From Siphonobacter sp. BAB-5405 (GTDB taxonomy: Bacteria; Bacteroidota; Bacteroidia; Cytophagales; Spirosomataceae): a stretch of DNA of 64,000 bases. The notes below the pieces were generated by a model. The model was not told the DNA's origin, ran no database searches, and saw only the letters and a list, made by a program, of their open reading frames with translations. Below, one piece after another: positions 1-64,000 of this stretch; position 1 is the first letter of the stretch, and each line of letters opens with the position of its first letter. The position numbers were made by a program, and so were the translations under genes. The stretch covers positions 124,001-188,000 of the forward strand of contig NZ_NJAG01000036.1 in NCBI RefSeq assembly GCF_002872335.1, read 5' to 3'.

Positions 1-451
1 CACGCTTGACCACGTGATTCAGGTCGGCAAACTTCATCGGGTCGCGGAAAAAGAAAACGGGCGTATTGTTTCCGACCAGATCCCAGTTTCCCTGGTGCGT
101 ATAAAATTTCAGGGCAAAACCCCGAATATCGCGTTCGGCATCGGCGGCTCCCCGTTCGCCAGCTACGGTCGAAAAGCGAATGAATAGCTCAGTTTTCTTC
201 CCAATTTCGGAAAAGAGATCGGCTTTGGTATAGGCCGTAATGTCGTGTGTGACGGTAAACGTGCCGTACGCTCCCGAGCCTTTGGCGTGCATGCGACGCT
301 CGGGAATAACTTCACGGTCGAAGTGAGCCATTTTTTCCAGAAACCAAAAGTCCTGTAGCAAGAGTGGACCTCGCGGCCCCGCTGTTAGTACATTTTGATT
401 GTCCGGAACGGGCGTCCCCGTAGCCGTGGTTAATTTGTTCTGGTTTTCCAT
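1..451 (-). CDS. katA: Catalase, 5' part only (cut by window edge)
   Basis: Monofunctional haem catalase that dismutates hydrogen peroxide. Translating the minus strand from the ATG at 451 gives about 150 residues with hallmark catalase segments: [14 protein letters not shown] near the N-terminus, [20 protein letters not shown] (a typical catalase N-arm ending in the HFDRE substrate-channel region), [13 protein letters not shown] with the distal catalytic His, [19 protein letters not shown], and [15 protein letters not shown], which carries the conserved active-site Asn region. The reading frame is open to position 1, so the haem-ligand Tyr region lies outside the window. No signal peptide is visible, so it is cytoplasmic. 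It is divergent from the sigma-factor gene; the 266-base gap holds a direct repeat that may be regulatory. The family assignment is firm; the katA symbol assumes a small-subunit (clade 3) catalase, judged only from the N-terminus. Confidence 0.93.
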
Positions 452-509
452 GGTAAAACAAGGGGTTAAACTGGTTTGCCGAACAAAAGTGACCACGCCC
501 GATGGTTAA

Positions 510-541
510 GAAAAATTGATAGTTTTAATCGAAAAATTGAT
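510..541. promoter_or_regulatory. Direct repeat GAAAAATTGAT upstream of the catalase gene
   Basis: The 11-mer GAAAAATTGAT occurs at 510-520 and again at 531-541, a 21-base period or about two helical turns, on the same face of the DNA. It lies 59 bases upstream of the catalase start in the catalase/sigma divergent region. The second copy sits inside AATC...GATT arms. A tandem activator or repressor site for the catalase gene is an inference; no family-specific consensus was recognised. Confidence 0.35.
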
Positions 542-717
542 TTTGTCAATGCTGGGAAGAAACGCCTAACACCCCTTTGAACGGGTGAGGACTAAAGGAG
601 AGGAGAACATCTTTTTCCGAAAATCAGGAAAATTTAGTACCGGATATAAATTGCACTTTATGGTGTTTTTTTGTTAATTATAGTAACTTGCCGCGAAATC
701 ATAACCCTGTTTAAGCC

Positions 718-1329
718 TTGATTTCCCAGCACCCCCACTCCTTAGAGGCCCAACACGTATGGCTACAGCTTTGCCAGGGGGATTCGGCTGCCTTAAATCA
801 GGTAGCGGAGTGGTATTATGCGGCTCTAATGAATTACGGGTTAAAGCTGGAACGTGATCGGGAACTCGTCAAAGATTTACTACAGGAGCTTTTCCTGGAA
901 CTCTGGACCCGACGCGAGTCATTGCCGAAACCCGAGGATATTAAAGCCTACCTGTTTGCCATCCTGCGAAACAAAATCTATCGATCTTACCGGCAGCAAT
1001 CGGGGTATTCGCACGAAGCGTATCCGGAATCCTTGGGCAGTGAGGAGCTGGGGGTAGAATCGCTGCTCATCCATCAGGAAACCCAGGAAGAATACCACCT
1101 GCGTCTGACCAAAGCTCTGGAATCGCTGTCTCCCCGGCAGCGGGAAATTATTTTTCTACACTATTACGAAGGTCTCTCGCACGATCAGATTGCGGAGATC
1201 ATGCAACTCAACCACCAGAGCGTCTATAATCTGCTGTCCCGTTCGCTCAAGGAACTCCGCAATGCCTGGGTCGTGGGAGGTGTCCTTTGGGTAACGAATG
1301 CGTTGAGTTTTCCTTTCCCCGAAAATTAA
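718..1329 (+). CDS. ECF RNA polymerase sigma-70 factor
   Basis: Extracytoplasmic-function sigma factor of the Bacteroidota type that directs RNA polymerase to target promoters, probably those of the following SusC/SusD genes. Of 203 residues, region 2 spans roughly 15-90 (LVKDLLQELFLELWTRRE, then AYLFAILRNKIYRSYRQ) and region 4 roughly 125-185 (LSPRQREIIFLHYYEGLSHD with the HTH QIAEIMQLNHQSVYNLL). The start appears to be TTG at 718: an in-frame TAA sits at 712-714, and the next in-frame ATG (826) would cut into region 2. The gene lies 83 bases before the FecR-type anti-sigma gene, the usual cell-surface-signalling arrangement in which the SusC signalling domain contacts the anti-sigma factor. 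Confidence 0.93.
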   Translation: MISQHPHSLEAQHVWLQLCQGDSAALNQVAEWYYAALMNYGLKLERDRELVKDLLQELFLELWTRRESLPKPEDIKAYLFAILRNKIYRSYRQQSGYSHEAYPESLGSEELGVESLLIHQETQEEYHLRLTKALESLSPRQREIIFLHYYEGLSHDQIAEIMQLNHQSVYNLLSRSLKELRNAWVVGGVLWVTNALSFPFPEN

Positions 1330-1412
1330 TTCAAAAAATTTTCATCGTTTTTGGTTAGGTTCTGCGGCTACCGCACACTCTACTATTGAAACGTGCACTG
1401 TTTTATTTTTTC

Positions 1413-2435
1413 ATGAAAAAATACCAGAATTTTGAAGCCCGTGATTTTATTCAGGACGAATCCTTTCGTCACTGGGTACGTGATCCGGCCGGATCACAGG
1501 CTTTGTTCTGGCAGGAGTACCTTACGATGCATCCGGAACAGGAGGACGTAATTCGTCAGGCCCGCCTGTTTCTGGAGGAGATTTACGCCCATTACGCCGA
1601 ACCCGTTCCGCAGGCGGAGGTACAGCTGGAACTGGAAAAGCTGAGGGAACGCGTGGCGGTACAACCCGTACGTCGATTGCGAGTGTTTACCTGGGTCCGG
1701 TGGGCGGCGGTGCTGCTGATTCTGGCGGGACTGGGGTGGTGGAGCTGGCCGGAAAAACCCGCGACGCCCGAACCTGCTTCCCTGCATTGGGCCTTGAAAA
1801 CCAATTCAGGAAAAGAACCTGTCACGGTACTGTTACCGGACGGCAGTATGGTAACGCTGGAAAAGAATAGCCGTTTATGGTATCCGGTGCAGTTTCCGAA
1901 GGACAAACGGGCAGTACAGCTCTACGGCGATGCTTTCTTTGATATTACTAAAAACCCGAATCATCCATTCGTCGTGTACACGTCTGAATTGAGTACAAAA
2001 GTGCTAGGTACGAGTTTCTGGATTTACGCCCGGCCCCAAACCCAGAAAACGGTGGTTCAGGTACGCAGTGGCCGGGTCGGGGTACGGGTACGAACGAGTA
2101 CCGCTGTGCCGACGATTCTGAATCCGCAGGAACAGCTTACGTACGACAAACGGCTGGACCGTCTGGACAAAATCACGCTGGTTAAAAAACGAGCCGTGTT
2201 CCGGGAACAGACGTTTGACAACGCTCCGGTGCCCCGGGTACTGGCAGAACTGCAACGTCAGTTTGGGGTCAAAATCAATTACAATGCCGAACAGCTTCGC
2301 AACTGTTCCATTAATACCTCTTTTAAAGAAGAAAATCTTCAGGAACGTTTAAGTGCCATTTGTCAGGCCATCGGGGCCACTTACCAGGTGAAAGGGGGAC
2401 AGGTATTTATTCAGAGCGACGGCTGTACACCGTAG
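1413..2435 (+). CDS. FecR family anti-sigma factor
   Basis: Inner-membrane anti-sigma factor that holds the upstream ECF sigma factor and releases it when the SusC signalling domain contacts its periplasmic part. About 340 residues. The N-terminal cytoplasmic part (about 1-90) is acidic and helical. One membrane helix, WAAVLLILAGLGWWSW, lies near residues 97-112. The periplasmic FecR domain follows (LPDGSMVTLEKNSRLWYP, then GDAFFDITKNPNHPFVVYT and VLGTSFWI). A C-terminal DUF4974-like segment (FDNAPVPRVLAELQRQFGVKI...) resembles the STN fold. I chose ATG 1413 over the upstream TTG at 1386 because MKKYQNFEARDF is the normal FecR beginning. It sits between the sigma gene and susC, on the same strand. 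Confidence 0.92.
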   Translation: MKKYQNFEARDFIQDESFRHWVRDPAGSQALFWQEYLTMHPEQEDVIRQARLFLEEIYAHYAEPVPQAEVQLELEKLRERVAVQPVRRLRVFTWVRWAAVLLILAGLGWWSWPEKPATPEPASLHWALKTNSGKEPVTVLLPDGSMVTLEKNSRLWYPVQFPKDKRAVQLYGDAFFDITKNPNHPFVVYTSELSTKVLGTSFWIYARPQTQKTVVQVRSGRVGVRVRTSTAVPTILNPQEQLTYDKRLDRLDKITLVKKRAVFREQTFDNAPVPRVLAELQRQFGVKINYNAEQLRNCSINTSFKEENLQERLSAICQAIGATYQVKGGQVFIQSDGCTP

Positions 2436-2558
2436 TGCGGGTTAAAACCTTCGATAGACCTCGAACCCAGCTTCAGTTCATTTTTCGTCTCCAGTACATC
2501 CCTTGCCGGGATGCAGGGAAGTATTGTGTCTACTCTAAACCGTAAAACAGTACCTATT

Positions 2559-5500
2559 ATGAAAAAATGGCTTACTTCTACCTGTCTTGTTTTGTGGGTA
2601 TTCGCCAGCTATTGCGGAGCGTACGCGAATGACTCGGCCGATCAGGAAGTGCTGCAACGCAGGATTTCACTGAATCTCGTGAATCAGGACGTAAAAGTAG
2701 TACTGCAACAGCTGAGCAAACTGGCCGAAGTACGGTTTACCTACCAATCCTCTTTGTTCGGCTCCACTCCAAAAGTTTCCGTACAGGCTCAAAACCTGCC
2801 TTTGTCCAAAGTACTTGACCAGTTGCTTCGCCCGCTACAGGTGGAGTATAAGGTGGAAGCTCAGCAAATTATTCTGATCCGGCAGTCGCCTTCGGCTCCC
2901 CGTACGGCCGTGGACACGGAAGTTTCCGGAACGGTAACGGATGAAAAAGGCGAACCCCTGCCCGGCGTAAATATTCTGGTCAAAGGCACCCAGCGGGGTG
3001 TCGCTACGGACGTGAAGGGACAGTATCGCCTCCGTGTCCCGGATGAAAACGCCGTATTGGTTTTTTCCTTCGTCGGCTTTACCCCGCAGGAAATTACGGT
3101 GGGTAGTCGTACCAGTCTGAATGTCGTGCTGAAAGCCGATGCCAGTGCTCTCAATGAAGTGGTGGTCGTGGGTTACGGTACCCAGCGGGCTCAGGATGTA
3201 ACGGGTTCCGTGGCGTCTATTTCCATGAAAAACGTCAAGGAAATGCCCGTCGCGGGCCTGGATCAATCCCTGTCCGGACAAATCGCCGGGGTGCAGATCA
3301 GCTCTTCCAACGGGGTGCCGGGGGGTGGACCACAGATTCAGGTACGCGGGATCGGAGCCGTTGGAGGGGGCAGTCAGCCGCTGTACGTGGTCGATGGGTT
3401 TCCCCTTTCCACGACCTCCAATCAAACGTCCAATCCCATCAATGACATTCCCCCGCAGGATATTGAATCCATCACGGTGCTGAAAGATGCCTCGGCTACG
3501 GCCATCTACGGTTCCCGGGGAGCCAATGGCGTTATTTTAATTACGACCAAACGGGGAAAGACCGGAAAAACCAACGTACAAGTGGGCGTATACACGGGCT
3601 TGCAGCAAATCCCCGATAAAGGAAAGCCGGATTTGATGAACGCTCAGGAATTCGCTCAGTTTCGCAAGGAAGCCATTTCGGATCGGATTCGGGCGGAACA
3701 AAACCGGGAAGCTACCGATGCCGATATTCCGGAGCAGTACCGTAATCCAGAGCGGCTGGGCAAAGGTACCAACTGGTTTGAAGCCATGACCCGCGTAGCA
3801 CCGATGACGGACGTGAACCTGAGTTTGAGTGGCGGCAATGAAAACCTGAATACCTACGTATCGGCTGGCTTTTTTCAACAGGACGGTGTCGTGACGGGGA
3901 CGAGCTTTCAGCGGTTTTCCCTGCGAGCCAACATTGACGGTCGGCTGAGCGATAAACTGCGGGTCGGGGTGAATCTGGCTCCCACCTTTACCCGTCGGCA
4001 ACGCGGTATTTTCGGTGGTGCCGGGCGGGGGGAACAGGGCTTCGGCGAAGGCTTGGTAGCCAGTCCCTTACCACCCGTGTACCTGTCGGATGGTTCTTAC
4101 AATCCCATGATTCAGAGTGATGGAACGTTTAATTATCCAAACCCGGTGATGGTGCTCAACGAAGTGGATGATCGCTCGAACAGTACGCGGGTGCTCATCA
4201 ACGCCTACGCCGAGTATGAACCCGTGAAAAATCTGAAGTTCAAAACGACGTTCAATACGGATTGGCAGGACGGACGGGCCGAGTACTTCCACCCCTCCAC
4301 GATTGGGTACCTCAACCAGAACCCGCCCACCATTCCTACGGCCCGCTATAACCGGAATTCGTACCAGAACTGGCTTAACGAAAATACGCTGACGTATCAG
4401 ACTACCTTCAACGAAGTCCACTCCCTGACGGCCCTGCTGGGTTTCACCATTCAGCAGCAGACCAATAAAGGAGCCTCGTTTACCGGTGAAAATTTCCCCG
4501 ATGATGATGTAAAAACCTTTAACGCCGCGGCTCGCATTACGGGCAGTACGGGTCAGGAAGACTGGTCGTTACTTTCCTATCTCGCCCGCCTGAACTACGC
4601 CTACCGCGACAAGTACCTGCTGACGGCCACCCTCCGGCGAGACGGCTCCTCCCGCTTTGGGCAGGATAACCGCTGGGGTATTTTCCCTTCGGCGGCTCTG
4701 GGCTGGCGAATTTCGCAGGAGGAATTTTTAAAACCCGTCAACTGGATTAGTGACCTGAAACTGCGGGCTTCTTACGGCGTTTCGGGAAATTTCGAAATCG
4801 GTAATTACACCTACCTGAGCCAGATGATTTCCAATAACTACGTGTTGGGCGGAACGCTGGTGGGTGGTCGTCAAATGGAAACGCTGGGAAATCCCCGACT
4901 GGGCTGGGAACGGATGCATGAGCTGAACGTCGGCTTCGATTTCGGCTTGCTGAGTGATCGTTTTTACATCACGGCGGATTTTTACCGCCGCAATACGGAA
5001 GACCTGTTATTGAATGTAGAGATTCCGCAGTCCTCGGGGTTTGGCTCGGTAATGGAAAACCGGGGCAACGTACAGAACAAGGGCGTCGAGCTGGCTATTA
5101 CGTCCCGAAACATTTCGCGGGGTTCTTTGGGCTGGACGACGAATTTCAACATTGCCTTCAACCGTAATAAAGTACTCGCTCTGGGTCGTAGCGACCGTCC
5201 GATTCTGTCCGGCGTAAGTGGTGAGGGCAATCCGACCAACATCACCATGCTGGGCCGACCGCTGGGACTTTTCTATGGCTACGTATTTGATGGCCTGTAC
5301 CAGAGTCAGGAAGAAATCAACGCGGGACCAGCCTTTCCCGGTGCCGTACCCGGCAACATGCGGGTAAAAGATGTCAACGGTGATGGCGTCATTACGCCGG
5401 TGGATGATTTCGATGTTATTGGCAATCCCTATCCCAAGTTTACCTGGGGTCTGACCAATACGCTCAATTACCGAAACTTTGATCTACGCGTCCTCGTCAC

Positions 5501-5951
5501 CGGTTCCGTGGGCGGGCAACGGCTGCATACGGCCTATGAATACCTGCACAACATTGATGGCGTCTTTAACGTCACCCGCGACATTAAAGACCGCTGGCGA
5601 TCGCCCGAACAGCCCGGCAATGGTCGTATTCCGACGACCAATGGCTCAGGACGGGGCCGGGTGATGTTCCGGGATGTCAGCTCGTTGTGGGTGGAAGACA
5701 ATGATTACGCCTGGATAAAAAATATCACCCTGGGTTATAACCTGAGCAAAGGCATCGGGAAAGTCATTCGCAGTGCCCGCTTTTACGTATCGGCCCAGAA
5801 CGCCATCCTGATTACCAATTATACGGGCAACCCCGAAGTGCAGAACTATGGTAATTCGGGGACTAAATCTGGCACCCTGGTACCCGGCGTAGACTACTCC
5901 AGCTATCCCGTTCCCCGCATTTTCACCGTAGGTACGAATCTTAGTTTTTAA
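2559..5951 (+). CDS. SusC/RagA TonB-linked outer-membrane receptor with STN signalling domain
   Basis: Outer-membrane TonB-dependent transporter that imports oligosaccharides with its SusD lid. From ATG 2559 it has 1130 residues: a signal peptide ending near AYA, an STN (secretin/TonB short N-terminal) domain at about 25-100 (LVNQDVKVVLQQLSKLAEV), a CarboxypepD_reg-like domain (VSGTVTDEKGEPLPGVNILV), a plug (YGTQRAQDVTGSVASI; GVQISSSNGVPGGGPQIQVR; LYVVDGFPL; AIYGSRGANGVILITTK) and a 22-strand-type barrel ending in a C-terminal Phe. The STN domain, together with the adjacent sigma/FecR genes, marks a trans-envelope signalling receptor whose substrate induces its own locus. The upstream ATG at 2511 would put 16 residues before the signal peptide and is less likely. 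Confidence 0.96.
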   Translation: MKKWLTSTCLVLWVFASYCGAYANDSADQEVLQRRISLNLVNQDVKVVLQQLSKLAEVRFTYQSSLFGSTPKVSVQAQNLPLSKVLDQLLRPLQVEYKVEAQQIILIRQSPSAPRTAVDTEVSGTVTDEKGEPLPGVNILVKGTQRGVATDVKGQYRLRVPDENAVLVFSFVGFTPQEITVGSRTSLNVVLKADASALNEVVVVGYGTQRAQDVTGSVASISMKNVKEMPVAGLDQSLSGQIAGVQISSSNGVPGGGPQIQVRGIGAVGGGSQPLYVVDGFPLSTTSNQTSNPINDIPPQDIESITVLKDASATAIYGSRGANGVILITTKRGKTGKTNVQVGVYTGLQQIPDKGKPDLMNAQEFAQFRKEAISDRIRAEQNREATDADIPEQYRNPERLGKGTNWFEAMTRVAPMTDVNLSLSGGNENLNTYVSAGFFQQDGVVTGTSFQRFSLRANIDGRLSDKLRVGVNLAPTFTRRQRGIFGGAGRGEQGFGEGLVASPLPPVYLSDGSYNPMIQSDGTFNYPNPVMVLNEVDDRSNSTRVLINAYAEYEPVKNLKFKTTFNTDWQDGRAEYFHPSTIGYLNQNPPTIPTARYNRNSYQNWLNENTLTYQTTFNEVHSLTALLGFTIQQQTNKGASFTGENFPDDDVKTFNAAARITGSTGQEDWSLLSYLARLNYAYRDKYLLTATLRRDGSSRFGQDNRWGIFPSAALGWRISQEEFLKPVNWISDLKLRASYGVSGNFEIGNYTYLSQMISNNYVLGGTLVGGRQMETLGNPRLGWERMHELNVGFDFGLLSDRFYITADFYRRNTEDLLLNVEIPQSSGFGSVMENRGNVQNKGVELAITSRNISRGSLGWTTNFNIAFNRNKVLALGRSDRPILSGVSGEGNPTNITMLGRPLGLFYGYVFDGLYQSQEEINAGPAFPGAVPGNMRVKDVNGDGVITPVDDFDVIGNPYPKFTWGLTNTLNYRNFDLRVLVTGSVGGQRLHTAYEYLHNIDGVFNVTRDIKDRWRSPEQPGNGRIPTTNGSGRGRVMFRDVSSLWVEDNDYAWIKNITLGYNLSKGIGKVIRSARFYVSAQNAILITNYTGNPEVQNYGNSGTKSGTLVPGVDYSSYPVPRIFTVGTNLSF

Positions 5952-5971
5952 CGATCTGACGCTCTAAACCG

Positions 5972-7444
5972 ATGAAAACATACCTTTTGTTCGCAGCCCT
6001 GTTGTTGAGCCTGACGGCCTGCCAGCAAGCACTCGATGTCAATCCGCACAGCTTTACGAGTGGTGACAAGTACTATAGCACGGAAGATCAGGTGTTAAAA
6101 GCCGTCAACGGAGCCTACGGGCAGCTCCAGGGTTTATACACGGGAGATCTGTACGCGATGGCTGAAATGCGATCGGATAACACCACGTACCAGTTCAACG
6201 AAAGTGATCGCGGGGTCCAGCAACGGGAGGAAATTGACGAGTTCCTGATCAATTCTTCCAACAATTACGTGCAGAATGTCTGGGCTGCCTTGTACAAGGG
6301 CGTCATGCAGTCCAATGTCATCCTGAGCCGGATAGATGCGGTTCCATTTAAGGACGAAAGCCTCAAGGCCCAGTACGTGGGCGAGGCTAAATTCCTGCGG
6401 GCGGTGCACTACTTTTATCTGGTACGTTTATTCGGCTCCGTTCCGCTGATTACGAAGGAAATTGCCGGACCGGAACAGGCCTTTACGGCGGAAAAAGCCA
6501 GCGTCGACAACATTTACCAGCAAATTATCAGCGACGTGCAGGATGCGGTGAACCAATTGCCGCAAACGTATACGGGCCAAAACGTCGGTCGGGCTACGAA
6601 GGGGGCCGCTCATACCTTACTGGGACACGTGTACCTGACGCGGAAAGACTATGCAAAAGCCATCGCCTCCTTCGAACAGGTCAAGGGCTATACATTGGTC
6701 AGCGATTACGCCAGCGTATTTGCGACGATAAATAAAAACCATTCCGAATCGGTCTTTGAAGTGCAGTACAACGCCGATATGGAAGGGGAAAGCAGCAACT
6801 TTATCTACTCCTTTGGACCGTATAACGCCGGTGTGCCACTCACGACTTTTCAGGGCAATCTGGGTGGTATGAACATTCCCACGCGGAATATTTTTCAGGC
6901 CTACGAAAAAGGAGACAAACGGCGGGACGCTTCGATTGGGTACTACATTGATGCCGGTAATGCCAAGTATTCGGAAGCGTTTGGCCAGGATTCGCTGCCT
7001 TACATCAAAAAATTCTTTCATCCACCCTTCAAGCTACAGGGCCGAACCGACGACAACTGGCCCGTATATCGCTATAGTCATGTGATGCTCATGCTGGCGG
7101 AGGCTCTGAACGAAACGGGACAAACGGCTGCGGCGTACCAGTACCTGAATCCCGTTCGTCAACGGGCGGGGCTGGCTCCGCTGGCGGGTCTGAGTCAGAC
7201 GGCCTTTCGTGAAGCGGTGTATCACGAGCAACGGGTAGAGGTGGCTTTTGAAAACCACCGCTGGTTTGACCTCCTGCGAACCGGACGGGCACGGACGGTA
7301 ATGAATGCTCACGGTGTCGAGGAGAAAAAGCGACTACCCCGCCTGAGTGCTGCTGCCTTCAATGTGCAGGATTACATGCTGCTGTATCCGATTCCCCAGC
7401 GGGAAATCCGGCTCAATGGTTTTGAGCAGAATCCGGGCTGGTAA
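5972..7444 (+). CDS. SusD/RagB nutrient-binding outer-membrane lipoprotein
   Basis: Surface lipoprotein forming the substrate-binding lid over SusC. 490 residues with lipoprotein signal peptide MKTYLLFAALLLSLTAC (lipobox LTAC, acylated Cys17). SusD features are the N-terminal segment SGDKYYSTEDQVLKAVNGAYG, the TPR-like helical core (AKFLRAVHYFYLVRLFGSVPL; ATKGAAHTLLGHVYLTRKDY) and the C-terminal block YRYSHVMLMLAEALNETG...RVEVAFENHRWFDLLRTG, all standard for RagB/SusD. It starts 20 bases after susC and is cotranscribed. The substrate cannot be deduced from sequence alone; the oxidoreductase and isomerase genes downstream suggest a glucoside or other hexoside. Confidence 0.96.
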   Translation: MKTYLLFAALLLSLTACQQALDVNPHSFTSGDKYYSTEDQVLKAVNGAYGQLQGLYTGDLYAMAEMRSDNTTYQFNESDRGVQQREEIDEFLINSSNNYVQNVWAALYKGVMQSNVILSRIDAVPFKDESLKAQYVGEAKFLRAVHYFYLVRLFGSVPLITKEIAGPEQAFTAEKASVDNIYQQIISDVQDAVNQLPQTYTGQNVGRATKGAAHTLLGHVYLTRKDYAKAIASFEQVKGYTLVSDYASVFATINKNHSESVFEVQYNADMEGESSNFIYSFGPYNAGVPLTTFQGNLGGMNIPTRNIFQAYEKGDKRRDASIGYYIDAGNAKYSEAFGQDSLPYIKKFFHPPFKLQGRTDDNWPVYRYSHVMLMLAEALNETGQTAAAYQYLNPVRQRAGLAPLAGLSQTAFREAVYHEQRVEVAFENHRWFDLLRTGRARTVMNAHGVEEKKRLPRLSAAAFNVQDYMLLYPIPQREIRLNGFEQNPGW

Positions 7445-7462
7445 TTCATTTGATGTTACGCA

Positions 7463-7508
7463 GGCAAGGCCTCCTTTCCGACCTATGGAAAGGGAGGAAG
7501 ACCTTGCC
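7463..7508 (+). other. Intercistronic hairpin between susD and the dehydrogenase gene
   Basis: GGCAAGG at 7463-7469 pairs with CCTTGCC at 7502-7508, and an inner arm CTCCTTTCC pairs (with a bulge) with GGAAAGGGAG. No T-run follows, so it is more likely an mRNA-stability or processing element, or a partial attenuator that lowers expression of downstream enzymes relative to SusC/SusD, than a full terminator. The structure is seen in the sequence; its role is inferred. Confidence 0.5.
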
Positions 7509-7527
7509 CTAATCTTCCGAAACCGTC

Positions 7528-10233
7528 ATGGCTTTACCCTCTTTTTTTACCAGGCAGACGCTCGTGTATGGACTGCTTCTGTTGGGGATCCTGGGCTCGA
7601 CTGCCTGGATCGTTCAGGCCCCGGAGCCTGAACATCCGAAAGTCAAAAAACTCAAACTACCCGCCGGATTTAAAGCGGAACACCTCTACAGCCCTTCGGA
7701 GCAGAAGCAGGGTTCGTGGGTGGCGATGACCTTTGATGGAAAAGGCCGACTCATTACTGCCGATCAGTACGGCTACCTCTATCGCCTGGAAATCCCGCCG
7801 CTGGGAGTACCGGATGCGAAGCCAAAGGTGGAGCCCCTGCCGATTCAATTACCGGATGCCAACGTACCCGACCCAGTCAAGACAAAAGTTCGAATGGGCT
7901 ACGCTCAGGGTTTACTCTGGGCTTTTAACAGCCTGTATGTCATGGTGAACCACGAAAGTGACAAGAACTTTGACAAAGGCAGCGGCCTGTATCGGCTTCA
8001 GGATACCAATGGTGATGATCAGTTTGATAAAATTACGTTGCTGAAATCCCTGAAAGGGGAAGGTGAACACGGTCCGCATAGCCTGGTATTGGCTCCGGAC
8101 AAACAGTCCATTTACGTCATTGCGGGGAATCATACCGACGTGCCCGAAATGAATAGCTACCGACTGACCCAAAATTGGCAGGAAGATAACCTCCTGCCCA
8201 CGATCAAAGATCCCAGAGGGCACGCCGTAGACCGGATGGCACCGGGGGGGTGGATTGCTCACATCGATTCGCTGGGTTCGAACTGGGAACTCGTCGCGGC
8301 GGGTTTTCGGAACCCCTTCGATCTGGCCTTCAACGAAGCGGGCGAACTGTTTACCTACGATTCGGATATGGAATGGGATTTCGGACTGCCCTGGTACCGG
8401 CCCACCCGCATCTGCCACGTAACGAGTGGGGCGGAGTTTGGCTGGCGAACGGGCAATGGCAAATGGCTGCCGGCGTATCCGGATAATTTACCGCCCGTTG
8501 TGAACGTTGGACAAGGCTCGCCTACGAATCTCATCCACGGAGGTTCCGCCCGTTTCCCCGAAAAATACCGGAACGCTTTATTTGCTTTCGACTGGAGTTT
8601 CGGCATCATCTACGCCGTACAGCTCAAGCCGAAAGGAGCCAGCTACGAGGCTCAACTGGAAGAATTTATTTCCGGACCGGCTCTGCCCCTGACGGATGGA
8701 CTTATTGGGCCGGATGGTGCTCTGTATTTCTTAACGGGCGGACGTCGACTCGAATCTGATCTGTACCGGGTCTCCTATCAGGGGGCTGTGGAGGAACCTA
8801 AAGCCGTAACCGCTTCGCTAACTTCTGAACAGCAGCTTCGCCGCCAGCTGGAGGCCTTTCACGAAAAGGCTCAGCCGCAGGCCGTAGACCTGGCCTGGCC
8901 CCATCTTAACCACTCGGATCGATTTGTCCGGTACGCGGCCCGTCTGGCTCTGGAGCATCAGCCCGTAGCCCAATGGCAGGAAAAAGCCTTGCAGGAATCC
9001 GATCCACAGCGTTCGCTTCAGGCTCTGCTGGCCCTGACCCGACAGGCCCCGGCCACGCTGAAAAGTCAGGTACTCGAAGCTCTGGCAAAAATCAAATTCG
9101 AGCGGCTTAATGAAGCACAGCAGGTAGACTGGCTTCGGGTGCATGAACTGGTACTGCTACGCTTGGGCACGCCAACGGCTCCGGAAAAAACTCGCTTACT
9201 GGCTACGCTAGAACCGCTGTACCCGGCCCGCAGTGCCGTACTTAACCGGGGCTTGAGCAAGCTACTGATCGCCCTGGAATCCCCGCAGGCGGCCCCCAAA
9301 ACGCTGGCCCTGATGCGTCAGAAAGAAGAACCCGGCAGTCAGACCCTGGGCGGTATTGCCGCTACCAGTTCTTCCGATCTGATTTTGCGTAATCCGCAAT
9401 ATGGACTGGACATCGCCAAGATGCTGGAAAAAATGCCCCCCGCCCAGCAGACTTTTTATGCCGTAATGCTTAGTCGCCAGCAAACGGGCTGGACGCCGGA
9501 ACTACGGTCGCAGTACTTCGAATGGTTTGCCCAGGCGTTTCAATACCAGGGTGGTCGCAGTTACATTGGTTTCATCGATAAGGCCCGGAAAATGGCCCTA
9601 TCCCAAGTACCCAAAGAGCAGTTTGATCGCTACAACAAACTTTCGGGGGAAGGGCTGATCGGTCGGTCGGGGAATGAATTAGCCAGCAATTATACCTTAC
9701 AGGGACCAGGTCGAAACTGGAAGACGAGCGACGCCCTGGCGGTAGTAGATAGTGGCCTGAACCGTCGCAATTTCGATCGGGGTAAAAACATCTACTCGGC
9801 CATTCTGTGCAGTCGGTGCCATACCCTGCGGGGCGAAGGCGGTGACATTGGTCCGGATTTAACTCAGCTGGGCACTCGCTTTTCCAACAAAGATATTTTA
9901 GAAGCCATCATTGACCCGGACAAAACCGTTTCCGATCAGTACGCTTCGACCATCTTTTCCCTGAAAAATGGCAAGTCGCTGGTGGGACGGCTGGTGAACG
10001 AAGATAAGACCAGCTATACCATCTCGCAGAATCCCTTCGCTCCGGAGCAGGTTCAGAAGATTCCCAAGAAGAACGTTACCTCTACTAAATATTCCTCCGT
10101 GTCGATGATGCTTCCGGGCTTGATCAATGGGCTTAATGCGGAGGAGCTCAAAGATCTGATGGCGTTTTTAAAGTCTTCCGGCAATCCACAACACGAAGTA
10201 TATCAACCCAAAACGGCGGGTGGTAACGAATAA
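7528..10233 (+). CDS. Membrane-anchored/secreted beta-propeller dehydrogenase-like protein with C-terminal cytochrome c
   Basis: 901 residues. One N-terminal hydrophobic helix (LVYGLLLLGILGSTAWIV, residues 12-29) exports or anchors the protein. Residues about 45-420 form a PQQ/sorbosone-dehydrogenase-like beta-propeller (LPAGFKAEHLYSP; FDGKGRLITADQYGYLYRL; HGPHSLVLAPDKQSIYVIAG; GFRNPFDLAFNEAGELFTYD; GAEFGWRTGNGKW; GPDGALYFLTGGR). A helical HEAT-like region covers about 430-740. A class I cytochrome c domain lies at about 760-900, with haem-binding CSRCH and the following GPDLTQLGTRF. This is the PVC-type/'membrane-bound dehydrogenase' architecture. It could pass electrons from periplasmic sugar oxidation to the respiratory chain, which fits the downstream 3-keto-sugar genes. 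The actual substrate is unknown. Confidence 0.88.
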   Translation: MALPSFFTRQTLVYGLLLLGILGSTAWIVQAPEPEHPKVKKLKLPAGFKAEHLYSPSEQKQGSWVAMTFDGKGRLITADQYGYLYRLEIPPLGVPDAKPKVEPLPIQLPDANVPDPVKTKVRMGYAQGLLWAFNSLYVMVNHESDKNFDKGSGLYRLQDTNGDDQFDKITLLKSLKGEGEHGPHSLVLAPDKQSIYVIAGNHTDVPEMNSYRLTQNWQEDNLLPTIKDPRGHAVDRMAPGGWIAHIDSLGSNWELVAAGFRNPFDLAFNEAGELFTYDSDMEWDFGLPWYRPTRICHVTSGAEFGWRTGNGKWLPAYPDNLPPVVNVGQGSPTNLIHGGSARFPEKYRNALFAFDWSFGIIYAVQLKPKGASYEAQLEEFISGPALPLTDGLIGPDGALYFLTGGRRLESDLYRVSYQGAVEEPKAVTASLTSEQQLRRQLEAFHEKAQPQAVDLAWPHLNHSDRFVRYAARLALEHQPVAQWQEKALQESDPQRSLQALLALTRQAPATLKSQVLEALAKIKFERLNEAQQVDWLRVHELVLLRLGTPTAPEKTRLLATLEPLYPARSAVLNRGLSKLLIALESPQAAPKTLALMRQKEEPGSQTLGGIAATSSSDLILRNPQYGLDIAKMLEKMPPAQQTFYAVMLSRQQTGWTPELRSQYFEWFAQAFQYQGGRSYIGFIDKARKMALSQVPKEQFDRYNKLSGEGLIGRSGNELASNYTLQGPGRNWKTSDALAVVDSGLNRRNFDRGKNIYSAILCSRCHTLRGEGGDIGPDLTQLGTRFSNKDILEAIIDPDKTVSDQYASTIFSLKNGKSLVGRLVNEDKTSYTISQNPFAPEQVQKIPKKNVTSTKYSSVSMMLPGLINGLNAEELKDLMAFLKSSGNPQHEVYQPKTAGGNE

Positions 10234-10240
10234 TCGACCT

Positions 10241-10989
10241 ATGATACGACACGCACGAATTACGCTCCTACTCTTCTTCGGACTTTGGATCGGTAGCTCC
10301 GAAGGCCGGGCCCAGACTACCGAATCCGGTTTTGTACCCCTGTTGAACGGATCATCGCTGGAAGGCTGGGAAGGTGATCCCACCTACTGGCGGATCGAAA
10401 ACGGTACGCTGGTGGGCGAGGTAACGCCGACTACTCTTCTAAAAACCAATACTTTCCTGATCTGGCAGCAACAGCAACCGGCAGATTTTGAATTGAAGGG
10501 TACCTTTCGAATTACGAAAGATGGGAATTCGGGCATCAATTACCGCAGTGAACGCGTCCCGGAGGTACCCTACGCCCTGAAAGGCTATCAGGCAGATATC
10601 GATGGCCAAAACAAATACACGGGGCAGAATTACGAGGAACGAGGCCGCACGACGCTCGCGTACCGGGGTCAGCAAACCCGCATCCAGCCCTTTACGCAGG
10701 GAAACGTCCGCGATCTGATTAAAAACAATGCCTGGACAATGCTGACGGTTGAGAAATCGCTGGGGGAAGCGGAAGCTCTGCAAAGCCGTATCAAAACCGA
10801 GGATTGGAACGAATTTCACCTGATTGTGAAAGGGAATCGCCTGCAACATTTTATCAATGGGGTACTGATGAGTGACGTGACCGAGCTGGATACGGTACAT
10901 GGCAAAAAGCGGGTTTACTAGGGGTGCAGGTACACGTAGGTCCGCCCATGAAAGTTGAATACCGGAATCTCCGTCTAAAAACCTTGTAA
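10241..10989 (+). pseudogene. DUF1080 / 3-keto-disaccharide hydrolase, broken by a one-base deletion
   Basis: Secreted protein of the DUF1080 family (Pfam: 3-keto-disaccharide hydrolase), a concanavalin-like beta-sandwich that cleaves 3-keto glycosides. Signal peptide from ATG 10241 (MIRHARITLLLFFGLWIGSS). Family motifs are FVPLLNGSSLEGWEGD, YWRIENGTLVGEV, SGINYRSE, GYQADIDG and DWNEFHLIVKGNRLQHFING. The frame stops at TAG 10919-10921, just before the last conserved strand. Adding one G to the GGG at 10911-10913 continues as GLLGVQVHVGPPMKVEYRNL and ends at TAA 10987-10989, giving 249 residues with the normal family C-terminus. The next gene starts 3 bases later, as expected for an intact operon gene. 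It is either a real 3'-end frameshift or, more likely, a sequencing error. Confidence 0.88.
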
Positions 10990-10992
10990 ACC

Positions 10993-12054
10993 ATGGCAGG
11001 AATCGATCAGCGGAGTCGGGACAAAATTTCCAATCCCGCCCAACTGGGGGGCATCGAAACGTCCGTACTCGATAACGGACCCGGACGGGGCAATCGAATC
11101 GCCTGGGTGAATACCGGAGCGGGACTGCGGTACAAAGTAGTACTGGATCGGGGAATGGACATTGCCGAGGCTTTTTATCAGCAACACAGTCTGGCCTGGC
11201 TGAGTCACGGGGGCATTACCACGCCGCAGCCCTTTTCTAACCGGGGTTTGGGCTGGCTGCGAACTTTCGGAGGCGGCCTGCTGACTACCTGTGGATTGAC
11301 GCACGTAGGTGGTCCGGAAAGCGACGAATGGGGGGAACGCGGTCTGCACGATACGTTCAGCAATACACCCGCAGAACTCGAATGTATCACGCAACCCGAT
11401 CCATTCACGGGTCAGCTGGTTATGAGCGTACGCGGGCGGATTCGTCAAAGTCAGGCCTTAGGTACGCGGTTGGAACTAAGCCGTACCCTTTCGTCAACGT
11501 TGGGAAAAGCCAGTCTTCGCTTGCGGGACGAAATAGTCAATCGGGGCAATACTACGGCTCCGCACATGCTGCTGTACCATATCAATCTGGGCTGGCCGCT
11601 CATCGATGAGGGTACCCGCCTCCTCTGGCGGGGTTCCTGGGAGGCGGGATCGGAGTCCTCGCAATTGTTTCGACCCGAGCATGATTTTCGTACCTGTCCC
11701 GCCCCCCTGGACGCCCACGCCGGGGCGGGGGAGGAAGTAGCCTTTATTAATCTGGAAGCGGACGAAGCAGGACAGTGTCAATGTGGCGTATATAATGAAA
11801 CGTTAGGATTGGCACTTGTCATTCGCTTTTATAAACAGCAGCTTCCCTGGTTGACCAACTGGCAACATTGGGGAAAGGGCGAGTACGTGACGGGCCTTGA
11901 ACCCGGAACCCACCCGCCGATGGGTCAGGCCCAGGCCCGAGCAACCCGGCAGCTGATTTGGCTCGAACCCGGTGAACGTCGTGTGTACGAACTGGAAATA
12001 GAGGTGCTGACGGATCCGCGGGCTCTGGAAACGCTTTTCATGCCATACCACTAA
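10993..12054 (+). CDS. DUF4432 family protein (aldose 1-epimerase fold)
   Basis: 353 residues with no signal peptide, so cytoplasmic. The sequence matches the DUF4432 family, a galactose-mutarotase-like supersandwich: the N-terminal VLDNGPGRGNRIAWVNTGAG, LDRGMDIAEAFYQ, WLRTFGGGLLTTCGLTHVG, ERGLHDTFSNTPAE, PHMLLYHINLGWPL and the C-terminal WQHWGKGEYVTGLEPGTHPP. His and Glu residues in the last two motifs are the likely sugar-handling side chains. The probable role is epimerisation or mutarotation of a (keto-)sugar in the locus pathway; the exact reaction is not established from sequence. It is tightly packed: 3 bases after the restored DUF1080 end and 8 bases before the cupin gene. Confidence 0.85.
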   Translation: MAGIDQRSRDKISNPAQLGGIETSVLDNGPGRGNRIAWVNTGAGLRYKVVLDRGMDIAEAFYQQHSLAWLSHGGITTPQPFSNRGLGWLRTFGGGLLTTCGLTHVGGPESDEWGERGLHDTFSNTPAELECITQPDPFTGQLVMSVRGRIRQSQALGTRLELSRTLSSTLGKASLRLRDEIVNRGNTTAPHMLLYHINLGWPLIDEGTRLLWRGSWEAGSESSQLFRPEHDFRTCPAPLDAHAGAGEEVAFINLEADEAGQCQCGVYNETLGLALVIRFYKQQLPWLTNWQHWGKGEYVTGLEPGTHPPMGQAQARATRQLIWLEPGERRVYELEIEVLTDPRALETLFMPYH

Positions 12055-12062
12055 ACCTTATT

Positions 12063-13280
12063 ATGACAATGACATCAGCAAGCATGGCCGTCCGGGCCTT
12101 AGAGCAGGGACAAGGCATTCTACGACTGGCTCCTACCTGGGTGCCCCGCTCTTTTTGTGTACCGGGTCGGCGAATCAAACTGCATCCCGATGACTACTAC
12201 GTACTCGGGGGCGAGCGGGGTGGTATCGATGAACGCTGGCTGGCTTCGACGACACCCGCTAAAAACGGACCCTTGACGGGCCAGGACGAAGGCCTCAGTC
12301 AGGTTGTGTTCGAAGCAGACGGAACCTGTCATCAGTTTCTTTTGAAGGATGCCGTAGCGGAGTTGAAGGGGGCGTTAATCGGCGATCGACTTTGGAATGC
12401 ATACCAGAGCTGGCCGATGTATTCCAAGTTTTTCGACAACATGGGTCCCTTGCCGCATCACATCCACCATAACGACGAACACGCCCGGCTCATCGGGCAG
12501 CTGGGTAAACCAGAGGCGTATTACTTTCCACCACAACTAAACAACCACGGCGGAGACTTTCCCTATACGTTCTTTGGACTGACGCCGGGTACCACGCACT
12601 CGCAGGTCCGCCAATGCCTGGAAACTTTTACCAAAGGCGATAACAAAATCACCAATCTTTCGCAGGCATACCGGCTCGAACCCGGTACCGGCTGGGACGT
12701 GCCGCCCGGATTGCTGCACGCTCCCGGTAGCCTGTGTACGTACGAACCGCAAAAGGCTTCGGACGTTTTCGCCATGTACCAGTCCCTGGTCAATGAAGCG
12801 ATTATTCCGGAAGAACTACTCTGGAATGGGACGCCACCCGAGCGTCGCGGGGATGTGGAACAACTCCTGGAAGTGATCGACTGGGACCTGAATCTGGACC
12901 CGCAGATGATGCAAAACCGATTCATGGCTCCTAAACCCGTACGCGATCCGGAAGCGATGCAGGGGTATCAGGAAAGCTGGGTATGTTATAAATCCGAAGC
13001 CTTCAGTGCTAAAGAATTGACCGTCCTGCCCGGCCAGACCGTAACCATTCAGGATGGGGCAGCGTACGGACTCATTCTCATGCAGGGGCACGGGAAACTG
13101 GGGGTCTGGAACATCGAAACGCCCAGTCTGATTCGCTACGGGCAGTTGACCAGTGATGAATTTTTTGTCAGCGAAAAAGCAGCTCTTGCGGGTGTTGTAA
13201 TTACCAATGCTTCCGCCACGGAGCCGCTGGTGATGCTCAAACACTTCGGTCCCAACAATCCCGATCTGGTACTTGACTAG
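12063..13280 (+). CDS. Cupin protein, phosphomannose-isomerase-like
   Basis: 405 residues, cytoplasmic. A cupin metal site is visible: motif 1 in [18 protein letters not shown] near residues 125-142 (HxH and Glu ligands) and motif 2 in [13 protein letters not shown] near 205-217. The motif layout recalls type I mannose-6-phosphate isomerase, but the rest is divergent and only a sugar isomerase or epimerase activity can be proposed. A second, metal-poor cupin half is likely at about 310-400 ([20 protein letters not shown]). It lies in the run of sugar-modifying genes between DUF4432 and the TIM-barrel isomerase. The start is ambiguous: ATG 12063, or Met-8 at 12084. Confidence 0.7.
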
Positions 13281-13312
13281 ATTTTTTCACGTATCCTCTG
13301 AACCTATTTACG

Positions 13313-14341
13313 ATGCATACATTCCCTAAACTTCATAACGCTACCTGGCCCGGCATTGTCGGCAAGGGGCCTGACTTGGAACCCATTCTTTCCCTCGATA
13401 CCATGCTTGAACTGACGGCCGGGGCCGAAGTCAACGGCATTACCTTCGATGGCATAGATCTGGGCCTCTTCGAGCAGCACGTCAATCTGGATGCCGACGA
13501 TCGAGAGATTCAGGCACTTGCCGACAAAATCAGCGGCTTTGGTCTGGACGTCGGTAGTCTGGTGGCTCCCATCTGGGGCGGCCCGGCCCTGGGTTCTGCA
13601 TCAGAGCAGGCCTTTTTTCTGGAACAGGTTCGTAAATCCTGTCGCTTTGGGCAGAAGTTACGGCAGATCGGAATCCGTCCCGGCGGCGTCATTCGCATTG
13701 ATTCGGCCAGCTCGCCGGAGCAGTGGGCCACGGACCCGCACGGAAATACGCAGAAAATTGCCGATACCTTTCGCCGGGCCTGTGACATTGCAGCCGAGTA
13801 CGGAGAAACGCTGGCGGCGGAGGGGGAAGTCTGCTGGGGCGGTATGCACAGTTGGAAAACCATGCTCGAAACGCTGGAAGCCGTCAATCGACCCAACCTG
13901 GGTTTTCAGGCGGATATGTCACATACGCTTCTGTATCTGCTGGGAACAAACCGACCCGAGGATCGCATCTTACCGCCCGATTTCGACTGGAGTGACCGCG
14001 ATACCCTTCAAGAGGCCCTTCAAACGCTAACGGCAGCCCTACGACCCTGGACGGTCGATTTTCACGTGGCCCAAAACGATGGAACCGTGTACGGAACGGG
14101 CTCGCACGATAAAACCGGACGGCATTGTTTACCCACGGACCCTGCGGGTAAACTCGACATTGTACACGATGCGGGCTACTGGCTGCGGGATGAAAAGGGG
14201 CAGCTCACCAAAGCCTTCCGCCACATTTGTTGGGATGGCTGTATGTTTCCCAACGAAGTAATGCAACGGCAGCAAACCTGGAACGACATTCTGGCGGTGA
14301 TGATTCAGGTACGCGAAGCTCACGGCTGGTCAGAAGCTTAA
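13313..14341 (+). CDS. Sugar phosphate isomerase/epimerase-type TIM-barrel protein
   Basis: 342 residues of the AP-endonuclease-2-like TIM barrel family (xylose isomerase/hydroxypyruvate isomerase/IolE relatives). It shows [19 protein letters not shown], a mid-barrel metal-ligand strand [19 protein letters not shown] (Glu), [20 protein letters not shown] (Asp/His) and [15 protein letters not shown] (His/Asp), ending with [14 protein letters not shown] (Asp/Glu). No signal peptide, so cytoplasmic. Members of this family in DUF1080/GFO-type loci act on 3-keto sugars; the same is inferred here. 32 bases after the cupin gene and 15 before the Gfo/Idh gene, so one transcript. Confidence 0.87.
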
Positions 14342-14356
14342 CCTTTCCCTACACAC

Positions 14357-15517
14357 ATGAACGCATCCAAAGAACTCCGCATTGGTTTAATTGGTACGGG
14401 CTTTATGGGCCGTACGCATTCAAACGGGTATAAACGGGTTGGTGATTTTTTCCCGAAACTGGCCTATCGTCCGGTTCTGCAGGCCGTCTGCTCGCGAAAC
14501 CTTGAAAAGGTAACAGATTTTGCTCAGCAATGGGGCTACGCCTCGGTCGAAACGGACTGGCAGGCCCTGATTGCCCGGGACGACATTGATGCCATCGACA
14601 TCTGTACACCCAATGAGTGGCACGCGGAAATAGCACTAGCAGCAGCGGCAGCCGGAAAAATGATTCTCTGTGAAAAGCCCCTGGCCCGAACCTTATCCGA
14701 AGCCGAAGCGATGGTAGCGGCGGTAGAAAAAGCCGGGGTTCGCAATACGGTCTGGTACAATTACCGCCGCCTGCCCGCGGTTACGCTGGCCAAGCAAATC
14801 ATCGATTCGGGGCAGCTGGGACGTATCTTTCATTACCGGGCCAATTTTTTGCAGGACTGGACTATAAATGCTAATCTATCACAGGGGGGAGGAAACTGGC
14901 GAATGGACGTTGCCTCGGCGGGGTCGGGGGTTACGGGCGATTTACTCGCCCACTGCATTGATACGGCTCTGTGGCTGAACGGGTCGATTCGGGACGTATC
15001 AGCGGTAACCGAAACGTTCATCAAAGAGCGGGTTCATGAACAAACCGGAGAACTTACGGCCGTCGGTATTGACGATGCCTGCCTGTTTCACTGTCATTTT
15101 GAAAATGGTTCGCTCGGTTTGTTCGAATCCACGCGATATGCCCGGGGTCACAAAGCGTTGTATACCTTTGAAATCAACGGCGAACACGCGTCCATCCGCT
15201 GGGATCTGCATGATTTGAACCGACTGGAATACTTTGATCACCGCGATGCATCGGCCTTGCGGGGCTGGCGATCCATTCACGTTACAGATGGCGAACATCC
15301 CTACCTGAGTCAGTGGTGGGTACCCGGTTTAGGGCTAGGCTACGAACATAGCTTCGTGCATCAGGTCGCTGATTTTCTGAAAAGTCTGGAAACCGATGAA
15401 CCCTGTCATCCTACCTTTCTTGATGCTCTGCAAACACAACGGGTATGCCAGGCTGTACTGGATTCAGCGGCCACCCGAAGCTGGCAGAACACGGGCATTC
15501 ACGAAGCGGTACAGTGA
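14357..15517 (+). CDS. Gfo/Idh/MocA family NAD(P)-dependent oxidoreductase
   Basis: 386 residues. N-terminal Rossmann fold with [17 protein letters not shown], then [19 protein letters not shown] and the catalytic-Lys motif [20 protein letters not shown]-terminal GFO_IDH_MocA domain follows, with [19 protein letters not shown], in which the conserved His is a likely acid/base. The family oxidises or reduces a sugar hydroxyl/keto group using NAD(P). As the last gene of the plus-strand sugar locus, it probably interconverts a hexose and its 3-keto form, partnering the DUF1080 hydrolase and TIM-barrel isomerase. No export signal. The operon ends at the hairpin at 15616-15660. Confidence 0.92.
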
Positions 15518-15615
15518 GAAAAGATTATTCAAGCCATGAAAACAAATTTCAATACTGCGAAAGACCGATGATATGTAAGGTACTTCATGAGTAATTTCTG
15601 GTACTTTACTTAAGC

Positions 15616-15660
15616 AAAAAGGGGTTAGAAAACAGATGTTCCTAACCCCTGTTTCTGTTT
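15616..15660. terminator. Hairpin terminator between convergent genes
   Basis: AGGGGTTAG (15620-15628) pairs with CTAACCCCT (15642-15650) and is followed on the plus strand by a T-rich tract; a run of A precedes it. It lies between the Gfo/Idh gene (plus) and the PAS kinase gene (minus), so it can serve both. Confidence 0.75.
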
Positions 15661-15674
15661 CATAGCCTATTATA

Positions 15675-18209
15675 TCAGGCCGGGAAAAAAACGTGGAAGG
15701 TGGCTCCCTGTCCGGGTTCACTTTCGGCAGTAATGGCTCCCTGATGATTTTCCATGACTCGCTGACAAATGGCCAGTCCAATGCCCGTTCCCTTGTACTG
15801 CTGTCGGGTATGCAGTCGCTGAAAAACTTCGAATAAACGCTCGGCGTACTGCGGCTCAAAACCAATACCCTGGTCGGCTACGCTGATGCGATAATACCGC
15901 GGAGCCTTCAGCACGGTTTGCAGTTCCGGGGGTAAACCACCGGATGGAATCAGTTGCGAATACACGTGAATACGCGGAATCTCTCCGGCTTTGACAAACT
16001 TCAAGGCATTGGAAAGCAGGTTCTGAAACAATTGCCGAAGCTGACTCTCATCCCCCAGCAAAGCCGGTAACGGATCAATCTGTAAGTCCGCTTTCGTTTC
16101 CTGTAGACGTATTTCCAGCGATTCCAGTACGCGGGCTAATACTCGCTGTAACGAAACAATCATTTTTTCGTCCTGATCGACGGCCAGCCGTGAAAAGGCC
16201 AGTAGGTCCTGAATCAGGGTGGACATTTGTTCGCCGGATTTGGTAATTTTTGACAGGATGGTCAGACCCTGTTCATCCAGTCGGTCCGCGTATTTCTTTT
16301 CAATGAGTGTACTGAAGGCCTGAATTTTCCGCAGCGGTTCCTGTAAATCGTGACTGGCTACGTAAGCGAACTGCTTCAAACGATCATTGGAAAGATGCAG
16401 TAGTCGATTCAGCTGCGTCATTTCCTCCAGATGCGTCGATAGGATTTCGTTGCTTTTCACTACTTCTTCGCTACTGGCCTGCAACTCTTCATTCACGGCG
16501 GCTAATTCCTCGGTGCGTTTTTGTACTTCGTTTTCCAGTGTGTTTTGTAACGCCCGTTCCAGCGTAATATCACGGGCTGTACCTAGAAAACGATGGACCT
16601 CGCCTTTTGCATTCCTGTAGTGCTGACCGATAACCTGAATGGCCTGGGCATGACCCGTCTCCGCATTCAGGATTCGATATTCGGCCTCAAACCGACCGTT
16701 GGATTCCGGACTTAAGGATTGCTCCCATAACCGGGTGAGATGACTCCGATCATCGGGATGTACCATGGACCAGGCTTTTTCCAGGGAAATTTCCGTATGA
16801 GATAGGCCAAACTTACGGGCGTACTTTTCAGAGGTGTACATCTGGCCTTTCGCAAGATCAATAGTCCAGGTGGTCAATTCCGCCAGTTCAATGGCATCCC
16901 GCAAAGCCGCTTCACTTTCTTCGAGTGCCTGGCGGCTAACAACCGTTGGCGTAACATCCTGAATGATACCCGAAATCGAAATGGGTTGCCCTTTTTCCGT
17001 CAGAACCTGTCCCATGGAATGCAGGTAACGCAAGTGGCCATTCTGGCGACTGATGACCCGGTAGGTGACATTGTGATAACCACCCTGCTTACCCGCGATG
17101 GAATCTTCAATCGCCTGGATCGTTTTTTCACGGTCCTGTTCGTGAATGAGTTGAAAAACTTCGTCGAGTGGGTACTCCTTGCTGGGTAACTCAAACCAGT
17201 CCATGATTTGCTGAGCGTGCGTAGAGATGCGACTCGCTAGATCTACCTTAAAGCTACCCAGGTTTCCAATCGCTAAGGCTAGTTCCAGATCACGGCTTTT
17301 ATTCAATAGTTCCTGCTGGGCGTGCACCTGCGAAGTGACGTCCTGACAAAAGACGATGACACCCGTGATCGTACCATCCTGCTCGCGATACGGCTGATAA
17401 ACCAGATTTAAAAAGCCCTGTCTGGTCCCGTTTTCAACCTGTATCTGATACGGTTGTTCGTAGAGGTACATGGGTTCGCCGGATTGCATAACTCCCTGTA
17501 TTATAGTCTGAAAAGGGTCAGTTGCTTCGGGAATAATCTCAAACAAAGGATGATGCAGAAGCTCCTCAACCGTACGGTTCACCAGTCGGGCGTAGGCTTC
17601 ATTGACAATCGTTACCCGCAGCGATTCCCCGGTCAGAACAATAATGCCCGCCGTAGCCTGACGAATCAGATTTTGGAAACGTTGCTCAGAAACAGCAAGT
17701 TGCTGAACCGTCAGCACTTTCTGTGTAGTCTCCGTACACGCCACAAATACGCCCCGTACCTGACCCTTTTCGTCTTTAACGGGACTGTAGCTGTAGGTCC
17801 AGTACACGGGTTCCATTTTTCCGTTCCGATAGATGGGCAAAAGCTGATCTTCCTCCCAGGTTGCTTCGCCACCCGCCATGATGGCGTTGAGCCGGGGACC
17901 ATTAAACGCCCACACTTCCGGCCAAATGTCTTCGCCGCGGCTGCCAAGTACCGCTGGATGTTTACCCGTAACGCCCAGACTGGGTCGGTAGGCGTCGTTG
18001 TAAAAGCAGATATAGTCGGGTCCCCAGTAAAGAAACATGGGAAACTTGGAGTTCAGTAAAATACCCAGACTGATACACAAGCTGGCTGGCCAGGTATCCG
18101 GGGTTCCGAGCGAGGTCTTCGACCAGTCGAACTGCCGGGTAAGTTGACCCATTTCTCCACCTCCTTGTAAAAAGGGAAACGAATCAGTGTAGACGCGGGG
18201 TGAGGTCAT
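15675..18209 (-). CDS. Soluble multi-PAS sensor histidine kinase
   Basis: 844 residues from the ATG at 18209, with no membrane segment, so a cytoplasmic sensor. Four PAS-type modules in order: about 20-140 (FPMFLYWGPDYICFYNDAYRP; this module is common at the N-terminus of Bacteroidota hybrid kinases), 165-285 (RFQNLIRQATAGIIVLTGES), 305-425 (LELALAIGNLGSFKVDLA) and 435-565 (DAIELAELTTWTIDLAKGQM, ending FLGTARDITLERAL). A coiled coil (ELAAVNEELQASSEEVVKSN) then leads into HisKA with phospho-acceptor FAYVASHDLQEPLRKIQAF, then HATPase_c with N-box FQNLLSNALKF, G1 VADQGIGF and G2 KGTGIGLAICQRVM. No response regulator is adjacent. An 11-bp inverted repeat lies about 70 bases upstream. Confidence 0.93.
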   Translation of the reverse strand: MTSPRVYTDSFPFLQGGGEMGQLTRQFDWSKTSLGTPDTWPASLCISLGILLNSKFPMFLYWGPDYICFYNDAYRPSLGVTGKHPAVLGSRGEDIWPEVWAFNGPRLNAIMAGGEATWEEDQLLPIYRNGKMEPVYWTYSYSPVKDEKGQVRGVFVACTETTQKVLTVQQLAVSEQRFQNLIRQATAGIIVLTGESLRVTIVNEAYARLVNRTVEELLHHPLFEIIPEATDPFQTIIQGVMQSGEPMYLYEQPYQIQVENGTRQGFLNLVYQPYREQDGTITGVIVFCQDVTSQVHAQQELLNKSRDLELALAIGNLGSFKVDLASRISTHAQQIMDWFELPSKEYPLDEVFQLIHEQDREKTIQAIEDSIAGKQGGYHNVTYRVISRQNGHLRYLHSMGQVLTEKGQPISISGIIQDVTPTVVSRQALEESEAALRDAIELAELTTWTIDLAKGQMYTSEKYARKFGLSHTEISLEKAWSMVHPDDRSHLTRLWEQSLSPESNGRFEAEYRILNAETGHAQAIQVIGQHYRNAKGEVHRFLGTARDITLERALQNTLENEVQKRTEELAAVNEELQASSEEVVKSNEILSTHLEEMTQLNRLLHLSNDRLKQFAYVASHDLQEPLRKIQAFSTLIEKKYADRLDEQGLTILSKITKSGEQMSTLIQDLLAFSRLAVDQDEKMIVSLQRVLARVLESLEIRLQETKADLQIDPLPALLGDESQLRQLFQNLLSNALKFVKAGEIPRIHVYSQLIPSGGLPPELQTVLKAPRYYRISVADQGIGFEPQYAERLFEVFQRLHTRQQYKGTGIGLAICQRVMENHQGAITAESEPGQGATFHVFFPA

Positions 18210-18280
18210 AATTACGAATAACAATCAATACTTTCGTTGAAGGGAGAAATGAATTGATCCTAACGTTGAAAAGGAACAAC

Positions 18281-18310
18281 TACCTCAAGAATGATTTGTT
18301 TCTTGAGGTA
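18281..18310. promoter_or_regulatory. Perfect 11-bp inverted repeat upstream of the PAS kinase
   Basis: TACCTCAAGAA (18281-18291) and TTCTTGAGGTA (18300-18310) with an 8-base spacer. It lies 71 bases upstream of the kinase start. The rest of 18210-18662, between the kinase and the acylase, holds no convincing gene. It may be an operator, or the terminator of the acylase gene at 18663 although no long T-run follows. Confidence 0.45.
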
Positions 18311-18662
18311 AGTCCACTACTAAAAAACCGTACAGGGGCGTGTTTTAAGTGAAGAACGAATGCATTCACGCATCATTCAGGTCTCTTTGGGGAAGACAGT
18401 AAACAAGCGATAAGTAACGGGTGGAGAGCTAGCGTACTTGGATCATTGAAGAATGGGAAGAATAGTGCGGAAGATCTGGAAAAAAACCATTGTTTCCGGT
18501 GTAACCTTCGTTAGGCTGGAACGTACCGTTTTCAAAGCCGAATCCCCGATCCAGCTTTGAAAGCGGTGTAATTTATAGAGCAGGCAATCGAAGAAAAGAA
18601 AGCCTCGATTAGAAAGGGCTGCAATCCTTTCGTTGAGAAAACGCAGCATCAACCACTTGGGG

Positions 18663-21059
18663 TCAGGGCGTAAGCAAGGTCGTTCGATCAGCTACGCTTT
18701 TGATTTTTTCTTTGTTGAAATACACCGGGAAGTACTCCCCCCGATTCCATTTGTCGAACAAATCCCGGTAATGCGGATCTTCGGGATTTTCGGATTGCCC
18801 CGGACTATTTACGCCCAGCGTCTTATCCCAGTTTTCGGTATCTACCAGGATTCGGAACGAAGCTCCGTGCGTCTGATTCAACGTATTGCCCGAATTGTTG
18901 ATTGTCTCCGCATTGCCACCCCGGGCAATTGGACCCAGGTTGATTTTCTGTTGCATTGCGGGACTTACCCAGTCACTAAAGGCATGCGTGATGGTAATGT
19001 GTTTGTTAGTAGTCTGCCCATATGCCCAGTTCTTGGAATCTTTGCCTAACCGTTTGGTCAATACCGTCAGGGCTTCCTGCAAGGCCGTGGTTACTACCTG
19101 ATTCCGGGTTTCGAGGGGTGTAGAGCCAAAAACTTCCGGCGGCGGCGTGAGCAGATAGTCGATCAGAACTTTCGTAGAAAGCTTTCTGAAATGAGCCTGA
19201 GCGGCTTTGGGTACTGCTTTTTCGTACACGTAGTCCCGCAGTTGGTTTTCCCATTCGACGTAAATGGCCGCTTCTATGGATTCCGGGTTCAACCGGAAAT
19301 CCCAGTTTTGCAGCAGGCTTACGGCTTTCTGAATCGATTCCTCGTTCGAAGGAAAAGCAAATTTCAGCAGCGGTACCAGCGTGCGGGCGGGAATGGACAG
19401 AACATCATTCTGTAACTGCGAAAAATCACTCAGATTGAACCGTTTACTACTGCCCAGCACTTCTTCCAGCCGATCGGTTCGGTACGGAGTTGACCATTCC
19501 CAACCGAGGGCCGTACGGGGTTGGTAGTCAGGCGAGGTAAGGTTACTATTGGCCGAGGCAATGAAGCCTTTGGCGGGGTCGCTCAGGTGCGGTAACTGCT
19601 GGATGGGCAGATAACCCTCCCATTCAAATCGTCCGTCGCCGGGGACGGGTACCAGTCCGGACCAGTTGGGGCGAATGGGTGCTAACGTTGAAACCTGCCA
19701 GCCGATATGCCCTTTACGATCGGCCCAGATCATGTTGAGCGACGGAAGCCGGGCGAAGGAGCAAGCCTCGCGAAACTCGTCCCAGCTTTTCGACTGATTC
19801 ATACGAAGACTTGCCAGATAAGGGGCACAACCCACGTCCATCCAGCCCGCTCGCACGGCGTAAGCTTTATTGGCTTTTGCGTCTTCGAACACCACCGGAC
19901 CGTGACGGGTGTATTTCAACTGTACCACCTGCGGTTGCTGACCTTTAACGGGGATTGTATCCGTCACGATTTTCATCGCCACCCACTGCCCTTTGTATCG
20001 ATATTGATTCGGGTTTTGCGGGTTGAGATCGTACACGTACAGATCCTCGCAGTCCGATCCCGAGATGGTCAGTCCCCAGGCTCCGTAGTCATTATGACCG
20101 ATGGATACGCCGGGTAACGTCGGTTCGCCGGCTCCTACCACATTCCAGCCCGGAGCGTTGAGGTGAATCCAGTACCGCAGGGAAGGCGTAGACTGCGTAC
20201 GGTGCGGATCATTGGCTAACATCGGGAAATGACTTTGCGACTTTTCGCCGCTCAGCGTCCAGTTGTTCGATCCCACGTATTCTTTTTCCGTTTCGTACCA
20301 GTCCAGAAAGTCAAAGGTCTTTCCTACATCAGAGCCCGGTTTTTTAAAGCGTAAGGGAGCCCGGAAGGCATTGTACAGGCCCAGAATATCCTGCATTAGG
20401 GCGGCACCGTCTACTCCCTTCTCCAGTGTAAGTTTCGGTTCGGACGCGGGCGTACGCGTGGGGTGAAACCAGTTGAGTTCCCGGGTTTTTTCTTCCCCCA
20501 TGACGTGAACCTGCCGCCCAAAACTCAACTCACTTGTGAGGTTGGCAATCAGGCCCTGGTGGCGACTGATAACGACCTCCGGCGTCCAGAATCCGGGTAC
20601 GCTTTTCAGTAATTTAAACTCGAAGGAAAGCTTGCTCGTATCCTTCCGGACCTCAGCTATCCGGGCATTCACACCCGCGGTGTAGGCGGTAATGATGAGT
20701 TTACCCCTGGGATGATAATGAGCGAATTCCTGGTCGAGGTTCTGACGAAACTTAAACAATCGCGTACCCAGATCCCGTTTCAACTCCGAAGGTCCCAGCC
20801 ACTCGGCGACGGTACCCGTGGCCTGCCTCCGCCAAAGCTCCAGCTGAAACAGGCGGTCCGTAGCGGCGACGTAGCCCTGGGCAAAAAAGAGATCATGGTC
20901 ATTTTTAGCGTAAATGTGCGATACCCCCCATTGGTCCCGAATGATCTCCACGGACTGTTGCAGACCGGGCATTTTCAGCGTCTGGGTTGCCGACTGGCCC
21001 ATCGCCTGTAGCGTGCCGAGTATCCAGATGATGCCCAATAGTAAACGTTTACAATGCAT
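18663..21059 (-). CDS. Penicillin acylase family protein (acylase B)
   Basis: Secreted Ntn-hydrolase, 798 residues, signal peptide to about residue 22 (GIIWILGTLQAMGQS). The alpha-chain region has VEIIRDQWGVSHIYAKNDHD and ATDRLFQLELWRRQATGTVAEWLG. The autoprocessing site and beta-chain nucleophile is Ser264 in YVGSNNWTLSG, followed by LANDPHRTQSTPSLRYWIHL, GVSIGHNDYGAWGLT and the C-terminal region with NSGNTLNQTHGASFRI. These match the family that includes penicillin G, cephalosporin and acyl-homoserine-lactone acylases; the substrate cannot be chosen from sequence. It is the last gene of a minus-strand trio: acylase A, S9 hydrolase, acylase B. Confidence 0.92.
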   Translation of the reverse strand: MHCKRLLLGIIWILGTLQAMGQSATQTLKMPGLQQSVEIIRDQWGVSHIYAKNDHDLFFAQGYVAATDRLFQLELWRRQATGTVAEWLGPSELKRDLGTRLFKFRQNLDQEFAHYHPRGKLIITAYTAGVNARIAEVRKDTSKLSFEFKLLKSVPGFWTPEVVISRHQGLIANLTSELSFGRQVHVMGEEKTRELNWFHPTRTPASEPKLTLEKGVDGAALMQDILGLYNAFRAPLRFKKPGSDVGKTFDFLDWYETEKEYVGSNNWTLSGEKSQSHFPMLANDPHRTQSTPSLRYWIHLNAPGWNVVGAGEPTLPGVSIGHNDYGAWGLTISGSDCEDLYVYDLNPQNPNQYRYKGQWVAMKIVTDTIPVKGQQPQVVQLKYTRHGPVVFEDAKANKAYAVRAGWMDVGCAPYLASLRMNQSKSWDEFREACSFARLPSLNMIWADRKGHIGWQVSTLAPIRPNWSGLVPVPGDGRFEWEGYLPIQQLPHLSDPAKGFIASANSNLTSPDYQPRTALGWEWSTPYRTDRLEEVLGSSKRFNLSDFSQLQNDVLSIPARTLVPLLKFAFPSNEESIQKAVSLLQNWDFRLNPESIEAAIYVEWENQLRDYVYEKAVPKAAQAHFRKLSTKVLIDYLLTPPPEVFGSTPLETRNQVVTTALQEALTVLTKRLGKDSKNWAYGQTTNKHITITHAFSDWVSPAMQQKINLGPIARGGNAETINNSGNTLNQTHGASFRILVDTENWDKTLGVNSPGQSENPEDPHYRDLFDKWNRGEYFPVYFNKEKIKSVADRTTLLTP

Positions 21060-21087
21060 ACGCAGGAAGGATTACAGCGGAAAGAAT

Positions 21088-21118
21088 GGAAGAGAGGCCG
21101 GGAAAGCCCCTCTCTTCC
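21088..21118 (-). other. Intercistronic hairpin between S9 hydrolase and acylase B
   Basis: GGAAGAGAGG (21088-21097) pairs with CCTCTCTTCC (21109-21118) around an 11-base loop, in the 70-base gap between the stop of the hydrolase and the start of acylase B. No T-run follows on the minus strand. Partial attenuation or mRNA processing is possible. Confidence 0.5.
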
Positions 21119-21129
21119 GAAGGGGTAAT

Positions 21130-22218
21130 TTATTTAGTTTTCGGGAAATAACTGACCTCGATCAGTTCCTTTACATTCCTGAATTTCTTGTTGGGTTTGA
21201 GGTACTGGGCCAGAAAGTCGTAAATCTTCAGGCGGCTTTCCTTGGCACCGTAGGAATCGATACGGTTGAAGGTATGTCCACCGGGAGCGTCCTTGTAGAT
21301 TTCGTATTCAAATTTCTTCCCATCGGCTTTGAGGGCTTTGATCAGGTGCTCGACTTCCAGTACGTTCACGTCCTCATCGTTGGTATTGGTGTGAATCAGG
21401 AGTGGAGTCTGAAGTTTGTGCGTGTTCCAGGCGGGCGAGCGTTTGCGGTATTCTTCCACGTTTTCATCCGCTGATTTCCCTAAGTGAAAATCCGCTGAAT
21501 AGGCATCCCGGTAGCCCTGACTTTTATAACCCATCCGGGCAATCAGGTCACTTACGGGAACACCCGCGTAACCGACGGCGTAGGCGTTGGGATAATTGAA
21601 GAGATTCAGTAAGGTAATCATTCCGCCGTGACTCCAGCCGAGGATGCCCACCCGACTTTTGTCAATAAAATCGTAGTTTTCGAGCATGTAATCCCGACAA
21701 CTTTTGGTGTCATCCACTTCCAGTCCGCCGTAATCAATCAATTCGTAAAAGCCTCGGCCGTAACCTGTACTACCCCGGTAATCGGGGGCAATGACTACGT
21801 ATTCCTGAGCCGTTAATTCCTTGACAATATGGGCATACGCCGTGTTGAAATTGCTATGGACGCCGCCGTGCGGAAGCACCAGTAAGGGGTACTTTTTGCT
21901 CGGATCGAGTTTCCTGGGAATGAAGACGTATGCTGAAAAACGAACGGGATTTTTAGCTCCCTGTCCCGTGGGATTCTTAATGACGGCTGGGGGTGGCCCC
22001 GTAAGAATTACTTTGTCTACCAAGGCTACATCGCCTACTTTCTGCTCCCAGCTCAGGTCATCAATGCCTTTATCCAGAGCATCGAAGCTGTGCTGGAGAT
22101 TGGATAACTGCTTTTGTAAAGTCGCAATCTGGGCTTCGGGGCTGGCGGGTGTTTTACTTTGGCCCAGGGCCAGGGAGCTGACCAGACAGGCCAGAGCGAT
22201 TCCAGTAATTTTTTTCAT
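21130..22218 (-). CDS. Secreted prolyl-oligopeptidase-type (S9) alpha/beta hydrolase
   Basis: 362 residues from ATG 22218 with signal peptide (KKITGIALACLVSSLALGQS). An alpha/beta-hydrolase catalytic domain follows a short coiled-coil-like stretch (AQIATLQKQLSNLQHSFDAL). Motifs: YPLLVLPHGGVHSNF (oxyanion region), RGSTGYGRGFYELIDYGGLE, typical of S9 peptidases, nucleophile Ser in GILGWSHGGMITLLN, Asp in HTNTNDEDVNVLEVEHL and catalytic His in PGGHTFNRI. The N-terminal beta-propeller of large S9 enzymes is absent. It lies between two penicillin-acylase genes, which suggests a shared role in hydrolysing amides or peptides outside the cell. Confidence 0.88.
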   Translation of the reverse strand: MKKITGIALACLVSSLALGQSKTPASPEAQIATLQKQLSNLQHSFDALDKGIDDLSWEQKVGDVALVDKVILTGPPPAVIKNPTGQGAKNPVRFSAYVFIPRKLDPSKKYPLLVLPHGGVHSNFNTAYAHIVKELTAQEYVVIAPDYRGSTGYGRGFYELIDYGGLEVDDTKSCRDYMLENYDFIDKSRVGILGWSHGGMITLLNLFNYPNAYAVGYAGVPVSDLIARMGYKSQGYRDAYSADFHLGKSADENVEEYRKRSPAWNTHKLQTPLLIHTNTNDEDVNVLEVEHLIKALKADGKKFEYEIYKDAPGGHTFNRIDSYGAKESRLKIYDFLAQYLKPNKKFRNVKELIEVSYFPKTK

Positions 22219-22251
22219 CGATCGCAAAGAGTTGTTAAGTGGTTTTAAAAG

Positions 22252-22294
22252 CACCTAAAGCTTGTAGGATACAATCCCTTACAAGCTTTAGGTG
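22252..22294 (-). terminator. 15-bp perfect inverted repeat, probable terminator or attenuator
   Basis: CACCTAAAGCTTGTA (22252-22266) pairs with TACAAGCTTTAGGTG (22280-22294). Read on the minus strand it follows acylase A and precedes the S9 hydrolase; CTTTTAAAACC follows the stem. The stem is long and perfect, so strong structure is certain; full termination is uncertain because the downstream gene starts only 34 bases on. Confidence 0.6.
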
Positions 22295-22316
22295 TCGATA
22301 TAAATCCTGAACACTA

Positions 22317-22347
22317 CGGCTTGCCTGGATACCATCCGGACAAGCCG
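22317..22347 (-). other. Second hairpin immediately after acylase A
   Basis: CGGCTTG (22317-22323) pairs with CAAGCCG (22341-22347), and the loop itself contains GGAT...ATCC complementarity. It lies 9 bases after the acylase A stop on the minus strand and just before the larger 22252-22294 stem, making a double-hairpin 3' end. Both loops contain GGAT-like/ATCC arms, so the two structures resemble each other. Confidence 0.45.
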
Positions 22348-22355
22348 CCTGTTTA

Positions 22356-24545
22356 CTAATCGCCGGGGTGGTATTTCTTCTCCATGTGTTTCAGGACGTC
22401 TGCTTTGTAGAAGTAAATCTCCTTGTACGTCCCGTCGATATACCCCCGGACCTGATCGGTGTAGTGCGGGGACTTCGGATCGCTGCTGGACCCGCCCGTC
22501 AGAATCGTTTTGGCCCGTAGTCGATCCCCAAACTCAACGGCGGCGACAAAGGTATTGCCCGTAACCCCATAGCGTTTATGCGTTTGGGGTGTTTTACGAC
22601 TCACATAGGCATTGAGCGAACCCATGAATCCGGGCGTGGCGGGAACGGCCCAGCTTGGTTTTTGGTCACTCGGCTCGCCTTCGGTGCGTTGAAAACGGTT
22701 CGCCGTACCCCAGGGTACTTCCCAGGTGCCGTAGTCCTTGTTCAACTCGCTGGCCACCTGAGCCAATGCCAGTACCTGCTCCTTCGCGGAAAGAAATTCA
22801 GTAGTCAGGGCGGCTCCGTTGGTCAGGGAATACTGCTCTTCCGTCGTCAGGGGACGGGGCAGGAGGGCCATGTCCAGCTGGATAATTTTTTCCAGCCAGT
22901 GCACCGTCAGGGTAGTTGCCACCGATTGCGTATCCGTCTTAAAATTCCACTGTTTCAGGACCTCAATCGGACCTTTGAGGATGGATTTTAGAGAATCAGA
23001 AGTTAGGGAGTGGTAGGCGGCGATCAAACTGGGTACGTAACGCTCGCCGCTGGGCAAGTAGGCATCGTAGGAGGCCCGAACGACATCATCCATCGTGGCT
23101 TCTTTGAGGGGTGTCAGTACTTTTACAGCGTGAACCGCCCGTGGCGTATGCCCATCGGGGTGCATGTAGGCGGGAAGTTTCAGAATCTCCTGCGATAATT
23201 CCCCGGCTCCGTACAAGGGCGTCGAATTGCAGTTTTGCAGCCAGCCATTAGCGGGGTTAATGTAGTGAGGAATTTCCGAGAGCTCGTGCGTACCCTGCCA
23301 TTCCGTAGCTGCCGTGGTACCATCCACGGGCCGTTTCCAGTCGAGGAGCGGGTTCTTTCGGGGTACGAAGTTGCCGTGCCAGTACGCAATGTTCCCGTCT
23401 TTATCGGCGTAGAGTACGTTACTGCCCACCATGGCCCGTTTGTTCAGGGCATCGGTGAATTCCTTGATGTTTTTCGCCTTCATCTTCAGCCAGTGCATGG
23501 CCAGCAGGTCGATGTTCGGTTCGTGCGTTTTCAGAGCAATCCAGCGGGTCGCCGTCGCGTAGACGATGGGTCCGTGGTGCGTCCGGTACGTGACCACGTT
23601 GCGGGTTGCTATCCCATCCGCTTTTTTGTAGCGAATTTCGTGAACGGTGCTATCGACGTTTTTCCAGGTACCCTCGTAGCGGTACATGAGTTTTCCGTTT
23701 TTCCGTTGCACGTCTTCGGCGTACAGGTCTTTGGCATCGGAAAGCGAAACTGGATGCATCCAGCCGCAGTATTCATTAAAGCCCTGAAAAATGGGAAATT
23801 GGCCCAGGAAAGGAGCCCCGTACGAATTGAGTCCTTCCTCACTGACCACCTGTATTTCAATCCGGCCGTAGTACTCGGAGTGGGGATTGATGAGCAGAAT
23901 GGGCTTTTTACTTTTCGTTCGGGAAGGTCCCAATACCCAGCCGTTGGAACCGTCGTTTTTGGGCGGTTCAGCCGTAAAACTCCGTCCCGGAATGGCATGC
24001 GTATCGTTCAGGTAAAAAGCCTTAAATCCGCCTCGGCAACGTTACTACCCCCCCATGGCGGGCACGTTGTTCATCAGATTCATCCAGGGTTCTACCCGGG
24101 TAATGAGTTTGGGCTTTACGGCAGGATGCGTGGCCAAGTAGTAGTTAATCCCGGCGGCGTGGGCATCGCAGAGTTTTCGTAACCACTCGGGCGACTGCTG
24201 GTAATACGCTTTGGCCTGCGTCGAGTCAATAAACAGATTAGACCAAAGGTCGCGGAGTAGGGCCGCTTCGCCTTCTACTTCTGCCAGTCGCCCCGTCCGG
24301 CTGATCAGGGAATTTTCAACTTTATCGAAGAACTCTTCACACTGTACGTACATCATGCCAAACACGGCATCGGCGTCGGTCTTCGCGTACACGTGGGGCA
24401 CGCCGTAGGTATCCTTGATAATTTCGATGCGTTTGGCCTGCGTCCGCATGGCCTTTACTTCCTGGGGCGAAAAGGGGCTTTGAGCCAGAACTGGACTCAT
24501 GCTTAAACCCAAACCAATATAGAGGAGAGAAATCTTCGACAGCAT
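22356..24545 (-). pseudogene. Penicillin acylase family protein (acylase A), interrupted by two adjacent stops
   Basis: Second secreted penicillin-acylase-type hydrolase, about 729 residues if read through. Signal peptide MLSKISLLYIGLGLSMSPVLAQ; alpha-chain motif IEIIKDTYGVPHVYAKTDAD; beta-chain nucleophile Ser in NDGSNGWVLG; then NPHSEYYGRIEIQ, FNEYCGWMHPVS and RTHHGPIVYATATRW. The reading frame meets TAG TAA at 24042-24047 and then continues in the SAME frame to 22356. Removing one G from the 7-base run at 24048-24054 and adding one A at 24022-24023 replaces the stops with GGSNVAEADLKAFYLN, a plausible linker. Two compensating homopolymer errors explain this better than two real stops. Otherwise it would be a recent pseudogene. 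Confidence 0.85.
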
Positions 24546-24838
24546 TTTACAACCATTGGTTAGTATGGCTGGTAAAATAAGGTTCGTAAGGCAAAAGCTG
24601 TGATGACTAGAGTACTATTTTGTAATACTTCCTGTTATTGAAATATTATATGGTATTTTAGTTATATCGGACTGATTTCTGTCAAACAAAAATAGGCTTT
24701 CGGGGAAGAATTTCACGAGCAAGACTTACTCGTAATTTGAAGGGAAGAGTTAAATAGAAGTACTGTGCTGGAAGAGCCAGGAAGCAATTGGAAAGCTTAA
24801 GGAAGTAAGTATGGGTATACGATAAAGTGAATAAAAAT

Positions 24839-24884
24839 CGGGTTTCCTGACCACAAAGATCAACCCTTGCAGTCAGGAAACCCG
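24839..24884 (-). terminator. Rho-independent terminator of the SDR gene
   Basis: CGGGTTTCCTGAC (24839-24851) pairs with GTCAGGAAACCCG (24872-24884). On the minus strand the stem is followed by ATTTTTATTC, and it begins 6 bases after the SDR stop. The rest of 24546-24838, upstream of acylase A, is AT-rich and shows no supported gene. Confidence 0.85.
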
Positions 24885-24889
24885 GTAGC

Positions 24890-25771
24890 TTATCGATTGA
24901 AATAATGACTCTTCCGCAAATCCTCAATCAGCCCGGCATGGACGGGTTCCCAGCCCAAAGCTGCTCGGGTCTGGGTAGCCGTTGCCGGACTATCGAAGGT
25001 GATAAACCGACTCATCCAGTCAAAATGATTAATGGCCTCTTCGGGCGATACGGAGACCACGGGTACTTGCAGTTCCTGTCCGATTAATTCCGCAATTTCC
25101 CGAACCGGAATACCTTCGTCCCCAATGGCATTGTACCGTTGACCCGTTGCGGCTTTTTCCAGGGCCAGTCGGTATAAGCGGGCCGCATCCAGACGGTGTA
25201 CGGCGGGCCAGCGATTGCTGCCATCTCCTACGTACGCCGAAACGCCCTTCTTCCGGGCCAAATCAATCAGGAACGGTACGAACCCAACATCGCCCTGATC
25301 ATGGACGGAAGGCGGAAGCCGGATCACCGAAGCCTGTACGCCCGCCTCGGCCAAGGCCATAGCCGTAGCTTCGGAGGCCCGGTGCGTGGCCGGAGCCGCG
25401 TTCGTTTCCGTAATGATCCCTCCCTCGCTGGGTACAATCAGAATTCCTCCGGTTACGATCAACGGACGATCCGTACCGACTAACGCCGAGCCGAGGGCTT
25501 CAATGGCTCGCTTGTCCGTTGCCGCCGCCGCATACTGCGAAAAGTCGTGAATAAAGGCCGTATGGATGACGCCATCCGCTGCCGAGGCTCCCTCTTTCAA
25601 TGCTTCCGGATCTTCCAGGTTACCCCTGAGTACGTCCACACCAGTCTTTCGGAGGGACTGGGCGGAGGCATCGGAACGGGCCAGGCCTAACACCTGATGC
25701 CCGGCCGCTAGCAATTCCTGTACAATGGCGGAGCCTACAAAGCCCGTGGCTCCCGTTACAAATACTCGCAT
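24890..25771 (-). CDS. Extended SDR / NAD-dependent epimerase-like oxidoreductase
   Basis: About 293 residues from ATG 25771. N-terminal Rossmann motif MRVFVTGATGFVGSAIVQEL (TGATGFVG), then VLGLARSDASAQSLRKTGVDVLRGNLEDPEAL, ADGVIHTAFIHDF, VIRLPPSVHDQGD, FLIDLARKKGVSAYVGDG and WPAVHRLDAARLYRLALEKA. The canonical YxxxK is not obvious; a His-containing segment (THRASEATA) lies where the catalytic Tyr would be, as in several atypical extended SDRs, so the reaction is uncertain. It follows the Crp/Fnr gene by 109 bases on the same strand and has its own strong terminator. Confidence 0.85.
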   Translation of the reverse strand: MRVFVTGATGFVGSAIVQELLAAGHQVLGLARSDASAQSLRKTGVDVLRGNLEDPEALKEGASAADGVIHTAFIHDFSQYAAAATDKRAIEALGSALVGTDRPLIVTGGILIVPSEGGIITETNAAPATHRASEATAMALAEAGVQASVIRLPPSVHDQGDVGFVPFLIDLARKKGVSAYVGDGSNRWPAVHRLDAARLYRLALEKAATGQRYNAIGDEGIPVREIAELIGQELQVPVVSVSPEEAINHFDWMSRFITFDSPATATQTRAALGWEPVHAGLIEDLRKSHYFNR

Positions 25772-25880
25772 GGTCGTGTATGTTTGTGAGGCGAGTGTTC
25801 GAACGAACGGATTGCTCACTCGCCTGTGATTACGAGGCAAAATTGGACAATCAGGACAGGCAAAAAGAGGACATTTGTCC

Positions 25881-26471
25881 CTATTTTACCGGTTGCCTGA
25901 GCTGATCCTGTCGGATTCGCGTCAGCGTTTTCAAAGAAACGCCGAGGTAAGAGGCCACCATCCGCAAAGGTACGCGGGAGAGAATACCGGGATAGGCTTG
26001 AAGAAAATCCTCGTACTTCTCGGCGGGCGTAGCACTGAAGGTCTGGTAGAGGCGATTGCGACTGAGGTGCAGATGCCGGGAAATCAGTTGTTCGGAATAG
26101 GTTCTAAGGTTGGGGATCGTTTGGAGTAAGGTATCAAACCGATCGCGGTTCCAGATCATCAGCTGACTGTCTTCCAGGGCTTCAATGATGTAGGACGAAG
26201 GCGTGCGATGCGTGTAACTTTCGCCATCGGTAGTCCAGTTCAGTTCCGGGGAAAACTGCATGATGTGTTCCGTACCATCCGCTCCAATTCGATAAGTTCG
26301 CAAAAAGCCCTTAGTAATGAAGATTTTATGCCGGCAGATGTCCCCAGCCTGTAATAAAATAGTTTTTCTGGAAACCGTCCGCTCCACCGCCGCGGCCGTA
26401 ATCATCTGAATCTGTTCCTCCGTCAGATCGATGTGCTGGGCTTTCATATAGTTTTCAAAAATGGCTAACAT
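25881..26471 (-). CDS. Crp/Fnr family transcriptional regulator
   Basis: About 196 residues from ATG 26471. N-terminal cyclic-nucleotide-binding-like beta-roll (RKTILLQAGDICRHKIFITKGFLRTYRI; TEHIMQFSPELNWTTDGESY), a dimerisation helix (FDTLLQTIPNLRTYSEQLIS) and a C-terminal HTH (PLRMVASYLGVSLKTLTRI). It lacks the FNR cysteine cluster. This subfamily is common beside single metabolic genes in Bacteroidota. Position suggests control of the SDR gene downstream and/or the divergent RidA-like gene, with which it shares a 233-base intergenic region. Confidence 0.9.
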   Translation of the reverse strand: MLAIFENYMKAQHIDLTEEQIQMITAAAVERTVSRKTILLQAGDICRHKIFITKGFLRTYRIGADGTEHIMQFSPELNWTTDGESYTHRTPSSYIIEALEDSQLMIWNRDRFDTLLQTIPNLRTYSEQLISRHLHLSRNRLYQTFSATPAEKYEDFLQAYPGILSRVPLRMVASYLGVSLKTLTRIRQDQLRQPVK

Positions 26472-26704
26472 TTTCTGCTGGGGTAAAAAGGGATAAAGCA
26501 ATCGATGAATGACTGGCGTTTTGTCAACTCTTTTACACTAAGGTAATACACAAAAAAGCTTGAATTTCCTGGGATCGTCAAAATCCTGAAGACGCCTTCG
26601 TTTACGCAATTATTTTTTCGCGTTCCAAAAAAGGTATGACATAAGGCTGTCGCTAGAGGCAGTGATTTTTGTACGGTCAAATCAATTCTAACATCGTTAC
26701 CCGC

Positions 26705-27097
26705 ATGGAAAAGCGAACCATTGATCCCTGGAAATGGAGAGAGTACACCAATTCCGTACAAGCCGTTGAAATCAAACAGCCCGCCGGCACGCTCTATTGT
26801 TCCGGACAGGCCGCCATCGATGCTCACGGCCAGCCCAGTACGGCTGACATGCGAACTCAGTTACAACAAACCTTCGCTAATCTGGAGCAACTCATTACGG
26901 AGGCTGGTTACAGTTGTCAGGGTATCGTGCGGCTGAATGTGTATACGACTTCAACGACTGAATTTTTTACAACCTGTGGGGATTTATACCAGTCCTGGAT
27001 CGTCCAACACGGTATTAAACAGGCCACTAGTTTACTGGAAGTGAAAGGTCTTTTTCAGGGGCTAACGATTGAGCTGGAAGCGACTGTAGTGAAGTAA
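26705..27097 (+). CDS. RidA family protein
   Basis: 130 residues from ATG 26705. Rid/YjgF/YER057c fold: AGTLYCSGQAAIDAHGQPS, MRTQLQQTFANLEQLITEAG, IVRLNVYTT and a C-terminal LTIELEATVVK strand. In RidA proper, an Arg in a PARS-type motif binds the imine/enamine carboxylate; here the equivalent segment reads QATSLLEVKGL, with Thr in place of Arg, so enamine deaminase activity is doubtful and a RutC/Rid-subgroup role is more likely. It is divergent from the Crp/Fnr gene and has a terminator directly downstream. Confidence 0.88.
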   Translation: MEKRTIDPWKWREYTNSVQAVEIKQPAGTLYCSGQAAIDAHGQPSTADMRTQLQQTFANLEQLITEAGYSCQGIVRLNVYTTSTTEFFTTCGDLYQSWIVQHGIKQATSLLEVKGLFQGLTIELEATVVK

Positions 27098-27115
27098 ACG
27101 GGATACGCCTGGTCG

Positions 27116-27150
27116 TAAAAAAGGTTCGGTAAATTACCGAACCTTTTTGT
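27116..27150. terminator. Bidirectional hairpin terminator
   Basis: AAAGGTTCGGTAA pairs with TTACCGAACCTTT around a single-base loop, flanked by A and T runs (27117-27149). It lies between the RidA-like gene (plus) and the acyltransferase gene (minus) and can end both. Confidence 0.9.
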
Positions 27151-27186
27151 TGTACTGTAAAATATAATAATTTGAAATAGAGGTGT

Positions 27187-28245
27187 TTATGTCCGTTTGA
27201 AGTAAGTACGAATCGGCTCATCCAAAAATTTCAGGACGATATACGCAAACAGGATTAGTAAGACCACGCCGACGATCATGATCCCAACCAACTCACTCAC
27301 GGGCGGCTTTTTTGCCTCGATGTAACTCAGCACAATCCACAAAAAAGGATAATGCGTCATGTACAGCGGATAGGAAATATCGCCCGAAAATGTACAAATC
27401 CGTTGTAATGTGGGCTCGACGGGCGTACCCGCTCCCAGGGCAATCAGGAAAGGAAAATAGAACACCACGAGCAGCGGATCGACCAACCAGTTGATTGCTT
27501 TCGAAAAAGGTACTAAAAACGTCAGTAGTAGTAAAAGGCCTACTACGCCAAAACCCAGTCGCGTACGAATGATCCAGCGACTCCGATACACGAGCATACC
27601 CGCCAGAAAAGAATAGAAAACCCGGCTTCCGCCGCCCCAAAAGTTATCCCCACCAAATCCCACGGCCAGGTACGTGGATCGGTGGGATTCGTAAAACAGC
27701 GTACCCGCGGCAATCAGGGTTAGGATTGCCAGAATTCTGGTGGGTAATTTGACCAGCACCAAAGCGTAGAGCACATTGGCCAGGTATTCCCAAAACAGCG
27801 TCCAGGTGGGCGGATTGAGGTGAAACAGATTGAAATACCGTTCCCGCACCAGCGGAAAGGGAATCATCAGACAGGAGGTGAGAAACATGCCCAGCGTCTG
27901 ACTGGCGTATACGGAATAGAGTTTGCTAAACGGATCAAAAACGAAGGTCAGTAAGCCAATGACCGAACCGATTACCACCAGCGGGTGTAAACGAATCAGT
28001 CGTCTTTTTAGAAAGGTAAGCACGCCCATCGATCCTAATTTATCATCGTACGCGTAGGCGATGACAAAACCCGACAAGCAGAAGAAAAAATCGACGGCCA
28101 GGTACGCGTGGGCAATGAAACTGTCGTGGTAATCCGGAGTAATGAACTCCATGAAATGGAAAATAACCACGGCTACGGCAGCAATGCCCCGCAGGCCATC
28201 GAGCACTTGAAAATGAGGTTTGGTCGGTACAGAAGAGGTCAGCAT
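27187..28245 (-). CDS. Membrane acyltransferase 3 (OafA/YrhL-like)
   Basis: 352 residues, polytopic inner-membrane protein of the acyltransferase_3 family, which O-acylates surface glycans or lipids. N-terminal signature FQVLDGLRGIAAVAVVIFHF (the catalytic-His helix), then AVDFFFCLSGFVIAYAY and FLKRRLIRLHPL (the R..R.P motif). About ten hydrophobic helices follow, ending ISYPLYMTHYPFLWIVLS and a last helix before FLDEPIRTYFKRT. No adjacent glycosyltransferase points to a substrate. ATG 28245 gives the usual short cytoplasmic lead. Confidence 0.92.
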   Translation of the reverse strand: MLTSSVPTKPHFQVLDGLRGIAAVAVVIFHFMEFITPDYHDSFIAHAYLAVDFFFCLSGFVIAYAYDDKLGSMGVLTFLKRRLIRLHPLVVIGSVIGLLTFVFDPFSKLYSVYASQTLGMFLTSCLMIPFPLVRERYFNLFHLNPPTWTLFWEYLANVLYALVLVKLPTRILAILTLIAAGTLFYESHRSTYLAVGFGGDNFWGGGSRVFYSFLAGMLVYRSRWIIRTRLGFGVVGLLLLLTFLVPFSKAINWLVDPLLVVFYFPFLIALGAGTPVEPTLQRICTFSGDISYPLYMTHYPFLWIVLSYIEAKKPPVSELVGIMIVGVVLLILFAYIVLKFLDEPIRTYFKRT

Positions 28246-28348
28246 ACGGGCTGTTAGGGTACTGGATACGGAGAAGAATTCCTGTCGTAAGATGCTCGGA
28301 AACTTACCTCAGGAGCTAAAAAGAAGCGGAAAACGGTACGTACTAACC

Positions 28349-28380
28349 AAGCCTCCAGATACCGAAATACCTGGAGGCTT
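28349..28380. terminator. Hairpin between esterase and acyltransferase genes
   Basis: AAGCCTCCAG (28349-28358) and CTGGAGGCTT (28371-28380), a perfect 10-bp stem with a 12-base loop, 24 bases after the esterase stop on the minus strand. The A/T run lies on the plus-strand 3' side, so minus-strand termination is only moderately supported. Confidence 0.5.
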
Positions 28381-28403
28381 GAAAAAATACAGCGGTTCGC
28401 CGT

Positions 28404-29282
28404 CTAGCGAAGCTGGCGTTGGAAAAAACGCAACGCTTCTACGTGTACGTCAATATCCTTGGGGTAATCGTGCTTGCCACCGATGACTTTCAGGAGTACT
28501 ACTTCGGGCTTCCCTTTGGCCTGATACGTATATCGTTCTACGGTACGGCCATCGCTGGGATCTGTATCGGGGAGTTTTTCCATCGTTGGTTTGCCGCGAT
28601 ACCCCGCCAGCTCGGCCCAGTAGGCAAAGGTGCGGTCGGTGGAGCGGACTCGGCCCATGTTCATGTTTGGTCCCAGATCGACGACACCGCCCTGATACGG
28701 GTTTACGTTATCTTCTGTACCATTGATGATCAGCACGGGTACGGGTTTGCCCGCGGGCGTGCAGTCCAGATTATTGGTATCGGGCAGATTGGCGATGATG
28801 GCCGTTACGGCTCGGAAGCGATCCGGCATGGTCAGGGCTAGTTTATACGCCATGTGACCACCCCCGGAGGTGCCCACGGCAAAAACCTGCTTTGGCTGAA
28901 TGCCGTAATGCCGCTCAAAGTATTCGATCATGCCCGCAAAGAAAGCCTGCTCGTTGACGTCCTCCTTGTTCGCCAGGGCGGGCGAAGCTTTCCGGCATTC
29001 ATTCCAGTAGCGTTTATAACCATCGGGGTATACCAGCAGCGTGCGGGTGGCCTGGGCCTCCTGTTCCGCTTTTTCGGTGCCCCGCATCATGCCTTTGCCA
29101 TCGCCGCCCGATCCGTGCATGACGAAAGCCAGACTTTGCGGTTGCTGACCCACGGCGGGTTTATGAAAATGGAAGACGCGATAATTTCCTTCAATCTGTA
29201 GGGAATCGGTCAGCACCTGAGCGTGTAATCCACTGAAGGATAACCAACCCAGCACGCTGGTCAGGACAATACGTTTCAACAT
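28404..29282 (-). CDS. Secreted alpha/beta hydrolase, PHB-depolymerase/feruloyl-esterase type
   Basis: 292 residues from ATG 29282, signal peptide MLKRIVLTSVLGWLSFSGLHAQ. Catalytic domain of the LpqC/esterase family: oxyanion-hole motif LAFVMHGSGGDGKGMM, nucleophile VFAVGTSGGGHMAYKLAL, a Pro-Val strand then INGTEDNVNPYQGG (likely catalytic Asp) and VIGGKHDYPKDIDV (catalytic His). Such enzymes cleave ester links in plant cell-wall material or short polyesters; the substrate is not determinable here. It lies 84 bases downstream of the ABC/M1 gene on the same strand. Confidence 0.88.
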   Translation of the reverse strand: MLKRIVLTSVLGWLSFSGLHAQVLTDSLQIEGNYRVFHFHKPAVGQQPQSLAFVMHGSGGDGKGMMRGTEKAEQEAQATRTLLVYPDGYKRYWNECRKASPALANKEDVNEQAFFAGMIEYFERHYGIQPKQVFAVGTSGGGHMAYKLALTMPDRFRAVTAIIANLPDTNNLDCTPAGKPVPVLIINGTEDNVNPYQGGVVDLGPNMNMGRVRSTDRTFAYWAELAGYRGKPTMEKLPDTDPSDGRTVERYTYQAKGKPEVVLLKVIGGKHDYPKDIDVHVEALRFFQRQLR

Positions 29283-29366
29283 TACAATAGATTTAGCATG
29301 CAAGAAGGAACGAAGATCGGAGGCACCACGCTCGGATTCAACAATTGATGAAAATTTTCCTGGAAT

Positions 29367-32300
29367 TCATCGTTGAACCTGCTTGAAAAGGGCGTCGATT
29401 TTCGGGTGAGTGGCAGGTGGACTGACGCGGTACAGTTCGTCCAGCAAATCCGTCGAAACCGGTGCCGCATTCGGATAGGCGTGGGCCGCCAGCAGCCGTC
29501 GCAGGGCCTGATTGACGCGTTTTTCACCGATTAACTCGCTCAATTGATACATCGCTACCAGCCCTTTCGAGTAATGCAGGTGATCGTTTTCGGGTTTGAC
29601 CCGATACAGGGGTTCTTCCGTGGTGAATCCCCTTTCCTGCTCGTAAATTCCCCGGTGCAGGGCGACGTGTTCCAAGGTCTTTTCGTAGCCGAGCGTATGC
29701 TTGACCAGCATTAGCTCGGTATACATGGCCAGTGTTTCGGTCAGTAACTTACTGCCCTCGCGTTCGTCGGGTACCAATTGATTAGCTCCCCACCACTGGT
29801 GCGAGAGTTCGTGGGCGGCTAGTTCGTTGATCACGTCCTGCTGCAGATCTCCGGCCAGATTGGCGTGAAAGAGGAGATCTTCCGTCATGAAAATACTGGC
29901 GGGATACGCCGTGCCGGCAAAGCCCGACGTAAAGGAGGAAACTTCGGCAAAACGAATCCCTGGAAAGGGGTACGGCCCAAATTCCCGCTGGCAGTAATCC
30001 AGAGCCCTTTGCGTCCGTCGGATCAAATGATTCACGTTTTCTGGGTGTTTTGCATCATAATACACCTCGATACCCGTACCCCGATGATTCACCCGCCGAA
30101 GCTGATAGTGAGCCGAGGAAAGAGCAAAACGAAACGGGACCTGAGTGGGCGTCTGAAAATGAAAATACTGGCGATCCTGCTGCGTCCACTGCCCAACCAG
30201 TGATCCAACGCCTACAACGGTCTGAGCGGCGGGCGTCGAAACGAGCATATCCAGTCGAATAAAATCCGTCGGACTGCGGGGAGCTTCCAGCGGTCGTAAA
30301 GGACTGGCGGGGCCTAATCCTCTGTTGCGTCGCTCTTCCGGCGAGCTAATTTCTACATCGGTCTGATAGCCAATTTGCGGAAAATAATTACTGAGTCGGA
30401 GAAACGTTCCATTTTGCACGATGGCATTAAATGCTTCATGGCCCGAAAAACCGTCCCAACCCGAATGAAAGGAGAAATGCAACTGAGCCGTATCGCCGGG
30501 CTGCAAGGGTTTTTCCAAACGCATAAGCTGTGTCTGATGCGGCAGAACTTTACGCAGTTGCCCACGTACCCATACCAGCGAATCCAGTTCAATTCCTTCG
30601 GGGAGGGTCCACAAAACCTGATCAAGGGTCTGGGATGATTGGTTAACGAGCTGATACGTACCCCGTACCCGGTACCTGTGTTGCTCCGGAAATAAATCGA
30701 CCTGCGTTCGAATGTCCGTTACCCGCGGCTTCGGCTGATCGCGGAATCGACGAAACTGCTGTTCATACCACTGCCGCTCCGCGAGCCGATCGCCACGTTT
30801 GGGAACTTTGGCGTGAATGGTCAGGCCCAGCGTAAGACTTCCAACGAGGAATAATACCAGGATTGGTATACTCCGCAGGTGGGGACTTTTTCGCTGTACC
30901 GTAAACGTGAGCAGGAGCAACACAACGCTCCACCCGTAGGCCAGTCGCCAGCTAAAGCTTTCCACGTACGCGTCCCAACCATTCATTTCGCTATAACGCC
31001 CGCTGTACGGTGCGGCCAGGCGAATCAGTGGATGCGTGAGTCCCAGAATTTTACCCAGGGACGTGGAAACGAGTAGCACCACGACGGTCGCCACGAGCAG
31101 GCTAAGTCCTTTCTGGGGAATGAGCCAGTATAGGCATAAAGCCAGTCCACTACTGATGCTTACCGGCAAACCAATGAACGCATACAGAGCTGCGTAAGCC
31201 GACCAGTCGACGGTGGGGTATTGGTACACCCATTGGAAGATTAGAGCCACCCCAATCACCAGCGTAAGCATCAGCACGTGAAGTAGGCTTAGGCTGAGCC
31301 ACTGGGCTACTAACTGCGTCACTTGCTCGGCCGGCGTGGAACGTTCCAGCAGGCTAAAACCTTCGTTGCGGCTCCGATAAAAGAGTTCATGGCTATAGAA
31401 CAGTACGATGCAGACCTGCAAGCCCGGTACGTTGGCCAGAATCCGGTTGACAAAAACGGCCGTAGTCGCGTAGCGTTCGGGCAGACGAATGCCCTGATCC
31501 AGCGTGCCGTAGTATTCCATGGCCATATAAAACACGAGACTCAGGGCCAGTACCGCAAAAGGAATGCTTCGGATGATCCAGAGCAGACTGAGTCGAACTT
31601 CGCTGATGAGGACGGAATAATGGTAAGCAACTCCCTGAGCGAAACCCGTCAGAGGTCGGTATTGCCCCTGAAAGGAATGAGCTGAGGATGTAGGCGAACG
31701 ACGACTTTTCGTAGGGATCTGAAACCGATAGCGAAGTAAACTGAAACCGATGACCAGTCCGGAAAATAATAGGTACCCGCATCGGTTGAGGAGCAATACC
31801 CCGCTAAGCTGCAAAAGCTGACTGTTTTTCTGTACGATAGTCCAGTGATTCGTCTGCTGATAAAAGGCGGACAGTCCCAACGGATCCAGCAAGGCAGCCC
31901 CATACTGGGCTTGTTCCGACGCAGGGAAAGCGGCAGACATGAGCGGCGAGCCCGCATACAGCATCACGACCAGATAAGCCATGTACAGCAGCAGGGCGAC
32001 CATGTATACGAGCAATTTTCGGGAGCTGAACCAGGCTACGCCGCTCAGCAGAGCCACGTACAGGAAAAGGTTCGGTACGCTGAACAGGAAAAAAGGCTGG
32101 GCGTAATACGTCCATTGAAAAGTGCCATTGTATTCGGTCTGCGTGAATTGGGAAAGCAGTACGCCCGTGCTAAGACTTAGCATGAGCAAAGCACTCAGCA
32201 GGAAAACCGCCGTGAACCGTCCCATCAGAAAGGGAACCTTCCTTAGCGGCAGGGCGTACAGAACCGTCTCCAGGTTGGCGTCTTTTTCCCGAAAAAAATA

Positions 32301-32520
32301 CCTGAGCTGAAAAAAAAGCGGTAATAAAGATGCCGGCCAGATTGAATAAACCCGTAAGGTGCGTAAGAGCGTAGCTGCCGTACCGGGTCAATTCTTTGCC
32401 CGGACTAAACGTAAGCTGTGAGCCGATGAAATAGCCGATCAACAAAGCTAGTGCCAGACTTATATAAAAACCGGGTTTGCGGAAGTACGAGTAGAGTTCG
32501 AAGGTAAACGTCGCTTTCAT
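29367..32520 (-). pseudogene. ABC transporter permease / M1 aminopeptidase fusion, with a one-base frameshift
   Basis: About 1050 residues once repaired. The N-terminal part has about 12 hydrophobic helices of an ABC-2-type permease. The C-terminal part (about 540-1050) is an M1 gluzincin metallopeptidase with HELSHQWWGANQL and the downstream zinc-ligand Glu in LLTETLAMYTEL, plus GFAGTAYPASIFMTE, which resembles the exopeptidase loop. The frame breaks in the A8 run (plus strand) at 32310-32317: as written, translation leaves after IFITAFFSAQVFF. Removing one base gives TAFFQLRYFFREKDANLETV, which runs straight into the long downstream frame. The gene overlaps the ATPase gene by ATGA (32517-32520), a translational-coupling arrangement. 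Probably an intact gene with a homopolymer error. Confidence 0.88.
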
Positions 32521-33389
32521 AACGCAGGTTGATTGAGGGTATGAAAATAAACGTCTTCCAGACTAGCCGCTAAGGGCTGATAATCGGGCCCGGGACAGCT
32601 AGTTGCGTAGTAGTGGGCCACGTGCGTACCGCCGACCAACTGCATCGAAAGCAGACCCGGTTGGGAGGCAGCGAGTTCCGCTTTAGCGACGCGTCGCTGC
32701 CAGAGTTTGCCTTCCAGGTTTTGAATGAAAGCTTCGGGTTTGCCCCGGGCGATAATCTGACCCCGATTCATGATCGCCATATCGGTACACAAATGCCGTA
32801 CATCTTCGACCAGATGCGTGGACAGGATGACGATTCGTTCTTCACTGATTTCACTGAGCAGGTTATTGAATCGCAGGCGTTCTTCGGGGTCGAGGCCCGC
32901 CGTAGGTTCGTCCACAATCAATACTTTAGGATCACCGAGCAAGGCCTGAGCAATCCCGAACCGCTGTAGCATACCCCCCGAAAACCGATGAGCTTCCTGA
33001 TGCCGTACGGCGTAGAGATTCGTTTTTTCGAGTAAGGCCAGTACCTGTTCCGTTCGGGACGCCCGGTGAGTAAGGCCTTTCAGAATGGCTAGATGTTGGA
33101 GTAATTCGTAGGCCGATACCTTGGGGTAGACGCCAAAGCCCTGGGGCAGGAAACCCAGGTGTTGCTTGAAGAGCCGGGGCTGTTGCCGAACGTCGAGGTC
33201 GTTCCAGTGAATTTCCCCCTGATCGGCGGTTTGCAGGCCCGCCAGCGTTTTCATGAGTGTTGATTTGCCCGCTCCGTTGGGGCCTAGTAAGCCAAACATA
33301 CCCGGACCGAGATCGAGCGAAACATCGTTGAGGGCTTTGACGCCATTGGCGTACGTTTTGCTAAGGTGTTGAATGCGTAAGCGTTGCAT
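32517..33389 (-). CDS. ABC transporter ATP-binding protein
   Basis: 290 residues. Walker A GLLGPNGAGKSTLMKT (about 34-49), Q-loop LGFLPQGFGVYP, signature HRFSGGMLQRFGIAQAL, Walker B VLIVDEPTAGLD and switch His in IVILSTHLVEDV. It is an ABC-2 exporter-type subunit whose stop overlaps the permease/M1 gene start (ATGA), so the two subunits are made together. The C-terminal 60 residues, after the NBD, are a short accessory extension as in CcmA/BcrA-type ATPases. The transported substrate is unknown. Confidence 0.95.
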   Translation of the reverse strand: MQRLRIQHLSKTYANGVKALNDVSLDLGPGMFGLLGPNGAGKSTLMKTLAGLQTADQGEIHWNDLDVRQQPRLFKQHLGFLPQGFGVYPKVSAYELLQHLAILKGLTHRASRTEQVLALLEKTNLYAVRHQEAHRFSGGMLQRFGIAQALLGDPKVLIVDEPTAGLDPEERLRFNNLLSEISEERIVILSTHLVEDVRHLCTDMAIMNRGQIIARGKPEAFIQNLEGKLWQRRVAKAELAASQPGLLSMQLVGGTHVAHYYATSCPGPDYQPLAASLEDVYFHTLNQPAL

Positions 33390-33461
33390 GGTTGAAAAGA
33401 CATAGCGATCCCCGCCCTCGCCGAAAGCGGGAGTCTAAGAAAACAGGAAGGAGAAAAGGGC

Positions 33462-33671
33462 CTAGGACTCGGCTACGTATTCAAGAATATCGCCGGGTTG
33501 ACAGTCCAGAATCTGACACAGGGCTTCCAGCGTATCGAAACGAATGCCCTTAGCTTTGCCCGTTTTGAGAATGGAAAGGTTAGCCGGAGTAATGCCCAGC
33601 CGCTCAGCCAGTTCTTTGCTCTGCATTTTCCGGCGGGCGAGCATGACATCCACGTTGACAATGATGGGCAT
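33462..33671 (-). CDS. Small Cro/CI-type HTH regulator
   Basis: 69 residues, almost entirely an HTH: VDVMLARRKMQSKELAERLG, then ITPANLSILKTGKAKGIRF with TLEALCQILDCQPGDILEYV, as in HTH_26/YozG-like regulators. It starts one base after the stop of the DUF2975 membrane protein, a pairing that recurs in many bacteria and in which the two proteins probably form a small regulatory unit. It lies upstream of the ABC genes on the same strand and may regulate them. Confidence 0.92.
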   Translation of the reverse strand: MPIIVNVDVMLARRKMQSKELAERLGITPANLSILKTGKAKGIRFDTLEALCQILDCQPGDILEYVAES

Positions 33672-33672
33672 A

Positions 33673-34185
33673 CTAAATAATTAAGTCCTGTTCATTTTGA
33701 AGCGTAAGCCCCTGTTGAAAAATAACAGCTAGAAAATACGTAAACACGCCGAGCAGGAAATGCAGGCTGATGAGTACTTCCACCGGCGAACCAAGGGGAT
33801 AAACCAGCGAAATCAGCACGGTTACCAGCGTAGGTAACAGCAGATTCCCCCGGTAAAACCACTGCAATTGCCGGATGCCGTAGGTAGTAAACAGTCGGGT
33901 TTGGGTAAAAACCGTAAAAACCCGACTCACCAGATAAAAGAACAGCGTATACATGCCCAGTAACAACAGAAACATGCACAGATAGCCAGGATTGTACTCT
34001 CCCAGTAGGTACGGTTTGGTGGTGAAGGGATAATAAATTTCAAATCGGCTTTGCTGCTCATTTACATGGAATGACCAGCCCGTGGCAAAAGCCAGGGCAG
34101 AAAGTAGAAAGGAAAGTCCATAGCCCAGGGCCGCCAGGCGGGTCAGGATAAACAGGATGCGGGAGATAAAACGAACGGTTGCCAT
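33673..34185 (-). CDS. DUF2975 membrane protein
   Basis: 170 residues with four hydrophobic helices (about 15-35, 75-98, 117-137 and 140-160). The layout matches the DUF2975 family, small integral membrane proteins nearly always coupled to a YozG-like HTH regulator, as here (gap of 1 base). Function of the family is not established; a membrane-tethering or sensing partner for the HTH protein is inferred. Confidence 0.85.
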   Translation of the reverse strand: MATVRFISRILFILTRLAALGYGLSFLLSALAFATGWSFHVNEQQSRFEIYYPFTTKPYLLGEYNPGYLCMFLLLLGMYTLFFYLVSRVFTVFTQTRLFTTYGIRQLQWFYRGNLLLPTLVTVLISLVYPLGSPVEVLISLHFLLGVFTYFLAVIFQQGLTLQNEQDLII

Positions 34186-34290
34186 CGGTAAGAATCGTTA
34201 GACCTTACAAAGCAACAATTAATTATCGTAAAACAATAATTAATCAAGAAAAATAATAATCTCTTTTGAGGGAACCCTATGTGTTCGCAC

Positions 34291-34767
34291 TTAGGCCGTA
34301 CCGCTTCGAAGCCGAGTGTCCAGCGGTAATACTCGCTGGTGAATCAGCTGAACGTCGATATAAGCCGGGTGACGCGGATGTAACAGCAGGTTGTACGATT
34401 CAGGCATGATGACCGAGGGTACGCCTACGGCCAGACAAAAGGGATCTTTCAGCCATTCTTTCAAAATGGTCTGGCTGGCGAAGAGGGAGGGAGCGTTCCA
34501 GTATGCGGGCAACTGACTGGGGTTCAGCCAGAAAACGGTTTCTGGGTCTTCGGGAAGGCGGAGTGTACTAAGCCACAAACGGGGCAACTCGCTCGTGAGC
34601 AGGGGCGGCAGGTGGACCAGCGTTTCCAGCAGGGCCAGTTCCGGCGTTCGGCTGGTGTAGAGAATACCGATGCCTTTGGGGTTCCAGCGACCCCCGTATT
34701 TATAACTCCCCACCGTCGACAAGGGGTCCGTATGGTAAGGTTCTTTGTTGATACGAAATACGTCCAT
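34291..34767 (-). CDS. RES-domain toxin (NAD+-degrading)
   Basis: 158 residues. RES domain (named for its conserved Arg-Glu-Ser): MDVFRINKEPY, SYKYGGRWNPKGIGILYTSR, ELALLETLVH, then the C-terminal half ending IDVQLIHQRVLPLDTRL. The family depletes NAD+ by phosphorolysis or hydrolysis and is toxic unless bound by its Xre/MbcA-type antitoxin, encoded directly upstream. ATG 34767 lies 4 bases past the antitoxin stop; an in-frame TTG at 34794 would overlap the antitoxin and is less likely. The catalytic Arg, Tyr and Glu positions look intact. Confidence 0.93.
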   Translation of the reverse strand: MDVFRINKEPYHTDPLSTVGSYKYGGRWNPKGIGILYTSRTPELALLETLVHLPPLLTSELPRLWLSTLRLPEDPETVFWLNPSQLPAYWNAPSLFASQTILKEWLKDPFCLAVGVPSVIMPESYNLLLHPRHPAYIDVQLIHQRVLPLDTRLRSGTA

Positions 34768-34771
34768 GTAC

Positions 34772-35269
34772 TTAACTAATGATTCCCCATTCAATCCGGC
34801 CGAGTACGTCTTCGGCTAAGGCAAAGCCTGAAACGGTATCCAGTACGGCAAGCGGCGACTGGGCTTCCTGTTCGCTGGTGGCGGGGCTGCTGTACGCTTC
34901 GGCAACCGGGGCTTCGAATGAGCCCATACTTCGTAGCGGTGGCGTAGGCCCAGGTTCCTCGGTTCGCTCGGCGTAGGCTAATTCGGGCAGGGGGGTATGC
35001 AACCAGCGACTGACCAATTCCGACCGACCATCGAAAACGTTCAGACTGTGCCGAAGTAAGCGTTCCAGTAACAGCAAACGCTCGCTGGCGGCCAAGGAAA
35101 GTACCTCCGAGGGCGTTTTCCCGTGCAGACCCCGGACGGACATATTCAGTACGTGGGCCATTTCCTTGTCGCTCAAGCCGGCAAGGGCGGCTACTTCGTC
35201 CACCCGGGCACGCAGTACGCCTTGCCGGGCTTGTTGGATCAGATGCGTTACGGGCAGAACAGCTTGCAT
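34772..35269 (-). CDS. Xre/MbcA/ParS-type antitoxin with an unusual linker insertion
   Basis: 165 residues. N-terminal Xre-like helical/HTH region (about 10-60, LAGLSDKEMAHVLNMSVRGL) followed by the DUF2384 (MbcA/ParS) toxin-binding domain: ERLLLLERLLRHSLNVF, then a WLHTPLPEL motif. In usual family members this leads within a few residues to PL..LDT...; here about 40 Pro/Glu/Ser-rich residues (98-138) are inserted before SPLAVLDTVSGFALAEDVLG, and the C-terminal LGRIEWGI motif is normal. It pairs with the RES toxin 4 bases downstream. The insertion is discussed in the findings. Confidence 0.92.
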   Translation of the reverse strand: MQAVLPVTHLIQQARQGVLRARVDEVAALAGLSDKEMAHVLNMSVRGLHGKTPSEVLSLAASERLLLLERLLRHSLNVFDGRSELVSRWLHTPLPELAYAERTEEPGPTPPLRSMGSFEAPVAEAYSSPATSEQEAQSPLAVLDTVSGFALAEDVLGRIEWGIIS

Positions 35270-35441
35270 AGATTGATTTCACTAGTGTATGGTAAATATA
35301 CACACACACGAGTGAAAAAATTCCATTTTGCCGTATTCTTTTCCTGGGAAGGTGAAAATCGTTGCCTTTGGGTAAACAAAAAAGTAAGGAAAGGACCAGC
35401 TAACGCGGTAAAACTTTCCCGTTGAAAAGCTCTACAAGTGA

Positions 35442-35807
35442 TTACTCTACTCGGAAATGCGGATTGTAAATGATTCCCAGCGTATTACCGAAGGGATCCT
35501 GTAGTGTAGCCACGAAAATGCCGCCACCTACTTCCTGGGGTTCTTCCAGCGATTTCGCTCCCTTTTCCAGCAGCGATTGATACACCTCGTTGATGTGCTC
35601 TACGCCCCAGTACGTAACGGGCGAACCCTTGGCGGGTGCCAGATGCGGGTCCAGCCCTAATTCATAACCGCCGACATTGTAGCCCACGTAAAAAGGCTCA
35701 TCGAAATACGGAGCGATTCCTAAAAAATCGGTGTACCAGGCCTTGGTCTGTTCCAGATCAGGAGCGGCGTAAATGGTGGTTCGGAGGCCTAACAGCGGAG
35801 ATGCCAT
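35442..35807 (-). CDS. VOC family protein (glyoxalase/bleomycin-resistance fold)
   Basis: 121 residues, a single VOC domain made of two beta-alpha-beta-beta-beta modules: LRTTIYAAPDLEQTKAWYTD FLGI, then YVGYNVGGYELGLDP, YWGVEHINEVYQSLLEKGA and DPFGNTLGIIYNP. Metal ligands appear at Glu/His positions of the two modules, as in dioxygenase or isomerase members, but no specific reaction can be assigned. Confidence 0.9.
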   Translation of the reverse strand: MASPLLGLRTTIYAAPDLEQTKAWYTDFLGIAPYFDEPFYVGYNVGGYELGLDPHLAPAKGSPVTYWGVEHINEVYQSLLEKGAKSLEEPQEVGGGIFVATLQDPFGNTLGIIYNPHFRVE

Positions 35808-36134
35808 GCGTTAGCGGTTAAGTGAGCGTATGAAAAAGAAAACCAGAATGAGCTGCCAAGATAGCAAACCTGCCTTTTAATGAAAGATACTCTCTCGAAA
35901 CGTTTGCACGAAAAAGTGCATCGTCTACTCGCTTTAATGTAGAGAAGAACCATGCCGGATGAAACTTTCTGAAAGCAATCTGAATTCCTTCGGATGGCGA
36001 TCAGATACAGGAAAGGATGTCAAAAAAGATGCATACGCTCCACGATTAAACGGAGAGCCTGTATCCAACGCAAGTAATTATGAATGGAACGGGGCAGCTC
36101 GCTCGTATGGAGGAATGCAAACGAAAGCCAGGCT

Positions 36135-37013
36135 ATGAAAGATACAAAAGGCTTACTACAAGAGATTAGGCATCACGATACGCTGGTGTTAACCGTTAAC
36201 GAAAACTGTACGAAACCCCCACCGGAACGAGTTCTACAGACGCTGCTGCAACCCCATAAGTTGTCCTACTACTATTTTGTGTTCATGGATCAGGGAGCCG
36301 CCACGTATAGAACGGATTTACAAAACGTGATCCTGTCGGATAGCCAATTGTTGATGGGATTGCCTAATCAGGTGTTCGCCAATTCGTATTCCCACGCCCG
36401 GACTCAACATTTTAAGATTGGTTTTGATGAAACTACGCTGGCCCTGTTGCCGCAATCCTATTCCTTTCTGGTCAATCCTAATAATCTAAGTACTCTCACG
36501 TTCGATCCCGTGGCCAAGCAGCGGGTCAAGGCGATATTGGCCATGTTGTTTCAATTGCTTCATGCGTCGGAACGACGGGCCGATGTACCGATCCTTTTAG
36601 CCTATTTAAACGCCCTGTTAACGGAATTCAACAGTGCCTACTTCGAGCAGAGCCAGCAGGAGGTACGTTCAAATCCCAGACTGGCCAAATACGCGGCTTT
36701 CAAACAGGTGGTGGAAAACTATTTAACCGAACAACCGGAAATCCATACCATCGCGGAAGAATTATCCCTGACCCCGAGCGGTTTGTACAGCGTGGTCAAG
36801 GAATTTTCGGGGGTTTCACCCAAAGAATGGATTACTAACCGATTAATACTGGAAGCCCAACGCAAATTGCAGTACTCCAGCGTTTCGGTCAAAGAACTAG
36901 CCTACGAGCTGGGCTTCAATGATCCCGATTATTTTTCGCGAGTATTTAAAAAAAAGACCGGCAAAAGCGTCCGTTCCTATTTAACGGAAGGGCACGATTT
37001 GTCCGGTAGATAA
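36135..37013 (+). CDS. AraC family transcriptional regulator
   Basis: About 292 residues from ATG 36135; an upstream ATG at 36084 is possible. The N-terminal ligand-binding region resembles AraC-type cupin regions (ILSDSQLLMGLPNQVF). The C-terminal double HTH is at about 195-292: HTIAEELSLTPSGLYSVVKEF, then VSPKEWITNRLILEAQRKLQ and SVKELAYELGFNDPDYFSRVFKK. It sits upstream of the plus-strand SDR gene (71 bases), which is its probable target. Confidence 0.92.
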   Translation: MKDTKGLLQEIRHHDTLVLTVNENCTKPPPERVLQTLLQPHKLSYYYFVFMDQGAATYRTDLQNVILSDSQLLMGLPNQVFANSYSHARTQHFKIGFDETTLALLPQSYSFLVNPNNLSTLTFDPVAKQRVKAILAMLFQLLHASERRADVPILLAYLNALLTEFNSAYFEQSQQEVRSNPRLAKYAAFKQVVENYLTEQPEIHTIAEELSLTPSGLYSVVKEFSGVSPKEWITNRLILEAQRKLQYSSVSVKELAYELGFNDPDYFSRVFKKKTGKSVRSYLTEGHDLSGR

Positions 37014-37083
37014 CATGATTTGTCCAGAAGCCCTGGATAGGGACTCGCTACTTTCGCCCCGTAAGTTTTAAACGGTTTAAACA

Positions 37084-37820
37084 ATGAAAGTAGCATTAGT
37101 AACAGGAGCTAACAAAGGCATTGGGCTGGAAGTAGCCAAACAGCTCGCTCAAAAAGGATTTCAGGTGTATCTCGGAAGCCGTGACCTGGCTAAAGGCGTA
37201 CAGGCCGTAGAAAAACTCCAGGCAGAAGGATTCAGCAACGTCGAAGCGATCGCTTTGGATGTGACGGACGAGGCCTCGGTTCAGGCCGCCCGCGAGCGTA
37301 TCGGTCAGCAAACGGAGGTTTTGGATGTACTGGTCAATAACGCCGGTATTTCGGGTGGATTTGAACAGTCGGCCCTCGGGTCACCCATCGAGCAGTTTCA
37401 AACCGTGTACGATACCAATCTGTTCGGCGTAATCCGAGTGACGCAGGCATTCATTGATTTGCTAGAGAAAGCAACGGAGCCGCGAATCGTCAATGTCAGT
37501 ACCAGCATGGCTTCGCTCACGCTGGCCGCTGATTTGACTTCACAGAGCTATCCCACCCGCTTTGTGGCGTATCAATCTTCAAAGACAGCCTGAACATGTA
37601 CACGATCAATCTGGCGTATGAGCTTCAGGATACACCCTTCAAAGTGAATGCGGTTTGTCCCGGTTATACGCAGACCGATTTTACCAATCATCACGGGACT
37701 AGTACGGTGGCCCAGGCTGGCGAACGGATTGTTAAATACGCAACGATCGGATCGGATGGACCAACGGGTAAATTTTTCAGTGAAGAGTACTTTCCGGAAC
37801 CGGCCAACTGTCCCTGGTAA
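37084..37820 (+). pseudogene. Classical SDR oxidoreductase, split by a one-base deletion
   Basis: NAD(P)-dependent short-chain dehydrogenase. Cofactor motif VALVTGANKGIGLEVAKQL, LVNNAGISGG, TNLFGVIRVTQAF and the catalytic YQSSK motif. The frame stops at TGA 37591-37593, immediately after FVAYQSSKTA. Restoring one C to CC (37589-37590) gives KTALNMYTINLAYELQDTPF...VNAVCPGYTQTDF, the normal C-terminal half, and the protein becomes 245 residues, the family's usual length. The downstream part (37596-37820) cannot be a separate gene because it is exactly the SDR C-terminus. Likely a sequencing error; otherwise an inactivated gene lacking substrate-binding elements. Confidence 0.92.
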
Positions 37821-38023
37821 AACCGAAACCCCACTAGGTACTCCCTGGTGGGGTTTTCAGTACTTCTTTTGCACCGCAAGAGAACGATGCGGAGTTGAGA
37901 AACATGGATAACGGATTTTCATCTGGCCAGTAGGCGAAAGTGTGGGGCGGAGCATTGCCAGCCAGAAGGATAACTAGGCTAGGCACAACTCTTTTTATAC
38001 CGGTTGGAGCTAAAATTACTGCA

Positions 38024-38434
38024 ATGGACCTCAATCGATTTATAGAAGCTCAGGAAGAAGAGTATGCTCAGGCTTTGTCTGAAATTAAAAACGGACGAAA
38101 GCGGAGTCACTGGATGTGGTACATTTTTCCGCAGTTGAAAGGACTCGGTTATAGTCACATGGCCCAGCACTATGGTATTGCGGACCGGGCGGAGGCTCAG
38201 GCTTATGTACAACATCCCGTGCTTGGGCCTCGTCTTATCGAAATTTCCCAGGCCCTGCTGGATCTGCCGATAGCCAATGCTACAGTCATATTGGGAAGTC
38301 CCGATGACCTGAAATTACGTTCCTCCATGACCCTGTTTGCTACGCTCGAAGCAAGTGATCCCGTATTTCAGCGGGTACTGGATAAATTCTACCAGGGAGA
38401 AGCGGACGCCCAGACGCTACGTTTACTGGGTTAA
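38024..38434 (+). CDS. DUF1810 family protein
   Basis: 136 residues from ATG 38024. DUF1810 hallmarks are the DLNRFIEAQEEEYAQALSEI helix, the very conserved SHWMWYIFPQLKGLG and HYGIADRAEAQAYV, and the C-terminal SPDDLKLRSSMTLFATL. It is a small soluble protein (calpastatin-like by name only) with no established function. It is flanked by the SDR gene and a region without genes. Confidence 0.93.
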   Translation: MDLNRFIEAQEEEYAQALSEIKNGRKRSHWMWYIFPQLKGLGYSHMAQHYGIADRAEAQAYVQHPVLGPRLIEISQALLDLPIANATVILGSPDDLKLRSSMTLFATLEASDPVFQRVLDKFYQGEADAQTLRLLG

Positions 38435-38754
38435 TCAGCTGATAATCGGACACTGGTATTCCATTGATTAGAATCGACGATACGTCCCAGACCCTTCTGA
38501 GACGTATTCTGAATCGTTCGTTTTGATGGCTGTAAACGGCTATAAATTCCGCAGCGATCCAAGATCATTCCATTGAAAGAAGCCATCGGCAGGTCTTCCA
38601 CTTACTACAAAAGGGAATAATTCATCCCCTGTCAGGGTCATAAACTGCCGATGACCGAACCGCCTGGCGTAGGTCAGAAGTAAGTCCAGGTAGGATACAC
38701 AACACAGGTACGGCACACAACAATGGATGTAATTCGGTGCGGCGTCTTCATATC
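38435..38754. other. Stretch without a supported gene
   Basis: 320 bases. An 82-codon minus-strand frame (38540-38788) overlaps the DoxX gene and has an odd Cys/Tyr-rich composition (CCVPYLCCVSYL); I do not consider it a gene without homologues. No clear terminator hairpin with a T-run was found after the DUF1810 gene. Confidence 0.4.
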
Positions 38755-39156
38755 TTACAAAAATGAACGCATGGGTGCGTTCGTCCATCGACCCCAGGCG
38801 ACCCCGGCGGCCAGTAGTGCAAAGACAACATTTACACCAATAAGCGAGGCCTCCCCGCGGGCAATGTGAAAAATACTGGCGGTGATCATCAGCAGAATTA
38901 CCCCCACGGCTGCGAGCGGCGTCAGTGCAGGTTTGACGTTAAGTAGCATCGGTACTACCAGACCCAGGGCTCCCAGCACATCGACCATTCCGGTAAGCGT
39001 GACCACCGATCGGGGAACCTGATTCGTCCAGGGCCACATCGCCGCTAATTGATCCAGAGGTTGAAATAATTTCATACTGGCGGCCCAGAGCAGACTGGCA
39101 GCCAGCAAGAGTTGAATAAGCCAAAGGGTTACGTGCAGGATTCGGTTCTTTTTCAT
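38755..39156 (-). CDS. DoxX family membrane protein
   Basis: 133 residues from ATG 39156 with four hydrophobic helices: ILHVTLWLIQLLLAASLLWA, VVTLTGMVDVLGALGLVVPM, LTPLAAVGVILLMITASIFH and LIGVNVVFALLAAGVAWG. DoxX/DoxD-like small membrane proteins are often tied to redox or thiol homeostasis. It is divergent from an HxlR-type regulator across a region with nested inverted repeats, the typical HxlR control arrangement. Confidence 0.9.
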   Translation of the reverse strand: MKKNRILHVTLWLIQLLLAASLLWAASMKLFQPLDQLAAMWPWTNQVPRSVVTLTGMVDVLGALGLVVPMLLNVKPALTPLAAVGVILLMITASIFHIARGEASLIGVNVVFALLAAGVAWGRWTNAPMRSFL

Positions 39157-39197
39157 GCCATAGTTGATTTGTAATGGCACGAAACTAGGTAAGTTTG

Positions 39198-39248
39198 CTA
39201 TCCCGTAGAAAGCACTATCCACTGGGATAGCACTTTCCAGTTGGATAG
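39198..39248. promoter_or_regulatory. Four CTATCC/GGATAG half-sites between divergent DoxX and HxlR genes
   Basis: CTATCC at 39198-39203 and 39215-39220 and GGATAG at 39225-39230 and 39243-39248. The inner pair forms CTATCC-ACTG-GGATAG and extends as an imperfect palindrome to 39208-39237 (GAAAG...CTTTC). The outer half-sites are spaced 17 and 18 bases from the inner ones. A symmetric array in the divergent promoter region is the expected binding target of the HxlR regulator, with autoregulation and DoxX control likely. The HxlR link is inferred. Confidence 0.7.
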
Positions 39249-39272
39249 TAACGTACCCCAAAATCCTGTGTG

Positions 39273-39614
39273 ATGCTCACGAGCGAAGGTTGCCCCAGTA
39301 CGATGTTATCGATCAAAGATGCCCTGGAGGCTCTGGAAGGAAAATGGAAATTGCTGATTTTGTTCGCTTTATCTTCTTCGGGGCCTAAACGCTTTAAACA
39401 GATTTCCAAAGAGGTCGCCGGGATTACCGATAAGACATTATCGAAAGAATTGAAATTGCTCGAATCGAACCAACTCGTAAAACGCGAAGTACACGATACG
39501 TTTCCGCCGACGGTTGAGTACTCGATTACGTCACACGGGCTGTCGCTGGAAAAAGTAATCGCAGAACTGCATTACTGGGGACTGGCCCACCGGAAGCAGA
39601 TTATTGGAAAGTAA
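39273..39614 (+). CDS. HxlR family winged-helix regulator
   Basis: 113 residues from ATG 39273. HxlR motif set: Cys near the N-terminus (SEGCPSTML, a possible redox-sensing Cys), IKDALEALEGKWKLLILFAL, KRFKQISKEVAGITDKTLSKEL, LLESNQLVKREV and YSITSHGLSLEKVIAELHYWG. It represses or activates the divergent DoxX gene; HxlR regulators commonly sense reactive electrophiles through the N-terminal Cys. The operator candidate lies in the 116 bases between the two genes. Confidence 0.94.
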   Translation: MLTSEGCPSTMLSIKDALEALEGKWKLLILFALSSSGPKRFKQISKEVAGITDKTLSKELKLLESNQLVKREVHDTFPPTVEYSITSHGLSLEKVIAELHYWGLAHRKQIIGK

Positions 39615-39764
39615 AGAATGATTCGATTAATGAAAAGGGCTTTGGGTAGCATAGCGACCTACTTTACCGCATAGCCATTACTGCCAGAATTTAAAAAATG
39701 AACCCAAACGGGAATTTTTGAAGGCCTGGGGAAGTTTAGACAGCACGATCTACGTTAAGTCACT

Positions 39765-39811
39765 GGAGGACGACCTCCCCCACGCAGGGAATCGCATTCG
39801 GGACGGCCCGG
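39765..39811 (+). ncRNA. Guanidine-II (mini-ykkC) riboswitch candidate
   Basis: Two GC-rich hairpins with ACGR tetraloops, the defining feature of the guanidine-II class. P1 is GGAGG-ACGA-CCTCC (39765-39778) and P2 is CGGG-ACGG-CCCG (39799-39810), extendable by a T-G pair. A 20-base linker separates them, and P2 ends 23 bases before the ATG of the Gdx/SugE guanidinium exporter. In known examples two ACGR loops each bind guanidinium and the element controls exactly this exporter. The match in loop, spacing and target gene is strong; a covariance-model hit would confirm it. Confidence 0.85.
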
Positions 39812-39833
39812 CTTATTTTAAAAAAGCTAAACC

Positions 39834-40154
39834 ATGGCCTGGATCTATTTGATTTTCGCTGGACTGCTGGAAGTCGTCTGGGCGTACTTCATGAAACAAT
39901 CCGAAGGATTTTCCCGCCTTACCCCCTCAATACTTACGCTCGTAGCCATGCTGGCCAGTTTTGGACTGCTATCCGTAGCCATGCGAACGTTACCCTTAGG
40001 AACCGCTTATTCAATCTGGACGGGAATTGGGGCCGTTGGAGCTTTTCTGGTGGGAATCATTCTGCTGGGTGAAGCAGTGAATTTTACCCGCATCCTGGCC
40101 GCTGTACTGATTATTGCAGGGCTGGTATTGATGAAAGTTTCTTCTTCGCATTAA
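39834..40154 (+). CDS. gdx: Guanidinium exporter of the SMR family (Gdx/SugE)
   Basis: 106 residues with four membrane helices, a dual-topology small multidrug-resistance transporter. The N-terminal AGLLEVVWAYFMKQSEGFSR, with essential Glu13, LPLGTAYSIWTGIGAVGAFL, and the LLGEAVNFTRILAAVLIIAG segment with LVLMKVSS match E. coli SugE/Gdx rather than the drug-exporting EmrE branch (the Gdx-type GLLEVVW helix 1 with W-A-Y following). Guanidinium/H+ antiport is therefore likely, supported by the guanidine-II-like element 23 bases upstream. The old name is sugE. Confidence 0.93.
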   Translation: MAWIYLIFAGLLEVVWAYFMKQSEGFSRLTPSILTLVAMLASFGLLSVAMRTLPLGTAYSIWTGIGAVGAFLVGIILLGEAVNFTRILAAVLIIAGLVLMKVSSSH

Positions 40155-40200
40155 TAGCTGAGCCTTGTAGGAGGCAGTCTCCGGTGAGTACTAGTAACGT

Positions 40201-40243
40201 AAAAAACAGGCCCATTCCTTGTATAAGAAATGGGCCTGTTTTT
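40201..40243. terminator. Bidirectional rho-independent terminator
   Basis: ACAGGCCCATT pairs with AATGGGCCTGT, with A6 on the left and T5 on the right, 47 bases after the gdx stop and 21 bases after the stop of the T9SS-cargo gene on the opposite strand. It ends both transcripts. Confidence 0.92.
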
Positions 40244-40263
40244 CTGCTGTCAAGGACAGCGTA

Positions 40264-41781
40264 TTACTGCTTGAGCACTTTAAAGGTTTCTACCGTGCCG
40301 TTCGCAAACTGTAATCGGACCACGTACAAACCCTTGGTTAATCCCTGCATAGGAAGCTGGCTACCGGGATTTGAAGTACGGTACACGGTAGTTCCCATGG
40401 AAGAAAGGACCTGTATAGCCTGTAATTTACTCAGATCTTTTATCTTCAGCGTTAATACATCGGCTACCGGATTGGGATACACGCTGGCCAGGGCGGCTAC
40501 TTCGAAAGCGATACTTTGGGAACGCGTGAGTTCAGTGTGACCATCAAAATCAACGATTCGCAGGCGGTAGTAATTGATGCCATTAGCGGGGTCCGGGTCC
40601 AGGAAGCTATAACGTTGCTCCGAAGTACTATTACCCTTCGCAGCTACTGAGCCAATGCTTCGCCAGGTACGCCCATCCAGGCTGTGTTCGATTGCAAAGC
40701 TTTTCGTATTTTTCTCCTGTGCGGTAAGCCAGGTCAGCTGGGCGGCATCTCCCTCTTTGCTTACTTCAAAACGGGCTAAGGTTACGGGCAAAGCCGAAGC
40801 TACGGAGCCAATGGCCAGAGCCGTAATGGCGGTTCCTGCCGGAATAGTACCCGTAATGGGGCTATCTTCTTGGTTGCTGGTAGCGGTAGCTCCGCCACTT
40901 AGGTCAATCCATTGTGTACCGTTCCAGCCCACTACCCGTAGATTCTGAGCGGAGGCAAAGCCACTCATGTCAGGCATGGCTACGCGAAAGTTCACCGCGT
41001 CGGCTGTTCCCTGTACCGTAATCCAGTCCCATTGGCCGGCCGGACTTACACTGGTAATGCCCGAACCTACGGCGGTGGTGGGGTGCAGACTGCCGCCATC
41101 AGAAGGGTCGGGTGTGCTGGTTGGATCGCCCGTAATCCAGGCGACGGCGTATTCATTGTCTCCGGCGGGAACGCTCAGCGTTTGCAGGGGCCGGTAGTCC
41201 GTACCACTGCCGATGGGGAAGAAAAAAGGCGTATTTCCGCGTTTGCTAACGTACCCATTGACGTGCTTGGTATCACTGGGGTTGTTGTCCCCATAAACTC
41301 CTGCCGTGCCAAAATGAATAGCCCCCTGATCGGTAGCACTTCGAACAGTGGTCGTAATCCCGTTATGAAAGTTTAGGGTACCCGCTACGTTGATGCCCTG
41401 ACTATTGGTGATAGCCATCACGTTGGGGCCAATGTTGAAGCGGAGGTTCGCAAAATTGGGAGCAATCGTACCGGCAATGGTGCCGTTGCCCTGGGCTGAA
41501 AATAAGTCCAGACTGCCCGTACTGAGCCAGGAGCCTCTAGTATCGAAAAGCGAATTGCCGTGCTCAAAGGTACTGGTATTGAGGAGGGTCATACGTCCAT
41601 CTGCCAGCACAAAAAGCCCGTCGGGACTATAGTCAGAAACCGTACCTCCGTCGATGGTAACCGGAGAATTACCCCCACCCAGGGTAGTGGATTGGGCCAT
41701 CCCCGCCAGTGGACTTAGCAGCAAAGCGAAGGCCGCACTGATCCAGGGGGTGACCAGGTATCGTTTAGAAGTTGAATGCAT
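40264..41781 (-). CDS. Secreted T9SS type A sorting-domain protein
   Basis: 505 residues, signal peptide to about residue 29 (WISAAFALLLSPLAGMAQS). The N-terminal two-thirds is beta-rich, Gly/Thr/Asn-rich and without a recognised catalytic motif. About residues 335-420 contain a fibronectin-like module (LARFEVSKEGDAAQLTWLTA; IEHSLDGRTWRSIGSVAAKG; YSFLDPDPANGINYYRLRIV). The C-terminal 75 residues form a type A sorting domain: YPNPVADVLTLKIK, GTTVYRTSN, GLTKGLYVVRLQFANGTVET. It is exported by the type IX secretion system and attached to the cell surface. Adjacent to the S74 protein gene on the same strand. Confidence 0.9.
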   Translation of the reverse strand: MHSTSKRYLVTPWISAAFALLLSPLAGMAQSTTLGGGNSPVTIDGGTVSDYSPDGLFVLADGRMTLLNTSTFEHGNSLFDTRGSWLSTGSLDLFSAQGNGTIAGTIAPNFANLRFNIGPNVMAITNSQGINVAGTLNFHNGITTTVRSATDQGAIHFGTAGVYGDNNPSDTKHVNGYVSKRGNTPFFFPIGSGTDYRPLQTLSVPAGDNEYAVAWITGDPTSTPDPSDGGSLHPTTAVGSGITSVSPAGQWDWITVQGTADAVNFRVAMPDMSGFASAQNLRVVGWNGTQWIDLSGGATATSNQEDSPITGTIPAGTAITALAIGSVASALPVTLARFEVSKEGDAAQLTWLTAQEKNTKSFAIEHSLDGRTWRSIGSVAAKGNSTSEQRYSFLDPDPANGINYYRLRIVDFDGHTELTRSQSIAFEVAALASVYPNPVADVLTLKIKDLSKLQAIQVLSSMGTTVYRTSNPGSQLPMQGLTKGLYVVRLQFANGTVETFKVLKQ

Positions 41782-41826
41782 AGCGATCAGAATAAAGATT
41801 GAAAAACACGCTGAAAAGCCTACGGC

Positions 41827-43383
41827 TTACTTGGCCGCCTGAGCCTGGGTTTTGCTCACGCCCAGCAGTTGTTGTAATTCCTTGATCTGATCGGAGAGAC
41901 TGGCCACGGCTTTCTCGGCGTTTTCTGCTTTGGTCGCACTCAAACGCAATTTTACATTTTCAGCTTTTAAGGCTTCAATCTGAGCTTGCTGTTCCTGAAC
42001 GGCCTTCGTAAGTACTACCGTCATTTCAGCGTAATTGACGCCTAACGTTTTTAAGGAATCATCGGCAGTGGTTACTAGCTCTGGCAGAACCGCTTTTACT
42101 TCCTGAGCTACAAACCCAATTTTGTGGTCTTTGCTCAAGGTTACATCCTTGTATCGGTATCCAATCGTACGGAGACGCATAATTTCCTTCAATCCATACG
42201 CATTGTCCGTGATGTCTTTTTTGATGCGAAGGTCAGAAGGCGTAATTGTGCCCGAAGCCAGGATATTACCGATTACGTGCAATTTTTGAGTGGGAGCCAA
42301 GGTGCCAATCCCCACATTACCCTCTTCATTGACGAGCAGACGAGCCGCACCACTGGTATGGAGTCGTAAGTTTGAAGCATTCGTAGTTCCGTCCCCTACG
42401 TATTGGGAGATAATGCTACTCATGATAGAACTTCCTCCATTCACCTGTCCTCTGAAGACGATGCCTCCCAGGGTTGCATTGGTAGCTAAATTACCCGGGG
42501 TTGCTCTTGAACCAGTCGCTGAGTAAAAACTGAATCCAGGTCCAGTTGCCGCTCCATAGGATTGGATGGCGATATCATCCGTTCCTCCATCGCCCAGGCC
42601 GTCACTTAATAAGTTTAAACGTGATCCTGGATTTTCCGTACCAATCCCTACAAAACCCGTACTGGGAGCAATGGTCATGCGAAGAATGTTATCTTCACTG
42701 CCCGGTTCCAGTGAGCTTCCGGTTCCATTACCGCCCGTAAAAAAGCCAATACTTTTGGCCGAACCCGCTACAATCTTAGGGCCAATCGCACCCGTTGTAC
42801 CAAATGAGCCATAACCGAAGAAAGCTCCACCGCCACTATTACGGAAACTAATGCCTCGATCCGTGCTAATATCTCCGCCATTATCAAACATAGCTATCAC
42901 GGGTTGGCTGGATTGCGGTTCTCTCACACTGAACTGATACGTTGGATTATTCGTACCAATTCCCACCTTACCTAATTGATAAATATCTTGCGTGTTGGCC
43001 GTTGCCGGAGTCCGTGTAGCTACATTGTACCAGGGTTCTACGTAGGCCGCCGCTGCGGTTTTCTTACTTACCCAGCCCGTTCCATCATAGTAATATTCAC
43101 CCGTACCCGCGGCTGGATAGGAGGCATTTGAGCTAGTTAGATTGGTATTAGTGTTATAGACACTCATACCGGCTATGGGTGTAGTTCCTGCCAATCCCCA
43201 GGTTGTAGTGGTAGAGAGGGATACCCGAGGCATCAAAAGACCTTTATTTGTGCTATTGAGTTCAAGAATAGCACTCGCGTCAGAAGCACCCGTACCGCCG
43301 ATTTTCATCTGGGCCTGGAGTGAAGGAGCCGCCGACAGAGCCGCCAAAAAGCAAGCAGTAGTAAGTAGTTGTTTAGTCTTCAT
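41827..43383 (-). CDS. Secreted tail-fiber-like protein with C-terminal S74 intramolecular chaperone domain
   Basis: 518 residues, signal peptide MKTKQLLTTACFLAALSAAPSLQA. The body is beta-rich with repeated VGIGTNNPTYQFSV, FVGIGTENPGSRLNLLS and NVGIGTLAPTQKLHVIGN motifs, the pattern of bacterial 'tail fiber domain' surface proteins. At about residues 395-475 lies a peptidase S74 domain: SDLRIKKDITDNAYGLKEIM (Ser/Lys dyad of SDxRxKxD), YRYKDVTLSKDHKIGFVAQEV, LPELVTT and VNYAEMTVVLTKAVQEQ. A coiled coil of about 45 residues ends the protein. S74 domains autocleave after helping a trimeric fiber fold. No phage genes surround it, so it is a cellular surface protein, apparently paired with the T9SS protein downstream. 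Confidence 0.87.
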   Translation of the reverse strand: MKTKQLLTTACFLAALSAAPSLQAQMKIGGTGASDASAILELNSTNKGLLMPRVSLSTTTTWGLAGTTPIAGMSVYNTNTNLTSSNASYPAAGTGEYYYDGTGWVSKKTAAAAYVEPWYNVATRTPATANTQDIYQLGKVGIGTNNPTYQFSVREPQSSQPVIAMFDNGGDISTDRGISFRNSGGGAFFGYGSFGTTGAIGPKIVAGSAKSIGFFTGGNGTGSSLEPGSEDNILRMTIAPSTGFVGIGTENPGSRLNLLSDGLGDGGTDDIAIQSYGAATGPGFSFYSATGSRATPGNLATNATLGGIVFRGQVNGGSSIMSSIISQYVGDGTTNASNLRLHTSGAARLLVNEEGNVGIGTLAPTQKLHVIGNILASGTITPSDLRIKKDITDNAYGLKEIMRLRTIGYRYKDVTLSKDHKIGFVAQEVKAVLPELVTTADDSLKTLGVNYAEMTVVLTKAVQEQQAQIEALKAENVKLRLSATKAENAEKAVASLSDQIKELQQLLGVSKTQAQAAK

Positions 43384-43865
43384 AGTGTAAAGGAATTGGA
43401 TGAAAAAATTGATTAGTAATAAATCAAGGATTACCTGACGGGTGAAACCACCAGGCCTAACAAACCGTCAAATAGAAATCAGGGAACGTTCAGGTAAAGT
43501 GAACAAACCGCGTAGTGATGGGGCTGTAAAAAAGAAAGGTTCAGTGGATAGATAGGAATCATTTTAGCGGAAACGATTTGGAATATCTAATGTGAGCGTT
43601 GCGGATCGGGGGGCAAAGGAATTGAGTATCCCATTGATAAACTATAGTAATACGTGAATCCTGGTGTAGTAGTACTTGTATTCTTCAATAAGTATCGAAT
43701 TTGGATTTGGTATGATGTGCTTAAGTGAAACCTAAGTATAAAAAGGTTTTATTTTGACGAAAAAGGCTTAAAATGAAAGCTCCTTTTGGGAAAGGAGTAA
43801 CAAATGAATCATTTGCTGGAAATTTCCATTAAGACAACAAGTCGAATCCTATCTAGCTTTAACGC
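43384..43865. other. 482-base stretch without a supported gene
   Basis: Promoter region of the S74 gene (left) and of the LLM oxidoreductase (right). A CTCCTTT/AAAGGAG stem (43780-43786 with 43791-43797) precedes a 90-codon frame that begins at ATG 43804 and overlaps the LLM gene in another frame; the overlap and composition argue against it being a gene. No other structure was noted. Confidence 0.4.
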
Positions 43866-44912
43866 ATGGAACTTGGTATTTCCAGTTTTGGTGAAATCCA
43901 TCCCGATCACGTTTCGGGTGGAGCACGCAATGCCCACGAACGAGTACAGCAGTTGCTCGAAGAAATTAAACTCGCCGATGAAGTCGGTCTGGACGTCTTT
44001 GCCCTGGGTGAGCACCACCGGCCTGATTTTGTGGTGTCGGCACCGGAGGTCATCCTTTCAGCGGCGGCGGCTCTGACGAAAAACATCAAACTTTCCAGTT
44101 CGGTAACCGTATTAAGTTCCGCCGATCCGGTACGGGTCTTTCAGAATTTTGCGACGCTGGATTTAGTCTCAAATGGACGGGCCGAGATCATGGCGGGGCG
44201 GGGGTCGTTTATTGAATCTTTCCCCTTGTTTGGGTACGACCTCAATGATTACGATGGCTTGTTTACGGAAAAACTGGAATTGCTGCTAGCCATTAATCAG
44301 AGCGAGAAGGTTAGCTGGGAGGGACAGTTTCGGGCAGCTATTCAGAACTTGGGGGTGTATCCAAGACCTTTACAGGAGGCTTTGCCTATATGGTTAGCCG
44401 TTGGTGGTACGCCGGCTTCGGCGGCTCGGGCTGGCTCACTGAATATACCCATGACGGTAGCCATTATTGGGGGAACGCCTGATCGTTTTGTACCTTTCGT
44501 CAAGCTCTTTCGGCAGGCGGCCGCTCAGGCGGGTCACGACGTAAGCAAACTCCCGCTGGCCATCAACTCCCATTTTTACGCCGCCGATACGCCTCAACAG
44601 GCCATCGACGACTTTTTCCCACCCTATGAACTCATCATGAACCGGGTAGGACGGGAGCGGGGCTGGTCACCCATTGGCCGGGATTATGTCGAATTTATGC
44701 AGAAAAGTGGCCCCTTGATGGTGGGCAGCCCCCAACAGATCATCGATAAAATCATGTACTTCTACGAGTTGTTCCAGCAAACGCGGTACCTGGCTCAACT
44801 CATCGGCGGGCATTTGGTTCCGCACAAGAAAATACTCAGAGCCATTGAATTATTCGGTACGGAAGTGGCCCCGGTGATTCGTAAGGAAATGGCTTCCCGG
44901 CAAACGGTATAA
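43866..44912 (+). CDS. LLM-class (bacterial-luciferase-like) flavin oxidoreductase
   Basis: 348 residues, TIM barrel of the flavin-dependent luciferase-like monooxygenase superfamily: MELGISSFGEIHPDHVSGGA, VFALGEHHRPDFVVSAPEVI, IKLSSSVTVLSSADPVRVFQ, DLVSNGRAEIMAGRGSFIES and LPIWLAVGGTPASAARAG, with C-terminal helix MVGSPQQIIDKIMYFYELF. This is the F420-independent, FMN-using YhbW-like branch, often annotated as putative oxidoreductase. It uses reduced flavin to oxygenate an unknown small substrate. Alone in its transcription unit, ended by the hairpin at 44961-44997. Confidence 0.92.
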   Translation: MELGISSFGEIHPDHVSGGARNAHERVQQLLEEIKLADEVGLDVFALGEHHRPDFVVSAPEVILSAAAALTKNIKLSSSVTVLSSADPVRVFQNFATLDLVSNGRAEIMAGRGSFIESFPLFGYDLNDYDGLFTEKLELLLAINQSEKVSWEGQFRAAIQNLGVYPRPLQEALPIWLAVGGTPASAARAGSLNIPMTVAIIGGTPDRFVPFVKLFRQAAAQAGHDVSKLPLAINSHFYAADTPQQAIDDFFPPYELIMNRVGRERGWSPIGRDYVEFMQKSGPLMVGSPQQIIDKIMYFYELFQQTRYLAQLIGGHLVPHKKILRAIELFGTEVAPVIRKEMASRQTV

Positions 44913-44960
44913 AAAGATAGAATCCTCTAAGAACTCCAGTCAGTAGAAGAGATTGCCTAT

Positions 44961-44997
44961 AAAAAACCCGAGTTGAGATGCCTCAGCTCGGGTTTTA
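44961..44997. terminator. Bidirectional terminator hairpin
   Basis: AAAACCCGAGTTGAG pairs with CTCAGCTCGGGTTTT with a 4-base loop and one internal mismatch, with A and T flanks. It lies between the LLM gene (plus, ending 44912) and the TPR operon (minus, ending 45028). Confidence 0.88.
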
Positions 44998-45027
44998 TTC
45001 TTTTCAAGTACTCAAGAAATTGGCACT

Positions 45028-46266
45028 TTAAGCTCCTCGCATCAAGGCAAAGTTGTACAACCAACTGTAAATTAATACTCCGAAAAAGGCCAGATAACCC
45101 AGGAGAAGACCCAGGCCGAGGTAGACAAATCCAACCAGAACCGCTAACGCTCCCAAGCCAATAATCAACCAACTTACGACTTTAAGCCAGGTTGGAATAC
45201 GTTTGGGGTGATCAAGCAATCGGGATAGCGGAATAATAACCAGCAGTCCGTACATACCTAACAGAAACAAAGGACCGTAATCCAGCCAATAATGAACGGC
45301 TAACGATAGGACCCCTACGCAAAGAGCGATACCCGTAATCCAGGCCAGCCGCTTTTGATTTTTTTCCAGAGCCATTCTTCCGTACGAATCCAGCTGTAGA
45401 ATCAGGTAACCAACCGGCATCATGACCCAGGTAAAATACAGAAAGCCGATGATGAGGACCAGTAGTACATTCAAAACAGGAAAACGTTCAGCGTACTGGC
45501 GAACCAGATTCTGCCCCAGTAGTACACCCAAAATGATCGACCACTGCATGCTCGACTGGTGACGGCTCATCCAGAAGGAATAGTTGAGATAAGCCCGGTA
45601 CAGAGGATTTTTGGCTTTTACGGCTTCTTTCATACCCTCCTGAGCAAACTCATACGTCGGCTTCATCCGTAAGGCTTCGGCAAAATGCTGCCGGGCCTCC
45701 GAAATATTCCCCCGTTCCAGTTTACTCCAGCCGACGGTGGCCTGCGTGTAGGCGTTATGTGGGTCGGCAGCCAGGGTTTCTTCAATGGTACTTTGCATTT
45801 CGTCCAGTCGTCCCAATTTGGTTAGGGCTTCGGTACGCGTGTTCAGACACTGCACGTGTTCGGGGTCAATGGCCAGGCCCTGGTCAGCGTAAAACAACGC
45901 TTTTTCCCAATGCTTCTGCAGGTTATGTAGCGTGCCGAGCATATTGAAATAGTCCGCATCCCAGGGATCCAGCTCAACGGCTTCCAGCAAAGCCTGTTCG
46001 GCGTCAGTATATCGTTTGACAAGGAGTAAAGTTACGCCGTGGAAATAGTGAGCAATGGAATAGTCGGGTGCCTGGCTCAGGAGTTCTTCGGCCGTTTCCA
46101 GTGCCTTTGGATACTCGTGCGTATTGATGTAAGCCTGTACGAGCAGAACCAGGGCTTCTAAATCTTCGGGTTGTTGCAACAGCCACTGCCGTAATTCCTG
46201 AATCGCTTCCGCGGTGCGGTTGAGATTCATCAGCAAACGGGCTTTATCAAGGGCATTTGATTCCAA
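45028..46266 (-). CDS. TPR-repeat membrane protein (gene 3 of the TPR-AAA+ operon)
   Basis: About 412 residues. N-terminal half (about 1-215) has tetratricopeptide repeats, e.g. SIAHYFHGVTLLLVKRYTDA, FNMLGTLHNLQKHWEKALFY and YTQATVGWSKLERGNISEAR. The C-terminal half has about six hydrophobic segments (VLNVLLVLIIGFLYFTWVMM; WITGIALCVGVLSLAVHYWL; LLGMYGLLVIIPL; WLIIGLGALAVLVGFVYLGL), so it is an inner-membrane protein with a cytoplasmic TPR domain. It starts at TTG 46266 or ATG 46230; the TPR begins before 46230, favouring the TTG. It is a paralogue of the next gene and 23 bases from it. Function unknown. Confidence 0.8.
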   Translation of the reverse strand: MESNALDKARLLMNLNRTAEAIQELRQWLLQQPEDLEALVLLVQAYINTHEYPKALETAEELLSQAPDYSIAHYFHGVTLLLVKRYTDAEQALLEAVELDPWDADYFNMLGTLHNLQKHWEKALFYADQGLAIDPEHVQCLNTRTEALTKLGRLDEMQSTIEETLAADPHNAYTQATVGWSKLERGNISEARQHFAEALRMKPTYEFAQEGMKEAVKAKNPLYRAYLNYSFWMSRHQSSMQWSIILGVLLGQNLVRQYAERFPVLNVLLVLIIGFLYFTWVMMPVGYLILQLDSYGRMALEKNQKRLAWITGIALCVGVLSLAVHYWLDYGPLFLLGMYGLLVIIPLSRLLDHPKRIPTWLKVVSWLIIGLGALAVLVGFVYLGLGLLLGYLAFFGVLIYSWLYNFALMRGA

Positions 46267-46289
46267 ACGAAAGAATGGTTTATGTACAG

Positions 46290-47321
46290 TTAATACAAAA
46301 AGTAGGCGATCAGAACAAGACAGAATCCTACGGAAAATAGAGCCGCTCTTTTCTCACGTTTCTCCAGACACATTTTTCCGAAAGGATGTAAAAGTAAGGC
46401 TGCGTTGGATAGCGGTTTCAGAAATAGATTTAGAAACAGTAAACTGACTAGGGCTACGGGAATGGCAAAGAGGAAGGCGAAGACCCGGTTTAGACTGCTT
46501 AGCCACTGCCACTCTCTAGGTACATGCTTGGGTACCCAGATGATGAATACTACGCAACATACGATTATCCAGCCTAAACGTAAGCCTCGGGCCACATCGT
46601 CATTTACATTGCCATCCCTGCAATCCATCAAAAATCGATATACGACACTATTAGCCTTAATGGACTCCAGTAAGCCGTCTCTGGGGCTCTTGACCATCGG
46701 GTCAATTCTCAGCGACGTTTTAAAATGATATTGAGCTTCCTTGATCCGATGAGCGTATAAATGTACCCAGCCTACAATGGCGTGCGTCATCGGATCTTCG
46801 GGCGTAAGGGTTAACAGATGAAAAGCTTCCGATGAATAATCATATTCCAGTAGTGAAAGTGCCGCAATCTGTATTTTCAGACACCCAACATGCTCAGCAT
46901 CGATGGCTAAGCCCTGACGGCTTACATCCCAGCTTTCTTTGTACGATTTACTGGTTAGTAAAAGCTCCGCGTACAGGCAATAGTAATCCGGCTGATCGGT
47001 TTGTAATGTCAGGGCTTGATGAATGGATTCCCGGGCCTGCCCGTACTCTCCTTGGCTAGCCAGTAACATACTACGCAAGAAATACACGCGGCTATCGAAA
47101 GGCAAGGTTTTTTCCCAACGCAGAGACGTGTCCCAGGCGTTCTCGAAATCTTCCATGGCTAGATACGTCTGCATTAAGCCTTCCCATACTTCAGCAGTTT
47201 GCACTTGCTGGTGAAGCAATTGCCGATAAATGCCAAGAGCATCCCTCCACAATTTTCGATCCTGTAAAAGTTGGGCTTTGATAAGCAGGCCATTTACTTC
47301 GGCTGAAGCATCTTTATACAT
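46290..47321 (-). CDS. TPR-repeat membrane protein (gene 2 of the TPR-AAA+ operon)
   Basis: 343 residues with TPR-like repeats at about 10-215 (LWRDALGIYRQLL; YYCLYAELLLTSKSYKESWD; MTHAIVGWVHLYAHRIKEAQ) followed by two or three hydrophobic segments (GWIIVCCVVFIIWVP; VFAFLFAIPVALVSLLFLNL; ALFSVGFCLVLIAYFLY). It is clearly related to the downstream protein: both share an xxHAIVGW/ATVGW segment, then SLRIDP/ALRMKP, and a KMCLEKREKRAAL/RMALEKNQKRLAW segment before the final helices. Its ATG is one base after the AAA+ gene stop, so the three genes form one operon. Function unknown. Confidence 0.8.
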   Translation of the reverse strand: MYKDASAEVNGLLIKAQLLQDRKLWRDALGIYRQLLHQQVQTAEVWEGLMQTYLAMEDFENAWDTSLRWEKTLPFDSRVYFLRSMLLASQGEYGQARESIHQALTLQTDQPDYYCLYAELLLTSKSYKESWDVSRQGLAIDAEHVGCLKIQIAALSLLEYDYSSEAFHLLTLTPEDPMTHAIVGWVHLYAHRIKEAQYHFKTSLRIDPMVKSPRDGLLESIKANSVVYRFLMDCRDGNVNDDVARGLRLGWIIVCCVVFIIWVPKHVPREWQWLSSLNRVFAFLFAIPVALVSLLFLNLFLKPLSNAALLLHPFGKMCLEKREKRAALFSVGFCLVLIAYFLY

Positions 47322-47322
47322 G

Positions 47323-48660
47323 CTACTTTAGCTTCAAATAGGTCAAAATGTCATCGTACAGACCACTCTCATTGGAATATAAAGCATAGTTTTTGGCCGT
47401 CGCAAACCATTCCTTGGTCGTAGGGCGATGCCTGCGAAGAGCTTCCTTGAAGTCAGCCATCGTTAGGGGTAGTACCCGACCTTGCCGAAGTGATTCGGGT
47501 AATTTCTGCTCAATGGCGAGATCGACCAGAGCCCGTAAATCTGCCCCCGAATAGCCGTCGGACTGTTTGGCAATGGACTGGTAATCGATTCCTTCGAGCG
47601 GTTTATCAGCCAGCAGGATTCGCAGAATTTCTACCCGGGCCGCTACGTCGGGCGGACTCACAAACACAATACGATCAAAACGACCCGGGCGGCGGAAGGC
47701 GGTATCCAGGTACCAGGGCGTATTGGTAGCTCCCAGAATCAGGATACCTTCGTTGCTGTACTTCACCCCATCGAGTTCATCCAGAAATTGGTTGATGAGG
47801 GTACGGCCCGCCGCTTTGCGTAAATCGGTCCGGCTGGCACCCAGGGCATCAATTTCGTCGAAAAACAGAACGCAGGGCGTATGCATCCGGGCCTGCTGGA
47901 AGAGATCGTGCAGGTTTTTTTCGGAGTTACCCATCCACATATCCAGCACTTCATTGATCCCTACTGAAATAAAATTCGCTTTGATTTCACCGGCCGTAGC
48001 CCGGGCCAACAGCGTTTTCCCACAACCGGGAGGGCCGTACAGCAGGATACCGCCGCCAATTTTCTTGCCGAAGGCTTTATAAATTTCCGGGTTATTAAGT
48101 GGGTGAATCACTTTTAGAGCAATTTCCTCCTTGACGGCCGAAAGTCCTCCGACTTCGGCGAAGGTGACGCGGGGCTTTTCGATAAGCCCTGAACCTTCCG
48201 CTTCGAGGCGGTCAATCACCTCGTCAAAACTACTGGTTTGACCCAAACCCGAATCCCGAATGGCCTTATTGAGTTGCTCTTCAAATTCTGCCTGCGTTAA
48301 GGTATGATCCTGAGCGGTGGCCTGCTTGTAGTACGCATTGGCCATCTGTAGATCACCAGACGCCAGGGCAATACGAGCGAGCAGAAACAGAACCTGAGGG
48401 GAGGGAGCCGTATCCAGTAATTCTTCGGCAATGACGTGAGCCGTTGAGAAACTGGCTAGTTGCAGGTAACATTCGGCCAGTTTGAATTTTAAATCCAGGT
48501 CAGCACTGAGTTGTAGGGCCGCTTTATAGGCTTCGAGAGCTTCTTCATACCGAGCGAGCTGGTAATAAGCATCGGCCAGCATTCGCCAAAGGGGTACATT
48601 CTGCGGCGAAACCTGAAGAGCTTCGCGAAGGGCATCGAGTTGGGACTGATTCATGCCCAA
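47323..48660 (-). CDS. TPR-domain AAA+ ATPase (gene 1 of the operon)
   Basis: 445 residues. TPR repeats at about 20-135 (WRMLADAYYQLARYEEALEA; FKLAECYLQLASFSTA; FLLARIALASGDLQMANAYY), then a linker and one AAA+ module at about 165-410: GGLSAVKEEIALKVI, Walker A GPPGCGKT (209-216), pore-loop aromatic in VLDMWMGNSEKN (239-249), Walker B VLFFDEIDAL (264-273), sensor GATNTPW and arginine-finger region FRRPGRFDR (322-330), C-terminal small domain YSGADLRALVDLAIEQ. This is the Vps4/katanin/Cdc48-like layout with a TPR (instead of MIT) N-domain. The likely job is remodelling a protein target delivered by the TPR domain; partners are presumably the two membrane TPR proteins. Pathway unknown. Confidence 0.87.
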   Translation of the reverse strand: MGMNQSQLDALREALQVSPQNVPLWRMLADAYYQLARYEEALEAYKAALQLSADLDLKFKLAECYLQLASFSTAHVIAEELLDTAPSPQVLFLLARIALASGDLQMANAYYKQATAQDHTLTQAEFEEQLNKAIRDSGLGQTSSFDEVIDRLEAEGSGLIEKPRVTFAEVGGLSAVKEEIALKVIHPLNNPEIYKAFGKKIGGGILLYGPPGCGKTLLARATAGEIKANFISVGINEVLDMWMGNSEKNLHDLFQQARMHTPCVLFFDEIDALGASRTDLRKAAGRTLINQFLDELDGVKYSNEGILILGATNTPWYLDTAFRRPGRFDRIVFVSPPDVAARVEILRILLADKPLEGIDYQSIAKQSDGYSGADLRALVDLAIEQKLPESLRQGRVLPLTMADFKEALRRHRPTTKEWFATAKNYALYSNESGLYDDILTYLKLK

Positions 48661-48868
48661 AAATACGGGATCGGCTTGTTACTCGGCCTTTTTGACAAAT
48701 TCAATTTTAATGGGTCGTTGTATACATCGTTAAGGCTACAGGTATGCAAAGAAGAAGGATATAGTATTTAAAATCTGGTTTTTCGTTATAGATAAAGGCT
48801 TGTTCCGCGTATTGTCTTTACGGGTACGCACTACCTTTGGGTAATCATTTGCTTACACTGGTGCCGCT

Positions 48869-49627
48869 ATGTCAACCCACGGTCTAACTTATCAATTACG
48901 AAAGCCAGATGGCCCCCTTTCGACCTTTGTGGAGGGTTTCTGGATGCTCGAACAGTCATCCGAACAGAAGCTGCCCGTCATCGTGGTGCCCGACGGACGC
49001 GTGGATATTCTCTTTTCAAAGACTTCGACAGGGACGATACAGGCGATGTTACGCGGACTGGATACGGAACCCGGCAAGGGAGACCTTTCACCGGGTACGC
49101 GGATGTTTGCGGTGAGTTTAAACCTATTGGCGGTGGAATATGTATTGGGCGAAAGCGTGGCTGCCCTGTTGAATACGGGTCGCTTGTTACCGGCTGGGTT
49201 CTGGGAAATCCAGCCAGAGGATCTCCTGGATTTTACAGCCTTTTGTTCCCGCGTTAGTGAGTTCATCGAACGTCGTATTCACCCCAATCCCGATACCCGA
49301 AAGCGGCAGTTGTTTGAATTATTATACGAGTCCCGAGGCGATCTATCCGTAGAAGAACTGGCCCGGCGGGTAACGTGGAATCGTCGGCAGATCAACCGTT
49401 ATTTCACCCAGTGGTTTGGCTTGCCTTTGAAAACCTACAGTACCATTCTGCGTTTTCGGGCTTCGTTTGAGCACCTTCGTCAGGGAAAACTCTTTCCGGA
49501 AGAGAACTTCACCGATCAGGCTCATTTCATTCGGGAAGTGAAAAAGTTTGCCGGTGTCGTACCCAAGGAGTTAAGCAAAAATGTCGAGGACCGATTTATA
49601 CAATTTTCAACCCTCCCTGCTGTCTAG
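48869..49627 (+). CDS. AraC family regulator with DUF6597-like N-terminus
   Basis: 252 residues. The N-terminal region (YQLRKPDGPLSTFVEGFWML...PVIVVPDGRVDILF) matches the DUF6597 sensory domain common in AraC-type regulators of Bacteroidota. The C-terminal HTH (about 165-245) has DLSVEELARRVTWNRRQINR and FTDQAHFIREVKKFAGVVPK. It lies 29 bases ahead of the TetX-like monooxygenase gene and probably regulates it from a shared transcript. Confidence 0.9.
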   Translation: MSTHGLTYQLRKPDGPLSTFVEGFWMLEQSSEQKLPVIVVPDGRVDILFSKTSTGTIQAMLRGLDTEPGKGDLSPGTRMFAVSLNLLAVEYVLGESVAALLNTGRLLPAGFWEIQPEDLLDFTAFCSRVSEFIERRIHPNPDTRKRQLFELLYESRGDLSVEELARRVTWNRRQINRYFTQWFGLPLKTYSTILRFRASFEHLRQGKLFPEENFTDQAHFIREVKKFAGVVPKELSKNVEDRFIQFSTLPAV

Positions 49628-49656
49628 GTTTGCTGCGTACTTAAACGCAAAAAGCC

Positions 49657-50799
49657 ATGACTATACAAGGTAAAACAATCGCCATCGTCGGCGGAGGACC
49701 GGGGGGCCTGACCCTCGCCCGTTTGTTACAACTACAAGGAGCCGAGGGAAAGGTATACGAACGGGATGTGAACGAAAAGGCCCGCGTTCAGGGAGCCACC
49801 CTGGATTTACACGAAGAGTCGGGTCTGGAAGCCCTCCGCCAGGCAGGATTAATGGAAGCTTTCTTGGTGAATTACCGACCCGATGCCGGTAAGTTACGAG
49901 TCGTAGATGCGAAGGGTACGATCTACTGGGATGATCATGTACAGGATTCGTATCAGGACGACCGTCCGGAAATTGACCGTGGGCCCTTACGAAACCTGTT
50001 GCTGGATTCATTACAGCCGGGTACGGTGGTTTGGGATCGTCAATTGATAACGATGCGACCCAGACAAGAAGGATGGGAACTGACTTTTCAAAACGGCACT
50101 TCCGTACAAGCCGATCTGGTGATTGGAGCCGACGGGGCTCGTTCCCGTATTCGACCGTTTTTAACCGAAATCAAACCCTTTTATAGTGGCATCACGGTGT
50201 TGGAAGGAGCCGTTCTGAATGCCGAAACAGCCAGTCCATCCATTCATACGCTTTTGAAAGGAGGAAAAATCTTTGCCCTGGGTAACAGTCAATCGTTGAT
50301 TGTAAGTTCAAAAGGGGACGGCAGTATGGCATTCTACGCAGGATTCAGAACGGAAGAAGACTGGGTACGGACGTCTGGGATTGACTTCACCCAAAAAGAG
50401 CAGGTACTGGCCTGGTTCCAATCGGAATTTGCGGCGTGGGATGATCACTGGTCTGAACTGTTTACCCAAGCCGAAACGCCCTTTATCCCTCGCCCGCAGT
50501 ACTGCATGCCCTTAGACCAAACCTGGGAAGCACAAGCTAACCTGACTCTGCTGGGTGACGCGGCTCACCTGATGCCCCCTTACGCCGGGGAAGGCGTGAA
50601 TATGGCCATGGCGGATGCTCTTGAATTGAGCCAGTGCTTGACGAATCCCACTTATACGACTATGCTGGAAGCCATTGCAGCCTATGAACAGCAGATGCGA
50701 TCCCGGGCCTCGCAAGTGGCTAAAGCTACTCTCGAATCTACTGAAATGCTGCACGCTCCGGGAGCTTTGGAAGCCTTAGTAGCGGTATTTCAGGGATAG
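49657..50799 (+). CDS. TetX-like FAD-dependent monooxygenase
   Basis: 380 residues, class A flavoprotein monooxygenase. FAD GxGxxG motif IAIVGGGPGGLTLARLLQLQ, YERDVNEKARVQGATLDLHE (aligns with the TetX VYERD..ARI.GGTLDLH segment), TVVWDRQL, DLVIGADGARSRIR (DG motif) and the GD motif LTLLGDAAHLMPPYAGEGVN, followed by the C-terminal helix with AYEQQMRSRASQVAKATLES. The overall order and several blocks closely follow the tetracycline-inactivating TetX family. Whether tetracyclines are its substrates needs an assay; ring-hydroxylation of another aromatic is equally possible. Adjacent to a regulator. Confidence 0.9.
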   Translation: MTIQGKTIAIVGGGPGGLTLARLLQLQGAEGKVYERDVNEKARVQGATLDLHEESGLEALRQAGLMEAFLVNYRPDAGKLRVVDAKGTIYWDDHVQDSYQDDRPEIDRGPLRNLLLDSLQPGTVVWDRQLITMRPRQEGWELTFQNGTSVQADLVIGADGARSRIRPFLTEIKPFYSGITVLEGAVLNAETASPSIHTLLKGGKIFALGNSQSLIVSSKGDGSMAFYAGFRTEEDWVRTSGIDFTQKEQVLAWFQSEFAAWDDHWSELFTQAETPFIPRPQYCMPLDQTWEAQANLTLLGDAAHLMPPYAGEGVNMAMADALELSQCLTNPTYTTMLEAIAAYEQQMRSRASQVAKATLESTEMLHAPGALEALVAVFQG

Positions 50800-51358
50800 T
50801 GCTGGTTTATGTGATTAGAGAACGAGCTTGGCTTACCCCATGGGTAGGGCAGGCCTTCTCGTTCGAGAAAAGTTACCAATGATTAGGAACTGGTTCCAAT
50901 CTCCGCTGCTGTTAGGGGTAAGGTAAAACCCAACCTTAGGCAATGGGTCGAGCCCAAAGCTCCTTTTGTAGTTTCCACTGGACGAACTAGAGTTCTAGGT
51001 TTACCTTATTGTTTAGTAGCGTATTAAGGGCTGTCCTGGTGGGCAGAGACAATAATGAAAATTTCAAATTATTATAACGTTTTTTTTACGTTATAATAAT
51101 TTAATTAAATTTAATCTTCTTTGGATTTCTACTCTTCATTAGCTCAACGTTTATCCCACTCATAGCTATTCCATACCTACTAACCATTCACCTCTCCTTT
51201 CTTTTACATCTCATTTATTATCGATTGAGTCTCATTTAATTGTATTTTGAGCTAATTGCTATTTAGACTAGTTCTTAATCGTTATGTTTGTTCCTACATT
51301 CCCAGCACCTTCCCAACAACTATAGCTGGCCTTGATCATATCTAAACTTTATCCGATT
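50800..51358. other. Gene-free region, AT-rich in its right half
   Basis: Between the monooxygenase and the sialidase-like gene. Left: a GAACGAG...CTCGTTC hairpin (50820-50864), likely a weak terminator of the monooxygenase gene. Right: strongly AT-rich (from about 51040) with the 15-bp inverted repeat at 51066-51102. No supported coding sequence. Confidence 0.5.
51066..51102. repeat. Perfect 15-bp AT-rich inverted repeat with T7 spacer
   Basis: AAATTATTATAACGT at 51066-51080 and ACGTTATAATAATTT at 51088-51102 with TTTTTTT between. It is one of the longest perfect inverted repeats I found in the window. Position and AT-richness suggest a regulator-binding site upstream of the sialidase-like gene rather than a terminator. 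Role inferred. Confidence 0.6.
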
Positions 51359-52633
51359 ATGGTACGTCTTACGTATTTTCTCCTGCTTTGGTGCTTGAGC
51401 CTGGGAGCCTTCGCGGCCCATCCATTGTTTAGTGATACGACTAAAGTATACGGTCTTCCACTCCTGACTAAAACGCCCAAAGGGGATGTAATTTTATCCT
51501 GGACCGAGAAGGATAACCAAAGTGTAGTGGGTTACTACTTTGCAACGTCTACCGATCAGGGTCAGCATTTTTCCGACAAACAACTGATCTTTTCAGCACC
51601 TGGCATTGGAACAGGTCAGCTGATGCGGCCCAAACTCATTTTCAAAGGAGACGGAACCTGGGTGGCCGTTTTCACCTATAATCCCAAAATGACGGCTAAA
51701 CCGATGGTGGCAACTACCACCCCGGCCGCTGCTCCACAAGGGGGTGGCCATGAAGGTCATGGTACCCGGCCAACCGGTGGCGGAGGTCGTCCCAACATGG
51801 GTGATCGGAAAGCCATGCAGGTCGTGTATACGTTTTCCAAAAATGCTGGCAAAAGCTGGTCTACGCCCCAGCCCGTGTACCAGGATGTAGACGTACCTGC
51901 TCTGCGGGGCTTTTTCGACGCTACGGTCATGGCCAATGGTGAAGTAGCCGTTGCTTATCTGAAAGATGTGGTCGGCAGTACCAAACACGAAGAGCGTGAT
52001 TTACGCCTGGTTGTATCGAAAGGAGATCGCTTTGAACCCGAACAATTGCTGGACCCTACACCCTGCGATTGCTGCCCCATTAGTTTGCTGACTGATACCG
52101 ATGGCAAGCTTAACGTATACTATCGCGATAACCGTGACAACATTCGTGACATTGCCCGACTGGTTTCCAAAGACAATGGCAAAACGTTTTCGCAATCCGA
52201 GATTCTGCACGATGATAACTGGCAGATCAACGGTTGCCCGCATTCAGGTGCCGTTTCCGTACGTTCGGGTAAAAGCGGACTAGTATCGTGGTTTTCGGCG
52301 GGTAAGAACGAACCCGGTCTTCGTCTGGTAACAACCGAGGGCAAAAAACTACTCGTCATTACGGATCCGTCGGCTAAAAATGCCGCCCTAGTGGGTTCGA
52401 AAGACGGCGGGGTTTTACTCTGGGACCAGAACAAACAGGATGGTGCCGGTAAAAGCATTGCGTACCGGACAGTTAAAGGCACTGCCGTTTCTGATACAAA
52501 ATGGCTCAATGAAACCGCCAGTACCATGAATCCGAGTGGTTTGATGGTGGGCAACAACCAACTTCTGATCGCTAGTGAAGTGGCTACGCCCCAAGGGAAA
52601 AATTCCATTCAACTCACGAAGGCGTCTTTGTAA
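51359..52633 (+). CDS. Secreted sialidase-like (BNR/Asp-box) protein with Cys/His clusters
   Basis: About 424 residues from ATG 51359; signal peptide MVRLTYFLLLWCLSLGAFAA. Beta-propeller with repeated Asp-box-like turns (STDQGQHFSDKQ; SKNAGKSWSTPQPV; SKDNGKTFSQSEI). A Gly/His segment (GGGHEGHG, residues about 139-146), a CDCCP motif in DPTPCDCCPISLL and an NGCPHSG motif are unusual and could bind copper or zinc. The catalytic Tyr/Glu and Arg triad of true sialidases is not evident, so 'exo-alpha-sialidase' as a name would overstate it. A terminator follows 17 bases after the stop. Confidence 0.7.
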   Translation: MVRLTYFLLLWCLSLGAFAAHPLFSDTTKVYGLPLLTKTPKGDVILSWTEKDNQSVVGYYFATSTDQGQHFSDKQLIFSAPGIGTGQLMRPKLIFKGDGTWVAVFTYNPKMTAKPMVATTTPAAAPQGGGHEGHGTRPTGGGGRPNMGDRKAMQVVYTFSKNAGKSWSTPQPVYQDVDVPALRGFFDATVMANGEVAVAYLKDVVGSTKHEERDLRLVVSKGDRFEPEQLLDPTPCDCCPISLLTDTDGKLNVYYRDNRDNIRDIARLVSKDNGKTFSQSEILHDDNWQINGCPHSGAVSVRSGKSGLVSWFSAGKNEPGLRLVTTEGKKLLVITDPSAKNAALVGSKDGGVLLWDQNKQDGAGKSIAYRTVKGTAVSDTKWLNETASTMNPSGLMVGNNQLLIASEVATPQGKNSIQLTKASL

Positions 52634-52650
52634 ATACTTGTATTACGCGT

Positions 52651-52686
52651 AAAAAAAGACCAGTCTGCACAAGGCTGGTCTTTTTT
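52651..52686 (+). terminator. Rho-independent terminator
   Basis: AAAAGACCAG pairs with CTGGTCTTTT around an 11-base loop, followed by T. It begins 17 bases after the sialidase-like gene. Confidence 0.93.
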
Positions 52687-52744
52687 ATGGCTAGTTGATC
52701 TATTTTCCGTACTTTCAATTCCCGTACGTATCGCTCCCTTCTGC

Positions 52745-53641
52745 ATGAAATCATTCAGCCTGCTCAGTTTTCTTTTTGTAGTTTGCTTAAAATCCTGGGG
52801 TCAGGATAAACCCGTCCGCATCCCCTTTCAACTGACTCCCGCCAATAACATCTCGGTACGGGTTCTCATCAATCGGATCGATACCTTACAGCTCATGTTC
52901 CACACGGCATCGGGTGGACTCACGCTTACGGAAGACGCTACGCGAAACGTGCGAAGTCTGCAATTTGCCCGAACCGATACGGTCAAAAGCTGGGGTGGTG
53001 AGGGAAATGCCTCCCGGTATAGTCCAAACAATACCTTGCAACTGGGCGATCTTACCTATGAACAGGTTTCCATTTGGGAAAACAAATATTCGGGGCCCGG
53101 TACCGATGGAAAATTTGGCCTTGATTTTTTCGCGGGCCGGGTGGTTGAGATCAATTTTGACGAGAAAGTCCTTGTCATTCATCAGCATCTTCCCAAGGCC
53201 ATGCGGGGATACGAGAAACTTCCGCTGAAGGTTCAGCAGGATATGCTTTATCTGGAGGGAGGGCTGGTTATCGGAACGGACACGCTGCGTCATTCTTTTC
53301 TCATGCATTCGGGGTATGCGGGTAGCTTGTTACTGGATGATGCATGGGTGGCTCAGCACGCTCAGATTCAACATTTGCCCGTTATCAGTGGCCAGGAGTT
53401 AAAGGATTCGTACGGCAATCGTTTAAAGACCAAGAAATCCAGTCTGTCGGCTTTTTTGCTGGGAAAGGCTAAGCTCCAGCAGGTTCCGGTCAGTTTTTTT
53501 GAGGGAGCGATCGGCCGACAGAAAATCAGTGTATTGGGCGGTGATGTGCTGAAACGATTCAATTGGATCATTGACGTTGCCGGAGGATATGTGTACGTGA
53601 AGCCGAACCGTTTACAAAAAGCTCCATTTAGTACAACGTAA
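52745..53641 (+). CDS. Aspartyl-protease-like protein lacking both catalytic Asp
   Basis: 298 residues, signal peptide KSFSLLSFLFVVCLKSWGQ. Two-lobed retropepsin/pepsin-like fold: lobe 1 LQLMFHTASGGLTLTEDATR and GTDGKFGLDFFAGRVVEIN; lobe 2 HSFLMHSGYAGSLLLDD and GRQKISVLGGDVLKRFNWII. In active members each lobe has DTG or DSG; here both Asp positions are His (FHTAS and MHSGY), so proteolysis is unlikely. This looks like a conserved non-catalytic subfamily rather than a recent mutation, because both sites carry the same substitution. Exported; role unknown. Confidence 0.72.
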   Translation: MKSFSLLSFLFVVCLKSWGQDKPVRIPFQLTPANNISVRVLINRIDTLQLMFHTASGGLTLTEDATRNVRSLQFARTDTVKSWGGEGNASRYSPNNTLQLGDLTYEQVSIWENKYSGPGTDGKFGLDFFAGRVVEINFDEKVLVIHQHLPKAMRGYEKLPLKVQQDMLYLEGGLVIGTDTLRHSFLMHSGYAGSLLLDDAWVAQHAQIQHLPVISGQELKDSYGNRLKTKKSSLSAFLLGKAKLQQVPVSFFEGAIGRQKISVLGGDVLKRFNWIIDVAGGYVYVKPNRLQKAPFSTT

Positions 53642-53739
53642 CCTCAATACATCCGGCAGATTAGCTGATTCATTCATTACTAGCAGGATTACCATCGGTA
53701 ACGCTACTATCTTTGTAATCACCTGAAACCACCGCCCCC

Positions 53740-54381
53740 ATGCCTTATAAACTGGTCATTTTTGATTTTGACGGTACCCTGGCCGATTCCTTTCCGTACT
53801 TCCTGCGTACGGTAAATACGCTGGCTCTTACCTATAAGTTTCCCGTCATTCAACCCGAAGACGTGGATCACTTACGGGGTATGGATGCCCGACAAATGAT
53901 GAAACGAGCCAAGCTACCCGCCTGGAAAATGCCGCTGATTGCCCGCTCGTTTATCCGCCTCATGGCCCGAGATATTGATCAAATTCAGTTGTTTGAAGGC
54001 ATTCCGGTTGTGTTACACCAACTTGCCGAACAGGGCGTTCGGTTAGCCATCGTCAGTTCCAATAGTGAAGCCAATATACGCCGCGTACTGGGGCCAGCCT
54101 GTGCTTCGCTCATTTCCTATTACGGATGCGGGGCTTCCCTGTTTGGGAAGCGGAGAAAGTTTACCAAAGCCATGAAGCGAAACGGCGTTCTAGCCCACGA
54201 AACCCTCTGTATTGGGGATGAACTTCGGGATCTGGAGGCAGCCCGTCAGGTAGCTACGGCGTTTGGAGGCGTCGCCTGGGGGTATACCCGGGCGGATGTA
54301 CTGGCTTCGCACCCTGACGTTACGCTGTTTCATACCTCCACGGATTTGTTACAGAAAGTGCTAGGTGTACCGCAACCTTAA
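53740..54381 (+). CDS. HAD family hydrolase (phosphatase-like)
   Basis: 213 residues. HAD motif I VIFDFDGTLADSF (nucleophile Asp), motif II LAIVSSNSEANIRRVL, Lys of motif III in KFTKAMKR, motif IV CIGDELRDLEAARQ. Cap C1 region at about 20-90. A phosphoglycolate-phosphatase/Gph-like sequence; substrate unknown. Its TAA (54379-54381) shares bases TTAA with the stop of the convergent LytTR regulator, so the two genes overlap by 4 bases. Confidence 0.9.
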   Translation: MPYKLVIFDFDGTLADSFPYFLRTVNTLALTYKFPVIQPEDVDHLRGMDARQMMKRAKLPAWKMPLIARSFIRLMARDIDQIQLFEGIPVVLHQLAEQGVRLAIVSSNSEANIRRVLGPACASLISYYGCGASLFGKRRKFTKAMKRNGVLAHETLCIGDELRDLEAARQVATAFGGVAWGYTRADVLASHPDVTLFHTSTDLLQKVLGVPQP

Positions 54382-55073
54382 GCTAAGCCCACCTCCCGAA
54401 GAAACTGCTCGCGGTAATTGGCTCCAATCGGAATCTCGTAGCCATCCAGGAAAATGCGATTTCCTTCAATATGCGAGATCTTGGACTTGTTGACTAAAAA
54501 GGAACGATGTACCCGCAGAAATACCGTACCCGGCAAAAGTTCTTCCACCCGCGTAAACGTCATCGCTGGTAGAATCATCTGCTTTGGTGTAACGATCTTC
54601 GTATTATTTCCACTGGCCTCGGCAAAGAGGATTTCTTCGTGTAGGAGTTTATAGATACGACCTTCAAATTTAAGAAAGACAAAGCTTTCCGACTTGTCAG
54701 GCAGAGCTACGGGCGTAGGCCGTAAAGCGGCCAGAGCCTTGTCAACGGCTACGATGAAACGTTCCAGTGAAAAGGGTTTCAATAAGTAATCGCAAGCAGC
54801 CAGATCGAAGGCGTCTACGGCGTATTCTTTGTAGGCTGTGGTGAAAATAACCTGCGGGGGCTGGCGAAGCGTTTTCAGAAAGGCAATGCCATCCAGCACG
54901 GGCATGTTGATGTCGAGAAACAGAATCGATACGGCTTGCTGTTGCAGGATCGCCTTGGCTTCCAGAGCATTACCGCAACTGGCCACGACCCGAAGCTGGG
55001 GTAAATGACTACAATACGTCTCGATGATTTGCCGGGCAATCGGCTCGTCATCCACAATCAGGCAGGGCACCAT
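54378..55073 (-). CDS. LytTR-type response regulator
   Basis: 231 residues. Receiver domain 1-120 with LIVDDEPIARQIIETYCSHL, phospho-acceptor Asp in VSILFLDINMPVLDGIAFL (about residue 54), TTAYKEYAVDAFDL and LLKPFSLERFIVAV (switch Lys). A C-terminal LytTR DNA-binding domain at about 130-230 has KILFAEASGNNTKI (bases preferentially contacted through this fold), FLRVHRSFLVNKSKI and FLDGYEIPIGANYREQFL. It starts one base before the partner kinase gene ends, on the same strand. Confidence 0.95.
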   Translation of the reverse strand: MVPCLIVDDEPIARQIIETYCSHLPQLRVVASCGNALEAKAILQQQAVSILFLDINMPVLDGIAFLKTLRQPPQVIFTTAYKEYAVDAFDLAACDYLLKPFSLERFIVAVDKALAALRPTPVALPDKSESFVFLKFEGRIYKLLHEEILFAEASGNNTKIVTPKQMILPAMTFTRVEELLPGTVFLRVHRSFLVNKSKISHIEGNRIFLDGYEIPIGANYREQFLREVGLA

Positions 55074-55074
55074 G

Positions 55075-56097
55075 TTACTTCTTCTTTAACTGTAAAAGTA
55101 CCTGATAAAACGTCGGCTGGGCGTTGATCGTTAAGGTATGTTCGCCGGGATACAAAAGCTCTAACCGTTTCCGGGCATTCTCCAGACCCAGGCCACTGTT
55201 TTTATTGAGCGTCTGAGCTTCTAGTTTCTCGTACGAATTTCGAACGGAAAACAAAATGGAATCGGCCCAGCGTTTCAGTTCAATTTCAATGGTAATCTTC
55301 GATTCAACCGTGTTTTTAGAATGTTTGAAGGCATTTTCAACAAACACAATCAACAACATCGGGGCAATTTGCACGCTAGGATCATGAATGCTTTCCCACT
55401 GTACCCGTAAATTGAGCCGATCTCCTAACCTGATCTTTTCAAAAGCAATGTAGTTATCCAGGTACGAAAGTTCATCGACCAAGGGCACCCATAGGGCTTT
55501 GGTTTCGTAGACAGAATAGCGTAAAAGATCCGAAAGTTTTAACAGCAGGGGTGGTACTTTTTCGTGATCGGTCAATGACAATCCGTATAGATTGTTAAGC
55601 GTATTGAATAAGAAGTGTGGACTTAACTGGGACTGTAACAATTGCAACTCACTCTGACTTTGTTCCGCCGATACCTGAGCATCCTTCAACTGTAAAGTGA
55701 TGGCGGTACGGATGTGCTTGACAAACATACCCACCAGAATACTTAAAGCCGTAAAGGGCGTGATGAAGATAACGAGATTCAAGAAAGAGGGTAAGGTATT
55801 AATAAGTAATAAAGCAATACAGCAAAAGAGAATTAGAATAAGCAGAATGATTAATTGTCGATTGGGAATGCGGGTTTGGTTAACCGTCAAAAGCTGTGAA
55901 AAGGTCCGACCGAGGTAGATCCCCCCCACAAAGTACACGCCCGCCAGTAACGCAACCTGGTCTTCGTGCTTACCCGCCAGGACCCGTTCGAAATACGGTT
56001 CTAACAGGAAATAGACGACGAAAACGACCGCCGCCGCGATCAACAGATGCAGAATCCGACTCGTCTGAAAAAGGTTTATAGAGCTTGTTGCTTTCAT
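55075..56097 (-). CDS. LytS-type sensor histidine kinase
   Basis: 340 residues from ATG 56097. N-terminal multi-helix membrane region (about five hydrophobic segments, to residue 135), a short coiled coil (LKDAQVSAEQSQSELQLLQS), His-kinase A phospho-acceptor LSPHFLFNTLNNLYGL and the GHKL ATPase (N-box IVFVENAFKHSKNTVESK, G-box KNSGLGLENARKRLELLY). It forms a pair with the LytTR regulator one base downstream. The pair is divergent from the TonB-type receptor gene and probably controls it. Confidence 0.93.
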   Translation of the reverse strand: MKATSSINLFQTSRILHLLIAAAVVFVVYFLLEPYFERVLAGKHEDQVALLAGVYFVGGIYLGRTFSQLLTVNQTRIPNRQLIILLILILFCCIALLLINTLPSFLNLVIFITPFTALSILVGMFVKHIRTAITLQLKDAQVSAEQSQSELQLLQSQLSPHFLFNTLNNLYGLSLTDHEKVPPLLLKLSDLLRYSVYETKALWVPLVDELSYLDNYIAFEKIRLGDRLNLRVQWESIHDPSVQIAPMLLIVFVENAFKHSKNTVESKITIEIELKRWADSILFSVRNSYEKLEAQTLNKNSGLGLENARKRLELLYPGEHTLTINAQPTFYQVLLQLKKK

Positions 56098-56318
56098 TAT
56101 ACTTAAGTTTTGCCGAAAACTACGGGATCGACCATAGGCTTGAAAACTTTCCGGTTGAACAGGCTGCCTTTCCTTACCAATACTGTTTAAAAGCGGACGA
56201 ATGGGTTTAACCTCTGAAATGCTCATTCTGTCCGTCTCCTTATGCCCTCCATCCGGATCATTAGGGCTACCGATCAAGTCACTGCACTTTCGCCGACGAA
56301 ACAATTCGCTCGTCTGTT

Positions 56319-58737
56319 ATGAAACGCTTACTGACCGTACTCGTCTTTTTGCCACTGTTCGTCTGGGCTCAGGATTCCACCTATACCTTACAGGGCAGGA
56401 TTCAGAATGAACAGGCTCGCCCCATTGCCGGAGCTACGATTATACTTTTGAAAAACACGAAGGTACTGCAAGGGGTGGTTGCCGATAGTACCGGATTTTT
56501 TGAATTACATCGACTGGCGAAGGAAACTTATCAGGTACAGGTGACCGCTTTGGGATACGAAAGCTATACTAGCCCATCCTTTTTCCTGAATCGCAGCCCC
56601 TGGAATCTTTCGGTCATTAAGCTTCAGCCTTCAAAGAATACGGACTTAAAGGAAGTAAAGATTACGGGTAAACGTCCGTTGATTGAGCACGATCTGGATA
56701 AAACGATTGTGAATGTCGAAAATCTGCTGAGTAGTGCAACCAGTCACGTGCTGGAAATGCTCGAAAAGGTACCGGGAATCACGGTGGACACGGATGGCAC
56801 GATTCGCTCAAATGGCATGAGCAGTGTCACCGTACTCATGGATGGGAAGCCGACGTATTTATCCGGTCGCGATCTGGCCGATTATCTGCGGTCGTTACCC
56901 GCTTCGTCCCTTGACCGACTGGAACTGATGACAAATCCATCCACTAAATACGATGCTGCCGGTAGTGCTTTGCTGAATATCAAACGCAAGAAAGAACGCT
57001 TGCAGGGCCTGAATGGTAGCCTGAGTGCCAATTACAGTCAGGGTTGGGAAAGTCGAACGAACCAGAGTATATCGCTTCAGTATACCCACCAAAAATTACG
57101 ACTGTCCGGGCTACTTTCCCATAGTAAGGATGGCAACCAAACCCGTGAACAAGTGGGCCGAACCTTTACCGAGGTATCCGGCCAGTCGGAGGCTTTTGTC
57201 AATCTGATGAATCGCTCCTGGCTCAGCGGTCATAGTCTGACGGGTAAACTGGAAATCGAGTACGCATTTACGAAAAAAACATCCCTCAGTTTAGAGCTGG
57301 ATTATACGCACGCCCCCAAACGGGAAGGGTTATCCTACCTGAGTAAGCGTTTTGCCACAGAGCTGGATTCCACCGGACGCGGCTCGATTGATACTCATTC
57401 GCAACGAAACAATCGCGGCCTCTCCCTCCATTTACAGCGGGAATTTGACCGCAAAGGGCAGGAATGGACCATAGACCTTACACACTGGTCGTACGGTAAT
57501 CAAAGCACGCAATTCCTGCAAAATCAAAGTTATAATCCCCATGAAGTGTTAGTAACTGACCAGCGATTTAGGTATGATCTCCCTTCCTCACTACTGATCA
57601 GTACGGCTAAAACGGATTTTACCCGTCCGTTCGCGAGCGGTGGCACACTGGAAGCAGGTTTAAAGTGGAGTCACGTGACCAACGATCTTGATTCCCGGTA
57701 CTATCAACGCGTAGACAACGAGTTCATCCCCAAGTACCGCCAATCCAATCACTTCATCTATCAGGAATCGATTCGTTCGGCGTATATTAATGCTCGTAAA
57801 AATGGAAAACGCTGGCAGGGCCCAGGCGGGGCTGCGGCTCGAACAAACGGGGCTAAAGGGTGAGCAGCGGGAAAATCCGGAAGTACCCGAATCCAGTTTT
57901 TCCCGACAATACACGAATCTGTTTCCCAGTATCTTTCTGAGTTATAAACTCGATAGTACGGGTACGCGATCGCTAACGCTGAGTGCCAGTCGCCGGATCA
58001 ACCGCCCGAATTATCAGCAGTTGAATCCATTTCTTTTTTATCTTGATAACTATAGCTATACGTCAGGAAATCCCCAGCTTTTACCGGCCTATCCCCAGCA
58101 ATTTGAGCTTAAGTATCAACACAATACCATTTGGGGTTTGAGTTTTCAGTATAACCAGTTTCGTAATATCATTTTTCAAACAACTCAGGCCGTGGGAGAT
58201 ATTTTCATTACGCGTCCCGGAAACATTGCCAACGGCAAACTCCTTTCGCTTTCAGCTTACGCCTCCTATAATCCCTTTCTCATTTGGACATTCATGGCGT
58301 CTGGCGGGTTCGTGCATCTGACCATTTTACCGACTGAACTCTACGGACAAGCCCTCGACGCACGGTTGCTAACGGGTCGTATCAACGTAACGAATCAATT
58401 GAAACTGGGTAAAACCTGGCAAGCGGAATGCAGCCTTAGTTATACGGGTCCCAGTATCAATGGTCAACGCAGGAGTCAATCCCTGTATCGAATCAACGCT
58501 GGAATTCGAAAGTCACTTTGGTCCAATAAAGCAAGCATCAATCTGATGGTGGAAGACTGGCTGCGAAGCTGGGTACAGCGTGAACAAATCGGCAGTCTGC
58601 AAGGGGCTACGGAGTTTCGGACCAGTCGAGCCGACACGCGTCGGATAGGTCTGGCCTTTGCGTATCGTTTCGGCAAACAAACCCGTAATCGTTCCTATAG
58701 TGATGCTGCCCAGGAGGAAAAAGGACGGATTCATTAA
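56319..58737 (+). pseudogene. TonB-type outer-membrane beta-barrel receptor, one-base frameshift
   Basis: About 805 residues when repaired. Signal peptide KRLLTVLVFLPLFVWAQ, a carboxypeptidase-regulatory-like domain (GRIQNEQARPIAGATIILL), plug-like domain (ITGKRPLIEHDLDKTIVNVE; EMLEKVPGITVDTDGTIRSN; TYLSGRDLADYLRSLPAS; LMTNPSTKYDAAG) and an outer-membrane beta barrel (OMP_b-brl_3 type) with C-terminal AFAYRFGKQTRNR. As written the frame goes astray near 57818 (GKRWQGPGGAAARTNG, then stop). Removing one G from the GGG at 57818-57820 gives KRWQAQAGLRLEQTGLKGEQ, which continues in the second frame to 58737. Likely a sequencing error; the receptor is otherwise complete. Confidence 0.9.
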
Positions 58738-59068
58738 GCGGATGAACCTTGCGATCTTTCACGAGATTTCAGTATTCACTATTCCTTTCAGATCAGTCTT
58801 GTTCTACACGATTCTCAACCATCCATCAGATTCAGTACTGAATTCGTCTAAAGCATTGATAACTAATCTTCTACTTGGTTGTTTTACATTTCTTGAATGG
58901 ACGTCTAACAAATGTAAAATCAGTCAATCCTAGCTGGTTTTTAGGGCGTGGAACACTTGAAAATCTCGAAAGACAATTTGTCAGGCCTTTTTAAAGCCCG
59001 CGAGAATTAAACAGAAAGATTTTTCCAGAGTACGTTCGGAAGGATCGAAATCTCAGAATGGTGCAGCG
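58738..59068. other. 331-base stretch without a supported gene
   Basis: Downstream of the receptor and of the convergent lipoprotein gene. No hairpin with a T-run and no frame with coding character was seen. Confidence 0.4.
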
Positions 59069-59518
59069 TTAGGGTTGTCGGGTGTAGATATAAGCCTGGA
59101 AATCTACTTCCCGTCCGTAGTCCAGGATAAGTTCCTCCTCGCAGATATACATCCTGGATTTTCCCAATTGTCGCAAGTACGAAGTTTCGACACTATCCAT
59201 AACCGACAATTGAAGGGGGCGATCCGCTAGAGAAATTTCATAAGGCATTCGGGGAGAAGTACGGCCTTGAGCAGTAACCTGGCACGTGTAGTTAGCAAAG
59301 AAATGAACTACTTGGTTGGGTATTGTATCGTGCTTTACAAACCCACCTTTAACGGTCTTTAGTCGCCAGGTTCCTAGTAACCGACGGGACCCTTCTTCCA
59401 CGGAAGTCACATATGCTTGCGAAGCATCGCAATCCACTGGCCTGGGAGAAGAAGGTGTTTTTTTACAGCTAACTAAAACGAGCAGTGATACAAAAACAAG
59501 TAGATAGTTCATAGCCAT
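59069..59518 (-). CDS. Small putative lipoprotein
   Basis: 149 residues, lipoprotein signal peptide AMNYLLVFVSLLVLVSC (lipobox LVSC, acylated Cys18) followed by KKTPSSPRPVD. The body (GTWRLKTVKGGFVKHDTIPN; VVHFFANYTCQVTAQG; LILDYGREVDFQAYIYTR) resembles the small lipocalin-like lipoproteins common in Bacteroidota, which often begin LLGTWxL, but no named family can be assigned. ATG 59518 or 59512. Confidence 0.72.
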   Translation of the reverse strand: MAMNYLLVFVSLLVLVSCKKTPSSPRPVDCDASQAYVTSVEEGSRRLLGTWRLKTVKGGFVKHDTIPNQVVHFFANYTCQVTAQGRTSPRMPYEISLADRPLQLSVMDSVETSYLRQLGKSRMYICEEELILDYGREVDFQAYIYTRQP

Positions 59519-59705
59519 TAGGTTTTACGAATAAGACCCGAATGGATTAACGAACGTTGGAAAGGTTAAGGAAAAAGTAAATCCTGAAGCTAGTTACTAA
59601 CTCAGCTTTATTGGGATGGAACAGCTTCAAAATTTATCAATCCTGCCAATCGATTGATCTTTATACATACAGAAAGACTTTATCTCTAACCTTCAATACC
59701 GTAGT

Positions 59706-60797
59706 TTATTTATAAGAAGAAGTGCTATCTACTAGTAAAGGAGCTTTCGCAGTAAAATAATTATCCTGTTGAGCGATAACAATAGAGCGGTCGGCCAGCA
59801 ATTGATAACGTTCCTGTATATTTTTTAAACCAATACCTGATCTAGTCTGGAAGTCATTTTCAAAATCGACTTTGGGCTGATAGTTATTTCTGACTACTAT
59901 ATAATCCTGTTCGTCAAAGATTTCAACGGATAATGGTTTGCCAGAGGACATAATGTTATGTTTGATTGCATTCTCCACTAAGGTTTGCAAGGCATACGGC
60001 GGAATTTTGGCTTGTCTAGCCTGTTCACTGACACGAAAGGCAATGCGTAAGGCTCCTTCAAAACGTTCCTGTAAGATATAGACATAAGATTCCACAAACT
60101 GTAATTCATCCGCAACAGAAATCAAACTATTCTGATCGTGATCTTGAAGCTGATAACTAACTACTTTGTTTAATTCTGCAATGTATTTTTTGGTCCAGTC
60201 ATCACCATTACCTGATCCCAACACCTGCAATGAATTGTACAGAAAGTGGGGTGTCATCTGCTGTTGTAATACTATCAGTTGAGCAGTAAGCTTTTCATTT
60301 TTAGCTTGCTCTATTTGAATCTTAGCCAGCATCACATCTCTACGCTTCACGTAAAAATAAGCGAACGGTAGGAGAAAAGAAACCATCATTAGGCCTCTAA
60401 GTGACAACCGAAATAAGGCCCATGGCAAGGGGTAGCTTTCCAAAGATCTTGCTGTGTAAATCTCACCTAGGGAATGGAAAGCGTAATGGAAACCAATGGA
60501 AATAAATAGGCAGGCTAAAGCACTAGCTAAAATTTTCTGCCAGACTTGGGGTATATTTTGTTCATGAAGAATGTACAGAATGGCCAACCAGCTGCTGCAA
60601 CACATCAGGAAAAGAAAAAACTGTGAAACCAGCAAATTTACGGGGTCACGCTGCCAATCGTGAGGAAAACGCAGGGGCAATGCATAAACGTAAATTAAAA
60701 GAAAACAGAAGATAATTCCCGGCTTAATCAGTTCACGGGCAGAACCATCCTTTATATACTTGTTATCTCTAAAGAAGGAGAAAAATGAACTTTCCAT
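59706..60797 (-). CDS. LytS-type sensor histidine kinase, first of a tandem pair
   Basis: 363 residues. Four to five membrane helices in residues 25-150, coiled coil, phospho-acceptor His184 in QQQMTPHFLYNSLQVLGSG, N-box ENAIKHN (275-281) and G-box SGIGLKNIQERY (320-331). A complete GHKL kinase. No response regulator gene is adjacent in the window; a downstream partner could be outside or elsewhere. The downstream gene (60929-62044) is a paralogue, about equally long, with the same overall layout (QQQMTPHFLFNSLNVLKSGN). Confidence 0.92.
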   Translation of the reverse strand: MESSFFSFFRDNKYIKDGSARELIKPGIIFCFLLIYVYALPLRFPHDWQRDPVNLLVSQFFLFLMCCSSWLAILYILHEQNIPQVWQKILASALACLFISIGFHYAFHSLGEIYTARSLESYPLPWALFRLSLRGLMMVSFLLPFAYFYVKRRDVMLAKIQIEQAKNEKLTAQLIVLQQQMTPHFLYNSLQVLGSGNGDDWTKKYIAELNKVVSYQLQDHDQNSLISVADELQFVESYVYILQERFEGALRIAFRVSEQARQAKIPPYALQTLVENAIKHNIMSSGKPLSVEIFDEQDYIVVRNNYQPKVDFENDFQTRSGIGLKNIQERYQLLADRSIVIAQQDNYFTAKAPLLVDSTSSYK

Positions 60798-60928
60798 ACT
60801 GATGTATTGTAAAATTACAGCTACTTAAAATCCTTTTCGTATGTGCTTGCTTGGTAAGTAAAAATGACAGAGCCGTCTGGAAGGAATGACCTATTTTTTA
60901 AATGAAAATATAAAACCTTTTAATTACC

Positions 60929-62044
60929 CTAACTACCATTATTAATCAAGGATTCGTGTATTAAAGGTTCGAAAATCAGAGGAGCTTTAGCTATAAAACG
61001 GTCATTTTGCTGAGTAATCTCCAGAGTGCGATCATGTATCAATTGGTATCGCTCCTGAATATTTTCAAGAGCGGTGTCGGCGATCGTTTGACGAGCCTTT
61101 TCTGAATCTTCCTTGTACTGGTAATCACTCGTTACAATAATGTAATCTAACTCATCATAAATCTCAATGCGTAAGGGTTGCTTGCTGGACATACTATAAG
61201 GCTTCATCGCATTTTCTACCAGAGTTTGCAACGTATAAGGAGGAATTTTTGCTTTCCAGACCTCCTCACTTATCCGCATAGTTACTTCCAGCTTTCCTTC
61301 AAAACGCTCTTTCAATAGGTAGATGTAGGACTCAACGAATTGCAACTCCTGAAGCAGAGTAATCAGACTCTGTTTATGACTGTTTCCGTATAGTTGATAA
61401 CGAATAATTTTACTTAATTCGACAATATATTTTTTAGTCCAGTCGTCCTTATTGCCTGATTTCAATACATTTAATGAATTAAATAAAAAGTGGGGTGTCA
61501 TCTGCTGTTGTAACAGCTTGATCTGAGCGGTAAGCTGTTCACTCTTCACGGCTTCAATTTGTAAGTTTGAATCCAGCCATTCTTTCTGCTTCATATAAAA
61601 ATAGGCGAGTGGATAAAAAAACAGCCAAATCGCCAGGCCGCGATTAAACAAACGAAATAAAGCCCAATACAACGGATAAGTACTTAAGGGTTTTAAAGGG
61701 TAATCCTCAGCAAGACCATTAAAAGTATAGTAGAACAAGATAGAAGTGAGTCCACTTCCTACGAAACTAACCATAGCTTTTTGCCAGGTTTTGGGAATTT
61801 TTGGCTCATGAAAAATAATCAATATAAGAACCCACACTGAACTACAGAGCAGCAGCAGAAAAATCTGGGAGAGGACCAGATTAACGGGATTCATCTTCCA
61901 TTGACCTTCCATGATGCGGGCAGTCAGAATATAACCATTAATCAAAAAAAAGGATAAAATAAGTCCCGGCTTGATGAGTTCACGAACGGACCTGTCTTCG
62001 AAGTAAGCGTTTTTTCTAAGGTTAGAAAAGAGAATATGATTCAT
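60929..62044 (-). CDS. LytS-type kinase paralogue with degraded ATP-binding motifs
   Basis: 371 residues, related throughout to the 59706-60797 kinase. Membrane helices in residues 25-150 and the phospho-acceptor His (QQQMTPHFLFNSLNVLKSGN) are kept. The N-box reads ENAMKPY (277-283) instead of ENAxKHN, and the Gly-rich box SGIGLKNIQ of the neighbour is ADTALENIQ (322-330), so no Gly remains at the key positions. ATP binding, hence autophosphorylation, is improbable; a pseudokinase partner or phospho-acceptor in a heterodimer with the neighbour is possible. Confidence 0.9.
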   Translation of the reverse strand: MNHILFSNLRKNAYFEDRSVRELIKPGLILSFFLINGYILTARIMEGQWKMNPVNLVLSQIFLLLLCSSVWVLILIIFHEPKIPKTWQKAMVSFVGSGLTSILFYYTFNGLAEDYPLKPLSTYPLYWALFRLFNRGLAIWLFFYPLAYFYMKQKEWLDSNLQIEAVKSEQLTAQIKLLQQQMTPHFLFNSLNVLKSGNKDDWTKKYIVELSKIIRYQLYGNSHKQSLITLLQELQFVESYIYLLKERFEGKLEVTMRISEEVWKAKIPPYTLQTLVENAMKPYSMSSKQPLRIEIYDELDYIIVTSDYQYKEDSEKARQTIADTALENIQERYQLIHDRTLEITQQNDRFIAKAPLIFEPLIHESLINNGS

Positions 62045-62391
62045 TAATTCGACCCGATAACACGTAAAGAAGGGTTAAATATAAGGGATATAGAACCTTT
62101 TTGCCAAGTCATTGACATTGATTAAGACAATAAAGCGTTTACTATGGTTTTGAAACGAACAGGGTAGGAGTAAGGCCCGATTTCGTAGACTATACTCCAT
62201 TTCTTATCAATTCTGCTTAACATAAGCATAATTATGAAACATATATTTACCTTATTTTATACTCAATGTTACTATAATCATTATCTAGACAACAATAGTT
62301 ATTTTAACAGATACTGAGTCAGTAAGTTGTAGCTTCTGAGCGGTACAACCGTAACATATTCTATTAATTTTGACGAAACGAGCCTGCTTAC
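62045..62391. other. 347-base region upstream of two genes, no supported gene
   Basis: Shared upstream region of the degenerate LytS gene (minus) and the MarR gene (plus). AT-rich, with runs such as ATAATTATGAAACATATATTT and no clear hairpin. Promoters are expected here. Confidence 0.4.
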
Positions 62392-62880
62392 ATGAAAAAG
62401 CTTACTGAAGATATAATCGTTACCAACCTAGAATCTCAATTAGGAAATTCCGTCGCCATTTCATTCAATATGGTCAATATGCTCATGGTAAGGTTGCTGG
62501 ACCGTGAATACATTCGTAGAGGCTTTACCTTCCAGTTTGATCAGGTTCCTGTATTAGCTATTGTTCATCTGGCGGGTGATTCCCTTTTATCGCAGCAGGA
62601 CATTGCAACCCTTATCAAACGGGATAAATCCAGTGTACGCCGCTCCCTACAGGTACTGGAACGAGATGGGTACGTACAGACACTCGCAGATACCGCAGAT
62701 AAACGTAAGAAATTGATCAGGCTAACTGATAAGGGCAGACTGGTTGTTGAAATGGCTTTTAGCACTGCCAGCCGATTCGATGATTTCCTGGCTAAAGAAT
62801 TGAGTACAGACGAACTCGATCAGCTGAATCAGACGCTCAAGAAGATGCACGCATTGTACGAACGACAGTTAGCGGATTAG
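62392..62880 (+). CDS. MarR family transcriptional regulator
   Basis: 162 residues. Winged-helix MarR core at about 60-140: DSLLSQQDIATLIKRDKSSV, RRSLQVLERDGYVQTLADTA, KKLIRLTDKGRLVVEMAFS (wing), dimerisation helices at both ends (LESQLGNSVAISFNMVNMLM; LDQLNQTLKKMHALYERQLA). The Cys-dependent sensing sites of OhrR-type MarR proteins are absent (no conserved N-terminal Cys). Palindromic boxes of the same core occur downstream (62910-63417), so autoregulation or control of the two following genes is proposed. Confidence 0.93.
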   Translation: MKKLTEDIIVTNLESQLGNSVAISFNMVNMLMVRLLDREYIRRGFTFQFDQVPVLAIVHLAGDSLLSQQDIATLIKRDKSSVRRSLQVLERDGYVQTLADTADKRKKLIRLTDKGRLVVEMAFSTASRFDDFLAKELSTDELDQLNQTLKKMHALYERQLAD

Positions 62881-62909
62881 AACTTCACTCTGCCCATTTC
62901 AGCAAGTTG

Positions 62910-62984
62910 AGTAGATATATTCCCAAAATCCACTTATTTATTTGAAGCCATCGTCGATATTTTAATATCGGGGATATATCTACC
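62910..62984. promoter_or_regulatory. Inverted pair of GTAGATATAT boxes with a central palindrome
   Basis: AGTAGATATATTCCC (62910-62924) and its inverse GGGATATATCTACC (62971-62984; read on the minus strand GGTAGATATATCCC). Between them lies a 16-bp palindrome, CGATAT-TTTA-ATATCG (62955-62970). All lie between the MarR gene and the small gene at 63113. A MarR-type operator cluster is the natural explanation. Confidence 0.6.
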
Positions 62985-63112
62985 AAATGGATCGTTATTT
63001 TTGCAGCATAGCTCTGTACAAAGTCGTATCCAACGGAACTGCGGTACTCGAATGATCGGGTTTGAAAGATTTAGGGTTTACTACATGTGAGAAGCAGCGT
63101 AATCTTAAGGCG

Positions 63113-63343
63113 ATGTATTTGTATATCTTTTCAACAACTATTCAAACCGAGGCCGATCAGCAGAACTTGCATCGGTTTCTCAAAAACAGTACGCTCATTT
63201 GCCGCTGGACGCTGGATCAGAACGATCCTGAATGCGTATTAAGGCTTTTTACCCGGCAGGAACAGACGCTGGAAGTATTACAAATCCTGGGAAAAACGCC
63301 CTTTATGTACAACTATTTAGATAGCGTTTATATTCATCCCTAA
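63113..63343 (+). CDS. Small conserved-looking hypothetical protein
   Basis: 76 residues from ATG 63113 (a TTG at 63062 would add 17 residues). Predicted alternating alpha/beta, with a charged helix (TEADQQNLHRFLKNSTL) and a C-terminal helix (QEQTLEVLQILGKTPFMYNY). No signal peptide or known family. Real because it has plausible codon use and sits between the MarR-type box cluster and the next box. Confidence 0.55.
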   Translation: MYLYIFSTTIQTEADQQNLHRFLKNSTLICRWTLDQNDPECVLRLFTRQEQTLEVLQILGKTPFMYNYLDSVYIHP

Positions 63344-63395
63344 ATTCCCCGTACGTTTTTGTAACACTCCCCTAATTCAACCTACCTCTACAACA

Positions 63396-63417
63396 ATTAG
63401 TAGATATATCTCCTAAT
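63396..63417. promoter_or_regulatory. 22-bp near-perfect palindrome, third GTAGATATAT box
   Basis: ATTAG + T + AGATATATCT + C + CTAAT, with arms ATTAG and CTAAT complementary and AGATATATCT self-complementary; only one pair (T/C) mismatches. It shares the AGTAGATATAT core with the boxes at 62910 and 62971. It ends 35 bases upstream of the small gene at 63453, where it would overlap a promoter or leader, consistent with a MarR operator. Confidence 0.65.
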
Positions 63418-63452
63418 GACGTAGCCATCCAACTGCCCCTTTTCGTACGACC

Positions 63453-63617
63453 ATGAAAACAGATCAAAAAAAAAGGCAATCTCCATTGCATCGAAAAGTA
63501 CGATCCCATGAGCATCGACTAAAGATCAAACCCATTACGCTTGCAAGTCTTTGGAAGAGCGATCCCTGGGCTGATTTTTTCTACCATCTTGCTTTCGAGA
63601 AGCCTGACCGAAAATGA
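63453..63617 (+). CDS. Very small basic protein
   Basis: 54 residues, KTDQKKRQSPLHRKVRSHEH then RLKIKPITLASLWKSDPWAD and FFYHLAFEKPDRK. Rich in Lys, Arg and His at the N-terminus and more hydrophobic at the C-terminus. Not in any family I recognise. It is preceded by a palindromic box (63396-63417) and follows the 63113 gene. It may be a short regulatory peptide, but the case rests only on an open frame with ATG and its position. Confidence 0.4.
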   Translation: MKTDQKKRQSPLHRKVRSHEHRLKIKPITLASLWKSDPWADFFYHLAFEKPDRK

Positions 63618-63686
63618 GGCTAACGTTCTTTTTCAGTATAATCCACCTGCCATCCCAGTGATTTATTCAATCTACCCGTCAAATCC

Positions 63687-64000
63687 ATGAAAACCCAGTC
63701 ACTATTTTACGGCCTGTTCCTCAGCTTATTTTTTCTAAGTCTGAGTCAAAGATCCCATGCTCAGGTAGCCTTTTCCATTCACGGTACCGGCGTCACTTCT
63801 ACGCTCGATGATGCCAAGGTAAAACCCGGCGTAGGGATAGCGGCCAAAATGTATTTTAGTCCCAGAGTGGCCCTGGGCGTCTCGGCGAAATACCTGGGGC
63901 TGGCTTACGACGAACACCAGTCGCTGGGTGTGAACCTCAGAAACAAGGGATCCATTGTTCCCTTAACTGGTATGTTTGAATATTACCTGACGGATGGGTT
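63687..64000 (+). CDS. Outer-membrane beta-barrel protein, 5' part (cut by window edge)
   Basis: About 104 residues visible, open to the window end. Signal peptide MKTQSLFYGLFLSLFFLSLS...HAQ, then a beta-barrel pattern: VAFSIHGTGVTSTLDDAK, GVGIAAKMYFSPRVALGVS, AKYLGLAYDEHQSLGVNLRN and PLTGMFEYYLTDG, alternating hydrophobic strands typical of the outer-membrane beta-barrel (OmpA/OmpW-like) superfamily. Start ATG 63687 is supported by the signal peptide. Confidence 0.75.
   Translation, partial: MKTQSLFYGLFLSLFFLSLSQRSHAQVAFSIHGTGVTSTLDDAKVKPGVGIAAKMYFSPRVALGVSAKYLGLAYDEHQSLGVNLRNKGSIVPLTGMFEYYLTDG

Follow-up and report, generated by a model that had tools for sequence, protein, structure and literature searches.

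A predicted guanidine-II riboswitch preceding the guanidinium exporter gene gdx in Siphonobacter sp. BAB-5405

The gdx locus and its two-hairpin leader

The window, i.e., the whole 64,000-nucleotide stretch analysed here, belongs to Siphonobacter sp. BAB-5405 (Bacteroidota; Cytophagales; Spirosomataceae). It contains a gdx (sugE) gene with an element of two tandem hairpins in its leader, and a gene for an HxlR-type regulator lies farther upstream (Table 1). Hairpins P1 (GGAGG-ACGA-CCTCC) and P2 ((T)CGGG-ACGG-CCCG(G)) flank a linker at 39779-39797, and gdx begins 22 nt downstream of the aptamer. The strong hairpin and T-run that follow the gene suggest that the gdx message is probably monocistronic; this hairpin is absent from the list of terminator-like sites returned by a pattern scan. 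The Bacteroidota -7 promoter consensus is TAnnTTTG, to which the window offers a weak candidate, and closer matches (TATCTTTG and TATTTTTG) were seen by eye upstream of P1 in several relatives. A scan of the leader stretch detected no sigma-70 site of the E. coli type. Between the promoter-like motif and P1, several relatives (e.g., L013, L024, and L028) have a hairpin of variable sequence; it was spotted by eye and also appeared in the folds of L028 and L023.

Table 1. Coordinates of the features at the gdx locus, in window positions.
Feature	Position	Strand	Evidence
HxlR-type regulator gene, upstream of the riboswitch	39270-39614	same as gdx	
AATTTTTG, weak candidate Bacteroidota -7 promoter element	39713-39720	+	sequence; tentative
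Guanidine-II riboswitch aptamer	39762-39811	+	full-length RF01068 match, 32.6 bits (gathering score 32)
P1 hairpin, 5 bp, loop ACGA (39770-39773)	39765-39778	+	sequence, RF01068 match, fold -6.6 kcal/mol, covariation
Linker hairpin CCC-ACGCA-GGG	39779-39789	+	fold -2.4 kcal/mol
P2 hairpin, CGGG-ACGG-CCCG plus outer U.G, loop ACGG (39803-39806)	39798-39811	+	sequence, RF01068 match, fold -6.2 kcal/mol, covariation
P3, candidate expression-platform hairpin GGCUU...AAGCU	39810-39828	+	fold -2.1 kcal/mol; putative function
gdx/sugE, SMR-family guanidinium exporter, 106 aa	39834-40154	+	NCBIfam NF008512, Pfam PF00893, residues
Strong hairpin then T-run, probable transcription terminator after gdx	40204-40245	+	fold -21.7 kcal/mol, sequence

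A preliminary description of this DNA had proposed a guanidine-II (mini-ykkC) riboswitch consisting of two short stems with ACGA and ACGG loops. Both stems are present as tandem G+C-rich hairpins capped by ACGR; the linker, which had been given as 20 bases, is actually 19 nt long and falls inside the 7-40 nt range quoted for the class in the text consulted of PMC7544219. The Rfam guanidine-II covariance model, the use of which had been suggested, aligns with the element over its full length (model positions 1-48), exceeding the cut-off by only 0.6 bits, and the outer three P1 pairs of the model correspond to non-standard pairs in the window. At gathering thresholds, RF01068 is the sole Rfam match in the window, the guanidine-I, -III, and -IV families giving none, and the 6.49 Mb genome contains no other match to this model. 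Moreover, the core pattern GGACGRCC-N18-40-GGACGRCC is present a single time in the window and is missing from all of 100 dinucleotide-preserving shuffles. The doubt left by the marginal Rfam score is removed by the recurrence of the two hairpins before most gdx orthologues of the family (see below). Judged by its sequence, the element is thus a guanidine-II (mini-ykkC) riboswitch aptamer preceding gdx/sugE, and motif and gene together point to guanidinium as the probable ligand.

The exporter expected directly downstream was likewise recovered. Its product matches NCBIfam NF008512 (SugE) at 127.2 bits (cut-off 126) as well as Pfam PF00893, and contains E13, W16, S42, and W62; E13, S42, and W62 are invariant across 12 aligned proteins. 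W16, S42, and W62 are described as residues of Gdx/SugE guanidinium exporters in the part of PMC7695847 consulted.

Conservation and distribution of the unit

A Gdx search of 222 Spirosomataceae genomes yielded 46 genes (61-100% identity) from 45 genomes; below this gap, the remaining matches reached 48% or lower, except for a 52-residue fragment at 58% in genome G236. The two-hairpin leader precedes 43 of the 46 orthologues: 31 have an RF01068 match at an E value of 0.001 or lower (27 above the gathering cut-off), and inspection found both hairpins in 12 of the other 15 (10 of these leaders score 20.6-30.1 bits and two are unlisted). The aptamer is absent from three orthologues, in genomes G150, G136, and G174 (loci L054, L062, and L066). 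For comparison, the best 80 of 586 matches were taken, a similarity-biased selection of four Spirosomataceae loci and 76 others; the latter, the 'proteobacterial' comparators, include one Desulfovibrio MAG (Thermodesulfobacteriota). Nine of these 76, which lack P2, and the three aptamer-less family loci were left out of the Shine-Dalgarno counts and all later ones.

P1, the linker hairpin, and P2 have 94.2% of their cells paired in 41 distinct family leaders. The covariation score is 0.146 as compared with 0.104 after shuffling, none of 500 shuffles scoring as high, and the real structure beats all slid versions; the number of further pair types is not unusual (168/500 shuffles as high). Changes on both sides affect 5 of 14 pairs, linker hairpin included. 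In particular, GC-to-AU replacements on both sides occur at two of the five P1 pairs, and the linker hairpin (90.9% of cells paired) shows CG-to-UA on both sides in two leaders. Loops and stems are retained across these leaders while the flanks diverge; the anticipated conservation of ACGR loops and covarying stems before Cytophagales gdx orthologues is therefore borne out, with covariation above shuffles. A CCC-N3-10-GGG motif is found in the linker of 36/43 family leaders and also of 42/67 comparator leaders, so the linker hairpin was rejected as a trait specific to Bacteroidota. Counting any 3-bp hairpin near the linker start gives a modest excess over shuffles in both groups (family, 40/41 versus 31.3; comparators, 58/64 versus 48.3).

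Several leaders depart from the common form. Four of the 12 inspected leaders (L038, L049, L057, and L064) have non-canonical loops. In L038, located on a Runella rosea plasmid (G196:C5), the P2 loop reads ACGC, which falls outside the ACGR consensus, and a related leader in G203 has ACGG. The other three have a five-base P1 loop, AACGR, as do 12 of the 76 comparator loci (Stenotrophomonas and others). In 19 of these 76, a six-base P1 loop, e.g., CCACGT (GAGG-CCACGT-CCTC), replaces ACGR while P2 is normal; its carriers (e.g., L094, L101, and L114) are mostly alphaproteobacteria by record title. In L002 (genome G022), the 66-nt gap between P2 and ATG holds three extra hairpins in tandem that resemble P2 and have the loops AAGA, ATGA, and AAGA. 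They may represent a local expansion of P2, and on their account L002 was left out of the alignment and of the P3 counts. A second gdx copy, L006 (G104:C15), has no intact open reading frame (protein match 14-103 only, 61% identity), and its riboswitch is the highest-scoring of the family at 39.7 bits; the intact gdx copy of the same genome is L033.

RF01068 matches at an E value of 0.001 or lower occur in 30 of the 222 Spirosomataceae genomes (26 of them above the cut-off), 31 matches in total with 27 over the gathering cut-off, and gdx comes next after all 31, one copy being broken. In an order-level sample, at least 21 of 390 genomes have RF01068, every one from Spirosomataceae; in a class-level sample, at least 1 of 395, namely the Siphonobacter genome itself; and in a phylum-level sample, at least 3 of 395, this genome included, so that the element is rare elsewhere in the phylum. 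These distribution counts are lower bounds, as the stricter filters applied to samples of more than 40 genomes drop weak matches. The other two carriers of the phylum sample belong to different families, in which 1 of 23 and at least 3 of 92 genomes, respectively, have RF01068. The four loci from these families (L031, L032, L154, and L155) form a second, distinct guanidine-II/gdx-like lineage, with the P1 5' strand GTARGG and an open reading frame 20-25 nt past the end of the P2 loop match; the leaders of L154 and L155 were inspected by reading only. An SMR-type open reading frame, judged from sequence only, follows all four, and two of their Gdx proteins, compared with that of the window, share 50% and 47% identity with it.

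The class is 'found mostly in Proteobacteria' according to the passages seen of a review (PMC12186494), in agreement with the preliminary description. Mini-ykkC is listed as fairly widely distributed in PMC3766115, where the portion seen makes no statement tying it to Bacteroidota. A search of the literature, which did not extend to Sherlock 2017, Weinberg 2007, or McCown 2017, found no report of guanidine-II in Bacteroidota and returned, for guanidine riboswitches of this phylum, a paper on a guanidine-IV variant, seen in part.

Proposed initiation control without a Shine-Dalgarno sequence

In the models for E. coli and P. aeruginosa, as outlined in the sections consulted of PMC9300104 and PMC9561414, the Shine-Dalgarno sequence is hidden by the linker or by a P0 helix and is exposed by the ligand; the latter source terms the class 'exclusively translational'. 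Bacteroidota, by contrast, are described as naturally lacking Shine-Dalgarno sequences, with secondary structure near the start tuning initiation (PMC6847099, in part), and Bacteroidia ribosomes as failing to recognise them (PMC9976891, in part). No Shine-Dalgarno sequence was found near the gdx start of the window (-0.1 kcal/mol pairing with the anti-Shine-Dalgarno tail). Each distinct segment being counted once, pairing of -4 kcal/mol or lower is found in 5/42 family leaders versus 64/66 comparators. Starts of open reading frames from 424 kb of the same genome show no enrichment either (10/213 at -5 or lower versus 16/213 at a control position), the first ATG of each frame having been used, so that some starts are wrong; the 16S tail of this genome still has CCTCC. 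By its sequence, the window departs from the published platform in which a Shine-Dalgarno sequence is sequestered, and the aptamer assignment is unaffected.

One candidate for the expression platform is P3, which ends 5 nt before AUG. The hairpin shares its first two bases (39810-39811) with the 3' end of P2, and the outer pairs of the two hairpins are therefore mutually exclusive. P3 is weak in the window (shuffle p 0.09), and in the sister genome G001 its closing G-U pair is replaced by G-C. With at least four pairs and an energy no higher than -1 kcal/mol required, P3 passes in 42/65 comparators, in which it often encloses the Shine-Dalgarno sequence (e.g., L118, L110, and L097), and in 24/42 Spirosomataceae leaders (41 of them distinct), but in only four of nine genera: 12/17 leaders of g32, 9/13 of g5, both leaders of the genus of the window, and the single leader of g9, as against 0/9 in the five other genera. 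With the hairpin anchored, the mean energy is -2.76 in 41 distinct family leaders versus -1.78 with 3' parts swapped (best of 60 swap means, -2.32), and -6.14 versus -3.27 in 65 comparators (best swap mean, -3.9), each distinct segment again being counted once. Shuffles are beaten at p 0.05 in 19/41 family leaders and 34/65 comparators, the window not being among them. On these folding predictions, P3 is genuine in some leaders of both groups, whereas the others lack it or have it in undetected form.

The second candidate is a predicted helix between the P2 5' strand, together with the AC of its loop, and gdx codons 1-4. In the absence of ligand, predicted pairing averages 0.54 in 41 family leaders versus 0.14 with other starts, and 0.35 versus 0.11 in 44 comparators, the controls being starts of other open reading frames of the Siphonobacter genome (60 per locus); the observed value is reached by at most 10% of the 60 controls at 24/41 family and 24/44 comparator loci. 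In family leaders, the average cost of locking P2 is about 4 kcal/mol. Swap tests detected no covariation of this helix in the family (matched, -9.37; swapped, -9.24; 23% of permutations as low) or in the comparators (-8.46 versus -8.22; 7% as low). When codons 2-6 were redrawn synonymously, only 3% of 35 family loci and 6% of 65 comparators reached p 0.1 or lower (family mean, -9.16 versus -6.95), and most of the complementarity to codons 1-4 follows from the conserved P2 and protein sequences. When P2 was locked in silico, AUG accessibility barely changed (0.64 free versus 0.63 locked); with P1 and P2 locked, that of positions -20 to -7 moved from 0.45 to 0.48 in the family (up in 22/38, down in 10/38) and from 0.38 to 0.40 in comparators (up in 12/28, down in 9/28). 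Codon 2 ends in C or T in all 43 Spirosomataceae genes counted and in 62/67 comparators; in the family, all 33 Ser codons at this position are TCC or TCT, as compared with 7/15 at Ser-2 of open reading frames of the Siphonobacter genome (Fisher p 1.7e-5, ignoring relatedness). Selection on codon 2 is only suggestive, given the weak result of synonymous redrawing and the lack of covariation in the swap test.

The best explanation, and one that is very probable as a whole, is that the 5' leader of the gdx/sugE messenger contains a guanidine-II ON switch, probably acquired by horizontal transfer, in which locking of P2 would free the start region. Guanidinium would make the P1 and P2 loops kiss (ligand and kissing being taken from the literature) and thereby lock P2, which would then retain the two bases that P3 would need and keep its 5' strand off codons 1-4; the freed start region would allow Gdx to be made and guanidinium to be exported. 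Lacking a Shine-Dalgarno sequence, such a switch would most likely act by opening structure around the start codon. Control would thus be at translation, with P3 and the start-codon helix as the presumed OFF state, and this arrangement of P3 and the start is offered as the best guess. A more specific scenario for Spirosomataceae, namely that a P3 inherited from proteobacteria was kept in several genera while the Shine-Dalgarno motif was lost, and that P3 and the pairing of the P2 5' strand with codons 1-4 close the start, is tentative and stands at somewhat below even chances. Proteobacterial leaders are predicted to have this complementarity too, and the pairing may therefore be an overlooked OFF state of the whole class.

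Other readings of the leader fare less well. The OFF state could instead be a P0 helix, in which the 5' flank (39722-39739) would pair with the 3' flank as far as the start codon (39827-39840). This helix corresponds to the P. aeruginosa model as given in the part seen of PMC9561414, and it appears (5+3+5 bp) when the minimum-energy structure of the window leader, 5' flank included, is predicted. P0 requires transcription to start upstream of 39722, however, and the closest relative, G001, has two differences in paired P0 positions, both of which break pairs and one of which improves P3, so that this helix seems a rather unlikely OFF state. Intrinsic termination at P2 followed by CTTATTTTAA would turn the leader into a transcriptional switch, and the pattern scan does list 39798-39811 as terminator-like. 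Yet the scanned stretch holds two such sites against a shuffle mean of 0.8, the T-rich tail after P2 is missing in many relatives (e.g., CCTAAAAAGG), and a P2 stabilised by ligand would turn the exporter off, which is the wrong sign for detoxification; termination is thus very improbable.

The imported riboswitch might also be a passenger that regulates nothing in a host whose ribosome does not read Shine-Dalgarno sequences, as the lack of enrichment at starts in its own genome and in most family leaders would allow. Against this stand the loops and stems kept through compensatory changes in distinct leaders with diverging flanks, and the absence of the riboswitch from so few orthologues; a passenger is accordingly improbable, if slightly less so than a terminator. 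Finally, a chance or convergent origin of the hairpin pair, to which only the near-cut-off Rfam score would lend colour, has next to no likelihood in view of the core pattern being absent from shuffles, and chance is ruled out by the conservation of both hairpins in orthologous leaders. The preferred reading remains that of an ON switch in which P2, once locked, would release the start of gdx.

Origin of the unit and its relation to known systems

A quick tree was built from 130 SMR proteins. The 45 Spirosomataceae Gdx and the 76 comparators share one side of a branch supported at 98% SH-aLRT; the two other Bacteroidota Gdx are found on the opposite side together with six of the seven family paralogues, and the remaining, long-branched paralogue (L151) falls inside the Gdx side. 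Support is 85-90%, short of the star level of the tree tool, at the forks that set some proteobacterial rows apart from the rest; the alignment comprises 106 columns, many forks are open, and the starred branches alone do not force nesting. One Spirosomataceae unit of gdx and riboswitch sits on a plasmid of Runella rosea (Bacteroidota; Cytophagales; Spirosomataceae). Horizontal transfer is favoured over convergence because Gdx groups with proteobacterial Gdx, the leaders share a common anatomy (CCC-GGG linker), and a plasmid copy exists. Gene and riboswitch probably arrived together from proteobacteria, fork support being moderate and the comparators having been selected for similarity; one transfer or several are both possible. 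The preliminary description had proposed either an extended range or convergence; the extension holds relative to the passages seen of PMC12186494, and convergence is not favoured, since Gdx and leader features are common to Spirosomataceae and proteobacteria.

The riboswitch and gdx of the window are thus an ordinary guanidine-II/gdx unit in an unusual host. The locus shows a gene-plus-riboswitch unit that probably crossed phyla, and it provides a natural experiment on the working of a translational riboswitch that lacks the site it is thought to hide.

The gdx leader of E. coli K-12 has the same layout as that of the window, with an ACGA loop followed by an ACGG loop, a linker inside the 7-40 nt range, and gdx directly downstream. 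It differs in its Shine-Dalgarno sequence (-5.8 kcal/mol versus -0.1 in the window), and the host of the window is a member of Bacteroidota. As in the window, P3 starts at the last two bases of P2 in the proteobacterial leaders of Undibacterium pigrum (L118), a Sphingomonadaceae MAG (L110), and Siccirubricoccus soli (L097); the proteobacterial P3 region holds a strong Shine-Dalgarno sequence, whereas that of Spirosomataceae is mostly without one. Guanidine-I, -III, and -IV riboswitches also control guanidinium exporters; they share this target with the leader described here, which differs from them in matching, among these Rfam families and guanidine-II, the guanidine-II model.
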